A stretch of DNA of 64,000 bases from Bulleidia sp. zg-1006 (GCF_016812035.1 NZ_CP069178.1:620001-684000); one strand, 5' to 3'. Shown: positions 1-64,000, counted from the first letter of the stretch. Translations and numbers: made by a program. Notes: generated from the letters alone by a model not told the origin.

Positions 1-150
1 ATGAAATGATTGAAAATTATTTTAATAAGGCTACTTAAGTATTAGATAGTTTTTTGTCACATATGTTTGACAATACTGGAGTTTATGGTGAAACAGACCA
101 TTAGAGGGCTTGCTATTTTGGAATAAAACAGGTAGACTATAGTCATAGAA
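1..150 (+). pseudogene. Possible decayed reading frame upstream of rimP
   Basis: Read from base 3, this stretch gives protein-like sequence (…FLSHMFDNTGVYGETDH…, then CYFGIKQVDYSH) interrupted by TAA and TAG stops. No intact gene is present. It could be the tail of a degraded coding sequence or chance. I do not recognise the family. PolC, which often precedes rimP in Firmicutes, is not recognisable here. Confidence 0.25.
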
Positions 151-154
151 AGAA

Positions 155-176
155 AAGGAGTGCTTCGGCACTCCTT
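155..176 (+). terminator. UUCG-capped hairpin in the rimP leader
   Basis: A perfect 9-bp stem (AAGGAGTGC with GCACTCCTT) closes a TTCG tetraloop just before the rimP start. The downstream bases are not a real T-tract (CTATTGTG), so this may be a weak terminator, an attenuator or an mRNA-stability element for the nusA operon. It argues against the upstream GTG at 160 as the rimP start, because that codon lies inside the stem. Confidence 0.55.
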
Positions 177-195
177 CTATTGTGTATGGAGGCTT

Positions 196-648
196 ATGAA
201 ACAAATTAGTGAAATCGAAGCTTTACTATCCTCAGCTCTGCAAAAACATGGCTTTGAAGTGGAAGAAGTAAAATGGATTTCCGATGAAAAGACATTACAA
301 ATTAGTGTCAACAACTTACAAGGTGAAACGGATTTAGATGCTTGTGCTAAAGCAAACGAATGGATTTCAGAAATCTTAGATGAAAAAGATCCAATACCTG
401 AAGAGTATAACTTAGAGGTTTGTTCTCCAGGTGCAGAAAGAGAAATCAAAGATATTCATCTCATTCAAAAAGAAACCTATGTTCATGTGGATTTTAAAGA
501 GGCGGTTAATCAGCACCAAAGTCTTGAGGGTTATTTATCCGTAACAGAAAAGGGATATATGCTTCAATATCGTGAAAAAGCGGTTTTAAAGAAAATTGTA
601 TTAGATGAAAAAAATATTGCGTTTATACGCCATGCAGTAAAGGTTTAG
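196..648 (+). CDS. rimP: Ribosome maturation factor RimP
   Basis: RimP helps mature the 30S subunit. The 150-residue product has the usual family length and begins MKQISEIEALL. The N-terminal domain contains the typical LEVCSPGAER segment (family pattern LEVSSPGxdR), followed by a small C-terminal SH3-like domain. I chose ATG196, preceded by GGAGG at 188-192 with a rather short gap, over an upstream GTG that falls in a leader hairpin. It is the first gene of the rimP-nusA-rnpM-infB-rbfA operon, with nusA starting 9 nt after its stop. Confidence 0.9.
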   Translation: MKQISEIEALLSSALQKHGFEVEEVKWISDEKTLQISVNNLQGETDLDACAKANEWISEILDEKDPIPEEYNLEVCSPGAEREIKDIHLIQKETYVHVDFKEAVNQHQSLEGYLSVTEKGYMLQYREKAVLKKIVLDEKNIAFIRHAVKV

Positions 649-657
649 GAGAATAAA

Positions 658-2382
658 ATGAAATTAGATTATAAAAAATTACTCATTGCTTTAACGGATG
701 TGGAAGAGGAAAGAAATATTCCTCAAACTGTCATCTTAGATGCTTTAAAAGAAGCAATGGCGAAAGCTTATAAGAAGAATGAAGAATTGCCGGATATTGA
801 TGTTGTAGCGGAAATCAATGAAAAGAAGAAATCGATTGATTTGTTTCAAAACTACGTTGTTGTAACAGATGTGGAAGATGATGAGCTGGAAATGAGCGTA
901 GAGGAAGCACACACTTTGGATAAAAATGCACAAATTGGCGATACGGTTCGTCGTCCTGTTGAAATAGAAACCATGTCTCGTGCAGCAGCTACTTTAGCGA
1001 AGAATGTGATGCGTCAAAAGATTCGTGAAGCTGAAAAGGAAGCAGTTTATAACGAATACATTGGTCAATTACATGAAATGGTTTTTGGTACGATTGAAAG
1101 TATTAAAGATAAGTTCACTTTGGTGAATTTAGGTAAGACAACTGCTTTGATGTTAACCGGTGAACAAATCCCGGGGGAGAGGCTAAAAGAAAACCAACGC
1201 ATTAAGGTGGTTATTACAGAAGTCAACAAGGAAAGTAAAGGTGCTCAAGTGCTTGTTTCGAGAGGAGATGCGATGTTAGTGCGTCGCTTATTTGAAGCCG
1301 AAGTTCCAGAAATTTTCCAAGGGATTGTAGAAATTAAAGCCATTGCTCGAGAAGCTGGTGAACGTACGAAGATGGCTGTCTTAAGCCATAATCCAGAAGT
1401 CGATCCAATTGGGGCTTGTATTGGTCCTCGCGGAGCTCGTGTGCAAGAAATTATTAAGGAATTAAAGGGTGAAAAAGTGGATATCTTTGAATGGAGTGAA
1501 GATATTACTTCCTTAGTTCAAAACGTTTTATCACCAGCAGAAATTGATGCGGTTATTCCAAATGAAGATGGTTCTTTGATTGTTATCGTAGCAGAAGATC
1601 AATTAAGTTTAGCGATTGGTAAGCGTGGTAAGAATGCTCGTTTGGCAGTTAAATTAACCAACCGTAAGATTGATATTAAGACACGTGCTGAATTAGAGGC
1701 GAATGGAGTGAACTATGAGGCTTTAATGGAAAAGGCTAAAGAACGTAAAGAAAAGATTCAGTTAGAAGCCTTAGAAAAAATCCGCAAAGCAGAATTAGAA
1801 GCGGCTAAGTTGGCAGAAAGTAAGCGTCTTGAAACATTAGAAAAATTAAGGGCTGAAAATTCAGAAGAATTAGAACAAGAATTTTTCCCGGAGGAAATGC
1901 AAGAAGTGATGGACGATGGCTTAGTTGAAGAAGTTGATCATGTTGAAGAAACAAGTCCAGAAGTCAAGGAAGAAGAAAAGATTGAAGAAGTTGTTGTAGA
2001 AGAGAAGGCTATTGCGGAAGAAAAACCGGTTGAAGTGAAGAAAGAAGAAAAGAAATCCGCCAAACACGCTAACTTGGAAGAATTGGCGAATAAAGCAACC
2101 TATGTGTCGGTATTTGAAAAATTAGTGGACAATAAGGCTCCTAGGCAAGAAGTGAAGAAGAAATGGAAGAAAAAGAAGAACGAGGAAGAAGAAATCAAGA
2201 TCAACAATAAAGAACTTGAAGAACAAATTAAAAAGAAGTTGGCTTCCCAAAACAATCTTCCTATCTACACAGAAGAAGAATTGGCGGAAATCGAAGCTCA
2301 GCAACGAGCTGAAGAAGAAAGAGAATACGATTTCGATTACGATGAATATGAAGATTACTATGACGAGGAGGATGACAACTAG
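658..2382 (+). CDS. nusA: Transcription termination/antitermination factor NusA
   Basis: NusA binds RNA polymerase and nascent RNA and modulates pausing, termination and antitermination. The N-terminal RNAP-binding domain (about 1-125) is followed by an S1 domain (about 130-200) and two KH domains (about 200-345) with GPRGARVQEI and AIGKRGKNARLAVKLT loops. Beyond the KH2 domain lies an unusual tail of about 230 residues: a Glu/Lys-rich coiled-coil stretch and then a strongly acidic end rich in D, E and Y. Typical Firmicute NusA stops near 350-390 residues, so at 574 this one is much longer. The tail is low-complexity with no recognisable domain. Confidence 0.95.
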   Translation: MKLDYKKLLIALTDVEEERNIPQTVILDALKEAMAKAYKKNEELPDIDVVAEINEKKKSIDLFQNYVVVTDVEDDELEMSVEEAHTLDKNAQIGDTVRRPVEIETMSRAAATLAKNVMRQKIREAEKEAVYNEYIGQLHEMVFGTIESIKDKFTLVNLGKTTALMLTGEQIPGERLKENQRIKVVITEVNKESKGAQVLVSRGDAMLVRRLFEAEVPEIFQGIVEIKAIAREAGERTKMAVLSHNPEVDPIGACIGPRGARVQEIIKELKGEKVDIFEWSEDITSLVQNVLSPAEIDAVIPNEDGSLIVIVAEDQLSLAIGKRGKNARLAVKLTNRKIDIKTRAELEANGVNYEALMEKAKERKEKIQLEALEKIRKAELEAAKLAESKRLETLEKLRAENSEELEQEFFPEEMQEVMDDGLVEEVDHVEETSPEVKEEEKIEEVVVEEKAIAEEKPVEVKKEEKKSAKHANLEELANKATYVSVFEKLVDNKAPRQEVKKKWKKKKNEEEEIKINNKELEEQIKKKLASQNNLPIYTEEELAEIEAQQRAEEEREYDFDYDEYEDYYDEEDDN

Positions 2383-2384
2383 TC

Positions 2385-2642
2385 ATGATGAAGAAAATTC
2401 CCTTACGCAAATGCGTAGTTACCGGGGAGCAATTCCCCAAAAAAGAGCTATTGAGAATTGTAAGGACACCAACGGGAGAAATCCATGTGGATCTTAGCGG
2501 TCGAGCAAATGGACATGGTGCTTATTTGAAAAAGGAAGTTTCTATTGTGGAGCTTGCCAAAAAAAATAAAGCATTAGAAAGAGCGTTTAAAATGAAAATA
2601 GATGAAAATGTTTATGAGGAGATTTTAAGAGCCGTTCAATAA
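2385..2642 (+). CDS. rnpM: YlxR-family RNA-binding protein (RNase P modulator RnpM)
   Basis: This 85-residue basic protein begins MMKKIPLRKCVVTGEQ and keeps the YlxR pattern RxCVxTGexxpKxeLlRiVr, then a GRANGHGAYL loop matching the family GRGAYl motif. YlxR binds RNA and has been linked to RNase P regulation in Bacillus. It sits between nusA and infB as in most Firmicutes, starting 2 nt after the nusA stop; a GAGGAGG in the nusA 3' end is its ribosome-binding site. ATG2388 is an equally possible start. The L7Ae-like gene often found next to it is absent. Confidence 0.9.
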   Translation: MMKKIPLRKCVVTGEQFPKKELLRIVRTPTGEIHVDLSGRANGHGAYLKKEVSIVELAKKNKALERAFKMKIDENVYEEILRAVQ

Positions 2643-2671
2643 TCAAATAGTGAAATAGAAAGAGAGGGTTT

Positions 2672-4522
2672 ATGCCAGTCAATAAGAGAAATAACACAAA
2701 GAAGAATCATCACAACAATAAGAAAAATAGGAATTATCGTGCTGAAAAACCAATCGCTAAGAAAGAAGAAGTTCATGAAATCACTTACTCCGATGGAATT
2801 ACAGTTGGTGAATTAGCCGATAAGATTGGCAAACAAGCTTCTGATATCATCAAGGCATTATTTTTAGAAGGTAAGATGGTTATGATTAACTCTACCTTGG
2901 ATGATGAAATGGTTCAAATGGTTTGTATTGGCTATGATATTGATGCGACCAAAGTGAAAGAAAAAGATGAATTTAGTTTAGAGGATGAAGAAGAGGATGA
3001 CACAGATAGTTTGAAATCACGTCCACCTGTAATCACCATTATGGGTCATGTTGACCATGGTAAAACAACTTTATTAGACGCCATTCGTCGAACCAAGGTA
3101 GCGGATAAAGAAGCTGGTGGAATTACCCAAGCGATTGGTGCTTATCAAGTTAAAGTTAATAATCGTCCTTTGACTTTCTTAGATACACCAGGTCATGAAG
3201 CTTTTACAGCTATGCGTGCGCGCGGAGCTGGTATTACCGATGTGGCAGTTATTGTGGTTGCGGCAGATGACGGTGTCATGCCTCAAACAAGAGAAGCGAT
3301 TGACCATGCAAAAGCGGCGAATGTGCCAATGATTATTGCGGTGAATAAGATGGATAAACCGGACGCTAATCCAGACCGTGTCAAGAATGAATTATCAGAA
3401 CTAGGTATTATGCCGGAAGAGTGGGGTGGTGATACCATTTTCGTAAATACTTCAGCCCGTAAGGGGGATGGTATTGAAGAATTATTAGAAACTATCTTAA
3501 CGGTAGCGGATGTCTTAGAATTAAAAGCTAATCCAAATCGCATTGCGACAGGTACGGTTGTGGAAGCGAAACTAGATAAGGGACGTGGATCTGTAGCAAC
3601 CCTGCTGGTTCAAAATGGTACCTTATATCAAGGAGACCCAATTGTAGTTGGTACTGCCTTTGGTAAAGTACGTCGTATGATGGATGAAGATGGTCATGTC
3701 TTAAAGAAAGCTGGTCCATCCAGACCGGTTGAGATCATTGGTTTAAATGCGGTTCCGGAGGCAGGAGATATTTTCCGCAGTTATGAAAATGAAAAAGAAG
3801 CGAGAGCGATGGCAGAACGTCGTATGCGTCGTAAGCAAGAAAGCGATCGTCGTAAGACTTCAGCTATGAGTTTAGAAGATCTTTCAGAACAAATTGAAGC
3901 TGGTGAAATTAAAGAAATATCGGTTATCGTCAAGGCGGATGTACAAGGTTCGGCTGAAGCTGTGAAGTCTTCCTTAGAAAAGTTAGAAGTGGAAGGTGTT
4001 AAGGTCAATGTGATTCGTGCAACCGCCGGTTCGATTACAGAATCGGATGTTATGTTAGCGAATGCGTCGAATGCGATGATTATTGGTTTTGCGGTTCGTC
4101 CAGATGCGAATGTGCGTAAGAAAGCGGAAGAGTCCGGTGTTTCCATTCGTTTGCATGACATTATCTATAAAGCAACTGAAGAAATGACCTTAGCGATGAA
4201 GGGTATGTTAGAACCGGTTTATGAAGAAGTGGTAATTGGTCAAGCTGAAGTTCGTGAAACCTATAAGGCTTCAAAAGTGGGTACAATTGGTGGATGTATG
4301 GTAACCGATGGTAAGCTAGTATCGGCTTGTAAAGTACGTTTAATTCGTGATGGTATTGTGATTTATACAGGACAATTAGCTTCTTTGAAGCGCTTTAAGG
4401 ATGATGTAAAAGAAGTGGCGACGGGATTTGATTGTGGTATTACGATTGAAAATTATAATGATATTAAAGTTGGTGATACGATTGAAGCCTATCAAGACCA
4501 AGAAGTTGAGGTGACGGTTTAA
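2672..4522 (+). CDS. infB: Translation initiation factor IF-2
   Basis: IF-2 is the GTPase that delivers fMet-tRNA to the 30S subunit and promotes subunit joining. After a short basic, asparagine-rich N-terminus and an IF2_N helix domain (about 40-90) comes the G domain: [12 protein letters not shown] (G1), [15 protein letters not shown] (G3) and NKMDKP (G4). Domains II-IV follow, including the [10 protein letters not shown] segment of domain III. At 616 residues it is a short Firmicute form lacking a long N-terminal extension. The ribosome-binding site is AGAGAGGG before ATG2672. Confidence 0.97.
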
Positions 4523-4524
4523 TT

Positions 4525-4878
4525 ATGGCTACTAGCATCAAACAGAAACGATTGGAAGGAATTATCCGTAAGAATATCTCGGATATCATTCAATTCAGTC
4601 TAAAAGATCCGGATGTTGGCTTTGTGACAATTACCGATGTTACGGTTTCTAATGACCATAGTTACGCTTACGTTTATGTGGCTTTCTTGGGTAAAAAAGA
4701 AAGAGCAGAAGCGGGCTTAAAGGCATTGAATAGAGCGAAGGGTTTTATTCGTACGGAATTGAGTCAACGTTTAGATATTCGTCGAACCCCAGAACTCATC
4801 TTTGCGATTGATAAAGTAGAGGAACAAGGTCGCCATATCGATGAAATTATCAAGAAAATTCATGAGGGGGAACAATGA
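4525..4878 (+). CDS. rbfA: 30S ribosome-binding factor RbfA
   Basis: RbfA is a KH-type cold-shock factor that binds the 16S 5' helix during 30S maturation. The 117-residue product has the expected length, with KDPDVGFVTITDV near the start and RRTPELIFAIDKVEEQGRHI near the end, matching the family. It starts 2 nt after infB. In many Firmicutes truB follows directly; here the next intact housekeeping gene is truB, about 8 kb away, and IS-type sequence starts 3 nt after the rbfA stop. Confidence 0.95.
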   Translation: MATSIKQKRLEGIIRKNISDIIQFSLKDPDVGFVTITDVTVSNDHSYAYVYVAFLGKKERAEAGLKALNRAKGFIRTELSQRLDIRRTPELIFAIDKVEEQGRHIDEIIKKIHEGEQ

Positions 4879-4880
4879 AG

Positions 4881-4900
4881 TGAACCCCAAAAGTTGGACA
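4881..4900 (+). mobile_element. IS3-type terminal sequence fragment
   Basis: The 20-nt string TGAACCCCAAAAGTTGGACA closely matches one that opens the second island at 48309-48328 (TGACCCCCAAAAGTTAGACC; 17 of 20 identical). Strings of this kind are typical termini of IS3-family elements. No complementary end or transposase belonging to this fragment was found nearby. Confidence 0.5.
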
Positions 4901-4903
4901 AGA

Positions 4904-4928
4904 TGATATGTACCCCTTTTACCGGACA
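4904..4928 (+). repeat. IS terminal repeat, left copy
   Basis: This 25-nt segment begins TGATATGTACCC and ends CCGGACA, and a second copy with the same ends lies at 7109-7133 in the same orientation. Only the central six bases differ. It precedes a + strand orfA fragment, while the other copy borders the end of a - strand orfB fragment, as expected for the terminal repeats of one IS type in opposite orientations. Confidence 0.6.
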
Positions 4929-4951
4929 AATCCAGTGAAAGGGGTTTTTGT

Positions 4952-5068
4952 ATGAAATATGATTATGCTTTTAAACTAAATGCCGTAGAAATGTATCGAT
5001 TCGGTCAGTGGATTGATAATCCGGATGGTATTGGACAAAAGAACTTCAGAAAAAGAATTGTACAATGA
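4952..5068 (+). pseudogene. IS3-family transposase OrfA, 5' fragment
   Basis: A 38-residue reading frame begins MKYDYAFKLNAVEMYRFGQW and then NPDGI, matching the N-terminal helix-turn-helix start of IS3/IS150-group OrfA proteins (pattern MKYxyeFKlkxVelYrxGxw). It soon hits a stop at 5066-5068, and the rest of orfA and orfB is missing. It is a 5' remnant marking the left edge of island 1. Confidence 0.65.
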
Positions 5069-5259
5069 TTCAGAATTCTTCTTAATGAAAATATCACAAC
5101 TTCATGGTACAATAAATAAAAAAGTTATTTGACAGATAGCAGATTATAATTAACTTATATGATTTTACCTGTAAATAAAAGTCTAACATTATTGATATTT
5201 AAAGTCTGAGTTCATTTCTAAAAGTTGAAGCAATAAACAAAGAAGGAGATAGATAATAT
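5069..5259 (+). other. AT-rich leader of the surface protein gene
   Basis: No gene is visible. TTGACA at 5129-5134 is a good -35 candidate, but the TATAAT at 5145-5150 is only 10 nt away and TTATAT at 5155-5160 is 20 nt away, so the pairing is uncertain. TACAAT at 5108-5113 preceded by TGG is another possible -10. A strong AAGGAG ribosome-binding site precedes ATG5260. Confidence 0.3.
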
Positions 5260-6966
5260 ATGAAAAAAGATGGAAAAATGCAAAAACTAACTTCATTTTT
5301 ATTAGTTTTTATAATGTTATTCGGCTTATTTATATCTGTTAAACCTGTATTTGCTTCTGACGAAGTAAATGATGCGGGAACTATAACTATGAAAGTAAGC
5401 GACATCATAAAAGATAACAAAAATTTTGATAGTGAAACAGGCAATTGGGTTGCCGATTATGATGTGGCGGAAAAGATGTGGCAAGAAATGGCACCGGGTC
5501 TTGTGCCGGGAGATCATGTAATTTGCAAATTGGAAATCGTAAATGATACTAAGGTTCCTTACTATGTTCAAAAAAACATTGAAACATTTTCAATGGTATA
5601 TAAGGACGATTTTACAAATAATGACTATAACCAAATATATGGAAGGGATTTGAAATTAGGATTTGATTTTCCTGATAATACAAAGAACATTGAAAAAGTA
5701 GAAATTAAAAATCAGTCCGGGGCAAAAAAAATCAATCTCGGAGGAAAGCCTGCATATATTGGAGAAATTCTTGCTTCTGACAATGAGGTAAAACTTAATC
5801 CCGGCAGTCGATATGCTATGACTTACCATCTTTATTTTATATTTGAGTCGCCAAATATGTCTCAGAATATGAAGATATGGTTAAGGCTTGCAATGATGTT
5901 AAAAAAGGCGGAAACGACAACTATAAATGCAAAGAAGGTGTGGGTCGACAACGGCTTTGGCGGTGATAAAAAAGACCTCTACTTCCAACTCAGAAAAAAT
6001 AATAATGGAAACTATGAGAATGTTGGAGATAAACAAAAAGTAGAAGGTGTAAATGAAGTAACTTGGACGGTGCCTAAGTATGATGACCGAGGTAATGAAA
6101 TAAAGTATGTAGTAGCTGAAGTGGATAAAGATGATAATTCATGGAATGCAAACAGTAATTGGAGTTTTGATGTTAAAGGAACTGTAACTGATGGATTTAC
6201 CTTTACCAACATCTATAACAATAATCGTATAAAAGTTGAAGGTTCAAAAACTTGGAATGACAATAATAACCAAGATGGCAAAAGACCTGAAAAAATTACT
6301 ATCAACTTAATGAAGAAAGTTGGAGACGGTGAAGTTGTTAAGGCTGACAGTAAAATAATAGAAAAGGATAGCGAAGGTAATTGGAAGTGGTCCTGGGAAA
6401 ATCTGCCTGAATATGAAAACAAAAAGAAGATAACATATACAGTATCAGAGGAAGTGGTAGAAGGTTATTCAGTCAAGATTAATGGTTATGATATTACAAA
6501 CTCATATACACCCGGAAAGACAAGCATTCAGGTAACAAAAGCTTGGGAAGATAAGAATGACCAAGACGGAGTAAGACCAGACAGCATAACTGTCAAGTTA
6601 TTGGCAGACGGCAAAGAAACAGCTAGGACATTAACCTTGACAAAGGCAGATAACTGGACAGGAACTTTCACAAACCTTGATGAATACAAGGCAGGAAAGA
6701 AGATAAAATACACTGTAAAAGAAGAGCCTGTCGGCAATGGATACAAGAGTTTGATTACAAAAAGTGGTAAGAACGGATATGTTGTTACTAACATTAGAGT
6801 TCCGAATACCCCTTCGAAAAAACCTAATAAACCGAATAAACCATTACCGAAGACAGGCGATGCTTCTAATCCTACTCTATACGCAAGTCTTTTAGGTTTA
6901 TCAGGAATTGCATGGTTGTTACTTGGACTTTTAAGAAAAAAGAATAGAAAAGAAGAAAACAAATAA
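5260..6966 (+). CDS. LPXTG-anchored Cna-B repeat surface protein
   Basis: A cell-wall-anchored adhesin- or pilin-like protein of 568 residues. It has a signal peptide (hydrophobic run about 9-30, cut near VFA-SDE), an N-terminal domain of about 170 residues, then three Cna-B-like modules. The modules start near TTTINAKKVWVD, IKVEGSKTWND and TSIQVTKAWED, and each ends with a YTVxEE-type segment. After a proline/lysine spacer come the sortase motif LPKTGD, a hydrophobic helix and a basic tail. Codon use is AT-richer than in neighbours (many ATA and AGA), which with flanking IS debris suggests horizontal acquisition. The ligand is unknown. Confidence 0.85.
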   Translation: MKKDGKMQKLTSFLLVFIMLFGLFISVKPVFASDEVNDAGTITMKVSDIIKDNKNFDSETGNWVADYDVAEKMWQEMAPGLVPGDHVICKLEIVNDTKVPYYVQKNIETFSMVYKDDFTNNDYNQIYGRDLKLGFDFPDNTKNIEKVEIKNQSGAKKINLGGKPAYIGEILASDNEVKLNPGSRYAMTYHLYFIFESPNMSQNMKIWLRLAMMLKKAETTTINAKKVWVDNGFGGDKKDLYFQLRKNNNGNYENVGDKQKVEGVNEVTWTVPKYDDRGNEIKYVVAEVDKDDNSWNANSNWSFDVKGTVTDGFTFTNIYNNNRIKVEGSKTWNDNNNQDGKRPEKITINLMKKVGDGEVVKADSKIIEKDSEGNWKWSWENLPEYENKKKITYTVSEEVVEGYSVKINGYDITNSYTPGKTSIQVTKAWEDKNDQDGVRPDSITVKLLADGKETARTLTLTKADNWTGTFTNLDEYKAGKKIKYTVKEEPVGNGYKSLITKSGKNGYVVTNIRVPNTPSKKPNKPNKPLPKTGDASNPTLYASLLGLSGIAWLLLGLLRKKNRKEENK

Positions 6967-7005
6967 TTTTATTTATTTGATAACTTTAAAAACTAAATAA
7001 AGAAC

Positions 7006-7077
7006 ATATAATAGAAAGTTTTTTCTGTTATATCAGGAGGACTTCTACACTCTGACATAAGAAGTCCTCCTTTTTTA
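7006..7077 (+). terminator. Double hairpin after the surface protein gene
   Basis: Hairpin A pairs 7006-7016 with 7023-7033 (11 bp, one G-T). Hairpin B pairs AGGAGGACTTCT (7035-7046) with AGAAGTCCTCCT (7060-7071), a perfect 12-bp stem, followed by six T. Hairpin B is a strong intrinsic terminator. The same two-hairpin arrangement occurs at 53262-53330 after the LPXTG fragment of island 2. Confidence 0.85.
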
Positions 7078-7108
7078 TTCTCAACAAACCGAATCAGAAT
7101 ATGTACAT

Positions 7109-7133
7109 TGATATGTACCCGGAATCCCGGACA
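7109..7133 (+). repeat. IS terminal repeat, right copy
   Basis: This is the second copy of the 25-nt repeat at 4904-4928, sharing the TGATATGTACCC start and CCGGACA end. It lies just beyond the C-terminus of the minus-strand orfB fragment, so it would be the right end of an inverted IS copy. Confidence 0.6.
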
Positions 7134-7145
7134 CATATTTATAAA

Positions 7146-7432
7146 CTAGGCGGAACACATGGATGCTGTCCTGTATTGTACAGCTGGCATCCATTTTGTT
7201 TTTACCTGAATTCTTTTGTTATTATAATAATCTATATATTCATCAATAGCCTTTGAGAATTCTGAGAAGGAAGAATAGTCTTTCTCATAGCCATAATACA
7301 TCTCATTTTTCAATCTTCCAAAGAATGCTACCATTATGGCGCTTAGAAATACTCAAGTCTATGATTTTCCTTGAGAATAAATCCATCACAACACAAAGGT
7401 AATGGAAAAAGTCATTTACCTTGATATAAATA
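7146..7432 (-). pseudogene. IS3-family transposase OrfB, internally deleted 3' fragment
   Basis: Read on the minus strand, the outer part (7432 to about 7335) encodes FIYIKVNDFFHYLCVV then MDLFSRKIIDLSISKRHNG, the rve/DDE core of IS150-type OrfB. It is followed, after a frame change, by AFFGRLKNEMYYGYEKD and a YNNKRIQ C-terminus ending at 7146. LKNE carries the last catalytic Glu. The roughly 60 residues normally between these blocks are missing, as is the N-terminal half. The element is dead and opposite in orientation to the orfA fragment at 4952. Confidence 0.75.
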
Positions 7433-7522
7433 AAATTACTTATCTAAACAGAGTGTACAATAAATTCCTCTTTTTTATGGAGTTTCGATTCTTTTGGGAA
7501 TAAGAAAGAGAAAGGAGTTTTT
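7433..7522 (+). promoter_or_regulatory. Leader of the T7SS-like operon
   Basis: TACAAT at 7456-7461 is a possible -10 but has no good -35. It lies at the edge of the IS debris. AAAGGAG precedes ATG7523 at good spacing. Whether the operon has its own promoter or depends on read-through is not clear from sequence. Confidence 0.3.
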
Positions 7523-7816
7523 ATGATTAAAGTTGAACCGGAAGAATTAGAATTGCAAGCCAATCAGTTGCAACAAGCTTTAGAACAATACCAAAATCAA
7601 AGTGGTCAATTGATGAACACGGTATTAAATCTAAAGGATATTTGGCAAGGAAAAGACAATGAGGCTTTTACCAATCGTTTATTGGAATACCACAAAGATA
7701 TCCAACAGATTGGTCTTATCCTCAATGACTACATTCAATTTTTAAAACAAAGCACGCATAGCTATCGTCAAGTCCAAGAGGATTTAGTATCACAAGTCCA
7801 AGGATTAAAAGGATAG
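7523..7816 (+). CDS. WXG100-family (EsxA-like) protein
   Basis: A 97-residue, almost fully helical, leaderless small protein with a W-Q-G turn at residues 41-43 between two amphipathic helices. Length and layout are those of WXG100 proteins, which are substrates and structural partners of type VII secretion. The C-terminus lacks a clear YxxxD/E export signal. It starts the five-gene operon that ends in an EssC-like ATPase, and its partner gene follows after 9 nt. Confidence 0.85.
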   Translation: MIKVEPEELELQANQLQQALEQYQNQSGQLMNTVLNLKDIWQGKDNEAFTNRLLEYHKDIQQIGLILNDYIQFLKQSTHSYRQVQEDLVSQVQGLKG

Positions 7817-7825
7817 GAGGGTTTT

Positions 7826-8122
7826 ATGGCTATACAAATATCAATTGCGAATGTTCGTGAATCTTGTGATCATCTCAAACAACAATCTCAACAAATGATG
7901 GATACCCTAGAAGCCATCAAACAGAAAATGATTCTAGTCCAGCATAGTTTTGAATCCGAAGCTTCGGATGAATTTCAAAATCGCTTTCGACTATTTTCAA
8001 AACGTTTTTTAGAAATGCGGGATACAATTCAATCCTATATTCAATTCTTAGAAATGACGACGAGTTCTTATGAGAGTTTAGATGCTAGTCTAAAAGGAAA
8101 TGCGAATGGTATGCAAGTGTAA
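7826..8122 (+). CDS. Esx-like helical hairpin protein without the WXG tryptophan
   Basis: A 98-residue protein with the same size, helix pattern and C-terminal IQFLEMTTSSYESLD block as the upstream WXG100 protein (compare IQFLKQSTHSYRQVQ). Residues 42-44 are F-E-S where W-x-G is expected. It is probably the second half of an Esx heterodimer, or a diverged duplicate. GGAGG precedes ATG7826, and its 3' end overlaps the lipoprotein gene. Confidence 0.7.
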   Translation: MAIQISIANVRESCDHLKQQSQQMMDTLEAIKQKMILVQHSFESEASDEFQNRFRLFSKRFLEMRDTIQSYIQFLEMTTSSYESLDASLKGNANGMQV

Positions 8123-10079
8123 AAAGATTGTCTTATGTGCCTTGTTATCTCTTTCTCTATTTGCTTGTAAAAAAGAAACGAAAGATACGATTTCATTAGG
8201 AAATTGGTTAAAAGCCTTACAACAAGAAGCCCATATTGAAGCAACTAAAACAAAAAAACCATATTTTCTTCACATCCAAAAAAATCATCCGCAGTTTGAG
8301 ATAGTTCAAACTGCGGTAGATTGGAAGATTGTGGAAGAAGGAATCCATTTTGATTTAGAAAAATCCTTAACGAAAGAATGGCTAGCGTATACCCTTGTAA
8401 ACTTGTGGGAACCTAAGAAAGAGCTATCCAGTCCAAGCATTAAAGATAAGGATAAATCTCAGTTTCCAAAGCACATTGAAAAAGCAGTTTCTTTAGGGAT
8501 TGTGGACGTAGATAAGCATCAACTATTTCATCCTCAAGAAGTCTTAGAAAAAAAGAAAGCGATTGAAATTTTGAAGAAAGTCGTTCGTTATTTGGATGAT
8601 AAAGAAGTGAAGTCAAATCAAGGAAAAGTGGAGTGGAAAGAAGGTATGGATGTACAAGAAATCAATTCCTCCCAATTCAATGAAAAAGAAAAGTCATTCC
8701 ACCTAGGACAAAAATCTTCTATCAAAAAAGGGACGATTTTAAAACACAAAGAAAACTATTATCGTATTAAAAGAATAGCGGATAAAAAAGCCTTTTTAGA
8801 AAGTATCAATCCTTTAGAATTCACGGAAAAGATAGACCTTTCAGGCGAAATGAAGGTGGATTGGTCAAAAGCAAGTGTTCAACCGATTTCAGAGGTACTT
8901 CAGCCAATGGCACTGAAGTCCTCTTCTTATGTTAAGCCCATTCAAATCTTTGGTTATCAAGGGGAACTAAGGTTAGATTCATCAGGTGTTTATGTACGAG
9001 CTGAAAAACAACTTCCTAAAAAAGCAAAGGCTTTTGTACAAATGGATGTTAGTGGTTTATCGTTAAAATACGATTGGCATTCTCGAGGCTTAAGGATACC
9101 GGATGCTTATGTTCGTTTTCGCTTTCAATCCAATCAAAAAGCCGGTATTGAAAAGGAAAATAAAAAAAGCTATCAGCTCAATCCCAATCTAAATTTAAGG
9201 GATATTCAATCCTATCTCATTCCAAAAGAGCACTTTGTGAAAGCCAGAATTCCTTTATGTTCTATTCAAGTCCCCATTCCTCAATTTCCTAGTTTGAATG
9301 TGCATTTATCTCTCGTGGCAGAATTGGATATGCAGGGTTATCTTCACTTCTCTTTACAACAAATGAACCTCTTGGGGTTTCAAATTCGTAATTCTCATAT
9401 CCGTTGGATTTCAAATTCCAGTCAACAAAATTATCTGCAATCCAATGCGTCTGCTTCTGTGCTTGCGAATGTGAGCTTGGCTTTGCGTTTAGCCCATTAT
9501 GACTTAGCAAATGTAGGTTTAAAAGCAGGTATTCAAGGACGTTTGAAGGATAAAATTGTTTTTTACGATAGCTATCGCAAGGGGCAAGAGCTAGAAGGAC
9601 CTTTTGACGAGCAAATTCAACAAAAAGAAGGCATTCGTTATTGTAAAGATTATTCAGCGAATTGGCTGCTGGAGGTTTTCTTTAATCAAGAAAATAGTTT
9701 TTTAAATCGATTGGGTATGAAAGCGAATTTCCCTTTACTAAATGAGAAACAAGCCACCATTTTTAAAGCAAAGGGGAATGGTCTGGAGGCTTGTCGCTTA
9801 AATCCACCAAGAGATAGAGAAGCGATTCATTATCGAGATGGATTCGCCTTGGAAAGTTTAAGCTATACCGTTAAAAAAGGACAAGTAGTATCCGTTGAAC
9901 TTCTTGATTTACCGAGTGGCTATTCTTTAAAAGACGTTGAGGTAAAAGTGGTTCATCCTGAAATTATTGAAAATAATTTTTTGCTTTTTAAAGGCTTACA
10001 AGAAGGGGCCAGCTCTATTCGTATACAAACCAAAGACCAAGAGCATACCGTCTATATTTCGATTATGGTTGTTTCATGA
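8106..10079 (+). CDS. Lipoprotein with SLH-like segment in the T7SS-like locus
   Basis: An exported protein of about 657 residues whose function I do not recognise. The start region (MVCKCKKIVLC…) has a hydrophobic core and ends in a plausible lipobox LFAC, giving lipidated Cys21. Residues roughly 100-170 resemble one S-layer homology module (KAVSLGIVDVDK, LFHPQEVLEKKKAIEIL). A beta-rich middle follows and a C-terminal Ig-like end. No catalytic motif is visible. The gene overlaps both neighbours, so it is translationally coupled with the Esx-like gene and the ATPase. I infer a surface or envelope partner of the secretion system, possibly replacing EssB or EsaA. ATG8100 is an alternative start but is very close to the ribosome-binding site. 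Confidence 0.6.
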   Translation: MVCKCKKIVLCALLSLSLFACKKETKDTISLGNWLKALQQEAHIEATKTKKPYFLHIQKNHPQFEIVQTAVDWKIVEEGIHFDLEKSLTKEWLAYTLVNLWEPKKELSSPSIKDKDKSQFPKHIEKAVSLGIVDVDKHQLFHPQEVLEKKKAIEILKKVVRYLDDKEVKSNQGKVEWKEGMDVQEINSSQFNEKEKSFHLGQKSSIKKGTILKHKENYYRIKRIADKKAFLESINPLEFTEKIDLSGEMKVDWSKASVQPISEVLQPMALKSSSYVKPIQIFGYQGELRLDSSGVYVRAEKQLPKKAKAFVQMDVSGLSLKYDWHSRGLRIPDAYVRFRFQSNQKAGIEKENKKSYQLNPNLNLRDIQSYLIPKEHFVKARIPLCSIQVPIPQFPSLNVHLSLVAELDMQGYLHFSLQQMNLLGFQIRNSHIRWISNSSQQNYLQSNASASVLANVSLALRLAHYDLANVGLKAGIQGRLKDKIVFYDSYRKGQELEGPFDEQIQQKEGIRYCKDYSANWLLEVFFNQENSFLNRLGMKANFPLLNEKQATIFKAKGNGLEACRLNPPRDREAIHYRDGFALESLSYTVKKGQVVSVELLDLPSGYSLKDVEVKVVHPEIIENNFLLFKGLQEGASSIRIQTKDQEHTVYISIMVVS

Positions 10080-12697
10080 GAATACTACTTTGTTATCAAA
10101 AAAGAGTTAGAAGGATAGTGTTAAATGAATGTTTCGTGGATAAACTAAAGATTGTGTATCAGGATGGTTTTTATTTAGATAAACAAGCTTTACCGTTAAA
10201 ACAATGGATTCATTTCAGATACCGTCATAAGCGATATAGTCTTTGGATTGAACAAGAATCAACGTATAGCTATATTCTGCCCTGTGACTTAAAACTAGAA
10301 AAGGATCTTCCCAAAGGTATTCCAAGCCTAGAATTAAAAGCTGATGGAAGTATTGAGTCATTGGATAAGATATGGAAAAAAGGGGATTGCTTGGATTATT
10401 ACCACTATCATCTTGAATGGCATGCGTTTGGTTGGTTGGTGAATACCAGTCTTTCGGAAAAGAAGGTTCAACTGGAAACAAGAATAAGAAGAGAAGTTTA
10501 TTTTCCTAAGTTAGAGAAGTTGGAACAACCAAAGCATATTCCTATGCCAGCCATTGTTGCTTACCCAAAGAGGTCTTTATTACTTCAAATGGGACCTAGT
10601 TTAACGATGACTTTTGCGACTTTAATGAATGCGTCCGTACAATCATTTCGTTTGTATGAACAGGGAAAATCACAAGAAGAAATTTTATTTGTGTTTTTAA
10701 TGCCTGTCATGATGTTTGTGAGTATTATTTTATGGCAACCATTGAATCGCTACGCTGAAAATAAGCAAGAAAAGAAGAATAAAGAAACGCAAATGTTAGA
10801 CTATCAAAAAAGTGTTCAGGAAAGTTGGCTATCTTTTTTTAAACAATTTCAGACTTATAAAGAAAGAATTAGCCAATCTTTCTTTACTTCTTCTATTTGT
10901 TTAAGACATCCACCATCTCTTTGGATAGGATTAGGCAGCAATCATGAAAACATGGATTGTCCTTTTCAAAAGGAAATTGAAACTTTAAAAATAGAAAACT
11001 TCACAAATCAGAAAGTGTTATTTTCGGCTAGTGAAGAAATGTTTATCCAATGGATAAAAAAATGGGATGCTTTATATCTAGCTAAGGATATACCGGCTTA
11101 TTTAATTGCTTCAAAGGATTGGTTTGAGAAACATTTAGAATTACAGCAACTTCCACTTTTTTACCACCATGGGAAACGACATTTTTATACAAATGATGAT
11201 TTTGAAATAGAGTCAGGATCCATTCTTTTTTCAATGATTCCTTTAACCACTTTCAAACAAGCTACTTACTTTGTTTTGAGCACACAATCGCTCCATTATC
11301 CTTATGAAAAAAGATTGCTGTATAACCAACAAGAAATACAGATTGAAGATGAAATTAAGAAAAGAAGCTATTATCTCATAGAAGAAAATAAACAGGAATA
11401 TAGAGCCAATGATTACCAAGTTCATGATTTAAAACAAAGTCTATCCAAACAAGGCTTGTCTTGTGACATGGGTGAGAATGTTTGCCTAGACTTAAGTGAA
11501 ACAGGGATGGGACCTCATGCCATCATTACAGGTACAACGGGCAGCGGGAAAAGTGAGTTTGTCTTGTATTGGTTATTAAAGATGGCTTGTCAAAACACGC
11601 CAGAACAGCTTCAAATCCTCTTGTTTGATTTTAAAGGAGAAAGTTTAAAGCAATCGCTTATGAACAAGGGCAAGCCTATTCCCTATATTAATGCCAGCAT
11701 TAGTGACTTAGATATAGATGAATTCGATAGAGCTTTATATGGTTTAGAACAAGAATGTCGGTATCGAGAGACTCTTTTTCAAAAAGCGAGCGTTTCCTTA
11801 CAAAAGCCAATCACTAGTTTAAGTCAATACCAAACGTTACAAAAAGAAGATTGGGAATGTTTGCCGGAAATCATCTTAGTTTTTGATGAATTTGCTCAAT
11901 TTAAACAACGCTTTCCGGATAAATTAAATCCTTTTATTACATTAGCAAGAATTGGTAGAAGCCTAGGTATCCATTTTATTTTAATTACCCAAAAGGCCAG
12001 CGGTATTATTTCTGAACAAATATGGGCAAATGTGCGCTTGAGAATATGTATGAAGGTAACCGATAAACAAGATTGTTTAGATACTTTGCATGAAGATCGA
12101 AGAAAGGATCTAAAACTAGCGGGAGATTTTATTGCTCACTATGATGAAGAATATCAGCAAGGTCATTGTCCTTATTTAGAAGATTTTATTACTCCAGAAG
12201 AAAAGAAAGTGGAATTGGACCTTCAGCTACAAGCCATTCCAACAAAGAGTAAAAATCAATTGCGCTTGCGCGAATATTTATTAGAAGAAATTGAAAAGAA
12301 AAAAGAAGAAAATCATCTTCGCTCTATTTGGTTAAAACCACCAAGTTCTAATTTACTAACTTCTTCCATGTTAGGAATCATAGATGATTATGAGCAGGCT
12401 CGTTATACACCTATTTTATTAGAAGAAATAAAGAAACCAATTCTATTTTTATATGCGAATCAAGAGGATATATTCACCTTAGAAAAGCGAATTGGAAAAG
12501 GAAAATTTCAAGCTCGTTCTATTCATGAAAAAATGAGTCAAACGGAATTAGACAATCATTTTATTTTGTATAAAGGACCATTAACTCTTGATCGAATAAG
12601 TCAATACTTCCAACAAATGAAACGCATTCATTCTTTAAGAAAAGCAGAGGCGCTATGTCTATATCAAGAAAAAATTCAGAAAATCCTATTGTTTTAA
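10076..12697 (+). CDS. essC-like: EssC-like FtsK/SpoIIIE-type ATPase, short form
   Basis: Motor ATPase of a type VII-like secretion system. The N-terminal 165 residues are beta-rich, in the position of the EssC FHA domains. Two membrane helices follow (about 168-186 and 203-221), then a linker and one FtsK/SpoIIIE ATPase domain with Walker A GTTGSGKS at 486-493 and Walker B IILVFDEF at about 599-606. Canonical EssC has about 1480 residues and up to three ATPase modules. This one has 873, with only one intact Walker A and about 170 residues after it, so the second and third modules are lost or vestigial. ATG10076 overlaps the lipoprotein stop by 4 nt (ATGA). Confidence 0.8.
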   Translation: MRILLCYQKRVRRIVLNECFVDKLKIVYQDGFYLDKQALPLKQWIHFRYRHKRYSLWIEQESTYSYILPCDLKLEKDLPKGIPSLELKADGSIESLDKIWKKGDCLDYYHYHLEWHAFGWLVNTSLSEKKVQLETRIRREVYFPKLEKLEQPKHIPMPAIVAYPKRSLLLQMGPSLTMTFATLMNASVQSFRLYEQGKSQEEILFVFLMPVMMFVSIILWQPLNRYAENKQEKKNKETQMLDYQKSVQESWLSFFKQFQTYKERISQSFFTSSICLRHPPSLWIGLGSNHENMDCPFQKEIETLKIENFTNQKVLFSASEEMFIQWIKKWDALYLAKDIPAYLIASKDWFEKHLELQQLPLFYHHGKRHFYTNDDFEIESGSILFSMIPLTTFKQATYFVLSTQSLHYPYEKRLLYNQQEIQIEDEIKKRSYYLIEENKQEYRANDYQVHDLKQSLSKQGLSCDMGENVCLDLSETGMGPHAIITGTTGSGKSEFVLYWLLKMACQNTPEQLQILLFDFKGESLKQSLMNKGKPIPYINASISDLDIDEFDRALYGLEQECRYRETLFQKASVSLQKPITSLSQYQTLQKEDWECLPEIILVFDEFAQFKQRFPDKLNPFITLARIGRSLGIHFILITQKASGIISEQIWANVRLRICMKVTDKQDCLDTLHEDRRKDLKLAGDFIAHYDEEYQQGHCPYLEDFITPEEKKVELDLQLQAIPTKSKNQLRLREYLLEEIEKKKEENHLRSIWLKPPSSNLLTSSMLGIIDDYEQARYTPILLEEIKKPILFLYANQEDIFTLEKRIGKGKFQARSIHEKMSQTELDNHFILYKGPLTLDRISQYFQQMKRIHSLRKAEALCLYQEKIQKILLF

Positions 12698-12897
12698 GAA
12701 GAATTATTTTAAAAATCAAACTAGAAGACCATTGGTTTGAAGTTCAAAGTCATTGTTCTTTAAAGGAAGTGTTCCCTAGCTATCATTTATTTTATGATTT
12801 GTTAGAAGGGGAATGGATTGATGAAGATGAAAAGATAGAAACACTTTGTAAGGGAAATCGGCTTCCTTATTTAGAAGTCTTTCAGTCAATTGAATAA
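12655..12897 (+). CDS. Small protein, possible YukD/EsaB-like ubiquitin-fold protein
   Basis: An 80-residue protein whose gene overlaps the 3' end of the ATPase gene by 43 nt, with a GAGG ribosome-binding site. Size, the beta-strand start (RRIILKIKLEDHWFEV) and its place beside an EssC gene are what one expects of YukD/EsaB. The sequence itself is not convincingly conserved, so the assignment rests mainly on context. The truB promoter sits at its 3' end. Confidence 0.4.
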   Translation: MSISRKNSENPIVLRRIILKIKLEDHWFEVQSHCSLKEVFPSYHLFYDLLEGEWIDEDEKIETLCKGNRLPYLEVFQSIE

Positions 12898-12898
12898 A

Positions 12899-12916
12899 TG
12901 CTATAATGTCCTCATG
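12899..12916 (+). promoter_or_regulatory. Extended -10 promoter predicting leaderless truB mRNA
   Basis: TGCTATAAT (extended -10; TATAAT at 12902-12907) ends 6 nt before the truB ATG at 12914. Transcription would start on or next to the A of the start codon. No Shine-Dalgarno sequence lies upstream of the ATG. Confidence 0.55.
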
Positions 12917-13756
12917 GATGCCATCTATTTAATCAACAAACCGAAAGGCATGACTTCCTTTGATGTAATAACGAAGATGCGTAAGGTTTTGCAGATGAAA
13001 AAAATTGGTCATACAGGTACACTGGATCCAGAAGCCAGTGGCCTTTTAATTGTTTTAACGGGTAAGTGTACAAAGTGTATTCCTTATTGTGTGAAAAATC
13101 ATAAGCACTACATTGCTCAATTTGAATTAGGAAAAGCTAGTGATACAGAGGATGCTTTTGGAACGATTATGGAAGAAAGAAAAGCGAAGAAATACAGTGA
13201 TATTGAGCTACAAGAAATAGCGACTCGTATGCAAGGAACTTATTTTCAAACACCACCGATGTATTCAGCCAAAAAGTTGCATGGTAAAAAATTTTATGAA
13301 TACGCTCGTGTGGGAAAAGATATTGAACGAGAAGCGGTGAAAGTAGAAATCAATCAGCTTTCTGTTCGTTATTTAAAGGATGATATGTATGAAATGGATG
13401 CGCTTGTATCTTCGGGTACTTACATTCGTACTTTGATTGTGGACTTTGCGAAAAAGTTAGGTGAGTTAGCGATTATGACTTCTTTACAAAGAATTGGCAT
13501 TGAACATTTATCCCTTGACCAAAGTATTCCTTTAGAGGATTTTGATGAAAATGCTAAGGCTATTTCTTTATTTGATTGTGCTAATCCAGCCTATCCTTTT
13601 ATTGAGGTGGAGAATCCGGTGCCTATTTTACAAGGTAAGAAAATAGAATTGGATCGTGAGGAAGAAATTGTCTTATTGTGTTATCAGAAGGAAGTATTAG
13701 CCGCCTATGAAAAAGAAGCATCGGGTAGGTATCATTGTTTAAGAGGCTTGTTTTAA
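12914..13756 (+). CDS. truB: tRNA pseudouridine(55) synthase TruB
   Basis: TruB makes pseudouridine 55 in the T-loop of tRNAs. The 280-residue protein begins MDAIYLINKPKGMTSFDV and has the catalytic motif HTGTLDPEASGLL with the nucleophilic Asp, plus GTYIRTLIVD. I chose ATG14 of this line (12914) because homologues begin at this Met and the longer frame adds only MNKCYNVL. The gene overlaps ribF by one base (TAATG). It lies in its usual order before ribF but is separated from rbfA by two foreign or unusual blocks. Confidence 0.93.
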   Translation: MDAIYLINKPKGMTSFDVITKMRKVLQMKKIGHTGTLDPEASGLLIVLTGKCTKCIPYCVKNHKHYIAQFELGKASDTEDAFGTIMEERKAKKYSDIELQEIATRMQGTYFQTPPMYSAKKLHGKKFYEYARVGKDIEREAVKVEINQLSVRYLKDDMYEMDALVSSGTYIRTLIVDFAKKLGELAIMTSLQRIGIEHLSLDQSIPLEDFDENAKAISLFDCANPAYPFIEVENPVPILQGKKIELDREEEIVLLCYQKEVLAAYEKEASGRYHCLRGLF

Positions 13757-14673
13757 TGAAGAAAGATTTTTTAACACTTGCAAAAGAAACAAACATAGAA
13801 GAAAAATTGGTCGCTTGTATTGGCTACTTTGATGGCATTCATGTTGGTCATCAAGCCTTAATTCAAAAAACCATAGAACTTGCCAAAAAAGAAAAAGCGA
13901 TTCCAACGATGATTTCTTTTGAACCGGATCCTTGGCTAGTCATTAAAGACATTAAAGAAATAAAGCATATTACAACGATGGAAGACCGCATGTCCTTAGT
14001 AGAAGAATTAGGAATTGAAAGATTTATTTTATTAGATTTCACAAAAGAAATGGCATCTTTAGAACCAGAGGTATTTATTGAACAAGTTCTCGGGAAACTC
14101 CATTTAAAAGGCTTGGTATGTGGCTTTGATTTTCATTTTGGAAAACAAGGTAAAGGAGATTATTCCTTTTTACAGAAACATTGTTCTTATCCAATCTTTC
14201 AAATTGACAAGATAGAGGATGAAAAAGGGAAAATTAGTTCTACCCGTATTAGTCAAGCTATTATGAATGGTCAGATGGAAGAAGCCAATCGTTTATTAGG
14301 AAGAGACTATAGTTGCCAAGGAAAAGTAATTCATGGTTTGCGTAAGGGACATCAATTAAACTTCCCAACTGCTAATATTGCTTATTCTGATGAACTGATT
14401 CTAGCAAAAAAAGGGGTGTATGGAGGCTATGTTTTTATTCATGGTGAAAAGAAACTCTGTATGATGAACTTAGGTCATAATCCTAGTATTCAATACCAAA
14501 ATCGTTTATCTCTTGAGGTTCATATTTTAGACTTTGATGAGGATTTATATGGGCAAAAACTACGGGTATATTGGCTTGGCTTTATACGCGATGAAAAATA
14601 CTTTTCTTCACCAGAAGAACTGATGGACCAATTAATGAAAGATCAAATTGAGGTGATAAGAAAATGGGGCTAG
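13756..14673 (+). CDS. ribF: Bifunctional riboflavin kinase/FAD synthetase RibF
   Basis: RibF converts riboflavin to FMN and FMN to FAD. The N-terminal nucleotidyltransferase domain has GYFDGIHVGHQALI and ISSTRISQAI. The C-terminal riboflavin kinase domain has GLRKGHQLNFPTANI and GVYGGYVFI. At 305 residues it is normal length. The start overlaps the truB stop by one base; the GAGG upstream is somewhat distant, so a TTG at 13735 remains a weaker alternative. Confidence 0.93.
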   Translation: MKKDFLTLAKETNIEEKLVACIGYFDGIHVGHQALIQKTIELAKKEKAIPTMISFEPDPWLVIKDIKEIKHITTMEDRMSLVEELGIERFILLDFTKEMASLEPEVFIEQVLGKLHLKGLVCGFDFHFGKQGKGDYSFLQKHCSYPIFQIDKIEDEKGKISSTRISQAIMNGQMEEANRLLGRDYSCQGKVIHGLRKGHQLNFPTANIAYSDELILAKKGVYGGYVFIHGEKKLCMMNLGHNPSIQYQNRLSLEVHILDFDEDLYGQKLRVYWLGFIRDEKYFSSPEELMDQLMKDQIEVIRKWG

Positions 14674-15977
14674 ATTTACCACAGGAATTCTTAAAACGGA
14701 TGCAAGCTATGCTGGGTAAGGAATATGATGCTTTTAAAGAGGCATATCAGAAACCTTATCATCGCCATGCTCGTTTTAATTCTTTAAAGGTGGATGATTT
14801 TCCTTCGGATGTACGAGATTGGCTTTTGAAGAGAAGTCCTTTTTGTTTAAATGGAGCGTATTTGAAGGAGGGTATTCAACCTATTCAAATCGCAAGCTAT
14901 CGAAATGGCGGTTTTTATATGCAAGAAGCCTCGGCTTCATCGGTGGTTGCTTTATTGAATATTCAAAAAGGGGAGTATGTGTTGGATATGTGTGCCGCCC
15001 CAGGTTCAAAGTCAACACAAATTGGTGAATATTTAAAACAAGAAGGATTATTAGTGAGTAATGAGTATGTTTCAAAACGAGCTATGATTTTATTGGAAAA
15101 TATCATTCGCCATGGACTTCAAAATGCGATTGTTTTAAATTGTGATACCAAGCTGTTAGCGCAAGAATTTCCTTCCGGCTTTGATAAAATATTAGTGGAT
15201 GCGCCTTGTTCGGGTGAAGGTTTATTCTTAAAACAAGAAAGTAGTGTGCAAGAATGGTCTTTGGATAATATTTCTCTTTGTGCAAAACGACAAGCAGAAA
15301 TCCTGGAGAACGCTTATATCTGTTTAAGAAAAGGTGGGAATTTATTGTATAGCACCTGTACTTTTGCGAAAGAAGAAAATGAGGATCAAATCGCAGCTTT
15401 TTTAAAGAAACATGAGGATATGGAATTGATTCCTATTGAAGTGAATTTTGGTCGCCCTGGTTTTTCACCATTTCCACAAACCAGAAGGATATTTCCAATG
15501 GATGGAGGTTCTGGTCATTTTATGGCTTTATTACATAAAAAAGGAATGGAAACAAGAAGGATTTGGAAAACCATTCCAACCAAGAACGAACATTTTTATC
15601 AAGAAGAAGTAAACAAGCTTCTCCATCAACCATATCGATATTTCCATGAATTTCAAGGGAAGTTATATGCCGGTAATGAGCTATTTTTAGATAGCCAATC
15701 CTTAAGAATTGTTCGTCAAATGATTTGTGTGGGAGAAATAAGAAATAAACGACTTATCTTTGATCATCATTTCTTTATGGCATCATCTTTAAAGAAAGAA
15801 AGAAAAATAGATATCAATGAGGAACAATATCAGCATTATATTCATGGGGACACATTGGCTATTTTAAAGCCAAAGGGCTATTATGGAGTATGTTATAGGG
15901 GCTTAGTTGTTGGTGGTTGTCGCAGTGATGGGCAACAGTTAAAAAATCTTTATCCAAAAGCATGGCGAACTCGTTAG
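14664..15977 (+). CDS. 16S rRNA m5C methyltransferase, RsmF/YebU type
   Basis: A SAM-dependent rRNA cytosine-C5 methyltransferase of the NOL1/NOP2/Sun family. Motifs seen: SAM-binding DMCAAPGSKSTQIGEY, catalytic DAPCSGEG and the second-cysteine motif YSTCTF. The C-terminal part (about 290-437) is a PUA-like region as in RsmF. It overlaps ribF by 10 nt. Substrate position cannot be fixed from sequence; RsmF targets C1407 in E. coli. Confidence 0.85.
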   Translation: MGLDLPQEFLKRMQAMLGKEYDAFKEAYQKPYHRHARFNSLKVDDFPSDVRDWLLKRSPFCLNGAYLKEGIQPIQIASYRNGGFYMQEASASSVVALLNIQKGEYVLDMCAAPGSKSTQIGEYLKQEGLLVSNEYVSKRAMILLENIIRHGLQNAIVLNCDTKLLAQEFPSGFDKILVDAPCSGEGLFLKQESSVQEWSLDNISLCAKRQAEILENAYICLRKGGNLLYSTCTFAKEENEDQIAAFLKKHEDMELIPIEVNFGRPGFSPFPQTRRIFPMDGGSGHFMALLHKKGMETRRIWKTIPTKNEHFYQEEVNKLLHQPYRYFHEFQGKLYAGNELFLDSQSLRIVRQMICVGEIRNKRLIFDHHFFMASSLKKERKIDINEEQYQHYIHGDTLAILKPKGYYGVCYRGLVVGGCRSDGQQLKNLYPKAWRTR

Positions 15978-15985
15978 GAGGAAAA

Positions 15986-17323
15986 ATGGATTTAGCTTTA
16001 TTTCAGTATGTGGATGATGTGTTAGCTCTGTACAAACAAAAAAGAAATCTTTATGTTGAAATAAAAGAACATTTGGAAGATTTCTTTGAACAAGTGGATT
16101 TAGGTGACGGGGTAGTTTCTTACCCATCTCGCTTAAAGTCAGAAGAGAGTTTAAAAGAAAAATTGATTCGTCAAGAATTCTTTTCAAAGTTTGAAAATAG
16201 TCAAGAGGCTTTATCACAGGTATCGGATTTGGTTGGCTTAACCATTCAGGTTCGCTTTATTCGTCATGAAGTTTCGGTTTTCGAGAATTTATTCCATTTA
16301 TTTTTGCCTTGTGATAATGGTCTTTATCAAGCCAAAGATTGTGGAAATATTTATTTAAATTTGGATACAGCGCAACCACAATCGCAAAAGAATGGTTGTC
16401 CGATTTATCGGATTGATGGATACTATCGTCTCCAAGATGAGATGGTTCGTTTTGAAATTCAGATTAAAGCGATGGTGCATCAGTTTTGGTCGGATATTGA
16501 GCATGAAGTCATTTATAAGAATTCAGATTATATTGTTCATGATCAATTTAATCGCAATATGTTAGCGGCAATAAGAGATAATCTGGAGGTCATGGATCAT
16601 CAGTTGGAATTGATTTATTCAGAGATTTTCCATGGGAAAGTATCTTCACTTGGTCTGGATGAGCTTCATTTTAAACTGTTCTTGGCAAAGTCATTAAATG
16701 AATTGGTGAAAAAGAATATGGAAAAAGGGCTTGGTTTTAGTACTGATTTTCAAAAGCCATCAAGTACGATTGCACAAATGATTTTCATTCAGGAATTTAT
16801 TCAACGTGAACAGAAGGAATTCTTAATGTTGGATTATTTAGAACGATTGGATGAATTGAAACAGAGTGATATTGATTTTAAGAAGGCTTTCTTATTGAAA
16901 GAACCAAAGAATTTAGAAGATGGTTTCTTGGTAGAAATGGTGCCGTATTTATTTAAGGAAATGAATGTGAATTTTCGTTGGCATGTATTCTTTCGAATGG
17001 TATTTGCGATTCAAAAAGAGGAGAGTACTGCTTGCTTTGTGGAAACTATTCGGATGATTGAACGTTTATTATTGCAGGATCAATGGTTAAAAGAAAAACT
17101 GATTAGTGTTTATGGTGAAACAGCGGAAGAAATCAATCAAAGCATCCGTCATTCTTTAGGGAAAGCTATGTGTGAAATTGACGATATTCGTTGTTACTAC
17201 GAAGAAAATTTATTAAAAATTAGTCGTATTTTTCAAGATATATTAGAAATGATGATACAAGAAAAGAGGGACTTATTGTGGTTTGATAGGCAATTAAGGA
17301 AAGAAATTGCACAGCAGATTTAA
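15986..17323 (+). CDS. Divergent RelA/SpoT-fold protein
   Basis: A 445-residue protein with a degenerate alarmone-synthetase domain in its first half. RLKSEESLKEKLIR at 49-62 resembles the ATP-binding R-x-K-S loop, and EIQIKAMVHQFWSDIEHEVIYK matches the EiQIRT…aEH…YK motif. But the D-x-x-G-x-R motif reads DLVGLTIQ (Arg to Thr) and the usual GYqxlH motif is NIYLNLD, lacking the Tyr and His. A helical domain of about 220 residues follows, unlike the short tails of small alarmone synthetases and without HD or TGS domains. Activity is doubtful. GGAGG precedes ATG15986; the longer frame lacks a ribosome-binding site. Confidence 0.65.
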   Translation: MDLALFQYVDDVLALYKQKRNLYVEIKEHLEDFFEQVDLGDGVVSYPSRLKSEESLKEKLIRQEFFSKFENSQEALSQVSDLVGLTIQVRFIRHEVSVFENLFHLFLPCDNGLYQAKDCGNIYLNLDTAQPQSQKNGCPIYRIDGYYRLQDEMVRFEIQIKAMVHQFWSDIEHEVIYKNSDYIVHDQFNRNMLAAIRDNLEVMDHQLELIYSEIFHGKVSSLGLDELHFKLFLAKSLNELVKKNMEKGLGFSTDFQKPSSTIAQMIFIQEFIQREQKEFLMLDYLERLDELKQSDIDFKKAFLLKEPKNLEDGFLVEMVPYLFKEMNVNFRWHVFFRMVFAIQKEESTACFVETIRMIERLLLQDQWLKEKLISVYGETAEEINQSIRHSLGKAMCEIDDIRCYYEENLLKISRIFQDILEMMIQEKRDLLWFDRQLRKEIAQQI

Positions 17324-17362
17324 AAAATGATAGAATAAGAGAGAGTTAAAGAGGTAATTGAG

Positions 17363-17686
17363 ATGGCTGAATATATTGTGGTAGAAAAGAATAATGAGTT
17401 AGGTCGTATTGCAATCAATAAGTCGGTGATTGCGTCCATTGTGGAATTATCCATTCAAGAAGTGGAAAATGCGGTTGTAATTCCTAGTACACGTTTGAAA
17501 AGACCAATTACGATTAAGGTGGAAAAGGGTGCTTTATCTGTCTTTATTGAAATGAACTTAAAGTTTGGTGCCAATGTGAATGCGACTTGTGAGCTGGTTC
17601 AAAACAAAGCTTATGAAAATATTCAATTTATGACGGGTTTGAAACCAAAAGAGATTATGATTACAGTGGTTAATTTTGAAAATTAG
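17363..17686 (+). CDS. Asp23/Gls24-family envelope stress protein
   Basis: A 107-residue protein of the Asp23/Gls24 family, recognised by GRIAINKSVIASIVELSIQEV and the VNATCELVQNKAYENIQFMTG segment near the C-terminus. Family members are membrane-associated or cytoplasmic proteins linked to envelope stress. An extended -10 (TGATAGAAT, about 17329-17337) and AGAGG precede it. The infC promoter begins directly after its stop. Confidence 0.85.
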   Translation: MAEYIVVEKNNELGRIAINKSVIASIVELSIQEVENAVVIPSTRLKRPITIKVEKGALSVFIEMNLKFGANVNATCELVQNKAYENIQFMTGLKPKEIMITVVNFEN

Positions 17687-17715
17687 TTGACAAAACGCTA
17701 TAAATTTAGTTAAAT
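17687..17715 (+). promoter_or_regulatory. Sigma-A promoter of the infC-rpmI-rplT operon
   Basis: TTGACA at 17687-17692 and TTAAAT at 17710-17715 are separated by 17 bp. It starts right after the asp23 stop and precedes the structured leader. Confidence 0.8.
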
Positions 17716-17721
17716 GATTAG

Positions 17722-17848
17722 GTAATTGAAACGGAAAGAAGGAGCACCGCTTCTCACCTGATGTCCTTAGGACTTGGGTAGGTATGCCGTCATGAGATAA
17801 CTGGATTATTGAAATGAGAGCAGGTACTTCTTCAATACCTGCTTTTTA
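17722..17848 (+). ncRNA. L20-type leader (infC autoregulatory 5' UTR) with terminator
   Basis: A structured leader contains GGAGCACCGCTTCTCACC, typical of the Firmicute L20 leader, and ends in an intrinsic terminator: GCAGGTA (17820-17826) pairs with TACCTGC (17836-17842), followed by TTTTT. In Bacillus, ribosomal protein L20 binds this kind of leader and promotes termination, so infC-rpmI-rplT is expected to be feedback-controlled by L20. Confidence 0.8.
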
Positions 17849-17869
17849 ATTATCGAATAGGAGGTTTGC

Positions 17870-18424
17870 TTGGGAAAAATCAAGAATAACAAAAATAGAA
17901 GACCGGAAGTCAATGATATTGTAAATGAAGATATCAAAGATAAAGAACTTTTGGTCATTGGACAGCATGGAGAACAAATGGGAGTTCTATCAAGAAGGGA
18001 CGCTTTGCAAGTGGCGTATGATCAAGATTTGGACTTGTTGCTAGTATCGGCTAATGCGAATCCACCTGTTGCCCGAATCTTAGATTATGGTCGTTACCAT
18101 TTTGAAGATTTAAAGAAGAAGCGTGAGGCCAAACGAAATCAATCAGTTACGGAGGTGAAGCCTTTGCGCCTATCACCGGTTATTGATCAACACGACTTTG
18201 AAACGAAATTAAAGAAATCTCGTGAATGGTTGGAGGATGGACTGAAGGTGCGTATTGATATGCGTTTTCGTGGTCGTATGATTACACGCCAAGAAATTGG
18301 TCGGGAAGTTATTGAACGATTTACACAGCAAATTTCTGACATTGCGGATGTATCAAAACCAGCTAAATTAGAGGGTAATACATTATCCGTTGTGTATTCG
18401 CCTAAAAATAAAAAGGGCAAGTAA
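17870..18424 (+). CDS. infC: Translation initiation factor IF-3
   Basis: IF-3 prevents premature subunit joining and proofreads start codons. The 184-residue protein has both domains and the C-terminal RIDMRFRGRMI segment. The start codon is TTG, supported by AGGAGG at 17859-17864 with 5-nt spacing. No in-frame ATG lies near the N-terminus. Non-ATG infC starts are common because IF-3 represses its own mRNA from them. First gene of infC-rpmI-rplT. Confidence 0.95.
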   Translation: MGKIKNNKNRRPEVNDIVNEDIKDKELLVIGQHGEQMGVLSRRDALQVAYDQDLDLLLVSANANPPVARILDYGRYHFEDLKKKREAKRNQSVTEVKPLRLSPVIDQHDFETKLKKSREWLEDGLKVRIDMRFRGRMITRQEIGREVIERFTQQISDIADVSKPAKLEGNTLSVVYSPKNKKGK

Positions 18425-18436
18425 AGGAGAAAGAAT

Positions 18437-18658
18437 ATGAAAGCAAAAGCAAGAAAACCAAAGAAAATCAAAATGAAAACCAAAAAGACTTTCGCTAAGC
18501 GTTCGAAAGTAACTGGTTCTGGTAAGATTTCTGTTCAACACAATTACGTTAGTCACTTTGCGGCTAATAAGACGCATAAACAAAAGAAACATTTATCGAA
18601 GGATACCACTGTTTCAGCATCAGATGTTAAGCGCGTATCGCAATTATTACAAGGTTAA
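18437..18658 (+). CDS. rpmI: 50S ribosomal protein L35
   Basis: L35 is a small basic large-subunit protein. The core MKTKKTFAKRSKVTGSGKI is clear, preceded by an extra 12 residues (MKAKARKPKKIK) compared with the usual MPKMKTKK start. GGAG at good spacing supports ATG18437. The total is 73 residues. Confidence 0.95.
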   Translation: MKAKARKPKKIKMKTKKTFAKRSKVTGSGKISVQHNYVSHFAANKTHKQKKHLSKDTTVSASDVKRVSQLLQG

Positions 18659-18673
18659 TAGGGGGGCTAAACG

Positions 18674-19024
18674 ATGAGAGTAAAAGGATCAACACCAACA
18701 AGAAATAGAAGAAAGAAAGTCTTAAAGTTAGCCAAAGGTTACTTTGGTAGTAAACATGCGCTTTATAGAACAGCTAATGAACAAGTCATGCGTTCATTGC
18801 GCTATGCTTATAACCATCGTAAACAAATTAAACGTGAAATGCGTAAATTATGGATTGCTCGTATCAATGCGGCTGTTCGTCCATTTGATTTATCATATTC
18901 TAAGTTTATGCACGGCTTAAAGCTTGCCAATATTTCGATTAACAGAAAGATGTTATCAGAAATTGCCATTCATGATGAAGCTGGTTTTACTAAGTTAGTT
19001 GAAGCGGCTAAGAAGGCTTTATAA
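18674..19024 (+). CDS. rplT: 50S ribosomal protein L20
   Basis: L20 is an early assembly protein of the large subunit and the likely repressor of its own operon through the leader upstream. The 116-residue sequence is canonical ([27 protein letters not shown]-type region as [20 protein letters not shown]). ATG18674 follows AGGGGGG. Confidence 0.97.
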
Positions 19025-19025
19025 G

Positions 19026-19045
19026 AGAAGGAAATTCCTTCTTTT
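19026..19045 (+). terminator. Weak terminator between rplT and tRNA-Glu
   Basis: AGAAGGA (19026-19032) pairs with TCCTTCT (19036-19042) with a 3-nt loop and only a short T-run. The tRNA begins 5 nt later with no visible promoter, so read-through or processing is likely. Confidence 0.6.
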
Positions 19046-19049
19046 CCAT

Positions 19050-19123
19050 GGTGAGTTGGTGAAATGGTTTAACACACCGCCCTCTCAAGGCGGGATGTGC
19101 GGGTTCGAATCCCGTACTCACTA
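19050..19123 (+). tRNA. tRNA-Glu(CTC)
   Basis: The cloverleaf folds fully: acceptor GGTGAGT with ACTCACT, anticodon stem CCGCC/GGCGG with loop CTCTCAA (anticodon CTC), and a T-arm with TTCGAAT. The body resembles Firmicute tRNA-Glu. The discriminator is A and CCA is not encoded (next bases CTG), so CCA must be added enzymatically. Confidence 0.88.
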
Positions 19124-19127
19124 CTGC

Positions 19128-19150
19128 AAGGCTCCACAGGGAGTCTTTTT
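19128..19150 (+). terminator. Terminator after tRNA-Glu
   Basis: AAGGCTCC (19128-19135) pairs with GGAGTCTT (19140-19147) around an ACAG loop, one G-T pair, with T-run to 19150. It would end the infC-rplT-tRNA transcript. Confidence 0.75.
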
Positions 19151-19210
19151 CTATATGACATATAGAGCTTGAGAGATTATAATAAAAGAGGATTATAAAA
19201 GGAGAGGTTC

Positions 19211-20443
19211 ATGTCTTATCAGTTTTGTAGTGATATTAATAAACAAGAGTTTGATGACTTTGTGCATCGTTCTTCACAAAATAATTTATTTCAGGAAAGT
19301 AGTTGGGCGGATGTTAAAAATAACTGGATTCCTTTTTTTACAGGGATTTATGAAGATGGTAAATTAGTTGGAACGGGCTTAGTTTTGATGCGTCATTTAT
19401 TTGGATCTTATCAATTATTTTATTTACCTAGAGGTCCTATTCTGGATGTTCATAATGAAAAACAAGTGACTTTCTATTTTCAAGAATTAAAGAAATTTGC
19501 GAAAACTAAAAAAGCCATCGCTATCCGTTTTGATCCATATTTGATTTCAAGGTCTTATCCTTATGAACAAAGAGAACAAAAACCGGAAAGACAACTGGAA
19601 GACTATATTGCTCTACTAAAGAAGTTAGGCATTCAACATAAAGGCTATACTACTCTTATGGAAGAAACCACGCAACCTCGGTTTAATGCTTGCAAGCACA
19701 TGAGTGAAAATTATTTCGAAAAACTCAATTACAAAACAAGAAAATGCATCCGCCAAGCTCAAGAAAAAGGGGTTGAAATTCATGAAGGTCTTCAATTCAG
19801 CCAAGAATTAGCTCAAAGTATGCATTACACGGAAAAACGCAAACAAATTGCCTTACGAAATGAAGAGTATTTTAGGCATATGCTGGAGGTATATGGGTAT
19901 CGTTCTATCAGCATGATTGCGACGATTCATTTCCCTCGCCAGATTACTCGTTTAGAACAGAAAGAAAACGATTTGAAAAATAAGCTGGCAGAAAAAGGTC
20001 TAAGTCTTAAGCAAAAAAACAACTTGCAAACGGAATTGGATAAGACACAAAGAACGATTTCTTCTTTACGAGAAAGATTTCAGCAAGAAGGAAAAGATGA
20101 AGTAGTCATCTGTGGTTTATTAGGAGCTTATAATCAAGGTGTGATGGAATTGTTTTACATGGGTAATCATCCGGATTATCTAAAGTATTACGCTTCCTAT
20201 GCCTTATATAACGCCGCTTTACAGCATTGTCTGGTTTTAAAGATTCCGTATTGCTCCTTTGGTGGTATTGAGGGAAGTTTAGACGATGGCTTAACTATAT
20301 TTAAATCCAATTGGGGCATGGAAGTGGAAGAATTGATTGGGGAGTTTAATTTGGTTTTAAACCCAGTTCTTTACTATGCTTTTGATCATCTTTATCCAAA
20401 ATTAAGACAATGGGTAGCGAAAAGAAGAGGGCAAGTCAAATGA
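19211..20443 (+). CDS. FemA/MurM-type peptidoglycan cross-bridge ligase (first)
   Basis: A 410-residue aminoacyl-tRNA-dependent peptidyltransferase of the FemABX family, which adds amino acids to lipid II to build the peptidoglycan interpeptide bridge. It has two GNAT-like halves (FQESSWADVK near the start; YCSFGGIEGSLDDGLTIFKSNWG near the end). The typical coiled-coil helical arm lies at about 240-290 (RLEQKENDLKNKLAEKG). It is paired with a second FemAB gene (ATGA overlap), as in MurMN or FemAB pairs. The added amino acids cannot be predicted. AAGGAGAGG precedes ATG19211. Confidence 0.85.
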   Translation: MSYQFCSDINKQEFDDFVHRSSQNNLFQESSWADVKNNWIPFFTGIYEDGKLVGTGLVLMRHLFGSYQLFYLPRGPILDVHNEKQVTFYFQELKKFAKTKKAIAIRFDPYLISRSYPYEQREQKPERQLEDYIALLKKLGIQHKGYTTLMEETTQPRFNACKHMSENYFEKLNYKTRKCIRQAQEKGVEIHEGLQFSQELAQSMHYTEKRKQIALRNEEYFRHMLEVYGYRSISMIATIHFPRQITRLEQKENDLKNKLAEKGLSLKQKNNLQTELDKTQRTISSLRERFQQEGKDEVVICGLLGAYNQGVMELFYMGNHPDYLKYYASYALYNAALQHCLVLKIPYCSFGGIEGSLDDGLTIFKSNWGMEVEELIGEFNLVLNPVLYYAFDHLYPKLRQWVAKRRGQVK

Positions 20444-21711
20444 AGTTTTTAGAATCCTTGGATAGAAAAATATTTGATGAATTTGCGATTCATTCTAACT
20501 TGAATCATTATTCGAAAACATCAAATTTCATAGATTTAGCGAAGCTTAATGGGTATACAGATGGAGATTTACTGGCGGTGAGCGACAATCAGGGAAATAT
20601 ACTAGCGACAGCGGTGATGGTGCATAAGAAATATAAAGCTTTACCAATTCAATATTCTTATTGCCAATATGGTTTTAATGTGGATTTAGAAAAGAAGGAT
20701 GTACTTTATTTTTTATTGGAACATTTAAAAGAGTTTGCTAAGAAAAAAGGTTCTTGCTTCTTGCGTATCGATCCCAACGTTTGTCGTTTGGAACATGAAA
20801 AAGATGGTCGCCTAAAAGAAGGGGGCTTTAATCAAGAATGGTTCACTCAATTTTTAATTGAGCAAGGCTTTCATCATTTGGGGTATAACTATGGCTATGC
20901 TGGAAACTGGATGTCTCGTTTTACCTATGTCAAAGATTTGGATATGGAGTGGAAAGCTTGTTTAAAAAGCATCAAGCGTCAAGCCAATTATACAGCTAAA
21001 AATGCTGAACGATTGGTGGAAGTAAGAAAAGGAAGTAAACAAGACTTGTGGATTTTGGTACAAGCCCAACAAGAATTAGCGAAAAAGCTTGGCTTTTTAC
21101 CGAAAAAAGAAGTTTATTTTGAACGTTTTTGGGATATTTATGAAGAGTATGCTCGTTTTTATGTGGTGAAAACCAATTATCATCAAGCAAAACTCTCTTT
21201 GGAGACTCAGTTACAAGAAGCGCGCCAGCATATATTAGAAATTAAAGATTTGCATAAAGTGGAAATCGAAAACAAACACATTCAAGCCCTGGAAAATGAA
21301 ATCCAAGAGATTGTTGAAGCGGGATTAGATATCAATCAAGATGTTTATTTAGGGGCTAAATTTATTATCCAACAAGCTGAAAAAGTATGGAATGTGTACA
21401 TGTACACCAATAAAACACTGATGAACTTTCGAGCGGCTTTTGCCTTGCATATGGCAGCCATGAAGGATGCCTATGATCAAGGAGCGAAAAGCTATGATTT
21501 TGAAGGGGTTGTAGGCACCAGCGATCCAAATGATCCTATGTATGGTCAACAAAATTTCAAGAAGAGTTTTGGTGGAGATTTCTTAGAGTTTGTGGGGGAA
21601 TTTGATTGCGTTTTCCAGACAAAAAAATATCGTTTTTGGCAGGCTTATGATCGAGTTTTAAGAGGGCTTCGTCGACGATATGCCCGTTTTATCATGCGTT
21701 ATAAAAAGTAG
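20440..21711 (+). CDS. FemA/MurM-type peptidoglycan cross-bridge ligase (second)
   Basis: A 423-residue paralogue of the previous gene. It keeps the GNAT-type halves, the coiled-coil arm (about 245-300) and the C-terminal YDFEGVVGTSDPNDPMYG then FKKSFGG motif found in FemABX proteins. It would add the next residue(s) of the cross-bridge. The start ATG20440 overlaps the upstream stop by 4 nt. Confidence 0.85.
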   Translation: MKFLESLDRKIFDEFAIHSNLNHYSKTSNFIDLAKLNGYTDGDLLAVSDNQGNILATAVMVHKKYKALPIQYSYCQYGFNVDLEKKDVLYFLLEHLKEFAKKKGSCFLRIDPNVCRLEHEKDGRLKEGGFNQEWFTQFLIEQGFHHLGYNYGYAGNWMSRFTYVKDLDMEWKACLKSIKRQANYTAKNAERLVEVRKGSKQDLWILVQAQQELAKKLGFLPKKEVYFERFWDIYEEYARFYVVKTNYHQAKLSLETQLQEARQHILEIKDLHKVEIENKHIQALENEIQEIVEAGLDINQDVYLGAKFIIQQAEKVWNVYMYTNKTLMNFRAAFALHMAAMKDAYDQGAKSYDFEGVVGTSDPNDPMYGQQNFKKSFGGDFLEFVGEFDCVFQTKKYRFWQAYDRVLRGLRRRYARFIMRYKK

Positions 21712-21862
21712 ACGGTATCTATCTTTTTCATTGAAAAGTTTTCACAATTTTCGTAATGAGTGAATAAATTATCATTTTTAATGCTAAAATACAATTATTT
21801 TTCTTTTTTTTGGATAGCGATTATGGCATTAATTCTATATAGTTGATACATGGGAGGAAATT
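21712..21862 (+). promoter_or_regulatory. Leader of the C69 peptidase gene
   Basis: TGCTAAAAT at 21782-21790 is an extended -10 candidate, giving a 5' UTR of about 65 nt. GGGAGG precedes ATG21863. No gene or clear terminator for the FemAB pair is visible. Confidence 0.45.
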
Positions 21863-24115
21863 ATGAAAAAGAAATTTCTTAAATTGGGATCTTTTGCGCT
21901 CGCCATTTTGTTAGCATTCCCTTCGGCTTTAACTGCTAACGCATGTACAGGTGTGATTGTTGGCGGCGACTTAACAAAAGATGGTACGACAATCTTTGGT
22001 CGTACAGAAGACTTAGAGGTGGATCATAATAAAGCCTATAAGGTACATAAAGCTGGCACTTACAAGAAAGGTAGCACTAAGATTGATTGTGGCACCGATT
22101 GTCAAGCTGGTTACAAGCATACATTCTCGCATGATTCGTATCAGTATACATCTGTAAGTGATACCACACCTGAATATGGTGAATTCGATGAAGCAGGTTA
22201 TAACGAAAAAGGGGTTATTGCTGATATGACAGTATCAGCAAGTGCCAATGATAAGATTTTAAGTGTTGATAATTATGTCGATAATGGTATTACTGAAGCT
22301 TTGATTACGACTGTTACTTTAGCGGAAGCGGATAGTGCTAAAGATGGTATTCAACGTATGGCTGACATTGTTGCCAAATATGGTGCCGCTGAAGGCAATG
22401 CCTTTGTTATTGCGGACAAAGATGAACTTTGGTACATGGAAGTTTATTCCGGTCATCAATTTTTGGCTATGAAGTATCCTCGTGATAAGTATTCGGTATT
22501 CCCTAATACTTTCTGGATTAATAAAGTTAAGCTTGAAAAGGGGGAAGAAAAAGAAAATTATATTACCGATAAGACGGGTAACTATATTTATTCAAAAGGT
22601 TTGTTTAGTACAGCTGAAAAGGCCGGTACATTCGTTGGTGATAAAGAAAAGAATATCATTGATGCGGCCAAGTCTTATGGACCAAGCGAATATTCTAATG
22701 GAAATCGTTATCGTGTTTACTCCGGTATCAAAGCATTAAATCCTAAATCAATGGTAAAAGAAAATGATAAGGTTTATGATTTCTTACAATCAGCTGATAA
22801 GAAGTCCATTGATTTAAGGGATGTTATGGCTTTAACGAGAAATCGTTTGGAAAACATTGGTAAAGTAGCGAATGATCAAAAGGGTGCTTACTATCCAATT
22901 GGTAACCGTAACACGATGGAAAGTCATATTTTCCAAGTGGATCACAATAAGAATGATGTTCTTCGTTCGGTCATGTGGTTAGCTTTAGGTAGCCCTCGTT
23001 TTTCTCCATATATTCCTTATCATCCAAATCAAACAGAGGGTCTTGCCCAAGCTAGTGCTGAATACAATGAATTCAATGAAAATTCTATTTATTGGTTAGC
23101 AACGGATGCTATGCATATGGCTGAAACAGACTTAAGCCATTTCTCTAAGATTGCTGATGCGGAAATTAAAGCTGTTGAACAATTCTTATTAGAATTGACA
23201 GATTTAACCCCTAAATCAGCTGAACAGGCAACGAAGGAAAATATAAGTGATGCTAAAGACGGCTTAGTTGCTGTACAAAGAATTCATGCTGAGATTAAAG
23301 CTGAATATGAAAAATACTTAAGCACAAAAGAAACCACTAGTACAACTTACAATAAGCGTACAGGTGCTGTGGTTCAAGTAAAAGCTCCAGCCGGTACAGC
23401 GAAGGTTCGTGTGGATGGTCATCTTAATAAGAAGGGTGATGTAGTAACATTAACAGATTATTATGGAAATCCAGTTAAGGATTTAAAGAAGCCGGTTGAA
23501 GTAAAAGCAACTTCAAGACAATTCCAAGATGGCAAAGAATATGAAATCAATGACGGCACTAGCAAACAAGTTGTAAAGGTCATTAACCATAGCTTGACTT
23601 ATACAACAAAGACTTCTAAGGCAACGATTAAGGTTCATAAAAAAGAAAATCCAAAACCGGAAGAACCTAAGTATGAGGTGGTTGTTAGGAAGATTGATTC
23701 GAAGTTAGAAAACCATAAGTCTGAAGAATATGAAGCTTATGATATTTCTTTCGTTAGTGCAGATGGTAAAGTAGCGAAAGATGGTAAGATGAGAAAGGCT
23801 CATTTGAAACTTGAAAAATTTAATGCGAAAGATGTGTATATTCTTCACCGTAAACAAGACAATAGTCTTGAAGAAGTGAAGACCATCCATTCAACGAAGG
23901 GAAAAGAAATTGTATTTGAACACAATGATTTCTCACCATATTATTTCGTTAAGAAAACAACGCAGGTAACACCTAAACCAAGTGATAAGAAGAAGGCTTC
24001 TCAATCAGCTGAAACAGCGGATAAGAGTAAAGTATTTGAATTTGGTGTTGTTGGTTTAGCTGCCATGACTTTATTAGCTTACGCACTAAAAGAACGTTAT
24101 AGTACTTCTCACTAA
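21863..24115 (+). CDS. Secreted, membrane-anchored C69-family dipeptidase
   Basis: An Ntn-hydrolase of peptidase family C69 (PepD-like). The signal peptide (1-27, ending TANA) precedes Cys28 of CTGVIVGG, the N-terminal nucleophile that would be exposed by signal cleavage. The catalytic domain runs to about 480 (GRTEDLEVDHNK, EGNAFVIADKDELWYMEV). It is followed by a beta-rich extension of about 230 residues, a low-complexity linker and a C-terminal hydrophobic helix with basic end. SAETAD before that helix resembles a degenerate sortase motif. Cytosolic C69 enzymes have about 470 residues, so this is a long surface form (750), likely peptide-scavenging. Confidence 0.8.
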   Translation: MKKKFLKLGSFALAILLAFPSALTANACTGVIVGGDLTKDGTTIFGRTEDLEVDHNKAYKVHKAGTYKKGSTKIDCGTDCQAGYKHTFSHDSYQYTSVSDTTPEYGEFDEAGYNEKGVIADMTVSASANDKILSVDNYVDNGITEALITTVTLAEADSAKDGIQRMADIVAKYGAAEGNAFVIADKDELWYMEVYSGHQFLAMKYPRDKYSVFPNTFWINKVKLEKGEEKENYITDKTGNYIYSKGLFSTAEKAGTFVGDKEKNIIDAAKSYGPSEYSNGNRYRVYSGIKALNPKSMVKENDKVYDFLQSADKKSIDLRDVMALTRNRLENIGKVANDQKGAYYPIGNRNTMESHIFQVDHNKNDVLRSVMWLALGSPRFSPYIPYHPNQTEGLAQASAEYNEFNENSIYWLATDAMHMAETDLSHFSKIADAEIKAVEQFLLELTDLTPKSAEQATKENISDAKDGLVAVQRIHAEIKAEYEKYLSTKETTSTTYNKRTGAVVQVKAPAGTAKVRVDGHLNKKGDVVTLTDYYGNPVKDLKKPVEVKATSRQFQDGKEYEINDGTSKQVVKVINHSLTYTTKTSKATIKVHKKENPKPEEPKYEVVVRKIDSKLENHKSEEYEAYDISFVSADGKVAKDGKMRKAHLKLEKFNAKDVYILHRKQDNSLEEVKTIHSTKGKEIVFEHNDFSPYYFVKKTTQVTPKPSDKKKASQSAETADKSKVFEFGVVGLAAMTLLAYALKERYSTSH

Positions 24116-24126
24116 GAAGTGGAAAT

Positions 24127-24151
24127 CTCAATCTTAGATTGGGGTTTTTTT
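24127..24151 (+). terminator. Terminator after the C69 gene
   Basis: CTCAATC (24127-24133) pairs with GATTGGG (24137-24143) around TTA, followed by seven T. Confidence 0.8.
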
Positions 24152-24215
24152 ATGGGCATAACAGTCCCTAAGTCAAGTGAATTATGGTATAAGTAGGAGA
24201 CATAAGGAGAGTTAC

Positions 24216-24851
24216 ATGATGATTGTATTAGCTGGAATGATTGGTGTAGGTAAGACAACTTACGCCCAAAAATTAGCTGAAAGTTTAGGGACGACTTTAT
24301 TTGAAGAACCGGTGGAAGATAACCCAATATTGCCTCTATATTATCGGGATTTAAAACGCTACGCTTTTGCGCTACAAATCTTTTTCTTAAATAAGCGCTT
24401 TAAATTGATTAAGGAAGCCTTTTATGAAGATAATAATGTCTTAGACCGTAGTATCTATGAAGATGGCTTGTTTACCTTTATCAATTATGAAAGAGGAAAT
24501 ATCACCAAAGAAGAATATGAACTTTATTGCGATTTAGTGGACAATATGATGGAAGAATTGGATAGTCTACCAAAGAAAGCTCCAGATTTATTGGTGTATC
24601 TAAGTGCAAAACCAGCATATATCTTTGAAAATATTCGTAAAAGAGGTAGGGATTATGAACAACCAACCAAAGAAAATGGCTTAGAAGATTACTACAAAGA
24701 CTTAATTTCCCATTACGAAGATTGGTATAAAGCTTACAATAAATCCGCTAAGATAGCGATTGAAGTGGATCAATACGATATTTTAGAAAATGAAAAAGAT
24801 TGGCAAGAAGTTTTGAATACTATTACCAATCACTTGCCAACGACGAAATAA
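24216..24851 (+). CDS. Deoxynucleoside kinase (dAK/dGK family)
   Basis: A salvage kinase that phosphorylates deoxynucleosides. The 211-residue protein begins MMIVLAGMIGVGKTTYA (P-loop GMIGVGKT). It has FEEPVEDNPILPLYYRD, the DRSIYEDGLF motif and the YLSAKPAY…IRKRGRDYEQ lid region. AAGGAG at good spacing supports ATG24216; TGGTATAAG at about 24185-24193 is a likely -10. Base specificity (A, G or C) is not predictable. An ATAGAA/TTCTAT hairpin with T-run at 24853-24876 terminates it. Confidence 0.85.
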   Translation: MMIVLAGMIGVGKTTYAQKLAESLGTTLFEEPVEDNPILPLYYRDLKRYAFALQIFFLNKRFKLIKEAFYEDNNVLDRSIYEDGLFTFINYERGNITKEEYELYCDLVDNMMEELDSLPKKAPDLLVYLSAKPAYIFENIRKRGRDYEQPTKENGLEDYYKDLISHYEDWYKAYNKSAKIAIEVDQYDILENEKDWQEVLNTITNHLPTTK

Positions 24852-24915
24852 AATAGAAATGAAAAATTCTATTTTTCATCTTAATCATAGGAACATTGGC
24901 TTAATTCCTTCATTT

Positions 24916-24942
24916 AAAAAAGCTATCAAGTGATAGCTTTAG
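24916..24942 (-). terminator. Terminator of gltX
   Basis: On the minus strand, AAAGCTATCA pairs with TGATAGCTTT around a short loop and is followed by T residues, right at the gltX stop. Confidence 0.75.
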
Positions 24943-26390
24943 TTTTCTAATTGAGCAATGGATAAACGCAATCTTCTTAGCGTTTCCTCTTTGCCTAAGA
25001 TGTCGGCAATCTCAATGGCACCGCCTGGTGTAAATTGTTTACCGGAGATAGCCAAACGAAGAGGGAAGAGAACTTGCCCATTTTTCATTTCTAATTGAGC
25101 TGGTAATTCCATGAGTTTATCATGAAGAGTTTGTTCATTCCAATCCTTTTGAGCCTCTAAGACTGGTAAAGCGGCCTTTAAGGAAATAAGAGCTATTTCC
25201 GGATTGGTTTTCATCTTTTTATTGGTATATAAATCATTTTCATAAGTAGGGAATTGGTCAAAGAAATCCACCATTTCAGGAATTTGAACTAGTGTTTCTG
25301 CACGGTTTTGTAAAATCTTAGCAATCTTATGGAAATCAAAGTTTCCTTTAACACTTTGTGCAATATATGGTTCTATGAGTTGGCTATATTGATCCAAATC
25401 CATATTTCTTAACCATTGTGCATTTACCCAAGTTAATTTATTGATATCAAAGATAGCCCCAGATGTACCAATATGTTTTACATTAAAGGCTTCTACTAAT
25501 TCGTCTAATGTATAAATCTCTTGATCCGTTTCAGGAGCCCAACCTAACAAGGCAATGTAATTTAAGACTGCTTCTGGTAAATAGCCTTTTTCCATTAAGT
25601 CTTGGAAAGAGGCATCACCATTGCGTTTGGATAACTTTGTTTTTTCATCCTTCATAACAGGTGGACAATGCACATAGCTTGGAATATGCCAATCAAAGGC
25701 TTGGTAGATGAGGTTGTATTTTGGAGTTGAGCTTAAGTATTCCATACCACGCACCACGTGGGTAATGTTCATTGTATGATCATCAATGATATTCGCAAAA
25801 TTATAGGTAGGGAAACCATCGGACTTTAATAAAATAGATTCATCTAAGGTTTCATTCTCCACAGTAATATGACCAAAGACTTCATCATCAAAAGAAGTTG
25901 TACCTGTTGTCGGAATGGTTTGGCGAATCACATAAGCCTCCCCATTTTCAATTCTCTTTTCACATTCCTCTGTGGATAATAATTTACATGGATCATCGTA
26001 TTTAAAGCTTTCACCACGGGCTGTTTGGAGCTCCTTTTGCGTATTGATCATCTCTTCATCGCAGAAACAATAATGTGCTCCACCACGTTGGATTAATTCT
26101 TTCGCATATTTTTGGTAAATTCCAGAACGCATTCTTTCTGACTGAACATAAGGACCAAAGTTTCCTTCTTTATCTGGTCCTTCATCGTATTCCAAGTGAC
26201 ATTGTTCAAGGGTTTGGTAAATGATGTCCGTCGCTTTTTCCACTAAACGACCTTGGTCTGTATCTTCAATACGAAGAATAAAGACACCCTCCGGATCTTT
26301 TTTAGCAATTAAGTAGGTATATAACGCCGTTCTTAAGTTACCAATATGCATATAGCCAGTTGGACTAGGCGCAAATCTTGTTCTTCTCAT
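24939..26390 (-). CDS. gltX: Glutamyl-tRNA synthetase
   Basis: A class I aminoacyl-tRNA synthetase of 483 residues. It starts MRRTRFAPSPTGYMHIGNLRTALY (HIGN signature) and has KLSKRNGDASF as the KMSKS-type loop. It charges tRNA-Glu; in most Firmicutes it also mischarges tRNA-Gln for GatCAB, which is not in this window. AAGGAG precedes the start. TATAAT on the minus strand at about 26422-26427 is its likely -10. It lies divergent to a tRNA-Gln gene. Confidence 0.95.
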   Translation of the reverse strand: MRRTRFAPSPTGYMHIGNLRTALYTYLIAKKDPEGVFILRIEDTDQGRLVEKATDIIYQTLEQCHLEYDEGPDKEGNFGPYVQSERMRSGIYQKYAKELIQRGGAHYCFCDEEMINTQKELQTARGESFKYDDPCKLLSTEECEKRIENGEAYVIRQTIPTTGTTSFDDEVFGHITVENETLDESILLKSDGFPTYNFANIIDDHTMNITHVVRGMEYLSSTPKYNLIYQAFDWHIPSYVHCPPVMKDEKTKLSKRNGDASFQDLMEKGYLPEAVLNYIALLGWAPETDQEIYTLDELVEAFNVKHIGTSGAIFDINKLTWVNAQWLRNMDLDQYSQLIEPYIAQSVKGNFDFHKIAKILQNRAETLVQIPEMVDFFDQFPTYENDLYTNKKMKTNPEIALISLKAALPVLEAQKDWNEQTLHDKLMELPAQLEMKNGQVLFPLRLAISGKQFTPGGAIEIADILGKEETLRRLRLSIAQLEN

Positions 26391-26434
26391 GTATTTCTCC
26401 TTATTACTGTATCTTTATTATTATAGCCTTATAG

Positions 26435-26462
26435 TTGTATTTTTCTAGAAAAACTTTATAAT
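26435..26462 (+). promoter_or_regulatory. tRNA-Gln promoter
   Basis: TTGTAT (26435-26440) and TATAAT (26457-26462) are 16 bp apart, and the tRNA begins 14 nt after the -10. Confidence 0.6.
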
Positions 26463-26475
26463 TTAAAGCAGTTAT

Positions 26476-26547
26476 TGGGGTATAGCCAAGCGGTAAGGCA
26501 ACTGGCTCTGAACCAGTCATGCGTGAGTTCGAATCTCTCTACCCCAG
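26476..26547 (+). tRNA. tRNA-Gln(CTG)
   Basis: Acceptor TGGGGTA pairs with TACCCCA. The anticodon stem is ACTGG/CCAGT with loop CTCTGAA (anticodon CTG), and the T-loop is TTCGAAT. The U1-A72 pair and G discriminator fit tRNA-Gln. CCA is not encoded. A short GCGC-rich hairpin with T-run follows (about 26550-26570), a probable terminator. Confidence 0.9.
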
Positions 26548-26596
26548 CTGCGCTAAAGGGCGCTTTTTATTTTCTTTTTTGAATTACTTAAATATG

Positions 26597-26614
26597 TGGT
26601 AGGATTTTTATATG
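26597..26614 (+). promoter_or_regulatory. Extended -10 adjoining the rdgB start codon
   Basis: TGGTAGGAT (TAGGAT at 26600-26605) lies 6 nt before ATG26612. Transcription would begin at or next to the start codon. The AGGA within it could also act as a ribosome-binding site in a longer transcript. Confidence 0.45.
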
Positions 26615-27205
26615 AAAAGTGAAATTATTATTGCAACGAAAAACCAAAATAAAGTCCACGAATTCAAACAAATGTTAGAACCAATGGGCTACCTAGTTAA
26701 AAGCTTACTGGATTACAAAGATTTTCCTGAAATTGAAGAAGATGGCTTTACTTTTGAAGATAATGCTCGTATTAAAGCAGAAACCGCTTCTAAGTTATTG
26801 GGTTGTATGGTAATTAGTGATGACTCCGGTTTAGAAATTGATGCCTTTGATGGTCAACCCGGTGTCTATTCAGCACGTTGGTTGGGGGAACTAACGCCTT
26901 ATCGTTATAAAAACCAAGTAATTTTAGATAGAATGAGAAATGAAGAGAATCGTTTGGCTCGTTACGTTTGTGTTTTGGCGTTGGCTAGACCAAATCAAGA
27001 AACAATTTTCTTTCGTGGTGAATGCGAAGTGGAAGTAGCTTTTGAGGCAAAGGGGGAACATGGCTTTGGTTATGATCCAATTATGCTAGATAAAGAAAGT
27101 GGTAAAACTTTAGCAGAAATGAGCGATGAAGAAAAAGCGGCGATTTCGCATAGAGGAATTGCGGTTCGTCAGCTTAAAGAATGGTTTGAATATGAGATGG
27201 CTTAA
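26612..27205 (+). CDS. rdgB: dITP/XTP pyrophosphatase (RdgB/HAM1)
   Basis: A house-cleaning enzyme that removes non-canonical purine NTPs. The 197-residue protein begins MKSEIIIATKNQNKVHEFK and has SDDSGLEIDAFDGQPGVYSARW and HGFGYDPIM, the family substrate-binding motifs. The frame overlaps the next gene by 14 nt. Confidence 0.93.
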   Translation: MKSEIIIATKNQNKVHEFKQMLEPMGYLVKSLLDYKDFPEIEEDGFTFEDNARIKAETASKLLGCMVISDDSGLEIDAFDGQPGVYSARWLGELTPYRYKNQVILDRMRNEENRLARYVCVLALARPNQETIFFRGECEVEVAFEAKGEHGFGYDPIMLDKESGKTLAEMSDEEKAAISHRGIAVRQLKEWFEYEMA

Positions 27206-27875
27206 AACAAGTTTAATGGGTTTTTTCTTTTTTTTGGCTTTGTTACTAACAGTAATTGATTTCGTTGCTTTTGATGAAAACTTGTTCCGTTCTTCGTATC
27301 GTAAAGAAAACACCATGGAAGTAATGGGAATGAGTGAAGAAGATTTGCTGAAGGCTTCCCATGTTTTATTGGATTATATCAAAGGCAAACGGGAAAATAT
27401 TCTTATTAAAGCGAAAGTCAATGGTCAAGAAAGAGAAGTTTTTGATGAAAGAGAAAGCAAACATATGTTAGATGTGAAGAAGCTTTATGAAAAAGCAATG
27501 TTAGTGCGTCATGGGAGTATTATCTTTTTGTTGGGACTATTTCTTTATGAGTTTCTTAAACATAAGGATGGAATACGTTCATTTTTATGGGAAAGTTTTT
27601 GCTATGGAGGGCTTTGTTTTGGTAGCTTAATCGTGGTGATAGTGTTATACGCCATCACGGATTTTTATAACTTTTGGATGAATTTTCATTATTTATTCTT
27701 TGATAATGATTTATTTCTTTTAGATCCCAATGTTTCTTTAATGATTAATATGTTTCCAGAGAGCTTCTTTTATAGCATGGTAATGCGGATTATCTTAATC
27801 TTCGGGCTATTGAGTTTATTGTTTGGGGGAATGTTGTACTATTCTTTTTACCGCTTAAGGAGAAAGCTTATATGA
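27192..27875 (+). CDS. DUF1461-type integral membrane protein
   Basis: A 227-residue protein with four predicted membrane helices (about 7-25, 105-125, 140-165 and 200-220) and a soluble loop after the first helix. Layout and length match the TIGR01906/DUF1461 family of Firmicute membrane proteins of unknown function. I chose ATG27192 (MRWLKTSLMGFFFF) because it places the first helix at the N-terminus; the longer frame overlaps rdgB heavily. It overlaps trmL by 4 nt. Confidence 0.65.
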   Translation: MRWLKTSLMGFFFFLALLLTVIDFVAFDENLFRSSYRKENTMEVMGMSEEDLLKASHVLLDYIKGKRENILIKAKVNGQEREVFDERESKHMLDVKKLYEKAMLVRHGSIIFLLGLFLYEFLKHKDGIRSFLWESFCYGGLCFGSLIVVIVLYAITDFYNFWMNFHYLFFDNDLFLLDPNVSLMINMFPESFFYSMVMRIILIFGLLSLLFGGMLYYSFYRLRRKLI

Positions 27876-28387
27876 TTTATATTGTTTTATTTGAACCTGA
27901 AATTCCCGGTAATACCGGAAATATTATGCGCACTTGTGCAGCTTGGAATATGAAATTATGTCTCATAGAACCTCTTGGTTTTCGTCTGGATGAGAAACAT
28001 CTAAAACGAGCAGGGATGGATTATAGCGAAAATGTAGATTATGTTAAATACATGAATTGGGATGCTTTTTTGAAGGAACACGAGGGTAAAGGTTTATTCT
28101 ATTATGTGACACGCTATGGTAAGCGCACACCAGATTCCTTCCTCTATCCAAAAGAACAAGATATTTATTTAATCTTCGGCAAAGAGAGTACGGGTATACC
28201 AAAGGAAATTCTAGCCAGTCATGAAGAGTATTGTATTCGCATTCCCATGGTTCAAGAAGCACGTTCTCTGAACCTAAGCAATTGCGTGGCTTTATGTGCC
28301 TATGAAGTGAATCGTCAATTAGGCTACCCAGGTTTAAGTCATACCGAAGTGATTAAAGGACCAGATTTTTTAAACCAATTTAAATAG
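27872..28387 (+). CDS. trmL: tRNA (cytidine/uridine-34-2'-O)-methyltransferase TrmL
   Basis: A SPOUT-class methyltransferase of 171 residues that methylates the wobble ribose of certain leucine tRNAs. Motifs: EPEIPGNTGNIMRTCAAW at the start, IFGKESTGIP and IPMVQEARSLNLSNCVAL near the C-terminal knot. AAGGAG supports ATG27872. The operon ends in a hairpin at 28391-28427. Confidence 0.92.
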   Translation: MIYIVLFEPEIPGNTGNIMRTCAAWNMKLCLIEPLGFRLDEKHLKRAGMDYSENVDYVKYMNWDAFLKEHEGKGLFYYVTRYGKRTPDSFLYPKEQDIYLIFGKESTGIPKEILASHEEYCIRIPMVQEARSLNLSNCVALCAYEVNRQLGYPGLSHTEVIKGPDFLNQFK

Positions 28388-28390
28388 TAA

Positions 28391-28427
28391 AAAGATTATC
28401 CTCTTCAAAAATGGGATAATCCTTTTA
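28391..28427 (+). terminator. Terminator after trmL
   Basis: GATTATCC (28394-28401) pairs with GGATAATC (28414-28421), followed by C and TTTT. Confidence 0.7.
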
Positions 28428-28534
28428 TAATCATATTCTTCGCATTTTATTCTATATTTAGTTATTCTAATAAGGTAAGAATAAGAGAATATCCATCATT
28501 GCTTTTGGTTAAGCAAAAGAGAACAGGAGTAACT

Positions 28535-28993
28535 ATGATTCAAGAAAGTATTCAACCGAAAAAAATATGTGCTTGTAAAAACTCTTCTTCCGCTATTAAG
28601 AGTGGGGATTCGATTTATATTGCAGCTCAGCTGCCAATGGATGAAAATGGCCGCTTGATAGCCAAAGATATTGAAAGTCAAGTGGAACGATGTCTTAAGA
28701 ACATGGATATGATTTTAAAAGAAGCGGGATTAGGGGTTCGTTATGTTTTAACGACAAGGGTGTATTTAGTAAATATGGAAGATTTATACGTCGTCGATAA
28801 AAAAATGGCAGGATATTTTAAAGAACCATATCCGGCTCGTACGGTGCTTGGTGTTTCGGCGTTACCATGTGGTGCTTTGGTACAAATAGAAGCCTTTGCG
28901 ATGGATACAAGGGCGATTGAAATCCTAATGAGCCATGAAGATTGCTCGGAATGTTCGGAATCAGTTTGTGAAGTTGTTCGGAATATCCATTAA
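28535..28993 (+). CDS. RidA-family protein with cysteine-rich tail
   Basis: A RidA/YjgF/UK114-type protein, whose members hydrolyse reactive enamine/imine intermediates. The fold core ends with YPARTVLGVSALPCGALVQIEAFA, including the conserved Arg. RidA proteins normally stop about there (near 126 residues). This one continues with a tail containing DCSECSESVCEVV, three cysteines in a C-x2-C-x4-C arrangement, and has CACK near the N-terminus. Metal binding or redox control is possible but unproven. GGAG precedes ATG28535. Confidence 0.8.
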   Translation: MIQESIQPKKICACKNSSSAIKSGDSIYIAAQLPMDENGRLIAKDIESQVERCLKNMDMILKEAGLGVRYVLTTRVYLVNMEDLYVVDKKMAGYFKEPYPARTVLGVSALPCGALVQIEAFAMDTRAIEILMSHEDCSECSESVCEVVRNIH

Positions 28994-29012
28994 GCGGTTT
29001 ACCGCTTTTTAA
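28992..29012 (+). terminator. Terminator after ridA
   Basis: AAGCGG (28992-28997) pairs with CCGCTT (29002-29007) around TTTA, followed by a T-run. The yitT-like promoter overlaps its downstream end. Confidence 0.75.
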
Positions 29013-29016
29013 TTTG

Positions 29017-29037
29017 TGTTAGAATTTATTTGTCATG
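29017..29037 (+). promoter_or_regulatory. Extended -10 near the yitT-like start codon
   Basis: TGTTAGAAT (TAGAAT at 29020-29025) ends 9 nt before ATG29035, predicting a leader of 0-3 nt. No Shine-Dalgarno is present between the box and the start codon. Confidence 0.45.
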
Positions 29038-29913
29038 AAATTAAAAGCATTAAAAGTTCACTTTGTGAAAAAAGATATTCGGAATGTGTTGATGATTATT
29101 GTGTCCGCACTTTTGTATGCCTATGGCTTACAAACTTTTGTGAAATGGGGGAACTTATACCCAAGTGGCTTTGCCGGAATTGCTCGTTTGGCTATCCAAA
29201 TTATTTACGATAGGATAGGAATTGAAATTCCCTTTGCACTCGTTTATTTTGGTTTAAATATTCTTGTGACAATCTTAGTTTGGAAACGGATTGGTCATAA
29301 GTTTATTCTTTTTTCGTTCTTATGGTATTCATTAGCTTCTTTCTTCACCACCTTTTTAAACTTCAATGTCATTACGAATGATCAATTATTGATTGCAGTA
29401 TTTGGTGGTATTCTCAATGGTTTTTCAGTCGGAATAGCATTGAATGCGAATGCGTCAAGTGGGGGGACGGATTTCATTGCGATTGATTTAAGTGCCCGTT
29501 TAAATCGACCTACTTGGAATTATATTTTAATCATCAATGCCTTAGTATTAGCGATTGCCGGTATTCGTAGTGGCTGGAGTTTAGCTTTATATTCGATTAT
29601 CTTTCAATTTGTTTCAACACAAGTGGTGAATACGATGTATTCTCGTTATAAATTATCACGAATGGAAATCATTACTGACTATCCTGAAGATGTAAGCCAA
29701 AGAATTTTTAAGCTCTATCGCCATGGTATTACGCAAATTCAAGTCTTGGGAGTGTATAAGAAACGCACACATAATTTATTGATGTTAACGGTGAATCAGA
29801 GTCAAGTGGCGAATATTGTGCAGGCGGTGAAAAAGGTGGATCCTATGGCTTTTGTGACAGTTTATGAAGTGGAAAGAGTCATTGGTAATTTCTACCAGCA
29901 ACCAGTGGAATAA
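29035..29913 (+). CDS. YitT-family membrane protein (DUF161/DUF2179)
   Basis: A 292-residue protein with five to six membrane helices in the first 200 residues and a C-terminal soluble DUF2179 domain (RMEIITDYPEDVSQRIFK, GITQIQVLGVYKK). NANASSGGTDFIAIDLS is a conserved family segment. Function is unproven; the family is widespread in Firmicutes. A strong bidirectional hairpin at 29949-29973 separates it from convergent trpS. Confidence 0.85.
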   Translation: MKLKALKVHFVKKDIRNVLMIIVSALLYAYGLQTFVKWGNLYPSGFAGIARLAIQIIYDRIGIEIPFALVYFGLNILVTILVWKRIGHKFILFSFLWYSLASFFTTFLNFNVITNDQLLIAVFGGILNGFSVGIALNANASSGGTDFIAIDLSARLNRPTWNYILIINALVLAIAGIRSGWSLALYSIIFQFVSTQVVNTMYSRYKLSRMEIITDYPEDVSQRIFKLYRHGITQIQVLGVYKKRTHNLLMLTVNQSQVANIVQAVKKVDPMAFVTVYEVERVIGNFYQQPVE

Positions 29914-29948
29914 TATGCAGTTAGAATTGAAAGCTAATAAAAAGAAAT

Positions 29949-29973
29949 GTAGATTTCTATTTTAGAAACCTAC
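29949..29973. terminator. Bidirectional terminator between yitT-like gene and trpS
   Basis: GTAGATTTCTA (29949-29959) pairs with TAGAAACCTAC (29963-29973) with one A-C mismatch and a 3-nt loop. It lies between convergent genes. Confidence 0.65.
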
Positions 29974-30000
29974 TTTATGGATAATATATAGGAAGTCGTT

Positions 30001-30999
30001 CTACTTTTTGAATTGGATGGTCATACCCATCCTTTTTTGTACCTTCCATAAGGTCTTATTGGCAATAGGGTTAGCTCTTTCAGCCCCTTCCTTTAAAATC
30101 TCATCCACATGACCCGCAGCTTCGAAACGTTTGTAATTAGATTGAATTTTTTCTAACTCACAAACAACACTGTCAGCAACGACTTTCTTGAAATCGCTAT
30201 AACCTTTACCTTCAAATTCCTTTTCAATATCAGCCATGGATTTATTATGGTTTAAAGCAGAATATATTTGCATTAAGTTAGAGATACCGGGTTGATTCTC
30301 TGGATCATAATGAACTTTAGCTACCATATCCGTAACGGCTGCCATAATCTTTTTGCGTGCCACTTTTGAATCATCTAACAAATAAACAATGCCTTTTTCA
30401 CTATCATCTGATTTCGACATCTTTTTCTTAGGATTTTGTAAGGACATAATCCGAGCGCCCGTTTTCGGCACAACCGGTTCGGGAATTTGGAAATCACAAC
30501 CATACTTATTATTCATTCTCTCCGCTAAATTACGAGTTAATTCGACGTGTTGCTTTTGGTCTTCACCAACTGGTACATAATCGGCTCCATAAAGTAAGAT
30601 ATCCGCCGCCATTAAAGAGGGATAGGTATAAATACCACCAGTTAAAGAAGTTTCGCCTTTGGCTTGTTTATCCTTGAATTGTGTCATTCGATTTAATTCA
30701 CCAAGGTAGGTGTTACTGGTCATAATAAAACCAAGTTGAGCGTGGGCAGGCACATCAGTTTGTAAGAAGATAGTTGATTTTTTAGGGTCAAGACCACAAG
30801 CCAAGTATAATAAGATACAATCTTTTAAATTCTTTTTTAAAATCTTTGGATCTTGGGGCACGGTGATGCAATGCAAATTCGCAATAAACACAAACATTTC
30901 GTAGTCATCTTGTAGCTGAACAAAGTTCTTCAGAGCACCAATGTAGTTACCTAGGTGTAATTGTCCCGTAGGCTTAATTCCACTTAACATTTTTTTCAT
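30001..30999 (-). CDS. trpS: Tryptophanyl-tRNA synthetase
   Basis: A class I synthetase of 332 residues. It begins MKKMLSGIKPTGQLHLGNYIGAL (HLGN signature) and has KKKMSKSDDS as the KMSKS loop. I chose the Met at 30999, preceded by TTGAGGT, rather than the upstream in-frame start at 31050, which would extend over the promoter. Divergent from spx with closely packed promoters. Confidence 0.95.
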   Translation of the reverse strand: MKKMLSGIKPTGQLHLGNYIGALKNFVQLQDDYEMFVFIANLHCITVPQDPKILKKNLKDCILLYLACGLDPKKSTIFLQTDVPAHAQLGFIMTSNTYLGELNRMTQFKDKQAKGETSLTGGIYTYPSLMAADILLYGADYVPVGEDQKQHVELTRNLAERMNNKYGCDFQIPEPVVPKTGARIMSLQNPKKKMSKSDDSEKGIVYLLDDSKVARKKIMAAVTDMVAKVHYDPENQPGISNLMQIYSALNHNKSMADIEKEFEGKGYSDFKKVVADSVVCELEKIQSNYKRFEAAGHVDEILKEGAERANPIANKTLWKVQKRMGMTIQFKK

Positions 31000-31021
31000 A
31001 AAATACCTCAATTTCTTCTCT

Positions 31022-31050
31022 ATTTTGCCACAAGGAAAGATATTTCTCAA
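31022..31050 (-). promoter_or_regulatory. trpS promoter
   Basis: Minus-strand TTGAGA (31045-31050) and CAAAAT (31022-31027) are 17 bp apart. It lies 16 bp from the -10 of the divergent spx promoter. Confidence 0.5.
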
Positions 31051-31062
31051 TGAGGTAAATAA

Positions 31063-31071
31063 TGCTATAAT
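31063..31071 (+). promoter_or_regulatory. spx promoter, extended -10
   Basis: TGCTATAAT with TATAAT at 31066-31071. An AGGAGG ribosome-binding site follows, so this gene, unlike mnmA, has a normal leader. Confidence 0.6.
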
Positions 31072-31093
31072 ATTTTTCGCGAGGAGGTAAATT

Positions 31094-31540
31094 ATGATTG
31101 TTGTCTATACATCGCCGGGCTGTGCTAGTTGTCGAAAAGTGAAATCTTGGCTGAACGAACATCACTTACCTTTTATAGAAAAAAATATTTTCAAAACATT
31201 ATTGAATGATAATGAAATTAAACATTTATTAATGCGCTCTGAAAATGGCTCAGATGATATTATTTCTAAGCGTTCTAAAGTCATTCAAGAAATGAATTTG
31301 GATTTGGATGCGATGACAGTGGATGAACTAGTTCACTTTATAAAGAAAAATCCTTCTGTTTTAAAACGTCCGATTATCATCTCGGAAAATAGTTTTCAAG
31401 TAGGTTATGATGAAGAAGAAATGGGTGTCTTTGTGCCAAGAGAACTCAGAGAATTTGCGAATGAAGCTTGCGGACCAAATTGTCCTAACTACAAGCTTTG
31501 TCAAAATGGTTTTGAAGATTTACGCAAACAAGCAAATTAA
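31094..31540 (+). CDS. spx: Spx/ArsC-family transcriptional regulator
   Basis: Spx binds the RNA polymerase alpha C-terminal domain and reprograms transcription under thiol stress. The 148-residue protein has the N-terminal redox switch C-A-S-C (TSPGCASCRKV), ISKRSKVIQEM and RRPIII-type segment KRPIIISENSFQVGYDEEE. Typical Spx has about 131 residues; this one has an added tail with ACGPNCPNYKLC, three more cysteines. AGGAGG supports ATG31094. Confidence 0.88.
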   Translation: MIVVYTSPGCASCRKVKSWLNEHHLPFIEKNIFKTLLNDNEIKHLLMRSENGSDDIISKRSKVIQEMNLDLDAMTVDELVHFIKKNPSVLKRPIIISENSFQVGYDEEEMGVFVPRELREFANEACGPNCPNYKLCQNGFEDLRKQAN

Positions 31541-31557
31541 AGTTTTGCTTGTTTTTT
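31529..31557 (+). terminator. Terminator after spx
   Basis: CAAGCAAA (31529-31536) pairs with TTTGCTTG (31544-31551), followed by six T. The mnmA promoter begins at the end of the T-run. Confidence 0.75.
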
Positions 31558-31559
31558 AA

Positions 31560-31579
31560 TGCTATAATGGTGACGTATG
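31560..31579 (+). promoter_or_regulatory. Extended -10 near the mnmA start codon
   Basis: TGCTATAAT (TATAAT at 31563-31568) lies 8 nt before ATG31577, predicting a leader of about 0-2 nt. GGTGA before the ATG could act as a weak ribosome-binding site only in longer transcripts. Confidence 0.5.
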
Positions 31580-32725
31580 AAAATATTGGTTGGTTTATCA
31601 GGTGGGGTGGATTCCGCCATCGCCGCTTATTTATTGCAGAAACAAGGACATGATGTAACTTGTGCTTTTATGCGTAATTGGGATAGTGTTGCGAATGGTG
31701 ATTTTGCCGGAAATCCCACTTTAAATGATTCAGTTTGTTCACAAGAATCCGATTATGCGGATGCGAAAGCGGTGGCGGATAAATTAGGATTACCTTTATT
31801 GCGTGTTGATTTTATTAAAGAGTATTGGGATGATGTTTTCCAAACTTTTCTCAGCGAATACCAAAAAGGAAGAACCCCCAATCCAGATATACTTTGTAAT
31901 CGTTATATCAAGTTTGCGAAATTTATGAAATTTGCTCGTCAAGAAGGATTTGAAACAGTCGCGACGGGGCATTATGTGAAATTAGGACATGAAAATGGTC
32001 ATGGAGTCTTAATAAAAGCAGATGATCGTAATAAAGATCAATCCTATTTTTTGGCTGAAGTCAATCGAGAAGTGTTGGATCATGTGCTATTTCCTTTAGC
32101 TGAAGTTGAAAAAACAGAGGTGCGTCGCATTGCGACTGAATTGGATTTATCCATTGCTAAAAAGAAAGATAGTACGGGTATCTGTTTTATTGGTGAAAGG
32201 GATTTCCGTGCTTTCTTAAGCAATTATTTACCAATGAAGTCCGGTAAGATTGTCAATATTGTGGAAAAGAAAGTGGTGGGTGAACATAAAGGTGTTCTTT
32301 ATTACACCATTGGGCAAAGAAAAGGTTTGGATATTGGTGGAATTGGTCCCTTCTTTGTAGTCGGTAAAAATGTGGAAACCAACATACTTTATGTGGTTGA
32401 CCAAGAACATCGTCATTGGTTAACATCCGATTCTTGTTTGGTAACGAAGATGAATTGGTTAGCGAATCGTCAATTTCCTTTGCGGGGAAGCGCTAAATTC
32501 CGTTATCGTCAACAAGACCAAGCGGTTACGATTGAAAAAATAGATGAACAAAGCGTTTTATTAAAGTATCCACAAGGGGTTGAAGCCGTTACCCCGGGTC
32601 AAGAGGCTGTGCTTTATGATGGGGATGTTATGATTGCTGGTGGACAGATTGATATTGTTTATCAAAATGGGCAAGATTTAAAGGCTAAGGTTAATCAAGA
32701 AGGAAAGCAATACCGGCATGAGTGA
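31577..32725 (+). CDS. mnmA: tRNA-specific 2-thiouridylase MnmA
   Basis: MnmA thiolates U34 of Lys, Glu and Gln tRNAs. The 382-residue protein has the PP-loop SGGVDSAIAAYLL, the catalytic Cys in NPDILCNRYIKF and the persulfide Cys in DSTGICFIGERDF. The gene overlaps recD2 by 8 nt. Confidence 0.95.
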   Translation: MKILVGLSGGVDSAIAAYLLQKQGHDVTCAFMRNWDSVANGDFAGNPTLNDSVCSQESDYADAKAVADKLGLPLLRVDFIKEYWDDVFQTFLSEYQKGRTPNPDILCNRYIKFAKFMKFARQEGFETVATGHYVKLGHENGHGVLIKADDRNKDQSYFLAEVNREVLDHVLFPLAEVEKTEVRRIATELDLSIAKKKDSTGICFIGERDFRAFLSNYLPMKSGKIVNIVEKKVVGEHKGVLYYTIGQRKGLDIGGIGPFFVVGKNVETNILYVVDQEHRHWLTSDSCLVTKMNWLANRQFPLRGSAKFRYRQQDQAVTIEKIDEQSVLLKYPQGVEAVTPGQEAVLYDGDVMIAGGQIDIVYQNGQDLKAKVNQEGKQYRHE

Positions 32726-34901
32726 TTATGTGATGCTGCAAGGTAAATTCAAATACATTCTCTTCCGTAACGAAGAGAATTTTTATACCGTTGCCAAGTT
32801 TCATGATGAGATTGAAAACGATACTTTAACAATTACCGGCTACTTTTCTTCGATTGATGAGGAAGTGTCTTATGCATTAAAAGGAACTTACTTAGATCAT
32901 CCTAAATATGGTCTACAGTTTGCTTGCCTAGAGGCTAAGAAAATAGCACCAAAAGATGAAGAAAGTTATATTCATTACTTTAGTGGTGGAAATTTTCGTT
33001 ATATTGGTAAAAAAACAGCGAAGCGAATTGTGGAAACCTTGGGTTTAGATTGCATCGCTAAGATTAAAGAAGATAAAAGTTGTTTAGATCTTGTCCCATC
33101 GCTTACATTGAAACAGAAAAATTCTATTATTGAAAACCTGCAACAAGAAGAAGAGGGTTTTGAAAAATTAATTCCTTTGTTAAGCATTGCCGGCATTGGG
33201 CATGCTAATTTATTGAGTATTCATCGTTTCTATGGTAAAGAGGCTTTTAATCAAGTGATGGAAAATCCATATCGTTTAGTTGAAGATATTCAAGGCATTG
33301 GCTTTAAAATGGCAGACAAAATTGGTCAATACCTAAATATTGATAAAAAAGACGAGAGAAGGATTTACGCTTACATTCTTTCTTTGGTTGATAAAATGAC
33401 GATGAATAGTGGAAATAGCTTTGTTAGCTATGAAGAATTACTAGCCAACTTTATGAATCTAAGTCATTTGGATGAAACAATTTTTTCATCGGTTTTAAAT
33501 CAAATTCTATTTCGTGGTTCATTGATTCAAGAAGAAAATCGAATTTATCCTTTAGCTCAATATGAAGCGGAGGTCGGAATTGCGAACGCTTTAAGTCAAT
33601 TTCCAGTAGGAAGCTTAGAAGATTATGATAAGCAACGTTTGGAGAAAGAAATTCATGCTTTACAAAAAGAGCTGGGTATTATCTACGATGAAACGCAAAT
33701 TCAAGCTATTCATCATTTCTTTCAAGAAGATTTTGTGATTTTAACAGGTGGACCAGGAACAGGTAAAACAACTTTAGTTCGTTCTTTTGTGCATTTGTTT
33801 AAACGCCTTTATCCAGCTAAAGTTGTGGCTTGTTGTGCGCCAACGGGAAGAGCGGCGAAGCATTTGTCGGAAGTTTGCGATGTTAAGGCAACGACCATTC
33901 ATTCTTTATTGCAATGGAATTTAGAAGCCAATTTATTTCAAAAGAATGAAGAAGATCCCATTCAAGCGGATTTATTGATTATTGATGAGTTTTCTATGGT
34001 GGATCAATGGTTGTTCTATCATATTTTGTTGGCTTGTGGATTGGTGAAAAAGATTTGTGTGATTGGGGATGAAGACCAGTTACCTAGCGTAGCCCCTGGT
34101 TCTTTATTAAGAGATTTAATTGTTTCTAAACAGTTTGGTTATCGTCAATTAACCCATATTTATCGCCAAAAAGAAGGATCAGAAGTCATTCAATTGGCTT
34201 TAGCTATTCGCCAAGAAAGCTTAGACTTAACAAAATTTCATCAAGATGTGCAATTCGAAGAATGTGCTATTCATGAAATACGACCTAAGATACAAGCGGT
34301 TATTCAAGTTGCTTTAGAAAAGGGTTTGACTTTAGAGGATATTCAAGTGATTGCACCAATGTATCATGGTACCGCTGGCATTGATGCTTTAAATATGTCT
34401 TTACAAGACCTATTTAATCCAGCCAAAGAGAATAAAAAAGAAGTCCAACAAGGGCTACGTTTATTCCGTGAAGGAGATAAGGTTATGCAATTAAAAAATC
34501 AGCCGGATGATGATGTGTATAATGGTGATATTGGCTTTATTGAGGAAATTCAAATAGATGATCCAAAGCATCCGGAACAAGCTTTAATATTTGTCTTATT
34601 TGGTGATCATGTGGTGGAATATTCTCATCAAAATTTAGATAAATTAAGTTTAGCGTATTGTATCTCCATTCATAAATCCCAAGGTTCAGAGTACCCGATG
34701 GTTATTGTGCCGATTTGTGCCCAACATCGTATTATGCTACGAAAGAGATTGTTGTATACCGCCGTCACCCGTAGTTCAAAATATTTATATATCTTCGGTT
34801 CTCGTGAAGAATTTGAAAGAGGAAGTTATTTAGAAGAAAAAAATGTGCGAAAAACAACTTTAGTGCAAAGATTAACCCAACAAAATTCTTTTTTATGGTA
34901 G
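32718..34901 (+). CDS. recD2: RecD2-type DNA helicase
   Basis: A 5'-3' superfamily 1B helicase found in bacteria without RecBC, involved in replication-fork and repair processes. The 727-residue protein has an N-terminal OB and HhH region (about 1-200). The helicase core follows: Walker A LTGGPGTGKTTLVR (about residue 345), DEFSMVD (motif II), GDEDQLPSVAPGSLLRD (motif III) and C-terminal SIHKSQGSEYP and TAVTRS motifs. Cotranscribed with mnmA; a T-box leader follows directly. Confidence 0.93.
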   Translation: MSDYVMLQGKFKYILFRNEENFYTVAKFHDEIENDTLTITGYFSSIDEEVSYALKGTYLDHPKYGLQFACLEAKKIAPKDEESYIHYFSGGNFRYIGKKTAKRIVETLGLDCIAKIKEDKSCLDLVPSLTLKQKNSIIENLQQEEEGFEKLIPLLSIAGIGHANLLSIHRFYGKEAFNQVMENPYRLVEDIQGIGFKMADKIGQYLNIDKKDERRIYAYILSLVDKMTMNSGNSFVSYEELLANFMNLSHLDETIFSSVLNQILFRGSLIQEENRIYPLAQYEAEVGIANALSQFPVGSLEDYDKQRLEKEIHALQKELGIIYDETQIQAIHHFFQEDFVILTGGPGTGKTTLVRSFVHLFKRLYPAKVVACCAPTGRAAKHLSEVCDVKATTIHSLLQWNLEANLFQKNEEDPIQADLLIIDEFSMVDQWLFYHILLACGLVKKICVIGDEDQLPSVAPGSLLRDLIVSKQFGYRQLTHIYRQKEGSEVIQLALAIRQESLDLTKFHQDVQFEECAIHEIRPKIQAVIQVALEKGLTLEDIQVIAPMYHGTAGIDALNMSLQDLFNPAKENKKEVQQGLRLFREGDKVMQLKNQPDDDVYNGDIGFIEEIQIDDPKHPEQALIFVLFGDHVVEYSHQNLDKLSLAYCISIHKSQGSEYPMVIVPICAQHRIMLRKRLLYTAVTRSSKYLYIFGSREEFERGSYLEEKNVRKTTLVQRLTQQNSFLW

Positions 34902-34904
34902 AAT
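34896..34904 (+). promoter_or_regulatory. alaS promoter, extended -10
   Basis: TGGTAGAAT, overlapping the last codons of recD2, lies just before the T-box leader. Confidence 0.5.
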
Positions 34905-34910
34905 AATCCT

Positions 34911-35128
34911 AAATCAAAGATAGAGGATAAGTACGAAGAGAATGGCGTATAGAGAGTGGGAAAGGCTGGAAACCCATCGCTATTGGCTTAGGAAAGCTAC
35001 CTCTTAGAGTATGAAAACATACCGCTGATCGCGTTATTGATCTTATAGAGTGTACTTATTTCTTTTTTAAGAAGTGGTAAATCAGGATGGTACCGCGCTG
35101 GACGTTCCTGTCATAGGGAACTTTTTTT
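34911..35128 (+). promoter_or_regulatory. T-box leader of alaS
   Basis: A tRNA-sensing leader. Stem I is closed by ATAAGTAC (34927-34934) pairing with GTACTTAT (35052-35059). The T-box sequence AGGATGGTACCGCG is at 35085-35098, and a terminator (GTTCC 35104-35108 with GGAAC 35117-35121, then T7) precedes the gene. GCT at 35024-35026 and GCG at 35031-35033 are candidate alanine specifiers; I cannot fix which without folding. Uncharged tRNA-Ala should allow read-through. Confidence 0.9.
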
Positions 35129-35142
35129 ATGGAGGAAAAGAT

Positions 35143-37770
35143 ATGTCAAAGAAAAAACTAACCGGTAATGAAGTACGTCAATTGTTCTTAGATTTTTTCG
35201 CATCGAAGGGTTGTATGATTGAACCGGGGGCTTCTTTAGTGCCACATGATGATCCAACATTGCTTTGGATTAATGCCGGTGTCGCCGCTTTAAAGCCTTA
35301 TTTTGATGGTCGCAAGAAGCCGGCCAGTCATCGTATTTGCAATGCTCAAAAATCCATTCGTACAAACGACATTGAAAATGTTGGTAAGACTGCTCGTCAT
35401 CATACTTTCTTTGAAATGTTAGGTAATTTCTCAATTGGTGATTATTTCAAGGTAGAAGCAATCTCATGGGCTTGGCAATTTTTAACATCCAAAGATTATA
35501 TCGGCTTTGAACCAGAACGTTTATACGTAACGGTTTATCCGGATGATCAAGAAGCAATCGATACTTGGGTTAAAGTGGGCATGATACCAAGCCATATTCG
35601 TAAAACCGATGATAACTTCTGGGAAATTGGTCGTGGACCTGGTGGACCCGATACAGAATTATACTATGACCGTGGAGAAAAGTACGATCCGGAGGGAAAA
35701 GGCGAAGAATTGTTCTTTAAAGATTTAGAAAATGACCGTTATATTGAAGTTTGGAATATTGTCTTTTCACAATACGATTGCCATCCCGGTGAAATGCCAA
35801 GAAGTGAATACCCTGAACTACCGCAAAAAAATATTGATACGGGTATGGGATTAGAACGTTTAGTGGCTTTAATTCAAGAGGGTGAAACTAACTTCGATAC
35901 GGATTTATTTTTACCAATCATCCAGGCAACTGAAAAGCTGTCGAAGTTTTCTTATAGTGATGAAAAAGCGAAGATGGCTTATCGTGTAATAGCTGACCAT
36001 ATCCGTACTGTAACCTTTGCGATTGCGGATGGAGCCATGTTTTCTAATGAGGGTCGTGGATATATTTTAAGAAGAGTTTTAAGAAGAGCCGTTCGTTTTG
36101 GTTTGAAGCTTGGCATTGAAGGTGCATTCATGTACCAATTGGTTGAAGTGGTCGCAAAGAATATGGAAGCTTATTATCCTTATGTTGTTGAAAAGATTGA
36201 TTTAATTTCAAAGCTTGTGAAAATGGAAGAAGAAGCCTTCCACCGTACTTTATCTATGGGTGAAAACCTTCTTCAATCTGCCATGAACCAGCACCAAAGT
36301 GAAAAGAAACTACCAGGGGATGTGGTGTTCCAATTGTACGATACCTACGGTTTCCCTTTTGAATTAACGAAGGAAATTTCTTCTGAAGCTGGTTATGTAG
36401 TCGATGAAGAAGGATTTAAAGCACAAATGAAAGCACAAAAAGAACGTGCTCGTAAAGCTCGTGGTGAGCAACAATCTATGCATGGTCAATCAGAAGACTT
36501 ACTGAACTTTGAAGCTGAAAGTAATTTTGTTGGTTATGATCAAAAGGAGATGAACAGCTCTATTATCGCTTTATTTAAGGATGGAGAACGGGTTTCTTCT
36601 TTACTTGGTGAAGGGGATGTTGTTCTTAAAGAAACAGTCTTCTATGCAGAAAGTGGCGGTCAATGTGCTGATACGGGTATCTTGTCTTATGATGGGCAAG
36701 ATATTCAAGTTACGGATGTACAGAAGGCTCCTAATGGTCAATTTTTACATCATGTGAACACAGCTGTTGAATTAAAAGAAGGTTTTAAAATTCATGGTCA
36801 ATATGATTATGAAAATCGTGAATTAACTCGTGCAAACCATTCTTCCTTACACTTATTACAAGTGGCTTTAAAAAAGGTACTTGGGGACCATGTGGCGCAA
36901 GCTGGTTCATATAATTGCCCAAGCTATGCTCGTTTCGACTTTAACCATTTTGAAAAAATGAGTGAGGGACAACTAAAAGAAGTGGAAGATTTAGTGAATG
37001 ATCAAATCATGGCTAATATTCCAGTTACAACGGAAGTTTTAGCCATTGAGGATGCGAAGAAGTCCGGTGCGACTGCTTTATTTGATGAGAAATATGGTGA
37101 CTTTGTGCGAGTTGTATCGATGGGGGATTTCTCGAAAGAATTCTGTGGTGGAACGCATGTTCAAAATACTTCTGAATTAGGTTTATTCCATATTGAAAGT
37201 GAAGAAAGTATCGGATCGGGTGTACGTCGCATTACATCCACAACTAAAAAGGCAGCTTTCGATCATTTTAAAGAAATGGAAACTTATTTGAAAGAAAGTG
37301 CTTCTTTATTGAAATTAAAGAAATGGAATACTTTACAAGATCGCATTCATATCTTATTAGAAGAAAACGCAAGCTTACAAAGTCAAATCAAAGAATTAAA
37401 AGTAGAAAAGATGAAGGTAGAAAGCGAAGCTCTTCTTAGTAAAAAAGAAGAAATTCATGGCTTGAATGTCTTAATCTTAGAGCTACAGGGGCAAGATAAT
37501 TCCGGACTAAAAGATTATGCGGTATTATTAAGAAATAAATTAGAGAATGGTTTTGTGTTAATTGCGAATACAACGGATGATAAGGTAGTCTTTGTGGCGG
37601 CGGCTAGTCCGGCAGCGATTGCGAAAGGGGTTTGTGCTGGTGATGTTGTGAAAAAAGTGGCGCAATTGACGGGTGGTAATGGTGGCGGTAAGCCGGATTT
37701 AGCCCAAGCTGGTGGGAATGAAGTGGATAAAGTGAATTTAGCTTTAAAAAGTATTCGTGAATCACTATAA
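35143..37770 (+). CDS. alaS: Alanyl-tRNA synthetase
   Basis: A class II synthetase of 875 residues with a catalytic domain starting LTGNEVRQLFLDFFASKGC, an editing domain with HSSLHLLQVALK and the FCGGTHV zinc motif, and a C-terminal oligomerisation domain ending GGNGGGKPDLAQAGG. GGAGG supports ATG35143, just after the T-box terminator. A longer in-frame extension covers the T-box and is not real. Confidence 0.96.
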   Translation: MSKKKLTGNEVRQLFLDFFASKGCMIEPGASLVPHDDPTLLWINAGVAALKPYFDGRKKPASHRICNAQKSIRTNDIENVGKTARHHTFFEMLGNFSIGDYFKVEAISWAWQFLTSKDYIGFEPERLYVTVYPDDQEAIDTWVKVGMIPSHIRKTDDNFWEIGRGPGGPDTELYYDRGEKYDPEGKGEELFFKDLENDRYIEVWNIVFSQYDCHPGEMPRSEYPELPQKNIDTGMGLERLVALIQEGETNFDTDLFLPIIQATEKLSKFSYSDEKAKMAYRVIADHIRTVTFAIADGAMFSNEGRGYILRRVLRRAVRFGLKLGIEGAFMYQLVEVVAKNMEAYYPYVVEKIDLISKLVKMEEEAFHRTLSMGENLLQSAMNQHQSEKKLPGDVVFQLYDTYGFPFELTKEISSEAGYVVDEEGFKAQMKAQKERARKARGEQQSMHGQSEDLLNFEAESNFVGYDQKEMNSSIIALFKDGERVSSLLGEGDVVLKETVFYAESGGQCADTGILSYDGQDIQVTDVQKAPNGQFLHHVNTAVELKEGFKIHGQYDYENRELTRANHSSLHLLQVALKKVLGDHVAQAGSYNCPSYARFDFNHFEKMSEGQLKEVEDLVNDQIMANIPVTTEVLAIEDAKKSGATALFDEKYGDFVRVVSMGDFSKEFCGGTHVQNTSELGLFHIESEESIGSGVRRITSTTKKAAFDHFKEMETYLKESASLLKLKKWNTLQDRIHILLEENASLQSQIKELKVEKMKVESEALLSKKEEIHGLNVLILELQGQDNSGLKDYAVLLRNKLENGFVLIANTTDDKVVFVAAASPAAIAKGVCAGDVVKKVAQLTGGNGGGKPDLAQAGGNEVDKVNLALKSIRESL

Positions 37771-37829
37771 TTTATTTTTAAATCAAATAAAATTGTTATA
37801 GAATGAAAAGGGAATAGGAGGGGTACATT

Positions 37830-38102
37830 ATGAATGAGAAAAATCGTGAATTGACAGAAACTGTTAGTTTCAATGCGGAAGAGTTGCGTCGTGAGAATAT
37901 TAAGGAAGTTCTTCAGCACGTTGAAAAAGCGTTGACAGAAAGAGGATATAATGCGATTAACCAAATGGCCGGTTTCTTAATTTCAAATGATCCTGCTTAT
38001 ATTTCTTCGCATAATAATGCTCGCAACATCATTCAATCGATTGAGCGTCATGAGATTATTGAGGAATTGGTTCGTTATTATTTAGAGGGACAAAATAAGT
38101 GA
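37830..38102 (+). CDS. ireB: IreB family regulatory phosphoprotein (UPF0297)
   Basis: A 90-residue protein matching UPF0297/IreB (TVSFNAEELRRENIKEVLQHVEKAL; GFLISNDPAYISSHNNARN). In Enterococcus IreB is a substrate of the kinase IreK and affects cephalosporin tolerance. It sits in the conserved alaS-ireB-ruvX order. AGGAGGGG precedes ATG37830; ruvX overlaps its stop by 4 nt. Confidence 0.92.
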   Translation: MNEKNRELTETVSFNAEELRRENIKEVLQHVEKALTERGYNAINQMAGFLISNDPAYISSHNNARNIIQSIERHEIIEELVRYYLEGQNK

Positions 38103-38521
38103 GTAAATACCTAGGATTAGATCTAGGCAGTGTTACATGTGGTGTTAGTGCTTCAGAAACTGGTTTTATTGCCCATACTGTTGAAACCATTCGTTTTAAG
38201 AGTGAAGATTATAATGAAGCCATGGATAAAGTGTTAGCGGTAATTGAAAGAGAAAAGCCTGATGAAATTGTATTGGGCTATCCCTTGCTTTTAAATGGGG
38301 ATGTAGGTCCTAGAGCGAAGTTGTCAGAAGAGTTTAAGGAAGTTTTAGAGGCAGAATGTGGTTTACCTGTGCATTTAATGGATGAACGTTTTACCACGGT
38401 TGAAGCCGAAGAAATTCTTTTACAAGCCGATGTTTCGCGTAAGAAGAGAAAAAAGAAGATTGATCAGTTAGCGGCGGTACAAATTCTTCAATATTATTTG
38501 GACCGCTATGGAAAGAGGTAA
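38099..38521 (+). CDS. ruvX: Holliday junction resolvase-like RuvX/YqgF
   Basis: An RNase H-fold protein of 140 residues, involved in 16S rRNA 5' processing and/or Holliday junction processing. It begins SKYLGLDLGSVTCGVS (first catalytic Asp) and has VLGYPLLLNGDVGPRA and DERFTTVEAE. The start is GTG, overlapping the ireB stop (GTGA). Confidence 0.92.
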   Translation: MSKYLGLDLGSVTCGVSASETGFIAHTVETIRFKSEDYNEAMDKVLAVIEREKPDEIVLGYPLLLNGDVGPRAKLSEEFKEVLEAECGLPVHLMDERFTTVEAEEILLQADVSRKKRKKKIDQLAAVQILQYYLDRYGKR

Positions 38522-38523
38522 TC

Positions 38524-38766
38524 ATGCAAGAAGATCGCATGCTGATACAGCTAGACGATGGAAGAGAAAAAGAAGTTCACATTTTATTTACGGTTCAAAA
38601 AGATGGGAAAGACTATGTGGTATTTGAAGATTTGGATAACCAAGATGGTACCGTTTATGCCTATCTTTATGATGAAAACAATGAATTAGTTGCACTTTCG
38701 GATGAGGATATGGAAATGATGGAAGAAGTGATTCAAGCTTTTAGTGAGGAGGAATACGAAGAATGA
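38524..38766 (+). CDS. DUF1292 protein (YrzB-like)
   Basis: An 80-residue, very acidic protein of the DUF1292 family, typically found between ruvX and mltG in Firmicutes. Function unknown. It overlaps mltG by 4 nt. Confidence 0.88.
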   Translation: MQEDRMLIQLDDGREKEVHILFTVQKDGKDYVVFEDLDNQDGTVYAYLYDENNELVALSDEDMEMMEEVIQAFSEEEYEE

Positions 38767-39830
38767 AAAAAATTCTCCGATTTTTGTCCTTTTTAGTTCT
38801 TGTACTTATATTAGGTGCCGGGCTTTATGGTGGTTATGGCTTTTGGATGGTTCAAAAGCCAATGAGTGCCGCTTCCAGCAAACAAGTTTTTATCATTGAA
38901 GCAAACACACGTTCAAAAACCATTTTCCAAAATCTTGAGAAACAAGGTTTAATTCACAACGCAAATTTTGCGCAATTGTATGCAAAAATCAATAAGATCG
39001 GTAATTTTAAGGCAGGGCAATTTGAGGTAGATAAAGCTTGGGATTTGAAAACATTAATTACCACTTTATCCGATATTAAAAAAGCCCAATCCGGCTTAAG
39101 TAAAGTGTCGGTGATTGATGGTTATTGGGCAAAGGATATTGCAAAAGCCGTGGCAGTGAAAACCAATGTAAAAGAAGAAGATTTATTGAAACTTTGGAAG
39201 AATAAAGTTTGGATTCAATCCATTCAAAGAGACTATCCTTTTTTAACCGAGGATATTTTCAAAGCTTCTATTCGTTATTCTTTAGAAGGCTATTTATCCC
39301 CGGCGACTTATTCGTTTGACCATAACACAAGTGCTGAAAAGGTAACGAAAACTTTATTAAATCAAAGTTTGAAGATTTATCAGAAATATGAATCTGAATT
39401 TAAGAAATCCTCACTATCGGTTTCAGAAGTTTATACCTTAGCTTCGATTATTCAGTATGAATCCGGCTCTAAATTAGAAGAAGGCAGAGTGATTGCAGGT
39501 ATTTTTCTGAATCGTTTGAAGGCAAAGATGCCTTTGGGTTCTTCCTCTAGTGTATGTTATGCCATGAATGTGGAAAGAGCGAAGGGAGATTGGAAAGCTT
39601 GTGAGGTCAATTCCAATGTGGATTCTCCTTATAATACTTATAAAAATAGAGGTCTACCGCCGGGACCAATCAATAATCCTGGAGAAGTAGCGATTCAAGC
39701 GGCTTTAAATCCACAAGAGACAGATTATTTGTTCTTTATGCATGATGTGAAAACAGGTAAAGTGTATTATGCAAAGACTTATGAAGAACACCAAAAGAAT
39801 GTGAAGGAACATTTAAATCTAAAGTCATGA
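38763..39830 (+). CDS. mltG: Endolytic murein transglycosylase MltG
   Basis: A membrane-bound lytic transglycosylase that cuts nascent peptidoglycan strands. The 355-residue protein has one N-terminal membrane helix (about 5-28), a LysM-like domain and the YceG catalytic core with IIQYESG (catalytic Glu), AGIFLNRL, the YNTYKNRGLPPGPI motif and ALNP. GAGGAGG supports the start. Confidence 0.93.
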   Translation: MKKILRFLSFLVLVLILGAGLYGGYGFWMVQKPMSAASSKQVFIIEANTRSKTIFQNLEKQGLIHNANFAQLYAKINKIGNFKAGQFEVDKAWDLKTLITTLSDIKKAQSGLSKVSVIDGYWAKDIAKAVAVKTNVKEEDLLKLWKNKVWIQSIQRDYPFLTEDIFKASIRYSLEGYLSPATYSFDHNTSAEKVTKTLLNQSLKIYQKYESEFKKSSLSVSEVYTLASIIQYESGSKLEEGRVIAGIFLNRLKAKMPLGSSSSVCYAMNVERAKGDWKACEVNSNVDSPYNTYKNRGLPPGPINNPGEVAIQAALNPQETDYLFFMHDVKTGKVYYAKTYEEHQKNVKEHLNLKS

Positions 39831-40288
39831 GGGAAAGTGCAGTAACTTACTTGGTATCTAAGAAACAAATTTTGATGTTACTAAGGAATAAAAAAGAAAA
39901 AGATCTCAATGCCGGTAAATGGCTTGGTGTTGGTGGTAAGAAGGAAGTCTATGAAACGATAGAAGAATGTGCGATGCGAGAGGTTTATGAAGAAACAGGC
40001 TATCGAATTCGCTCTTTAAAAGCAATGGGAATCCTAGATTTTGTGTATCCGTATTTGGATGTAGAAAGAATTCATGTTTTTCTTTGTCAAGAATTTGATG
40101 GTATTGAAAAAGAATGTTTAGAGGGTGAACTGCATTGGATTGATATTTCAAAAATGGATGCTTTAAATCTTTGGTCAGGTGATCGTTATTTCTTGCCTAA
40201 GATAGTAGAAAATGATTGTCCCTACTTTCATTATGTAATGAAGTATGATGAACAAGACGTATTGGTGGATGTAAAGGAGTTAGTATGA
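39827..40288 (+). CDS. NUDIX hydrolase (MutT/8-oxo-dGTPase-like)
   Basis: A 153-residue NUDIX enzyme with box [24 protein letters not shown] (the G-x5-E-x7-R-E-x2-E-E-x-G pattern). It resembles Firmicute 8-oxo-dGTP diphosphatases, but the substrate is unproven. Overlaps mltG (ATGA) and udk. Confidence 0.82.
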
Positions 40289-40917
40289 GTAAGCCGATCA
40301 TTATTGGAATTGCGGGGGGTAGTGCCTCAGGAAAAACAACGATATCGAGAACCATCCAAGAACGTTTTAAGGAAAGAACATCAGTTATAACCATTCGTCA
40401 AGATGATTATTATAAGGACCAATCGCATTTAACGATGGAAGAAAGAGTGAAAACGAACTATGATCATCCCTTTGCTTTTGATAATGGGCTTTTGATTCAA
40501 CAATTGAAGGAATTATTAAACCATAAACCAATTGAAAAGCCTACCTATGATTTCGTGAATCATACGCGTAGTTCGGTAACGGAAGTGGTTGTGGCTTGTG
40601 ATGTGATTGTCTTAGAAGGATTGTATGTTTTAGAAGAAGAGAAACTTCGTTCACTTTGTGACATTAAAATTTTTGTTGAAACGGATGCTGATGTACGCTT
40701 TATTCGTCGCTTGGTGCGTGATGTGAAAGAAAGAGGACGTTCTTTGGATTCCATCGTGACGCAATACATGACAACCGTTCGCTCAATGCACAATTTATTT
40801 GTGGAGCCAAGTAAGCGTTATGCGGATGTGATTATTCCGGAGGGCGGTCGCAATACGGTTGCGATTGATTTGATTACAACAAAAATTGATAGTATCCTCA
40901 ATATAATGATGGTATAA
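40285..40917 (+). CDS. udk: Uridine kinase
   Basis: A salvage enzyme that phosphorylates uridine and cytidine. The 210-residue protein has the P-loop [41 protein letters not shown] and [12 protein letters not shown]. Udk lies upstream of greA, an order common in Firmicutes. The greA promoter overlaps its stop. Confidence 0.94.
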
Positions 40918-40918
40918 T
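40910..40918 (+). promoter_or_regulatory. greA promoter, extended -10
   Basis: TGGTATAAT with TATAAT at 40913-40918, overlapping the udk stop. An AAGGAG ribosome-binding site precedes ATG40941. Confidence 0.55.
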
Positions 40919-40940
40919 TTAACGGATTAAGGAGTATTTT

Positions 40941-41414
40941 ATGTCAGAAAATAAAATTTATGTTACTCAAGAAGGTCTTAAAAAGTTACAAGATGAATAT
41001 GATAATCTTGTCCACGTTGTTCGCGAACAAGTAAAAACCGAATTAGCTGAAGCCCGTGCGCAAGGGGACTTAAGTGAAAACGCTGATTATGATGCAGCTC
41101 GTGAAATGCAAGCGCAAGTGGAATCTCGTATTGCGGAATTAGAAAATAATTTACAAAACTATGTCTTAATTGATACCACAAAAACAAAAGATTCCACAAC
41201 GGTTCGTATTGGGGCAACGGTTCAATTGGAATTTTTAGATACCAAAGAAGTGAATGAATATATGATTGTCGGTTCGACAGAAGCGGATCCTTTAAACGGT
41301 AAGCTATCTAACGAAACACCTTTAGCCCAAGCTATCTTGGATCATAAGGTGGGTGATACCGTTTCAGTGAATGTCGCAAAGCCATACAAGGTAATTATTA
41401 TTTCAGTTAAGTAA
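40941..41414 (+). CDS. greA: Transcription elongation factor GreA
   Basis: GreA rescues backtracked RNA polymerase by stimulating transcript cleavage. The 157-residue protein has the N-terminal coiled coil with ARAQGDLSENADYDAA (acidic tip residues D and E) and the C-terminal FKBP-like domain (PLAQAILDHKVGDTV). Confidence 0.96.
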   Translation: MSENKIYVTQEGLKKLQDEYDNLVHVVREQVKTELAEARAQGDLSENADYDAAREMQAQVESRIAELENNLQNYVLIDTTKTKDSTTVRIGATVQLEFLDTKEVNEYMIVGSTEADPLNGKLSNETPLAQAILDHKVGDTVSVNVAKPYKVIIISVK

Positions 41415-41458
41415 GGATTTTAAAATTGATTGGTAAAACGATAAGAGGGGTGTTTCCT

Positions 41459-41914
41459 ATGAGACGACTGCTTATTGTTTTTTTATGTTTTCTTTCTTCA
41501 TGCCGGCCAAAGTCTTATTTAGATGTTCAAGAAATTGATCAAACAAATATTCGCATTACAATTATGACAGAAAAGCAGGAACGGAAAGAACTTGTTATCC
41601 AAGCAAATAGTACTATTGAAGATATCGCAAAGCTTGTTCCGATTGATTTTCAAAAGCACCATTACAATCCTAAACAAGTCCTTCATGAAGGGGATGTATT
41701 ATTTTTAGATGCAAAAGAAAGTACTAAGGTATCTTTAAATACAGCCAGTCTTAACGATTTCATGAAAATAAAAGGCATAGGCAAAAAGATGGCACAAAGA
41801 ATTTTGGATTATCGGAAAGAAAATGGACTTTTTCAAAAGCTGGATGACTTACAAAAAGTCAAAGGAATTGGTAAGAAAAAGTATGAAGAACTCCAAAGCC
41901 AAATTACTTTATAA
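41459..41914 (+). CDS. comEA: ComEA-like DNA-binding lipoprotein
   Basis: A competence-type DNA receptor. The 151-residue protein has a SLBB-like middle (about 40-85) and two C-terminal helix-hairpin-helix motifs (LNTASLNDFMKIKGIGKKMA, LQKVKGIGKKKYEEL). Canonical ComEA is held by a membrane helix; here the N-terminus (MRRLLIVFLCFLSSC) ends in a lipobox LSSC, so Cys15 is probably lipidated. AGAGGGG supports ATG41459. It overlaps the comEC-like gene by 32 nt. Confidence 0.85.
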   Translation: MRRLLIVFLCFLSSCRPKSYLDVQEIDQTNIRITIMTEKQERKELVIQANSTIEDIAKLVPIDFQKHHYNPKQVLHEGDVLFLDAKESTKVSLNTASLNDFMKIKGIGKKMAQRILDYRKENGLFQKLDDLQKVKGIGKKKYEELQSQITL

Positions 41915-43526
41915 AGCTATTCAAGATTGTCTTTTAGAAGTGGCTATATTTTCTATCTTAATCCACATTTGTGCAGAGAAATATCGCATTTATGCGCTTT
42001 TGTCTTCGCTTTTATATTTATTATTCAAGTATAAAAAATGGTATTATTTTCTTATATTTCCTTTACTAGTAATACCATGTTTCTTAAAGGTATCCATTCA
42101 GTTAAATCATTTAACATTGATTGAAAAAAGGGAAGCTTCATCAGTGATGGTGGATAGTTTTGGTCAAAAAATCATCCTTAAGAGAACATTGCAAGAACCG
42201 TTGGGTAGCCTTTATGCCATAGAAGGAAAGGTTGAAAAAAGTAATCATCAAGATTTATTGACTTTACCTTTGCTAACACAAAGAGATAGCTTAAAACCAA
42301 AAGAAATTCATCTTCTTCGACAAGGAAAGGGGTATTTAGCTCAAATTGAAAAGAAAATAGAAGAGGTTTCATTCAAACAAAAGGATTTCTTACAATCTAT
42401 TTTATTGGGTTATTACCAAAAAGGTTTTTTCCATGGCTTTGCTTGGATTGGTTTGGTGAAGATGATTTCATTTCTTTTTCGTTATCATTTAGACCGTACG
42501 CAAAGAAAATACTTAGAAATCATTTTGTATACACTAATTCTTATCTTCCTAAGTTATCAAACTATTCTTGTTTTGCATATCTTATGTCATTTCATTTCAT
42601 TTCTGAATTGGGATAAAGCGAATCAATATGGTTTATTGCTGTATAGTAGTTTACTTCTATTTCAAAAAGAGTTCTTTTCATTGGGAATTTTAGTAGCACT
42701 TTTTTATCAAAGTGAATTCTTATGGCGATTAAAGAAAAGAGATGCCTTTTTTCTTCGTTTTTTATGTTCCATGTATGTGTTTGGCTCGTTTCAAATTCTA
42801 ATGACCATTGGCTATTCATTCTTTCGAAAGATACAGGCTTTTTTGTATTTAATTTGTTTGTTTTATGTATATACAAAACAAGCCTTTCTTTTTAATAGCA
42901 TTCAAATTCTGTTTCACCCATTTACCTTTTTAGATAACCTGCGCATTGGCTATTCTTTTTCTTGTTTGTGGTGGGTTTTGATTGGGGTATTTTTCTTCTT
43001 GAAAAGAAAAACAATGTTCTTAATTCTATGTTCTATTTTTATCCTTATTAGTCCTTATTTCAGCCGACAAGTTATTTTAGTAAGCCGGCAAGGATTACCA
43101 CTATTTTTGCTTCAAAATGGTCAACATCTAAAGATTGTTCATGCCGGTCAATGCTTAGATAACTTTTTAGAAAACTATCAAAAAAAGTATCCTTTTAGAG
43201 ACTATGTTTTGATAGATGGTCGAAAGAAACTGATTCAAATGGGGGATTTTCTTTGGAACTTTTCCGATCAAACACCCAAATATAAAGCCAAGTATTTGAT
43301 TCTGGATAATGCGAAGAATTTTATAGAAAAAATGGATCGAAGCGAAGCGAAAATTCTTATTTTATCAAAATCTTTAAAAATTAGTCAGGAACAATTTTTA
43401 AAAGAAAATCATAAACTTTATTTTAGTTTGCAAGAAGAAAAAGGACTGCGTGTTCTTTTTTGGAAATTTGGTATACAAATCCAAACAGGAAAAGGGAATT
43501 TTGCTATAATGAGTGCTGATGAATAG
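41883..43526 (+). CDS. Divergent ComEC-like membrane protein
   Basis: A 547-residue protein with about ten hydrophobic segments, located between comEA and holA exactly where comEC lies in Firmicutes. An OB-like region (about 70-160) precedes the membrane core. The last 150 residues take the place of the metallo-beta-lactamase domain of ComEC but show no HxHxDH motif. Sequence identity to ComEC is not obvious by eye, so the call rests on position and topology. It may be a non-nucleolytic variant or a decaying gene. Its end overlaps holA by 8 nt. Confidence 0.6.
   Translation: MKNSKAKLLYKAIQDCLLEVAIFSILIHICAEKYRIYALLSSLLYLLFKYKKWYYFLIFPLLVIPCFLKVSIQLNHLTLIEKREASSVMVDSFGQKIILKRTLQEPLGSLYAIEGKVEKSNHQDLLTLPLLTQRDSLKPKEIHLLRQGKGYLAQIEKKIEEVSFKQKDFLQSILLGYYQKGFFHGFAWIGLVKMISFLFRYHLDRTQRKYLEIILYTLILIFLSYQTILVLHILCHFISFLNWDKANQYGLLLYSSLLLFQKEFFSLGILVALFYQSEFLWRLKKRDAFFLRFLCSMYVFGSFQILMTIGYSFFRKIQAFLYLICLFYVYTKQAFLFNSIQILFHPFTFLDNLRIGYSFSCLWWVLIGVFFFLKRKTMFLILCSIFILISPYFSRQVILVSRQGLPLFLLQNGQHLKIVHAGQCLDNFLENYQKKYPFRDYVLIDGRKKLIQMGDFLWNFSDQTPKYKAKYLILDNAKNFIEKMDRSEAKILILSKSLKISQEQFLKENHKLYFSLQEEKGLRVLFWKFGIQIQTGKGNFAIMSADE
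43502..43521 (+). promoter_or_regulatory. Internal extended -10 near the holA start
   Basis: TGCTATAAT (TATAAT at 43505-43510) lies within the end of the comEC-like gene, 8 nt before the holA ATG at 43519. It would allow holA to be made independently of the competence genes, from a leaderless mRNA. Confidence 0.45.
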
Positions 43527-44520
43527 TGTGTATTTAATTAGTGGCGATGATCGTTACCGAAAGGAAGAATACCTTTCCTTTTTAAAGCAAACAAAGGAAA
43601 TTGAAACAAGTGAAATTGAGATTTTTGATGCTTCTAAAGTCAAGAACTTTTCCATGCCACTTTTCTTTCATAGCTTGGCTAGCCAAAGTTTATTTGATAT
43701 GGGAAAAAGAATGGTCATTTTAAAAGATGCCTATTTTTTATCCACTTCTACAACCAAAGGGAATGAGAAAGATTTAGACTATTTTCAAAAAGAAATGGTC
43801 TTGTACCTAAAAGATCCTAATGAACAAATTGTGCTTGTTATCTATATGGATGAAGTTAATTTGGATGTGCGAAAGAAATTAGTGAAATTTCTGAAGAAAG
43901 AAAATATCGAACAAAAAACATTCACCGCTTTAAAGCCATGGGAATTTCCAACTTATGCAAAGCAACGATTGCAACAGGAAAAACTTTCGCTTAATCGAGT
44001 AGCTTTTGATGAACTCATTCTTCGAGTTCAAAATGATAGTCTTCTTTTACAAAGAGCAGTTGAAAAACTAAAACTTATTCCTAAAGATTGTTATGATTTA
44101 AAGGATATTGAAGAACTAGTTAGTTATTCACCGGAAGTGGATGTTTATGCATTAGGTAATGTTTTTTTAGAGGGGGATTTCAAAAAAACCTGGAAAATTT
44201 TAAAACGATTTCAAGCAGCCGGCGTAGACACGCAAGCTCAAATTGCTTTATTGGCTTCAAGATTGCGTCATTTATATGACATGAAGGAATTAAGAGAACT
44301 TGGTTACGATGAAATGACCATTGCTACGCGCTTGCGAGTAAAACCCTATGCCATTCAAAAAGGCTTAGAAGCTTGTTCTTCTTGTTCGGCCTTGTCACTT
44401 TTAAAATTTTTAAAAGAATTAGCGGATTTAGATCAGGAAATCAAAATTGGAAAAATTGACGCAAAACAAGGATTTGAGTATTTCATCCTTAGAAATGGAA
44501 GGACCTATGCAAGCAATTAG
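43519..44520 (+). CDS. holA: DNA polymerase III delta subunit
   Basis: HolA opens the sliding clamp within the clamp loader. The 333-residue protein begins MNSVYLISGDDRYRKEEYLSFL, the typical YlxxGdDxylxeE start, and ends with helical domain III (LRHLYDMKELRELGYDEMTIATRLRVKPYAIQK). It follows comEA-comEC as in Bacillus. No Shine-Dalgarno precedes the ATG. Confidence 0.92.
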   Translation: MNSVYLISGDDRYRKEEYLSFLKQTKEIETSEIEIFDASKVKNFSMPLFFHSLASQSLFDMGKRMVILKDAYFLSTSTTKGNEKDLDYFQKEMVLYLKDPNEQIVLVIYMDEVNLDVRKKLVKFLKKENIEQKTFTALKPWEFPTYAKQRLQQEKLSLNRVAFDELILRVQNDSLLLQRAVEKLKLIPKDCYDLKDIEELVSYSPEVDVYALGNVFLEGDFKKTWKILKRFQAAGVDTQAQIALLASRLRHLYDMKELRELGYDEMTIATRLRVKPYAIQKGLEACSSCSALSLLKFLKELADLDQEIKIGKIDAKQGFEYFILRNGRTYASN

Positions 44521-45697
44521 AGAGTTATATAAGATAGGAAGAGGACCAAGTTCATCACACACCTTAGCTCCCGAAAGAGCTTGTCGCTTATTTGTGCAAG
44601 AATTTGGTGAGCATCCTTACTATGAGGTGGAATTATATGGTTCTTTGTCTTTAACAGGAAAGGGACACAATACGGATTTAATCATCCAAGAAACTTTGCC
44701 AGGTAAAGTGGAAATTAAATGGAAGCTGGAATGGAAAGAGGATTTCCCAAATGGCTTTTATTTAAAGGCTTTTAATGAGAAAAAAGAGCTGGAACATATA
44801 TGGACTGTTTTTTCGCTGGGTGGAGGAAGTATTCAGGTCTTAGAAAAAGACTTTGATTTTAATGATGAAGTTTATGTAGAAAACAACTTTAATGAAATCA
44901 AAGTTGTTTTAGAGAAGAAACAATGGGATTTGTTGGACTATGTTTTATCGTATGAACCAGATATTCTAAGTTATTTAGAAGAGGTTATTTTAGCCGAGAT
45001 GAATAGTGTTTCAAATGGTTTAAAAAGAGAAGGGATTTTGCCTGGAAATCTAAAATTAGCTCGTTGTGCTAAGGATTTATTTGAATTAGCTAAAGGGGAT
45101 GAGCGACTGCAAATTATGTCTTATGCTTATGCGGCCAATGAAGAAAATGCATCTATGAGAACGGTTGTTACAGCACCGACCTTGGGTGCTTGTGGAATTA
45201 TTGCGGCTTTATCCTACTATTTGGTGGTGGATAAAGGCTATACTGTTTCCGAGGTAGCGAAAGCTTTAGCAGTCGGTGGTGTGTTTGGTAATGTCATTAA
45301 ACAAAACGCAACGATTTCTGGGGCGATGGGTGGATGTCAAGCCGAAGTTGGTTCAGCCGTATCCATGGCTTGTGCTATGTTGGCTTGGATTCGTAAAGAA
45401 AATTTAGAAGTGATTGAATCAGCGGCGGAAATTGGTATGGAACATCACCTTGGTTTGACCTGTGATCCGGTGCAAGGCTATGTGATGATTCCTTGTATTG
45501 AAAGAAATAGTCAAGGGATATTGCGTGTTTTGGATTCGGTTCACTTAGCTTCCACTTTAAGAAAAATTAAGAAAGGTCGTATTAATTTTGACACGATTGT
45601 TGAAACAATGAAGGAAACAGGACGTGTTATGGACATTCAACTTCGGGAAACATCAAAGGGTGGTCTGGCAAAATTTTATAAGGATTCGCAATGTTGA
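44507..45697 (+). CDS. sdaA: L-serine dehydratase, iron-sulfur type, single chain
   Basis: Deaminates L-serine to pyruvate and ammonia using a [4Fe-4S] cluster. The N-terminal (beta) part has YKIGRGPSSSHTLAPERA. The C-terminal (alpha) part has APTLGACGIIAAL, SGAMGGCQAEVGSAVSMACAM and the cluster/substrate region LTCDPVQGYV. Here the two parts, separate in Bacillus (SdaAB, SdaAA), are fused in 396 residues, though the ACT domain seems reduced. I chose ATG44507 with GGAAGGA; it overlaps holA by 14 nt. Confidence 0.9.
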   Translation: MQAIRELYKIGRGPSSSHTLAPERACRLFVQEFGEHPYYEVELYGSLSLTGKGHNTDLIIQETLPGKVEIKWKLEWKEDFPNGFYLKAFNEKKELEHIWTVFSLGGGSIQVLEKDFDFNDEVYVENNFNEIKVVLEKKQWDLLDYVLSYEPDILSYLEEVILAEMNSVSNGLKREGILPGNLKLARCAKDLFELAKGDERLQIMSYAYAANEENASMRTVVTAPTLGACGIIAALSYYLVVDKGYTVSEVAKALAVGGVFGNVIKQNATISGAMGGCQAEVGSAVSMACAMLAWIRKENLEVIESAAEIGMEHHLGLTCDPVQGYVMIPCIERNSQGILRVLDSVHLASTLRKIKKGRINFDTIVETMKETGRVMDIQLRETSKGGLAKFYKDSQC

Positions 45698-47847
45698 AAA
45701 AGAAGATAGAATTATTGGCTCCGGCAGGTAGTATGGAAAGTTTAATAGCAGCAATTGAAGGCGGTTGTGATGCGGTGTATCTTGGCTTGTCTTCTTATTC
45801 CGCAAGAGCCTTTGCCCCAAACTTTTCATTGGATAATATTGCCGAAGTGATTGCGTATTGTCATATTCGTAGTGTACGGGTGTATGTAACGATGAATACG
45901 CTTATTTATGAATCGGAACTAAAAGGCGTTCAAAAGGCAGTAGATGTGTTATACCATGCGGATGTGGATGGTATCTTGGTACAAGATTTAGGTTTATACC
46001 ATTATATTCATGAAGTTTATCCGGATTTAGATTTGCATTGTTCCACGCAAATGCACGTTCATAATGTGGCCGGGGTTCGCTTTATGAAGGAACAAGGTGC
46101 TTCGCGTATTGTGGTAGCGCGTGAGAGCTCTTTAGAAACCATTCAAAAGATGTGCCAAGAAGATATTGAAATTGAAGTTTTTGTGTATGGTGCCATTTGT
46201 ATTGCGTATAGTGGACAATGTTTGATGTCTTCAGTAATGAAAAATCGTTCTGCTAATCGAGGAGCTTGCGCCCAAAATTGTCGTTTGAAGTACAAAGAAG
46301 ATGGATCCTTTTCCAAAGAAGGAGAGTATGCTTTAAGTCCCAAGGATTTAAATGCGCTTGAATTGGTTCCCGATTTAATTGAAATGGGTGTTGCTAGTTT
46401 GAAGATTGAAGGACGTATGAAGAAAGCGGAATACGTTTATACAGTTACTAAAGCCTTTCGAGAAGCAATTGATGCTCACTACAATCACCAAAGTTATCAT
46501 TTATCCAGGACAAAAGAAAAAGAGCTATTAGAACTCTTCAACCGTGGTTTTTCAAGAGGGCATCTAGCCCATTCTTCAACGTTTGAAAGGATGTCTCATG
46601 TTCGAGCAAATCATCAAGGAATTCCACTAGGTAAAGTGAAAGCTATTCATGGTCACTTTATTGAAATTATTTTGCAAGAAGACTTAAATCAAGGAGATGG
46701 AATTCGTATTTTATCGTATCCAGAAGACATTGGCTTTGTGGTCAATAAGATGGAGAATAAGAAACATTTATTAACCAATAAGGCTAAAAAAGGGGAAGTT
46801 GTTCAAGTGTATTGTCCGGAAGGCTGGCCAAAGATAAATGATGAAGTTCGCTTAACAAGCAATTCGTATTTATTGAAAGAAGTTTCTTCCCTAATTGAGA
46901 AACATGAAAGACGTGTTTCTTTGTCCATTCATTTAGTGGCGAAGGTGAATCAGTTTTTGTGTATGCAAGTGAAAGATGGTACTCATAAATTTCAATTAGT
47001 AGCAAAAATGAAGTGCCAAAAAGCTTTAAAGCAACCTCTAAGTCAAGAACGTTTAAAAGAAGCATTCGGACAATTAACCAATTCTGCTTATCGCTTAGAC
47101 AACTTTTCTTGTGAGTTAGAAAAAATCTTTTTACCAATGAAAGAAATCAATGAGCTTAGAAGGAGGATGATTCAAAAGTTAGATGAAATTCGTTCCACCT
47201 TTCATAAGCGCATTGGGAAACAAAATTATCAATTCAAACTGGATAACCCGCATTACCAAGGAGAACGCTTATTGGTTCGTGGTGCAGTTTCTTCTGTAAA
47301 AGCCCGTTATTTACAAAAAAAGGATTATACAGCGGTGGTGGATGAATATTTACTTGAACCTAGTGACCATGAAAACCAAGTGTTAAATGAACTGGGTGAT
47401 TTCTATGGTCAAAATAAACACTGTCTTGCAGGAATGCCTCTTAATATTAGCAATAGTTATGCGATGGCGTATTTCTTATCCTTGAAGGGAGTGGATGCCT
47501 TGATTTTATCAAGTGAATTAAATCCACTACAAATTCGAGATATGATTCAAAATTTTGAAAACCGTTATGGCTTTACAGCATTTACCTATCAATTTGTGTT
47601 TGGTAAAAGAGACTTAATGATTATTAAGCATGGCTTTGAAGAAAAAAATATAAAACAATTAAGTGATTTGCAGGACAATATTTATGATTTGTCTTATACT
47701 AATGAGCAGGTAATCATTCATGAGCCTAAGAATTTTCACGCTTCAAATCAATATGCGCAGGGCAGTTATTTGATTATGAATGAGAAACTAGATAACGCAA
47801 ATAAAATTTTGGAGGATGCGTATGAAGAACTTTATGAACGAATTTAA
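45691..47847 (+). CDS. U32-family RNA-modification protein (peptidase U32)
   Basis: A 718-residue member of the U32 family, now linked to RNA hydroxylation (TrhP on tRNA wobble uridine, RlhA on 23S rRNA). It has the LLAPAGSMESLIAAIEGGCDAVYLG start, a conserved cysteine set (YSGQCLMSS, NRGACAQNCR) for an iron-sulfur cluster and KIEGRMKKAEYV. The long C-terminal half includes a DUF3656-like region as in RlhA/YhbU-type members. TrhP or RlhA type cannot be decided by eye. Overlaps sdaA (7 nt) and mscL (26 nt). Confidence 0.85.
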   Translation: MLKKKIELLAPAGSMESLIAAIEGGCDAVYLGLSSYSARAFAPNFSLDNIAEVIAYCHIRSVRVYVTMNTLIYESELKGVQKAVDVLYHADVDGILVQDLGLYHYIHEVYPDLDLHCSTQMHVHNVAGVRFMKEQGASRIVVARESSLETIQKMCQEDIEIEVFVYGAICIAYSGQCLMSSVMKNRSANRGACAQNCRLKYKEDGSFSKEGEYALSPKDLNALELVPDLIEMGVASLKIEGRMKKAEYVYTVTKAFREAIDAHYNHQSYHLSRTKEKELLELFNRGFSRGHLAHSSTFERMSHVRANHQGIPLGKVKAIHGHFIEIILQEDLNQGDGIRILSYPEDIGFVVNKMENKKHLLTNKAKKGEVVQVYCPEGWPKINDEVRLTSNSYLLKEVSSLIEKHERRVSLSIHLVAKVNQFLCMQVKDGTHKFQLVAKMKCQKALKQPLSQERLKEAFGQLTNSAYRLDNFSCELEKIFLPMKEINELRRRMIQKLDEIRSTFHKRIGKQNYQFKLDNPHYQGERLLVRGAVSSVKARYLQKKDYTAVVDEYLLEPSDHENQVLNELGDFYGQNKHCLAGMPLNISNSYAMAYFLSLKGVDALILSSELNPLQIRDMIQNFENRYGFTAFTYQFVFGKRDLMIIKHGFEEKNIKQLSDLQDNIYDLSYTNEQVIIHEPKNFHASNQYAQGSYLIMNEKLDNANKILEDAYEELYERI

Positions 47848-48199
47848 AGATTTTGCCTTAAAAGGAAATGTAATGGATTTGGCTATTGGTGTTATTATCG
47901 GTGGCGCATTTCAAACCATTATTAAGTCATTTATTGAAAACATTATTAATCCAATCATTGGTATTTTATTCCAAGCCGATTTTGGCAAGGTTGTGATTCA
48001 AATGGGACCTGTCAACTTAGGAATTGGTGCTTTTTTATCAGCCGTGATTAACTTTGTGTTATTAGCTTTAGTCTTATTTGTGATGGTAAAAGCTATTAAT
48101 AAGTTAAAGAAACCAGTTGAGGAAGAAGAAAGTGCAGCTGTGAAATCAGATGAGGCTCAATTATTGGAAGAAATCTTAAATCAATTAAAGAAACAATAA
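47822..48199 (+). CDS. mscL: Large-conductance mechanosensitive channel MscL
   Basis: A pentameric emergency valve against osmotic downshock. The 125-residue protein has NEFKDFALKGNVMDLAIGVIIGGAFQTIIKS (helix 1), a second membrane helix (about 68-90) and a charged C-terminal helix. ATG47822 has GGAGG at proper distance; the upstream ATG47816 is too close. Overlaps the U32 gene end. Confidence 0.94.
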   Translation: MKNFMNEFKDFALKGNVMDLAIGVIIGGAFQTIIKSFIENIINPIIGILFQADFGKVVIQMGPVNLGIGAFLSAVINFVLLALVLFVMVKAINKLKKPVEEEESAAVKSDEAQLLEEILNQLKKQ

Positions 48200-48308
48200 A
48201 TTGAATAAAAACTACCACATAAACAGTTAATTGTGGATATTGGAAGGGCAAAATATACTGTAAACCTCCCTTCAAAAATATCCGAATAAAAGAAGCTAAT
48301 TATTGAGG
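48200..48308 (+). other. mscL downstream spacer
   Basis: No gene is visible. A long imperfect inverted repeat (GATATTggAAGGG near 48236 with CCCTTcaaaAATATC ending near 48282) may be a terminator-like structure, but it lacks a T-tract. Confidence 0.3.
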
Positions 48309-48400
48309 TGACCCCCAAAAGTTAGACCAAAATTCTAACGATTGGGAGGTAAAGATGGTAAGGATAAGAAGTCCCACTCAAAACAATTTAATATATAAGA
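48309..48400 (+). mobile_element. IS3-type left end with truncated orfA start
   Basis: TGACCCCCAAAAGTTAGACC at 48309-48328 matches the fragment at 4881-4900 in 17 of 20 bases. A GGGAGG and a short frame from ATG48355 (MVRIRSPTQNN…) follow and then stop, as expected for the first codons of an orfA that has been cut away. It opens island 2. Confidence 0.5.
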
Positions 48401-48405
48401 TATTT

Positions 48406-48438
48406 AGCGATTGAATTAAAAGTTCAGTTGCTTTTTTA
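48406..48438 (+). terminator. Hairpin terminator in island 2
   Basis: AGCGATTGAA (48406-48415) pairs with TTCAGTTGCT (48423-48432), two G-T pairs, followed by T6. Confidence 0.7.
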
Positions 48439-48470
48439 TTAGAAATTTAAAGATTAAGGAGAAGAAATTA

Positions 48471-48758
48471 ATGGATAGAGAAATGATAAATATTAATGCA
48501 AATTTAGTCAGGGAAGCTGAATTTTCAGAATTTGAAAAAGATGGAGAAAGTGTTCAAGTAGCAAACTTCACTTTGGTGAAGAAGTACGGAGGTGGTAAGG
48601 AATACACCAAATGCTCGGTGTATGGTGAAAAAAGTGAAATGGCAAGGGACTTTAAGAAAGGCGATTTCATCCATGTGTTTGGCTACTTCAAGGAAAGAGC
48701 CAAGGAATCAAGCAATTTATGGCAAAGTAAAGACGGAATGACACAACAAAATCTCTAA
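48471..48758 (+). CDS. ICE-type single-stranded DNA-binding-like protein, truncated
   Basis: A 95-residue protein with an OB-fold pattern (VANFTLVKKYGGGKEYTKCSVYG, FKKGDFIHVFGYFKERAKE) resembling the small Ssb-like proteins of conjugative transposons. The normal C-terminal part after KERxKE is replaced by an unrelated end (SSNLWQSKDGMTQQNL), suggesting truncation by frameshift or recombination. AAGGAG precedes the start. Probably a remnant of an integrative element. Confidence 0.6.
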   Translation: MDREMININANLVREAEFSEFEKDGESVQVANFTLVKKYGGGKEYTKCSVYGEKSEMARDFKKGDFIHVFGYFKERAKESSNLWQSKDGMTQQNL

Positions 48759-48783
48759 AACAAAGGTATATATCAAGCAAATG

Positions 48784-48812
48784 TTGAATACAATCAATAT
48801 TAGTGATATAAT
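48784..48812 (+). promoter_or_regulatory. Promoter of the HTH-membrane protein pair
   Basis: TTGAAT (48784-48789) and TATAAT (48807-48812) with a 17-bp spacer, 34 nt before the HTH gene. Confidence 0.65.
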
Positions 48813-48846
48813 AACAACGGTATTTACAAAAGAAAAGAGGGTTGAT

Positions 48847-49071
48847 ATGGCACTAAACTATAAACCATTATGGATACAACTTGCAAAGAAAGGCTTAAAG
48901 AAAACAGATGTTATAGCAATGGCGAATTTAACAACTAATGTTATGGCACAGATGGGAAAAAATAAGCCGATAACACTTAAAAATTTAGAGAGAATATGCA
49001 AAGCACTTGACTGTACACCTAACGATGTATTCTCTTTTGATGATGAATGTGTTGAAAAGGAAGAGGTGTAA
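48847..49071 (+). CDS. Cro/CI-family HTH regulator (YozG-like)
   Basis: A 74-residue DNA-binding protein: MALNYKPLWIQLAKKGLKKTDVIAMANL, then ITLKNLERICKALDCTPNDVFSFDD, the typical small XRE form. It overlaps the next membrane-protein gene by one base (TAATG); such pairs usually regulate their own expression. AGAGGG precedes ATG48847; a longer frame from 48781 would start upstream of the promoter. Confidence 0.8.
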   Translation: MALNYKPLWIQLAKKGLKKTDVIAMANLTTNVMAQMGKNKPITLKNLERICKALDCTPNDVFSFDDECVEKEEV

Positions 49072-49778
49072 TGAATGAAGGTAAAATAAAATTTCACAGT
49101 ATTTATTATAGATATATATTATTTTTGTTTTCATTTTCTATAATGACATTATATGCAATATCAGATGCTATGGGTGGCAATATCAATTTCTTTAACGGCT
49201 TCTTAGTTATAGAGAGAGAATGGTTAAAATATATTGTAGTTGGAGTTTCTGTTATCATTATCGGTATATTTTCATTTGTAAAGTGGAAATTTTATATCTG
49301 TAAAACAGGAATTTATTTGAGAAAAATAGATTTACTTGTGCCTTGGGAAGATATTGTTGCAGTCAGTCATATTTGGCTTAATGAAGCTAGTGGTTCGATA
49401 GGTAATTTATATTTATACCATCGTAAAACACTTGTTATTTATAGAAAGCAATATAAACCGATTTGTATTTACAATATTTCTGTTTTAGCATTATATGCAG
49501 CAAAATTTTATAATCCCTACCTAAAAACGAATATTGTATCGGCTACTTTAGCTACTATTTTTAATGTTATTCTGAACGGACTCATATTTTATGAACTTTG
49601 GTTTAATCATTTGAATAGCATAAAACTTGAGGCTTTGATTGTTTGGGCTATTCTATATGCAATAAAGTCATCGGTATTTCCGTTAGTCATGGTTAAACAT
49701 CAAAATAAGCTGTATGGAGCATATTTATTCCATGACACAGCGTATAAGAAAAATCCTTCAAATGCAATTCATTTATAA
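49071..49778 (+). CDS. Membrane protein with PH-like domain, unknown function
   Basis: A 235-residue protein with two N-terminal membrane helices (about 15-35 and 50-70), a PH-like beta domain (YICKTGIYLRKIDLLVPWEDIVAVSHIW) and two further hydrophobic helices near 160-210. I do not recognise a specific family. It is cotranscribed with the small HTH gene. A decayed gene with similar beta-strand sequence follows at 49906. AT-rich codon use matches the rest of island 2. Confidence 0.55.
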   Translation: MNEGKIKFHSIYYRYILFLFSFSIMTLYAISDAMGGNINFFNGFLVIEREWLKYIVVGVSVIIIGIFSFVKWKFYICKTGIYLRKIDLLVPWEDIVAVSHIWLNEASGSIGNLYLYHRKTLVIYRKQYKPICIYNISVLALYAAKFYNPYLKTNIVSATLATIFNVILNGLIFYELWFNHLNSIKLEALIVWAILYAIKSSVFPLVMVKHQNKLYGAYLFHDTAYKKNPSNAIHL

Positions 49779-49794
49779 AATAAGGAATTTGATA

Positions 49795-49881
49795 ATGAAG
49801 AAAGCATATTTATTTGTGATTTAGTTTGTCATAACATTACTAACAGGCTATGCCTGTTTAAAAGAATATGAGAAGAAATAA
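49795..49881 (+). pseudogene. Tiny membrane peptide frame with internal stop
   Basis: MKKAYLFVI, a TAG at 49822-49824, then FVITLLTGYACLKEYEKK and stop. One substitution would restore a 28-residue peptide with a lipobox-like TGYAC. Probably a broken small gene. Confidence 0.35.
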
Positions 49882-49905
49882 AGGCAGGAAGTAGAGTTAT
49901 GATAA

Positions 49906-50199
49906 AATCAGACATTCGAAATTCTATTCAGTATAAATATATTAAATACAGATTTAAGAGAAAATGCCTTGTTTTTCGGGAAAAGAAACATTCTGCTAAG
50001 TGAGATAAAACATATAGAAGTACATTGTATTCAATGAAGAAGAAATAATGGTAAGGGGTATATTTCGATTATGGAAAGAAAAAATGGAAAAGACACTAGT
50101 ATTCTATTTAGAAAAATCAAAAGGAATGATAGGTTGGAAGAGAAGTTAAAAAATACAAAAAAGTATTATATTTCAATTTTTAAAGGAGTATGGGATTAA
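49906..50199 (+). pseudogene. Decayed PH-like domain gene
   Basis: The frame reads ENALFFGKRNILLSEIKHIEV and, after a TGA at 50035-50037, RRNNGKGYISIMERKNG then FRKIKRNDRLEEKLKN…FKGVWD and stop. This looks like a PH-like domain similar in style to the one in the upstream membrane protein. A potential start at 49899 with a ribosome-binding site is out of frame, so at least one frameshift and one nonsense change are present. Confidence 0.5.
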
Positions 50200-50200
50200 T

Positions 50201-51091
50201 ATGATTAATTGGGTATTTCTGTATTTAATAATAGGAATGTGGCTTGTCTTCACAGCAATTCTATTTGTATCCTATCGCTGGATTAAGGCTGCGTATCTAA
50301 AGCGTGTTAATGCTGCAGCATATGATTCGTACAGTGATAGACCCGCACCGAAAATTATACAACTGTTATACTTATTAGTTTTTATTCTATGTTTAATTTT
50401 CGTGATAAAAGTAGATATCGGTCCAATATGGGCACGCATGATAGTAGCTCCGCCACTGGTAGCTTTAGTAAAAATTCGTAAAAAGCCGGAGCATGATATT
50501 TTCATAATCCTGTTAATCTTTACCTTATGGCTCGGTTCATTATTTACTTATATGCTTATTGGGTTTCCACCAAAATCTCCAAAGTTACAGATAGGCAATA
50601 CTACAATTACAGCAGGACATACAAGTTATCAGGAAATAGAAGATAGCGGTTTGATTCTTAAATATGTAGAAAATCCATATCTCAATGGAGTCAAAGAAGA
50701 AAAATTTTACGATATTTATACAAGAGGTAATCATAAAATAATGAGAGTGGCTTTCGTCGCCAAGAGTGGGAAAGTGACAAATAAGTCACCCGTAAAAGAA
50801 ATCTATATTGACAAAGATCATTTCAAAAACATAAAAGATGAGAATTTAGTAATGAAATTCGATGAAATCAATCTCTTAGAATCAGTATCTCAGAAATGGC
50901 TAGATTCTTTATCAAATAGAGGAGCTTCAATTTTGTCTGCAAATCCAACCGTAGACAGTAAGGTTGGTGAATACAACTTGAGTTACAATGGCAAGCCAAA
51001 AACCGGATTTTGGTCGCATCAAAATGTAAATATTCAAACCGATGAAAATGGGAATATTGAAATCTTAAGAATCATCGCAACATTTTCATAG
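50201..51091 (+). CDS. Membrane protein of unknown function
   Basis: A 296-residue protein with three to four membrane helices in the first 125 residues (about 5-27, 50-68, 75-92 and 100-122) and a C-terminal extracytoplasmic beta-rich domain of about 170 residues. No family recognised. AAGGAG precedes ATG50201. Part of the AT-rich accessory block, followed by a lipoprotein gene in the same direction. Confidence 0.55.
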   Translation: MINWVFLYLIIGMWLVFTAILFVSYRWIKAAYLKRVNAAAYDSYSDRPAPKIIQLLYLLVFILCLIFVIKVDIGPIWARMIVAPPLVALVKIRKKPEHDIFIILLIFTLWLGSLFTYMLIGFPPKSPKLQIGNTTITAGHTSYQEIEDSGLILKYVENPYLNGVKEEKFYDIYTRGNHKIMRVAFVAKSGKVTNKSPVKEIYIDKDHFKNIKDENLVMKFDEINLLESVSQKWLDSLSNRGASILSANPTVDSKVGEYNLSYNGKPKTGFWSHQNVNIQTDENGNIEILRIIATFS

Positions 51092-51161
51092 ATGAATTAG
51101 GCGGTTGGAAAAGATGAGGTATAAATTAGAATCTGTAAAACAATTTTTAAGGTGATTATTG

Positions 51162-52283
51162 ATGAAAAAGTATATTTTAGCTTTTGGTTTAGTTATTATT
51201 GTAATCTTTTCAATAATGTTAACCGGCTGTTCACATACAAAAGAAGATGAAAATAAAGTCATGCAATTTCTTAATGAGGTGTATGGAAAAGAGTCTTACA
51301 TCGTTCAAAAAGATTCTAAACATAAACATCACTATCTTGTGAAACTCAAGCAATATTCGGAGCTTGAATTTACGGTGACCGTATCACATCAACCCTTTAC
51401 ATCGCCCTATATATGGAGCGATTTTAATGAAGTTTTTAGCGAACACGCAATCAAGAAATTCAAAGCATCAAAGGATTTAGGCGCAGATAAACTTGAATAT
51501 TTAGATCCGGAGTTTATATATAGCACAAAAGTAAGCTCTCTTAAAGAATTAAAAATATCCTATGATAAATTGGTAAATTTTATTGATTTTATTTCTGAAA
51601 AATATCCTATCATCGTTGATACCGGCTTGCTTGATATAAGGCTGAACGTTAGCGGAATCACGTTAAAGGGAGATGTTGAATCCGAAACTAAATATTTTGA
51701 TATTTGTAAAGCAAAAAATAGAAAATTAACCATAAAGTCTTATGAGGAAATTTATAATGAGCTTGCTTCTAAAATAAAAACTCAAAGCCAAAGTTCAAAA
51801 GGTCTTGTTTTTAAAGCAAGTACAGGGCGTGCATTTTCTTTAGGAGGGGATACATTTGAAGATTGTCTTTATAAAGGGTTAAAGCCTAAAGATTTCGATG
51901 CAAAAAAACTTAAAAAAATCATTTTAAAACCGGGAGAAATGAGCGATATTTATACTTTTGAAAGTACAGACAATTATCATGATGTAAATATAAAGTTGCA
52001 GGCAAAAAACTTAACAAGTTCCCCTTGTTCTCTATACGATGCAATAATAGTAAAAGCTGATATAACAGGTTCAAAAACAATATCTATTGGTAGTACTTCG
52101 ATTGAACTTGAGTTTGATAAACGAAGAGAGTGGATTGATCCATATAAGGCACTTAAAATTTCTCCACCTAAAACTAATGAAGAACTTAAAAAGGGTGTTT
52201 CATACAAAAATATAAGGGTTCGCTTTGAAAAATATAACTATTGGGAAGGTATTAAGAAAGTAACTTTGACATCGGAACAATAA
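51162..52283 (+). CDS. Lipoprotein of unknown function
   Basis: A 373-residue exported protein with signal peptide and lipobox LTGC (Cys23). The mature part has no recognised domain; SSKGLVFKASTGRAFSLGGDTFEDC and the following beta-rich region are the most distinctive parts. Annotated start moved from TTG51159 to ATG51162, with AAGGTG upstream. Lies after the membrane protein and may function with it. Confidence 0.6.
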   Translation: MKKYILAFGLVIIVIFSIMLTGCSHTKEDENKVMQFLNEVYGKESYIVQKDSKHKHHYLVKLKQYSELEFTVTVSHQPFTSPYIWSDFNEVFSEHAIKKFKASKDLGADKLEYLDPEFIYSTKVSSLKELKISYDKLVNFIDFISEKYPIIVDTGLLDIRLNVSGITLKGDVESETKYFDICKAKNRKLTIKSYEEIYNELASKIKTQSQSSKGLVFKASTGRAFSLGGDTFEDCLYKGLKPKDFDAKKLKKIILKPGEMSDIYTFESTDNYHDVNIKLQAKNLTSSPCSLYDAIIVKADITGSKTISIGSTSIELEFDKRREWIDPYKALKISPPKTNEELKKGVSYKNIRVRFEKYNYWEGIKKVTLTSEQ

Positions 52284-52845
52284 TATGCATTTCTGATTGT
52301 GGTTGTATCAGAAGTTGAACATTACTTAAAAAAGAAGAAATGAAATAAGCAATAACAAGTTATTTTCTTATGATATTTGTTGGGAAAATTATTCAGCTCA
52401 CTATCGGTTTACCTTGAGAATGGATAGAAAGCGAACTACCTTTGCCATAGAATATTTTAATTTCAATAACAGAATTTATGATTATGTTAACTTTATTATG
52501 TGGTTGAGCATGTTCTTTAAGAGAGAAAAAGGTATTCTCCTATGTGGTGATAAAAATCATGAAGATACCTTGATTCTATCCTCTGATATATCCATAGAAC
52601 AACTTGAGAAGTGGCTGCAAAAGTCTGGGATATAAATGAAATATGTTTATGCATGTTATTTTCTTTCTGGATATTTTAGTGTGAGATTTTCAGCAAGTAA
52701 TTAGCTTGTACAGTATATGACTTGATTAGCAGATTAATGCAAATCCCAGTTTATCGAGCTGAATAAAATTAAATATTGAAGATACAAGGCGATTAAGAAA
52801 TAGAAATTTTAATCGCTTTTTTATTGCAATGAAAGGAATGATGAT
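52284..52845 (+). other. Decayed spacer of island 2
   Basis: No intact gene is clear. A 71-residue frame (52420-52635, containing FFKREKGILLCGDKNHEDTLILSS) lacks a ribosome-binding site, and a short frame ends RLMQIPVYRAE near 52772; both look like gene fragments. A strong terminator lies at 52789-52822: GCGATTAA pairs with TTAATCGC, then T6. Confidence 0.5.
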
Positions 52846-53019
52846 ATGCAAAAAAATAATACAGGAACAAAGACGATAAAGAAGATTGGGAAAGTAACTT
52901 ATGAGGTTGTCGTTCACTTTAATGAAAGTGCTACTGAAACCATGCAAGACAAATTAAAACGCATAATGCTTAGAGAAATGGAGAGAGAAAAACATCAAAA
53001 AGGCGATAAAAATGATTAG
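52846..53019 (+). CDS. tnpW: Transposon-encoded small protein TnpW
   Basis: A 57-residue protein, MQKNNTGTKTIKKIGKVTYE followed by VVVHFNESATETMQDKLKRIM, matching TnpW-type proteins carried next to large serine recombinases in clostridial mobilisable and conjugative transposons. It is too short for many gene finders. GGAATG/ATGATG leader is weak but AAAGGA is present. No recombinase follows, so this is a piece of an element whose core has been lost. Confidence 0.65.
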   Translation: MQKNNTGTKTIKKIGKVTYEVVVHFNESATETMQDKLKRIMLREMEREKHQKGDKND

Positions 53020-53233
53020 AAAGTCCTTGACAAGTTGTTACAGAGGAAGCATGAAAGACGGTTTCACCATCACTAATGAGAAAGAAGCTCCACCAACACC
53101 ACCAAATAAAACCGTACCAAAAACAGAAGATAGAACCAATCTGTTCCTATACGCTTGGTTGATGTTTGTTTCAGGAAGTTTACTTGTTCTGTTGGGTATT
53201 AGAAAAAGACAACAGCAGGAGATTTTTAAGTAA
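53012..53233 (+). pseudogene. C-terminal anchor of a lost Cna-B/LPXTG protein
   Basis: From residue 14 on (MKDGFTITNEKEAPPTPPN), this frame is the end of a Cna-B surface protein: an FTITN Cna-B terminal strand, a proline spacer, VPKTED in place of LPxTG, a membrane helix and a basic tail. The first 13 residues (MIRKSLTSCYRGS) overlap tnpW and belong to another gene. There is no signal peptide, so it cannot be exported; it marks a deletion junction. Confidence 0.65.
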
Positions 53234-53261
53234 CCAAGATTAAAAATTAAATAAAGACCAT

Positions 53262-53330
53262 ACAACAAGGAAGATTTTCCTTGTTGTCATCAAAGGACTA
53301 TTTATACCAAAGTATAGAAGTCCTCCTTTT
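53262..53330 (+). terminator. Double hairpin matching the one in island 1
   Basis: Hairpin A pairs 53262-53272 with 53277-53287 (11 bp, perfect). Hairpin B pairs AGGACT (53294-53299) and TATAC (53303-53307) with GTATA (53312-53316) and AGTCCT (53319-53324), then a T-run. The order, spacing and the AGAAGTCCTCCTTTTT end match 7006-7077, while hairpin A has different bases with kept pairing. Confidence 0.8.
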
Positions 53331-53397
53331 TATTCCTACCAATAATGAAGACTTACCATTTAAATTCGCAATATCTTCAGCATAGATATAGGAATTT

Positions 53398-53406
53398 TGG
53401 TATAAT
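53398..53406 (+). promoter_or_regulatory. smc promoter, extended -10
   Basis: TGGTATAAT with TATAAT at 53401-53406. TAGGAGAG precedes ATG53430. Confidence 0.55.
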
Positions 53407-53429
53407 AACTTAGATTGTAGGAGAGTTAC

Positions 53430-56363
53430 ATGTTCTTAAAAAGAGTAGAGATGCAAGGCTTTAAATCTTTTGCGGATAAAACCATTATTGAATTTGACCA
53501 CTCTATTACGGGAATTGTTGGACCGAATGGTTGTGGAAAATCGAATATCACGGATGCGATTCGTTGGGTTTTAGGTGAGCAAAGTGCTAAAAGTATGCGT
53601 GGCGATAAGATGAATGATGTTATATTTGCGGGTTCTGCGAATCGTCGTAGGGTTAATTTGGCTGAAGTTACTTTGGTATTTGATAATCGAAATCATATTT
53701 TAAATCGTCAAGAAAATGAGGTGGAAGTCACTCGTCGTTTATATCGAGAAAGTGGGGAAGCCAATTATTTAATCAATCGTCGACCAGTGCGTTTAAAGGA
53801 CATTGTAGATTTGTTTTTAGATACAGGTTTAGGAAAAGATTCTTTATCCATCATTTCGCAAGGTAATGTGTTATCTTTTGCGGAAAGTAAGCCCCTTGAA
53901 AGAAGAAGTATTTTTGAAGAAGCGGCTGGAGTTGCGAAATATAAGAAAAGAAAGTTAGAAACCTTATCTCGTTTAGAACGCGGTGAACAAAATTTAGAAC
54001 AAAATCGTTTCATTCTTGCGGAACTTGAGAAACAAGTCAATCCATTGAAGCGCCAAGCCAAGAAAGCTGAACTCTATCGCCAGAAAAAAGAACGTCTACA
54101 AAAGATTGAGATAGCCGTATTAGTGAATTCTATTCGTCAGTTATACGAAAATTTAGAAGCTTTGGATCAACAACTCTTTGATAGCAATACCAAAAAAACT
54201 GTCTGCCAAACCGATATTGAAGTAGGTGAAAGTCAAATTCAAGTTTGGCGTAAAGAAATTCATGAAATGGATCACCGTGTTCAACAGTTGCAGGACCGGT
54301 TGATGAACGCTAATAATTCTATCGTTTCCCTAGAGGCAAGAAAGAGTGAGTGGGAAGAAAAGAGTAAGTATATTTTAGAAGTTGGTAATTTAGAACAACA
54401 GCAACAAGAACTACAACATCTTTACCAAAATGCTAAATTAGAATATGAAGATCGTTTAAGTCGCCAAAGAGCGTATGAACAAGCTATTCAATTGAGTCAA
54501 AGCCAATTAGCTTCCATTTCAACGGAATTATTGGATTATAAAAATGAATTGGACATTTCTTCTTTCCGTTGCCAAAAATTAGAAAATCATTTACAAGTTT
54601 TAGAACAACTTCAAAAGAATCCTTTTAACCATAATGCCGGTTTAAAAACGATAGTTGAACATCAAGCTTCCTTAGATGGTATTATTGGTGTTATTGGGCA
54701 ATTACTCCAAGTTATACCAAATTATGAAGAAGCAATCTCAACAGCCTTAGGTGGTGCTATTAATCAGGTTTTAACGAATAATGAGGTATCTGCTCGTCAT
54801 GCGATTGATTTCTTAAAGCGTAATCAAGCAGGTCGTTGTACTTTTTTACCATTAAACGTTTGTCAAGCACGTTATGTATCGAAAGAAGCTTTAACTATCC
54901 TTCAAAGCCAAGAGGGCTACTTAGGTTTAGCCAGTGATTATGCGACAATTGATTCAAAATACCAAGCGGTTATTGATGCTTTATTACAGAATGTTCTTGT
55001 TGTTGAGAATCTTGAAAAAGGAAATGAAATCTCGGCGTTGGTGCATCGCCAATACAAGATTGTGACCTTAGATGGTGAAGTGATTCATCGTGGTGGTTCA
55101 ATGACGGGTGGTCGTTTGAAGCAAGAAACAAATCTAATGACCATCAAAAAAGAATTTAATACTCTACGAGCAAATCTAGATGCTTTATTAGCGAAGAAAG
55201 AAATTGCCCGAAGAAACTATGAAAAAGCTGAAGCTAATCGAAGAAAAGCGGCTTCTACTTTAGAAGAAAATCGTCTAGCATTAGCTTCCTTAGTGCCGGT
55301 GGTAGAAGCTAAGAAAGCGAGAATGGATAAATACTGGGCAGATTTAGAACGCTTAGGTAAGCAAGAAAAGCAAAGTGAAGAAGGACCTTCCTTTATCTTC
55401 GATTTAAATAAAGCCTATCAAGTTCGTGATGAAGTAACGAAAAAGATTCAAGCTCTTCGTGAACAACGTTATCAAGCAGAAAACCAACTGGAAAGAAAAG
55501 AAGCGAAGCTACGTCAAAAGCGTTCTGAACTAAATGATGTTCAACAAGATAGTCATCGTTTAGAAATTGAAAAGTCCAAACAAGAGACGAAATTAGAAAG
55601 CAACTTACAGCGCTTATCATCGGAATATAAGATGACCTACCAGTTTGCAAAAAAGAAAGTGGATGTACAAGACTTCAAACAAGAAGAAGCTGAAGTGCAA
55701 CAACTTTGTCAAGAAATTGAAGCCCTTGGTAACATCAATATGGATGCTCCGGAGCAATATGCTGAAGTAAACGAGCGTTATGAAACCCTTGAAAAACATA
55801 TTCAAGAGATTGAAACTTCTATTTCGCAATTGTTAAAGGCAGTAGATGAAATGGATGATGTGATGAAGTCACAATTTCAAGAAACCTTTGAACAGGTGAA
55901 TGAAGCCTTCGGTGAAACCTTCAGTGCTATCTATGGTGGTGGTAAAGCTTTCTTGCGCCTACAAGATCCCAATGACTTATTAGGAACAGGAATTGAAATC
56001 TTTGCTCAGCCACCAGGAAAGACAGTGCATAATAATATGTTATTTTCGGGGGGTGAAAAGAGTTTGATTGCTTTATCGGTGTTATTCGCGATTTTAAAGG
56101 TAAAACCCATTCCATTGGTTATCTTAGATGAAGTGGAAGCGGCTTTAGATCCCGCAAACGTATCTCGTTTTGCTCAATACTTAACACATTATGTCGATAA
56201 GAGCCAATTCTTAGTGGTAACACATCGTCCAGGTACTATGGAAAAGGCAGATATTCTATATGGTGTCACAATGCAAGCACAAGGTGTTTCTTCTTTATTA
56301 AAGGTTAACCTAGTGGATGCGATGCACTTTAGCGATGATAACGCAAAAGGAGATGAACAATGA
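53430..56363 (+). CDS. smc: Chromosome partition protein SMC, short-armed
   Basis: SMC forms a ring with ScpA/ScpB and organises chromosome segregation. Head motifs are intact: Walker A GPNGCGKS at 31-38, the C-terminal signature LFSGGEKSLIALSV (about 870) and Walker B PLVILDEVEAALD. A hinge domain lies at about 395-545 (GAINQVLTNNEVSARHAIDFLK). The protein has 977 residues, while Firmicute SMC usually has about 1180-1190, so each coiled-coil arm is about 100 residues shorter. No frameshift is visible. smc-ftsY-ylxM overlap like an operon. Confidence 0.93.
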   Translation: MFLKRVEMQGFKSFADKTIIEFDHSITGIVGPNGCGKSNITDAIRWVLGEQSAKSMRGDKMNDVIFAGSANRRRVNLAEVTLVFDNRNHILNRQENEVEVTRRLYRESGEANYLINRRPVRLKDIVDLFLDTGLGKDSLSIISQGNVLSFAESKPLERRSIFEEAAGVAKYKKRKLETLSRLERGEQNLEQNRFILAELEKQVNPLKRQAKKAELYRQKKERLQKIEIAVLVNSIRQLYENLEALDQQLFDSNTKKTVCQTDIEVGESQIQVWRKEIHEMDHRVQQLQDRLMNANNSIVSLEARKSEWEEKSKYILEVGNLEQQQQELQHLYQNAKLEYEDRLSRQRAYEQAIQLSQSQLASISTELLDYKNELDISSFRCQKLENHLQVLEQLQKNPFNHNAGLKTIVEHQASLDGIIGVIGQLLQVIPNYEEAISTALGGAINQVLTNNEVSARHAIDFLKRNQAGRCTFLPLNVCQARYVSKEALTILQSQEGYLGLASDYATIDSKYQAVIDALLQNVLVVENLEKGNEISALVHRQYKIVTLDGEVIHRGGSMTGGRLKQETNLMTIKKEFNTLRANLDALLAKKEIARRNYEKAEANRRKAASTLEENRLALASLVPVVEAKKARMDKYWADLERLGKQEKQSEEGPSFIFDLNKAYQVRDEVTKKIQALREQRYQAENQLERKEAKLRQKRSELNDVQQDSHRLEIEKSKQETKLESNLQRLSSEYKMTYQFAKKKVDVQDFKQEEAEVQQLCQEIEALGNINMDAPEQYAEVNERYETLEKHIQEIETSISQLLKAVDEMDDVMKSQFQETFEQVNEAFGETFSAIYGGGKAFLRLQDPNDLLGTGIEIFAQPPGKTVHNNMLFSGGEKSLIALSVLFAILKVKPIPLVILDEVEAALDPANVSRFAQYLTHYVDKSQFLVVTHRPGTMEKADILYGVTMQAQGVSSLLKVNLVDAMHFSDDNAKGDEQ

Positions 56364-57331
56364 GTTTCTTAGATAGTTTAAAAGCTGCTTTTCGTAAGAA
56401 AGATGATCAAGCTACTTATTTATCCGGTTTTAAAAAATCCAATCAAAGTTTTGGCAATAAGCTAGGTGAAATGCAGTACCATTTCAAAGGGGTAGATGAT
56501 GCCTTTTTAGAACAATTAACGATTATTTTATTAGAAGCCGATGTTGGTATTCATACCGCTGATTACATTTGTGAACAACTAAAGATTAAGTGTAAAGAAT
56601 ACCCATCCATTACATTTCATTGGGCGATGAATTTCTTAATTGAAACGATGCAAGAGTGTTATGAAGAAGTGGAAGATAAGCCAATTCAATTCAATGAAAA
56701 TGGACCAACGGTTTTCTTATTAGAAGGAGTAAATGGTTCTGGTAAAACAACCACAACAGCTAAGCTAGGCTATTCTTTTCTGAAACAAAGTAAGAAAGTA
56801 GCCTTTACAGCAGCGGATACTTTCCGTGCGGGGGCAATTGAACAGCTTCAGGAATGGGGAAATCGTTTATCCATACCAGTGATTGCCGGCAAAGAAAATG
56901 GTGATCCAAGTGCGGCGATTGTGGATGGTTGTCGATATGCAAAGGAAAATCAGATGGATATTCTTTTATGTGATACGGCCGGTCGTCTACAAAATAAAGT
57001 AAACTTAATGGCTGAGCTTAGTAAAATGAATAAAGTGGCCGGTCGTGAGATTGAGGGAGCACCGCATAATACTTGGCTAGTCTTAGATGCGACAACTGGT
57101 CAAAATGGTTTATCTCAAGCTAAGATTTTTGCGGAAAGCACAAAGTTAACCGGTATTATTTTAACAAAAATGGATGGTACTGCTAAGGGTGGTATTGTCT
57201 TAGCCATTAAGCATCAATTGCATATACCGGTTCTTTATTTAGGCTTAGGTGAGAAACAAGAAGATTTACGACCATTTGATTTACAGTCGTATCTATACAG
57301 TATTTCCAAAGGATTAGAAGATGCCCGATAA
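56360..57331 (+). CDS. ftsY: Signal recognition particle receptor FtsY
   Basis: FtsY is the membrane GTPase that docks SRP-ribosome complexes. The 323-residue protein has an N domain and G domain with GVNGSGKTTTTAKL (G1), ADTFRAGAIEQL, LCDTAGRLQNK (G3) and TKMDGTAKGG (G4/G5). The acidic A domain is nearly absent. Starts within the smc stop (ATGA). Confidence 0.95.
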   Translation: MSFLDSLKAAFRKKDDQATYLSGFKKSNQSFGNKLGEMQYHFKGVDDAFLEQLTIILLEADVGIHTADYICEQLKIKCKEYPSITFHWAMNFLIETMQECYEEVEDKPIQFNENGPTVFLLEGVNGSGKTTTTAKLGYSFLKQSKKVAFTAADTFRAGAIEQLQEWGNRLSIPVIAGKENGDPSAAIVDGCRYAKENQMDILLCDTAGRLQNKVNLMAELSKMNKVAGREIEGAPHNTWLVLDATTGQNGLSQAKIFAESTKLTGIILTKMDGTAKGGIVLAIKHQLHIPVLYLGLGEKQEDLRPFDLQSYLYSISKGLEDAR

Positions 57332-57626
57332 GTTATACTACAATCAATTGCTGGATTTCTATGAAGAACTCTTAAGCGATAGCCAGCAAGAAATGGTTCA
57401 ATACTATTATCGTCAAGATTTATCACTACAAGAAATCAGTGAATTAGAAGATGTTTCTCGTTCAGCTATTTATGATCGTTTGAAAAGAATTCGTTTAGAA
57501 CTAGATCGTTTAGAAGAAGTCTTGGGCTTGTATCGTAAAAAAGAGAAAAGAAACCAAGTCCTTCAAGAAATAAAAAAACAAATCGATCCGAAAATTTGGG
57601 AAAAATTAGCACAATTAGAAGACTGA
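57321..57626 (+). CDS. ylxM: YlxM/p13-family SRP-associated HTH protein
   Basis: A 101-residue helical protein with sigma-like HTH (LSLQEISELEDVSRSAIYDRLKRI). YlxM modulates SRP GTPase activity and usually sits beside ffh; here it overlaps ftsY by 11 nt and no ffh follows. Confidence 0.88.
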   Translation: MPDKLYYNQLLDFYEELLSDSQQEMVQYYYRQDLSLQEISELEDVSRSAIYDRLKRIRLELDRLEEVLGLYRKKEKRNQVLQEIKKQIDPKIWEKLAQLED

Positions 57627-57639
57627 AACAGGAGGATAT

Positions 57640-58836
57640 ATGACAAAAGTAATTTCAGTAAATTCAGGCTCATCATCATTAAAGTTCCAATTGATTGACA
57701 TGCCAAGTGAAAAGGTATTGGCTTCCGGTCAAGCCGAAAGAATTGGACAAAAAATGGGAGCTTTCGCCATTCAATTTAATGGTCAAAAGGATGCCTTTGA
57801 GCTAGCTTTACCAAATCATAAGGCAGCCGTAGACATTTTATTAAATGCTTTAGTGGAAAAGAAAATTGTTTCAAGCTTAGATGAAATCAAAGGGGCAGGT
57901 CATCGTATTGTCCAAGGTGGTGCTTACTTTAATCAATCAGCTGTAGTCGATGAAGATGTGGTACAAAAGGTAGATGAACTAAGCGTTTTAGCCCCTTTAC
58001 ATAATCCGGCTCACTTGGTTTGTTATAGGGCGTTTAAAGAAGCTTTACCAAAGATTGGTCATGTATTTGTCTTTGATACAGCTTTCCATCAAACAATGAC
58101 ACCGGAATCGTATATGTTTGCGACACCATACGAATGGTATGAAAAGTATGCAATTCGCCGTTATGGAGCACATGGTACTTCCCATCAATATGTCAATCAG
58201 AGAACAGCTGAATTAATGAAAGAAGATGTGCACCAATTGAATATGATTACTTGTCATTTAGGTAATGGAGCTTCCATTACAGCTATTAAAAATGGTAAGT
58301 GTGTGAATACCTCTATGGGTTTAACACCACTTGGTGGTATTATGATGGGAACTCGTTCGGGTGATCTTGATCCTTCTGTTGTTTTCTATATGGCTAAGAA
58401 ATTAAATTTAACACCGGAAGAAATGGATGTGTATTTAAATAAGAAGTCAGGGATGTTAGGTGTATCTGGTATTAGCTCCGATGCCCGTGATATTCAAGCG
58501 GCGGTGGAAAAAGGGAATCCTCGTGCGCAATTAACGGTGGATATTTATACCAATCGTGCTGTGAATGTGATTGGCGGTTATTATATGCAACTAGGTCATG
58601 TGGATGCGATAGCATTCACTGCCGGTTTAGGTGAAAACGATGCCAACACCCGTGAAAGAATTCTGAAAGGCTTAGAAGAAGGGATGGGCTTATCCATTGA
58701 TTATGAATTGAATAGTCAAATTCATGGTAAAGAATGTTTGATTTCAAAACCGGATTCAAAAGTGCAAGTGTATGTTGTGCCAACGAATGAAGAATTAGTC
58801 ATTGCTAAAGATACGGTTCGTTTATTGGGCTTATAG
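57640..58836 (+). CDS. ackA: Acetate kinase
   Basis: Converts acetyl-phosphate and ADP to acetate and ATP, a main fermentative ATP source. The 398-residue ASKHA-fold protein has ISVNSGSSSLKFQL at the start, VFDTAFHQTM, HGTSHQYV, ITCHLGNGASITAI and GTRSGDLDPS. AGGAGG precedes ATG57640. pta is not in the window. Confidence 0.95.
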   Translation: MTKVISVNSGSSSLKFQLIDMPSEKVLASGQAERIGQKMGAFAIQFNGQKDAFELALPNHKAAVDILLNALVEKKIVSSLDEIKGAGHRIVQGGAYFNQSAVVDEDVVQKVDELSVLAPLHNPAHLVCYRAFKEALPKIGHVFVFDTAFHQTMTPESYMFATPYEWYEKYAIRRYGAHGTSHQYVNQRTAELMKEDVHQLNMITCHLGNGASITAIKNGKCVNTSMGLTPLGGIMMGTRSGDLDPSVVFYMAKKLNLTPEEMDVYLNKKSGMLGVSGISSDARDIQAAVEKGNPRAQLTVDIYTNRAVNVIGGYYMQLGHVDAIAFTAGLGENDANTRERILKGLEEGMGLSIDYELNSQIHGKECLISKPDSKVQVYVVPTNEELVIAKDTVRLLGL

Positions 58837-58838
58837 CT

Positions 58839-59789
58839 ATGAAAGAATTTTATCTTGAAAATGCACTTGTTTTAGTCAAAAAGATTGAAAGCTACAATTC
58901 TATCTGCATCTTTCGTCATGTGCATCCTGATTGTGATGCCTTAGGTTCTCAATTTGGTTTATATACTTGGTTAAAAACCTATTTTCCCGAAAAGAAAGTG
59001 TATGCTTTAGGTTTTGAAACCAGCACACAATTCGATTTTCCGGCTTTGGATGTGGTGGAGGATGAAGTTATTGAACAATCCTTAGCGATTGTGGTGGATA
59101 CGGCTAACCAAGAAAGGGTGGATGATCAACGATTTTTAAAAGCCAAAGAAATCTTAAAAATTGACCATCATTTAATTCTTGATGATTATGGAAATACGAA
59201 AATTATCTTAGAAGGCTGTGCCGCCACTTGTCAGATATTGACACTATTATTCTATGCTCTTAAGGAATATCCTTTAACCAAAGAAATAGCGACTTATTTA
59301 TACACGGGGATTCTAACGGACAGTTTAAACTTTACAGCGAATTACACGGATGCGGATACTTTATTAGCTGCCAGCTATTTGTTGGAACAAAATTTAGAAC
59401 CAGCTAAGATTAGTCAACGCTTATTTGATCAAGATTTAATGACTTTGAAGTTTAAATCCTTCTTGTTATCTAAGATGGAAGTGTATAAAAATCATATTGC
59501 TTACGTGGTTTTGGAACAAGCGGATTTGGATGAATGGAATATTTCCGCAAGTGAAGCTAGATCGAAAGTGAATACTTTTTCCGGCATTCAAGAATTTTGG
59601 ATATGGGCTTTATTTACTTATGATAAAGAAACCGGCTTATACGCGGGGTCTTTACGTTCCAAACAAGTAGCCATCAATGAGGTTGCGAATAAGTACCAAG
59701 GTGGTGGTCATAAGAATGCTTGTGGTGTTAAAAATCTTTCAAAAGAAGATATTTCTCGTGTATTAAGTGATTTACAAGAATTATTTTAG
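58839..59789 (+). CDS. nrnA: DHH-family nano-RNase/pAp phosphatase NrnA
   Basis: A DHH/DHHA1 phosphoesterase of 316 residues that degrades nano-RNAs and pAp. Motifs: HVHPDCDALGSQ, VVDTANQERVDD, KIDHHLILDDYG (DHH motif) and the DHHA1 end YQGGGHKNACGV. Follows ackA by 2 nt. Confidence 0.9.
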   Translation: MKEFYLENALVLVKKIESYNSICIFRHVHPDCDALGSQFGLYTWLKTYFPEKKVYALGFETSTQFDFPALDVVEDEVIEQSLAIVVDTANQERVDDQRFLKAKEILKIDHHLILDDYGNTKIILEGCAATCQILTLLFYALKEYPLTKEIATYLYTGILTDSLNFTANYTDADTLLAASYLLEQNLEPAKISQRLFDQDLMTLKFKSFLLSKMEVYKNHIAYVVLEQADLDEWNISASEARSKVNTFSGIQEFWIWALFTYDKETGLYAGSLRSKQVAINEVANKYQGGGHKNACGVKNLSKEDISRVLSDLQELF

Positions 59790-59814
59790 AGCATTCCATG
59801 GTGAATGCTTTTTT
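59790..59814 (+). terminator. Terminator after nrnA
   Basis: AGCATTC (59790-59796) pairs with GAATGCT (59803-59809), then T-run. Confidence 0.8.
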
Positions 59815-59871
59815 GTTTCTTGAAGAAAACAGGTATAATACTAATAAATTCATTAAGAAAAGGAGATTTCT

Positions 59872-60600
59872 ATGCTAGAGATAAAGAATTTAAGAAAAGC
59901 TTATAAAAAAACAATTGCTGTGGACCAGGTATCCTTTCAAGTCTCTAGTGGAAAAGTGGCGGTTTTATTAGGACCAAATGGGGCTGGTAAATCCACAACC
60001 ATCAAGGCGATTGCCGGCTTAATTAATTATGATGGTCAAATTTTTATTGAAAATCATCCTGCCAAAAGTTTAGAGGCGAAGAAGTTATTTGCGTATGTTC
60101 CGGAAATGCCAAACTTATATGAATTATTAACGGTTCGTGAACATTTAGATTTCATTCGTCATGCCTATCATAGCTCAATTAGTGATGAACAGATTAACGC
60201 TTATGTTGAACGTTTTGAAATGAGTGATAAATTGGATAAACTATCTTCGGAATTATCCAAAGGTATGATGCAAAAAACAAGTATTCTTTGTGCTTTATGT
60301 ATTCAACCAAAGGTGATTTTATTGGATGAGCCAATGGTGGGGTTAGATCCGCATGCCATCAAAGAACTGAAAAAAGTAATTTTGGAATTAAAAGAACAAG
60401 GAGCAACGATACTTTTGAGTACCCATATGTTGGAAATGATTAGAGAAATTTGGGATGTGTTAATCATCATGAACCGTGGGAAAGTAATTCATGAGTTTGA
60501 AAAAGACGCTCAAAGTGATTCGGATATTGAAAATTTATTCTTCTCAATTGTTGAAGAAAGTACAGAAATAAAGGAGACTAGCGATGAGAATACTTTTTGA
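59872..60600 (+). CDS. ABC exporter ATP-binding protein
   Basis: A 242-residue ABC ATPase: Walker A GPNGAGKSTTIKAIAGL, a Q-loop position filled by YVPEMPNLYELLTV, signature LSSELSKGMMQK (variant) and Walker B VILLDEPMVGLDPHA. Close to the YthP-type subunits of Firmicute ABC-2 exporters. AAGGAG supports the start; TATAAT at 59835-59840 is a likely -10. Overlaps the permease gene. Substrate unknown. Confidence 0.88.
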   Translation: MLEIKNLRKAYKKTIAVDQVSFQVSSGKVAVLLGPNGAGKSTTIKAIAGLINYDGQIFIENHPAKSLEAKKLFAYVPEMPNLYELLTVREHLDFIRHAYHSSISDEQINAYVERFEMSDKLDKLSSELSKGMMQKTSILCALCIQPKVILLDEPMVGLDPHAIKELKKVILELKEQGATILLSTHMLEMIREIWDVLIIMNRGKVIHEFEKDAQSDSDIENLFFSIVEESTEIKETSDENTF

Positions 60601-62176
60601 TTTGAAATTTCGTTTATTCATCAATCGCCTTAAGAAATCATTTTCTAAACCAAGTAATATTATTTTAACCATCCTTATGCTTGTTATCTTTGGTTTTTGG
60701 TTATATGGAATGAATAACTTTGTGAAAATGATGCGTTTAACCAGTTCTAGTCGTTATATGTTGATGGTTTCGTTGATGGGGTTTTATTTAACAGTTCCAA
60801 CGGTTCTTTCCTATCTAAAGAAACAAGGGGTGATTTTTTCCAAAGCAGATGCACAATTTGTTTTTCAAGGACCATTTCGACCAAAAGATATTTTGATTGT
60901 GAACGGTTTGATAGCCTTTTTACAGGGGTATTTAACAATTTTAGTGATTGGTATAGGGGGCATGTTTCTTTATCCCGAACAATGGCTTCGTTTTTTAGTG
61001 TATTTAATTTGTGATTTCTTCCTTTCTGCCTTAATCAATGTATCACTAATCATTCTTTGTTTTGGAAATGAGCGCTTAAAAGAGGAAGACTTAAAGAAGA
61101 TTTCTAAAGCTACGTATGTGGCTTTGGTCTTGAGCTTAGTAATGGTCCTTTTATATACCCAACGTTTGGGCTTTAGTTTTGCTTCTTTTTATACTGTCAT
61201 TCAAAGTCCTTGGTTGAAATGGATTCCTTTGATAGGGTGGGAGTTTGGTTTTGTTCAATTCATCTTCGTGGAAGTGAATACTGCGAATATTATGTCCGCT
61301 ATTTTGTTTGTATTATCCGCTATCGTCTTGACCGTGATAGCTATTCGTATGAAATGTAGTGACCAATATTATGAAAAGGCAGAACAATACGCTTCTGAAG
61401 TAGCTAAAAAGGTTCAACAAGCGAAACAAAAAGACGGTTTCCCCTTGGTAACGAAAGGAAAAAATTTAAAGAAAGCTGGTGTTCAATACAAAGGACAAGG
61501 AGCTAAGGCTATCTTTTATCGCCATCTTTTAGAATATAAAAAGAAAAAATTCTTTATCTTTAGTTTCCGAAGCTTGTTATATCTAGCAATAGCAGCTTTG
61601 ATTTTTTATCTTCGCCAAGATCCGAAATTTGTTAAGAATGTACTCCCATATCGTTGGTTTGTGATTCCGGCAATTTTGATTTATTCATCGACGTTTGGTT
61701 TTAACGGTCAATCGAAATGGATTCAAGAATTACGCTATCCTTATACGTATCTCATACCGGCTAGGTCTTTTCAAAAGTTGTGGGAAGCGACTAAAATGGA
61801 TCATTTAAAAATGGCAGTGGATGCATTATTGCTATCAATACCTTGCCTTTGGATTTTAGATTTGTCTTTTTCTTACCTATTCATGATTGTGATTTTTGGA
61901 TTATTAATTAATGGCAATCGTATGTATGTATCAACAATGGTGACGACTATTTTTAAGAATCGTTTGGGAACAATTGGTTTTTTACTAGGATACATAGAAT
62001 GGATTGTATTAGGAATTATGTATGCAATTCCTATCTGGATTACCTATAAGCTAAGTTCAATCTTTTCAGCTTATGTTTTGTTTATGATTTTCTTTGGGAT
62101 GATTGTTATTTTTACCTTGATAATGATGTATCTTTCTTCATTGTCCTTTCATCATATGGAGTATGTGGAAGAATAA
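60584..62176 (+). CDS. ABC exporter permease (YthQ-like)
   Basis: A 530-residue membrane protein with about ten to twelve helices in two sets separated by a cytoplasmic loop (about 265-305). It partners the upstream ATPase (17-nt overlap). The topology resembles putative ABC exporter permeases such as YthQ. Transported substrate unknown. Confidence 0.8.
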   Translation: MRILFDLKFRLFINRLKKSFSKPSNIILTILMLVIFGFWLYGMNNFVKMMRLTSSSRYMLMVSLMGFYLTVPTVLSYLKKQGVIFSKADAQFVFQGPFRPKDILIVNGLIAFLQGYLTILVIGIGGMFLYPEQWLRFLVYLICDFFLSALINVSLIILCFGNERLKEEDLKKISKATYVALVLSLVMVLLYTQRLGFSFASFYTVIQSPWLKWIPLIGWEFGFVQFIFVEVNTANIMSAILFVLSAIVLTVIAIRMKCSDQYYEKAEQYASEVAKKVQQAKQKDGFPLVTKGKNLKKAGVQYKGQGAKAIFYRHLLEYKKKKFFIFSFRSLLYLAIAALIFYLRQDPKFVKNVLPYRWFVIPAILIYSSTFGFNGQSKWIQELRYPYTYLIPARSFQKLWEATKMDHLKMAVDALLLSIPCLWILDLSFSYLFMIVIFGLLINGNRMYVSTMVTTIFKNRLGTIGFLLGYIEWIVLGIMYAIPIWITYKLSSIFSAYVLFMIFFGMIVIFTLIMMYLSSLSFHHMEYVEE

Positions 62177-62268
62177 AAAAGACGGGAAATTTTCTTTTGC
62201 GAGACTTTAGAGTATCTATTTTGGCATAAATAGAGTATGCTTAACAGGTTAGAAAATTGAGGTAATAA
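62177..62268 (+). promoter_or_regulatory. Leader of the DEAD-box helicase gene
   Basis: TCTATTT (62215-62221) pairs with AAATAGA (62228-62234), and the stem is flanked by two copies of GAGTAT. It could be a regulatory hairpin or operator; no clear promoter was found. GAGG precedes ATG62269. Confidence 0.35.
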
Positions 62269-63561
62269 ATGACATTTAATGAATTAAATCTAATTCAACC
62301 ATTATTAGATTCACTAAAAAAGGCTAACTATGAACAACCTAGTCCCATCCAAGAAAAAGCCATTCCAGTTCTATTAGAAGGCTATGATTTAATCGCTTGT
62401 GCACAAACTGGAACAGGAAAAACCGCAACCTTTGCACTACCTATTTTACAATCTTTACCAGAAGAAAAAGAACATACGATTCGAGCTTTGATTTTAACAC
62501 CAACCAGAGAACTAGCTTCACAAATATTCGATAATATCAAAATGTTTGGTCGCTATAGGCGGTTCAGAGCTTGTTGTGTATATGGAGGAGCACCATCTGG
62601 TCCACAATTGAAAGCACTTCGCAGTGGTTGTGATATCTTAATTGCGACACCCGGTCGTTTATTAGATTATTTAGAACATGGTAAGCTTTCTTTAAAACAA
62701 GTGGAATTCTTTGTTCTCGATGAAGCAGATCGGATGTTGGATATGGGATTCATCACCGATATCAGAAAAATCGTGATGCAAATTCCAAAGGAAAGAACCA
62801 CGGCTTTATTTTCAGCCACTATGCCAAAAGAAATTCAAGTTTTAGCTAAGGACATTTTAAATCATCCAAAAGAGGTTCGTATTGAAACGGAAAAATTCAC
62901 TGCTGAAACCATTGACCAATATTTAATTTACACTGAAAAAGCAAGTAAGAAAAAAGTTTTGGTAGATTTGCTGGGTTCTGCTTTATCTAAGAAGGTTATT
63001 GTTTTTACAAGAACGAAAATAGGTGCTGACCGTTTAGAAAAATACTTAAAAGAAAAAGAGATTCCTTGTTTGGCTATTCATGGTAATAAAACACAAGGAC
63101 AACGATTGAATGCTTTACAAAGATTTCGTACCAATCAAGTAAAAGTTCTTTTAGCAACCGATGTGGCGGCGAGAGGAATTGATATTAAAGATATAACACA
63201 TGTGATTAACTTTGATTTACCGGAGGATATTGAAAACTATGTGCATCGCATTGGTCGAACGGGTCGTGCTAACAAAGAGGGTGTATCGATTTCTTTGGTG
63301 TGCAAAGAAGAGCTGAATTTATTGGCTAGTATTGAGGACTACATTCAATTCCAAATTCCTTTAAAACAAAGTTCTTATTCGCTACCACTGGAAAGAAAAA
63401 AGAAGAGAAGCCTAAATCTAAACAAAAAGGCAAAAAGAAATACAGAAACGAAGAAACCTTCTAGTATGAAAATGAATCATAAAAAGAAAAAAAGTTTCCA
63501 TGAAGACTTAATTCCACAAAAGGAAGTTTCTAAAAAGGCAAAAAAGATTTACCGTTTTTAA
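62269..63561 (+). CDS. DEAD-box RNA helicase (CshA/RhlE-like)
   Basis: An ATP-dependent RNA helicase of 430 residues with motif Q (PSPIQEKAIP), AQTGTGKTATFALP, PTRELASQ, TPGRLLDYL, DEADRMLDMG, SATMP, ATDVAARGIDI and HRIGRTGRA. The basic C-terminus (rich in K, R, N) is short, like RhlE and unlike DbpA. Roles in ribosome assembly or RNA decay are expected. Confidence 0.92.
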   Translation: MTFNELNLIQPLLDSLKKANYEQPSPIQEKAIPVLLEGYDLIACAQTGTGKTATFALPILQSLPEEKEHTIRALILTPTRELASQIFDNIKMFGRYRRFRACCVYGGAPSGPQLKALRSGCDILIATPGRLLDYLEHGKLSLKQVEFFVLDEADRMLDMGFITDIRKIVMQIPKERTTALFSATMPKEIQVLAKDILNHPKEVRIETEKFTAETIDQYLIYTEKASKKKVLVDLLGSALSKKVIVFTRTKIGADRLEKYLKEKEIPCLAIHGNKTQGQRLNALQRFRTNQVKVLLATDVAARGIDIKDITHVINFDLPEDIENYVHRIGRTGRANKEGVSISLVCKEELNLLASIEDYIQFQIPLKQSSYSLPLERKKKRSLNLNKKAKRNTETKKPSSMKMNHKKKKSFHEDLIPQKEVSKKAKKIYRF

Positions 63562-63579
63562 ATTTGAAAGTGAATGATT

Positions 63580-63594
63580 TATAATGAACTCATG
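63580..63594 (+). promoter_or_regulatory. -10 box adjoining the start of the tet-like GTPase
   Basis: TATAAT at 63580-63585 lies 6 nt before ATG63592, with no Shine-Dalgarno between. A leaderless transcript is predicted. No TGn extension here. Confidence 0.45.
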
Positions 63595-64000
63595 CAAAAA
63601 AAGACAGTTTTAGGAATAGTAGCCCATGTGGATGCTGGTAAGACAACTTTAGTTGAAAATTTACTTTTTCAAACGAAAACCATTCAAAAATTAGGACGTG
63701 TCGATCATAAAAATTCCTTCTTGGATTATGACCATCAAGAAAGAGAAAGGGGCATTACAATCTATAGTAAAGAAGCGTATTTTACATATCGAGACTGTAC
63801 ATTCTATTTAATGGATACCCCGGGGCATACTGATTTTGCTAGTGAAATGGAACGTTCTTTATCGGTATTGGACATGGCGATTGTTTTAATCAATGGTCAA
63901 GACGGTGTTCAACCACACAGCAAAACAATTTGGAATATCTTAAAGAAACACCATATTCCAACCATTCTTTTTGTGAATAAAATGGATATTTCTTATCTGA
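63592..64000 (+). CDS. Tet(M)/EF-G-like translational GTPase, N-terminal part
   Basis: The window ends inside this gene; 136 codons are visible. The G domain has GIVAHVDAGKTTLVENLL (G1), RERGITI (switch I), MDTPGHTDFASEMERSLSVLD (G3) and VNKMD (G4). It resembles the ribosomal protection family Tet(M)/Tet(W) more than EF-G, for example in the RSLSVLD segment. Chromosomal homologues without resistance activity are common in Firmicutes, so resistance is not claimed. A start by a predicted leaderless promoter is notable. Confidence 0.75.
   Translation, partial: MQKKTVLGIVAHVDAGKTTLVENLLFQTKTIQKLGRVDHKNSFLDYDHQERERGITIYSKEAYFTYRDCTFYLMDTPGHTDFASEMERSLSVLDMAIVLINGQDGVQPHSKTIWNILKKHHIPTILFVNKMDISYL

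What the first reader, a model, noticed from the sequence alone, without database searches (positions are those of the whole stretch)
7523..12897. Compact type VII secretion-like locus with a short EssC and an unrecognised lipoprotein
Five tightly coupled genes encode two Esx-type helical hairpins, a lipoprotein with an SLH-like segment, an EssC-like ATPase with only one intact Walker A (873 residues versus about 1480 in canonical EssC), and a small YukD-sized protein. No EssA, EssB, EsaA or LXG effector lies in the window. This could be a minimal T7SS variant in which the lipoprotein replaces the missing membrane partners.
Basis: partly seen in the sequence, partly recalled or inferred. Interest (0 to 1): 0.8.

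Follow-up and report, generated by a model that had tools for sequence, protein, structure and literature searches.

The report
Pared-down type VII secretion gene cluster
[quoted passage not shown] in this species even the motor has lost about a third of its length.

Summary
The five genes are real, intact and at the stated coordinates: two WXG100 proteins, a lipoprotein, an EssC-like ATPase with one Walker A, and a YukD-like protein. In this near-complete 1.55 Mb genome, EssA, EssB, EsaA and LXG were not detected, and the only WXG100 genes are this pair. The cluster is not unique. The lipoprotein occurs in 113 of 295 Erysipelotrichales genomes, almost all Erysipelotrichaceae. In all 80 genomes where both genes lie on one contig, it sits just upstream of essC. 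Relatives also lack EssB and EsaA although their EssC is 1,080-1,318 aa, so the lipoprotein does not compensate for a short EssC. One Walker A is normal in this group. The EssC shortening (loss of most of D2-D3) is shared by only two of 70 congeneric genomes and is under purifying selection, so it is not a recent frameshift. The lipoprotein combines a lipobox, an SLH-trimer-like fold, a beta-rich region and a Big_2 domain; homologues lie in Clostridia T7SSe-type loci. The arrangement matches none of published types T7SSa-j. Verdict: a new T7SS variant of this family, with its most reduced EssC here. That the lipoprotein replaces missing membrane partners is plausible but untested.

The parts
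7510..7517 (+). Shine-Dalgarno-like gaaaggag before the first gene
   Evidence: Read directly in the sequence
7523..7816 (+). WXG-A, Esx-type WXG100 protein (97 aa) with the W-x-G turn (WQG)
   Evidence: Pfam WXG100 7.6e-12, TIGR03930 46.6 bits over its cut-off; 89% identical in G031
7826..8122 (+). WXG-B, partner WXG100 protein (98 aa); the turn W is replaced by F here and in G031
   Evidence: Pfam WXG100 3.6e-9 over its cut-off; alignment A5
8100..10079 (+). Lipoprotein (659 aa): lipobox Cys23, SLH-trimer-like N domain, beta-rich middle, C-terminal Big_2-like Ig domain
   Evidence: Cys23 invariant in both alignments; predicted model and Foldseek hits to Sap SLH and Big_2; Pfam hits in an ortholog; profile hits
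8181..8600 (+). SLH-like region of the lipoprotein (residues about 28-167)
   Evidence: Secondary structure of the model; Foldseek 3pyw E 1.2e-4, 6bt4 E 5.1e-4
9867..10076 (+). Big_2-like Ig domain of the lipoprotein (residues about 590-659)
   Evidence: Profile positions 584-669 hit Big_2-type proteins in many genomes; PDB hits; Foldseek Big_2-CBM56
10076..12697 (+). Short EssC-like ATPase (873 aa): shortened N terminus with remnant of FHA2, two membrane helices, central domain, intact D1, most of D2-D3 missing, C-terminal tail kept
   Evidence: TIGR03928 1.7e-56 over 466-681; alignment with relatives; profile of the group matches YukB 9qks; hhalign
10577..10747 (+). Membrane hairpin of EssC (residues about 168-224)
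   Evidence: Hydropathy peak 199-224 with a weaker first helix, aligned to helices of relatives
11468..12118 (+). D1 FtsK/SpoIIIE-type ATPase domain of EssC (Walker A at 11531-11554, Walker B at 11873-11890)
12655..12897 (+). Small YukD-position protein (80 aa as listed; the true start may lie further downstream), probable shortened ubiquitin-like fold
   Evidence: Same place as YukD-like genes of relatives; AlphaFold2 beta-grasp topology, pLDDT 80; structural matches mainly ubiquitin-like, Z 5-6; no Pfam hit

Best explanation
A reduced type VII secretion system, one case of a lipoprotein-containing T7SS type found throughout Erysipelotrichaceae. The EssC hexamer, using its single catalytic D1 ATPase and its membrane helices, exports the WXG-A/WXG-B pair across the membrane. 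The YukD-like protein acts at the cytoplasmic side of EssC. The lipoprotein is the one extracytoplasmic component: anchored in the outer leaflet by its lipid, it holds the wall through its SLH domain and extends its beta-rich and Ig-like parts outward, much as EsaA (T7SSb) or TsxI (T7SSd, e, j) is thought to do. In the ancestor of this species and its sister, EssC then lost most of D2-D3, whose job in S. aureus includes holding EssC together with EsaA, EssA and EssB, proteins not found here. Shown: gene content, conservation, co-occurrence, domain losses and purifying selection. Inferred: export, complex formation and the wall-linking role of the lipoprotein.
For: The five-gene order recurs between rbfA and truB/ribF in the same genus and in other genera. 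The lipoprotein is in 113 genomes; in 80 of 80 with both genes on one contig EssC lies 0-4 kb downstream. No full-length lipoprotein outside the family in a 392-genome phylum sample. EssB, EsaA and LXG were not found above cut-off in 21 T7SS-bearing genomes, with B. subtilis as positive control. The group's EssC profile matches YukB over 115-966, E 6e-131. pN/pS window against G031: WXG 0.09, lipoprotein 0.25, EssC 0.28, like neighbouring genes at 0.05-0.26. SLH and Big_2 folds. Lipoprotein homologues lie in a T7SSe-type Clostridia locus beside EssC, YukD, WXG pair, DUF6382-FHA, PPM and kinase, and in a Hungatella MAG locus. D2 is needed for assembly with EsaA, EssA and EssB in S. aureus (PMC9436818).
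Against: No export has been measured. In S. aureus no EssC lacking D2-D3 or D3 secretes (PMC9436818). No effector beyond the WXG pair was recognised. The lipoprotein model has a mean pLDDT of only 62 and its middle is unreliable. CsaB, which makes the usual SLH ligand, was not found in this genome. The small protein has no significant sequence match to YukD.
Confidence: 0.6

Rival explanations
1. The EssC/WXG/lipoprotein set works as a T7SS, but undetected, highly diverged EssB- or EsaA-like proteins elsewhere in the genome complete it; the lipoprotein is an accessory such as a wall anchor or substrate receptor.
For: These proteins diverge fast (EssC long branches; lipoproteins only 18-26% identical to the window's outside G031), so HMM absence is not proof. 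In Clostridia the lipoprotein coexists with kinase, PPM and FHA components.
Against: EssB, EsaA and EssA not detected in this genome; EssB and EsaA not above cut-off in any of 20 relatives, while the same models find B. subtilis. No other gene is consistently next to the five across genera.
Confidence: 0.15
2. The locus no longer exports; in this lineage EssC and the WXG pair have been turned to another envelope role, for example a membrane or wall-sensing complex.
For: Loss of D2-D3 abolishes secretion in S. aureus; no effectors seen; W to F in WXG-B and a shortened YukD-like protein occur in the same two species.
Against: D1 motifs, membrane helices, both WXG proteins and the lipoprotein are all kept under constraint comparable with neighbouring housekeeping genes.
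Confidence: 0.12
3. A decaying remnant: the whole cluster is on its way out after an EssC deletion in a reduced genome.
For: Two small genomes (1.4-1.55 Mb), shortened EssC and YukD-like gene, higher pN/pS of the small gene at 0.61.
Against: No stop or frameshift in any gene in either species at near-saturated synonymous distance; WXG pN/pS 0.09, EssC 0.28 and lipoprotein 0.25.
Confidence: 0.08
4. A canonical T7SSb (Ess/Yuk) locus that has simply lost genes.
For: The group's EssC profile matches YukB; WXG100 and YukD-like genes are present.
Against: EssC of this type does not group with the Bacillus/Streptococcus T7SSb clade; the lipoprotein is absent from that clade's loci in the set; EssB and EsaA are absent across the family members tested and EssA from this genome.
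Confidence: 0.05

Closest known systems
T7SSe (Garrett, Higginson and Palmer 2024, PMC11217815)
   Same: Two WXG100 proteins, YukD-like protein and EssC; a Clostridia locus with T7SSe-type gene content (L135) carries the same lipoprotein family
   Different: No kinase, PPM phosphatase, DUF6382-FHA protein, TseH, TseI or TseK at this locus; the published description mentions no lipoprotein
T7SSg (same paper)
   Same: Equally small set: two WXG100, ubiquitin-like protein, EssC and one beta-rich extra protein
   Different: The extra protein there is a DUF5050 beta-propeller; EssC there lacks FHA domains; T7SSg lies next to Tad pilus genes in Acetivibrio and Paenibacillus
T7SSb (Ess of S. aureus, Yuk of B. 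subtilis)
   Same: EssC/YukB-type ATPase, WXG100 protein, YukD/EsaB position
   Different: No EssA, EssB, EsaA or LXG detected; EssC of 873 aa against about 1,480; two WXG proteins; lipoprotein present
SLH-domain proteins such as Sap of B. anthracis (PDB 3pyw, 6bt4)
   Same: N-terminal region of the lipoprotein has the SLH-trimer fold by prediction
   Different: Lipid-anchored, not an S-layer protein; the pyruvyltransferase CsaB was not found in this genome

Membership tests
Type VII secretion system (general) | FtsK/SpoIIIE-type membrane ATPase related to EssC/EccC | tested here: met
   TIGR03928 E 1.7e-56 over D1; group profile matches YukB E 6e-131
Type VII secretion system (general) | WXG100 protein encoded with the ATPase | tested here: met
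   Both proteins over the Pfam cut-off
Type VII secretion system (general) | Secretion of the WXG100 proteins depends on the ATPase | not testable with these tools
   Needs bench work
Type VII secretion system (general) | YukD/EsaB ubiquitin-like protein | tested here: inconclusive
   No Pfam YukD hit; profile comparison of the window pair alone not significant; beta-grasp model and ubiquitin-like matches; relatives' gene profile matches a YukD-like set
EssC equivalog (TIGR03928) | Whole-protein score over the curated cut-off of 778.4 bits | tested here: not met
   191.6 bits, D1 only
T7SSb | EssB/YukC | tested here: not met
   PF10140: none in G000, none over cut-off in 21 genomes; B. subtilis control positive
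T7SSb | EsaA/YueB | tested here: not met
   TIGR03929: none in G000, none over cut-off in 21 genomes; B. subtilis control positive
T7SSb | EssA | tested here: not met
   PF10661: none in G000; B. subtilis control positive
T7SSe / T7SSj | Membrane Ser/Thr kinase, PPM phosphatase and FHA protein at the locus | tested here: not met
   Neighbouring ORFs are rbfA, an LPXTG protein, truB and ribF; full-size relatives of this type also lack them. Not searched genome-wide
T7SSg | DUF5050 beta-propeller TsgL and adjacent Tad pilus genes | tested here: not met
   The lipoprotein has no DUF5050 match in Pfam and the ORFs read between 2672 and 17323 include no Tad-like gene by inspection
SLH domain (PF00395) | Score over Pfam cut-off or SLH fold | tested here: inconclusive
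   Window 12 bits against 20.8; G103 ortholog 23.5 bits; Foldseek to Sap SLH E 1.2e-4, probability 1.00
WXG100 (PF06013) | W-x-G turn between two helices | tested here: inconclusive
   WXG-A has WQG; WXG-B has F-E-S in this species and G031 and W-x-S in relatives, though it scores over the cut-off

The most novel reading that the evidence does not exclude
A working five-gene T7SS in which a single-ATPase-domain EssC exports the WXG pair with only a lipoprotein as outside partner, showing that D2-D3, EssA, EssB, EsaA, kinases and TsxI are all dispensable once the lipoprotein-based layout exists. The lipoprotein type would be an unnamed T7SS subtype present in a large part of Erysipelotrichaceae.
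Probability: 0.45. Interest if true: 0.75.

Novelty: new variant of a known kind. Interest (0 to 1): 0.57.

Why it matters
Published T7SS types a-j include none with a lipoprotein, and the main text that defines them does not mention Erysipelotrichaceae. If it exports, this would be among the smallest T7SSs known and would separate what the EssC motor needs (D1, membrane helices, WXG pair) from what it needs only to hold EsaA, EssA and EssB (D2). It would make the open question of what forms the extracytoplasmic part of a T7SS testable with one protein. The type is widespread in one family of gut and oral bacteria.

Tried and rejected
Recent frameshift in essC: rejected, G031 shares the same form (874 aa) without stops. 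A second T7SS elsewhere in the genome: rejected, only two WXG100 hits, and the other EssC-like match at 404909-405532 is weak (27% identity, E 5.9e-10, in a 793-aa frame) and fits FtsK/SpoIIIE. The lipoprotein as an orphan of this genome: rejected. Search around the Clostridia locus: not possible with its handle. Promoter and terminator scan: no more sites than in shuffles. Foldseek on the lipoprotein middle: no reliable match. Single-clade test for lipoprotein-type EssC: not rejected, p 0.69, but long branches make the tree unsure. L035 was labelled decayed in the tree because my ORF filter missed its lipoprotein; one search shows it intact.

Full report
WHAT IS THERE. The five ORFs exist as described and are intact. 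WXG-A and WXG-B score over the Pfam WXG100 cut-off. The ATPase is 873 aa; its similarity to the EssC model is confined to D1 (residues 466-681), with one Walker A, one Walker B and a membrane hairpin. The lipoprotein has no full-length family; the small protein has no family match. The window is part of a 1,545,033-base single-contig genome of 99.77% completeness. EssA, EssB, EsaA and LXG models find nothing in it, and WXG100 finds only these two genes.

THE LOCUS IS SHARED. In a same-genus genome (G031) all five genes recur at the same sizes, directly after rbfA and before truB: 89% identity for both WXG proteins, 72% lipoprotein, 68% EssC, 59% small protein. Other members of the genus and many other Erysipelotrichaceae genera have the same order WXG-A, WXG-B, lipoprotein, EssC, YukD-like, often at the same chromosomal site. 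A profile of the lipoprotein finds it at 200 bits or more in 113 of 295 genomes of the order. Of 86 genomes for which EssC coordinates were also at hand, 80 have both on one contig, and in all 80 the EssC D1 region lies 0-4 kb downstream; the other six are split between contigs. In a 392-genome sample of the phylum no full-length lipoprotein appeared outside the family, only the C-terminal Big_2 part. The phylum here follows the genome taxonomy in use and, as far as I know, does not include Clostridia. One partial match in another family of the order (G179, positions 270-652, E 3e-34) was not followed up.

WHAT IS SPECIAL TO THIS SPECIES. EssC in relatives is 1,080-1,318 aa, already with a single canonical Walker A in D1, because the D2 and D3 motifs are degenerate; aligned to Bacillus-type EssC they cover residues 104-1303. 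The window and G031 proteins align to these up to about residue 793 and then lack most of D2-D3, keeping a tail like the relatives' C terminus. Among 70 genomes of the genus only these two align over the whole length of the short form. pN/pS between them, an upper bound because synonymous sites are near saturation, is 0.09 for the WXG genes, 0.25 for the lipoprotein and 0.28 for EssC, against 0.05-0.26 for neighbouring genes; the small gene is at 0.61, part of which overlaps EssC. So this is an old, maintained deletion, not a sequencing or recent frameshift artefact. WXG-B has also lost its turn tryptophan in these two species, and the small gene is shorter than its counterparts.

THE LIPOPROTEIN. 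Cys23 is invariant in 12 and in 8 aligned homologues. The predicted model (mean pLDDT 62) has a better-supported N-terminal domain that matches the SLH trimer of Sap (3pyw E 1.2e-4, probability 1.00; 6bt4), and a C-terminal Ig-like domain matching Big_2. Pfam finds SLH over the cut-off and Big_2 just below it in the G103 ortholog. The long beta-rich middle is not reliably modelled. CsaB, which makes the usual SLH ligand, was not found in this genome, so the ligand is unknown. Homologues occur in a Clostridia MAG locus (L135) with EssC of 1,525 aa, YukD-like protein, WXG pair, DUF6382-FHA, PPM and kinase, which is T7SSe-type content, and in a Hungatella MAG (L101) with VWA-FHA and kinase genes. 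Thus the lipoprotein belongs with T7SS beyond this family, and the Erysipelotrichaceae form may be a reduced relative of such systems (inference; the EssC trees have long branches).

THE SMALL PROTEIN. The window protein alone gives no significant match to YukD. Its relatives' genes match a YukD-like set by profile (E 3e-10), members of which hit Pfam YukD. The AlphaFold2 model has beta-beta-alpha-beta-beta-helix-beta order with pLDDT 80, and structural matches are mainly ubiquitin-like at Z 5-6, a modest level.

HOW IT PROBABLY WORKS. EssC with D1 as motor exports the WXG pair; the YukD-like protein sits on the cytoplasmic side; the lipoprotein, fixed to membrane and probably wall, forms the outside part. 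In S. [quoted passage not shown] Since those three proteins were not detected here, the assembly role of D2 may have become dispensable. This is a hypothesis; no export has been shown. Most lipoprotein-type genomes tested carry only the WXG pair as recognisable WXG100 proteins and no LXG proteins, so the substrate may be just the pair, or effectors of unknown type.

COMPARISON. Garrett et al. 2024 (PMC11217815) describe T7SSa-j; none contains a lipoprotein, and Erysipelotrichaceae are not mentioned in the main text. The supplement could not be read. Literature searches for this type in Erysipelotrichaceae, Solobacterium or Bulleidia found no description, within an open-access library only. By EssC and lipoprotein relationships the organism is an Erysipelotrichaceae member; a Solobacterium/Bulleidia identity is a guess from related MAG names and genome size.

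VERDICT. Observation confirmed; interpretation partly supported. A new variant of a known kind: an unnamed lipoprotein-containing T7SS type, with its shortest EssC here.

Noticed in passing
window 5260-6966 and 7146-7334: An LPXTG/Cna_B surface protein gene and a fragment of an IS transposase (integrase core rve_2, E 3.8e-19) lie between rbfA and the first WXG gene here but not in G031, where WXG-A follows rbfA after about 60 nt.
   Followed up: partly
L042:6609-9356, L044:12252-14996, L051:5462-8068: In three relatives the gene after the YukD-like gene encodes an 869-916 aa protein with a signal-peptide-like start and a glucosaminidase domain, reminiscent of the S. aureus T7SS wall hydrolase EssH.
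   Followed up: partly
L040, L045, L047, L048, L049, L050: A second T7SS lineage in the same family without the lipoprotein, with an FHA-domain protein, a Ser/Thr kinase, a protein with a C-terminal membrane segment, EssC, YukD-like and two WXG genes.
   Followed up: partly
G126 contigs C9 and C36: One congeneric genome carries two T7SS loci: the lipoprotein type on C9 and another on C36 with a 1,531-aa EssC frame and two further WXG100 genes.
   Followed up: no
L035, L036, L038, L052, L071, L072, L114: An amino-acid ABC transporter gene group, often with a radical-SAM-like gene, repeatedly lies downstream of the T7SS cluster.
   Followed up: no
G179:C103:173630-174754 and G006:C1:1054942-1056288: Partial lipoprotein-profile matches in a genome of another family of the order (E 3e-34) and in a 1,200-aa frame of a family member (E 6e-38).
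   Followed up: no
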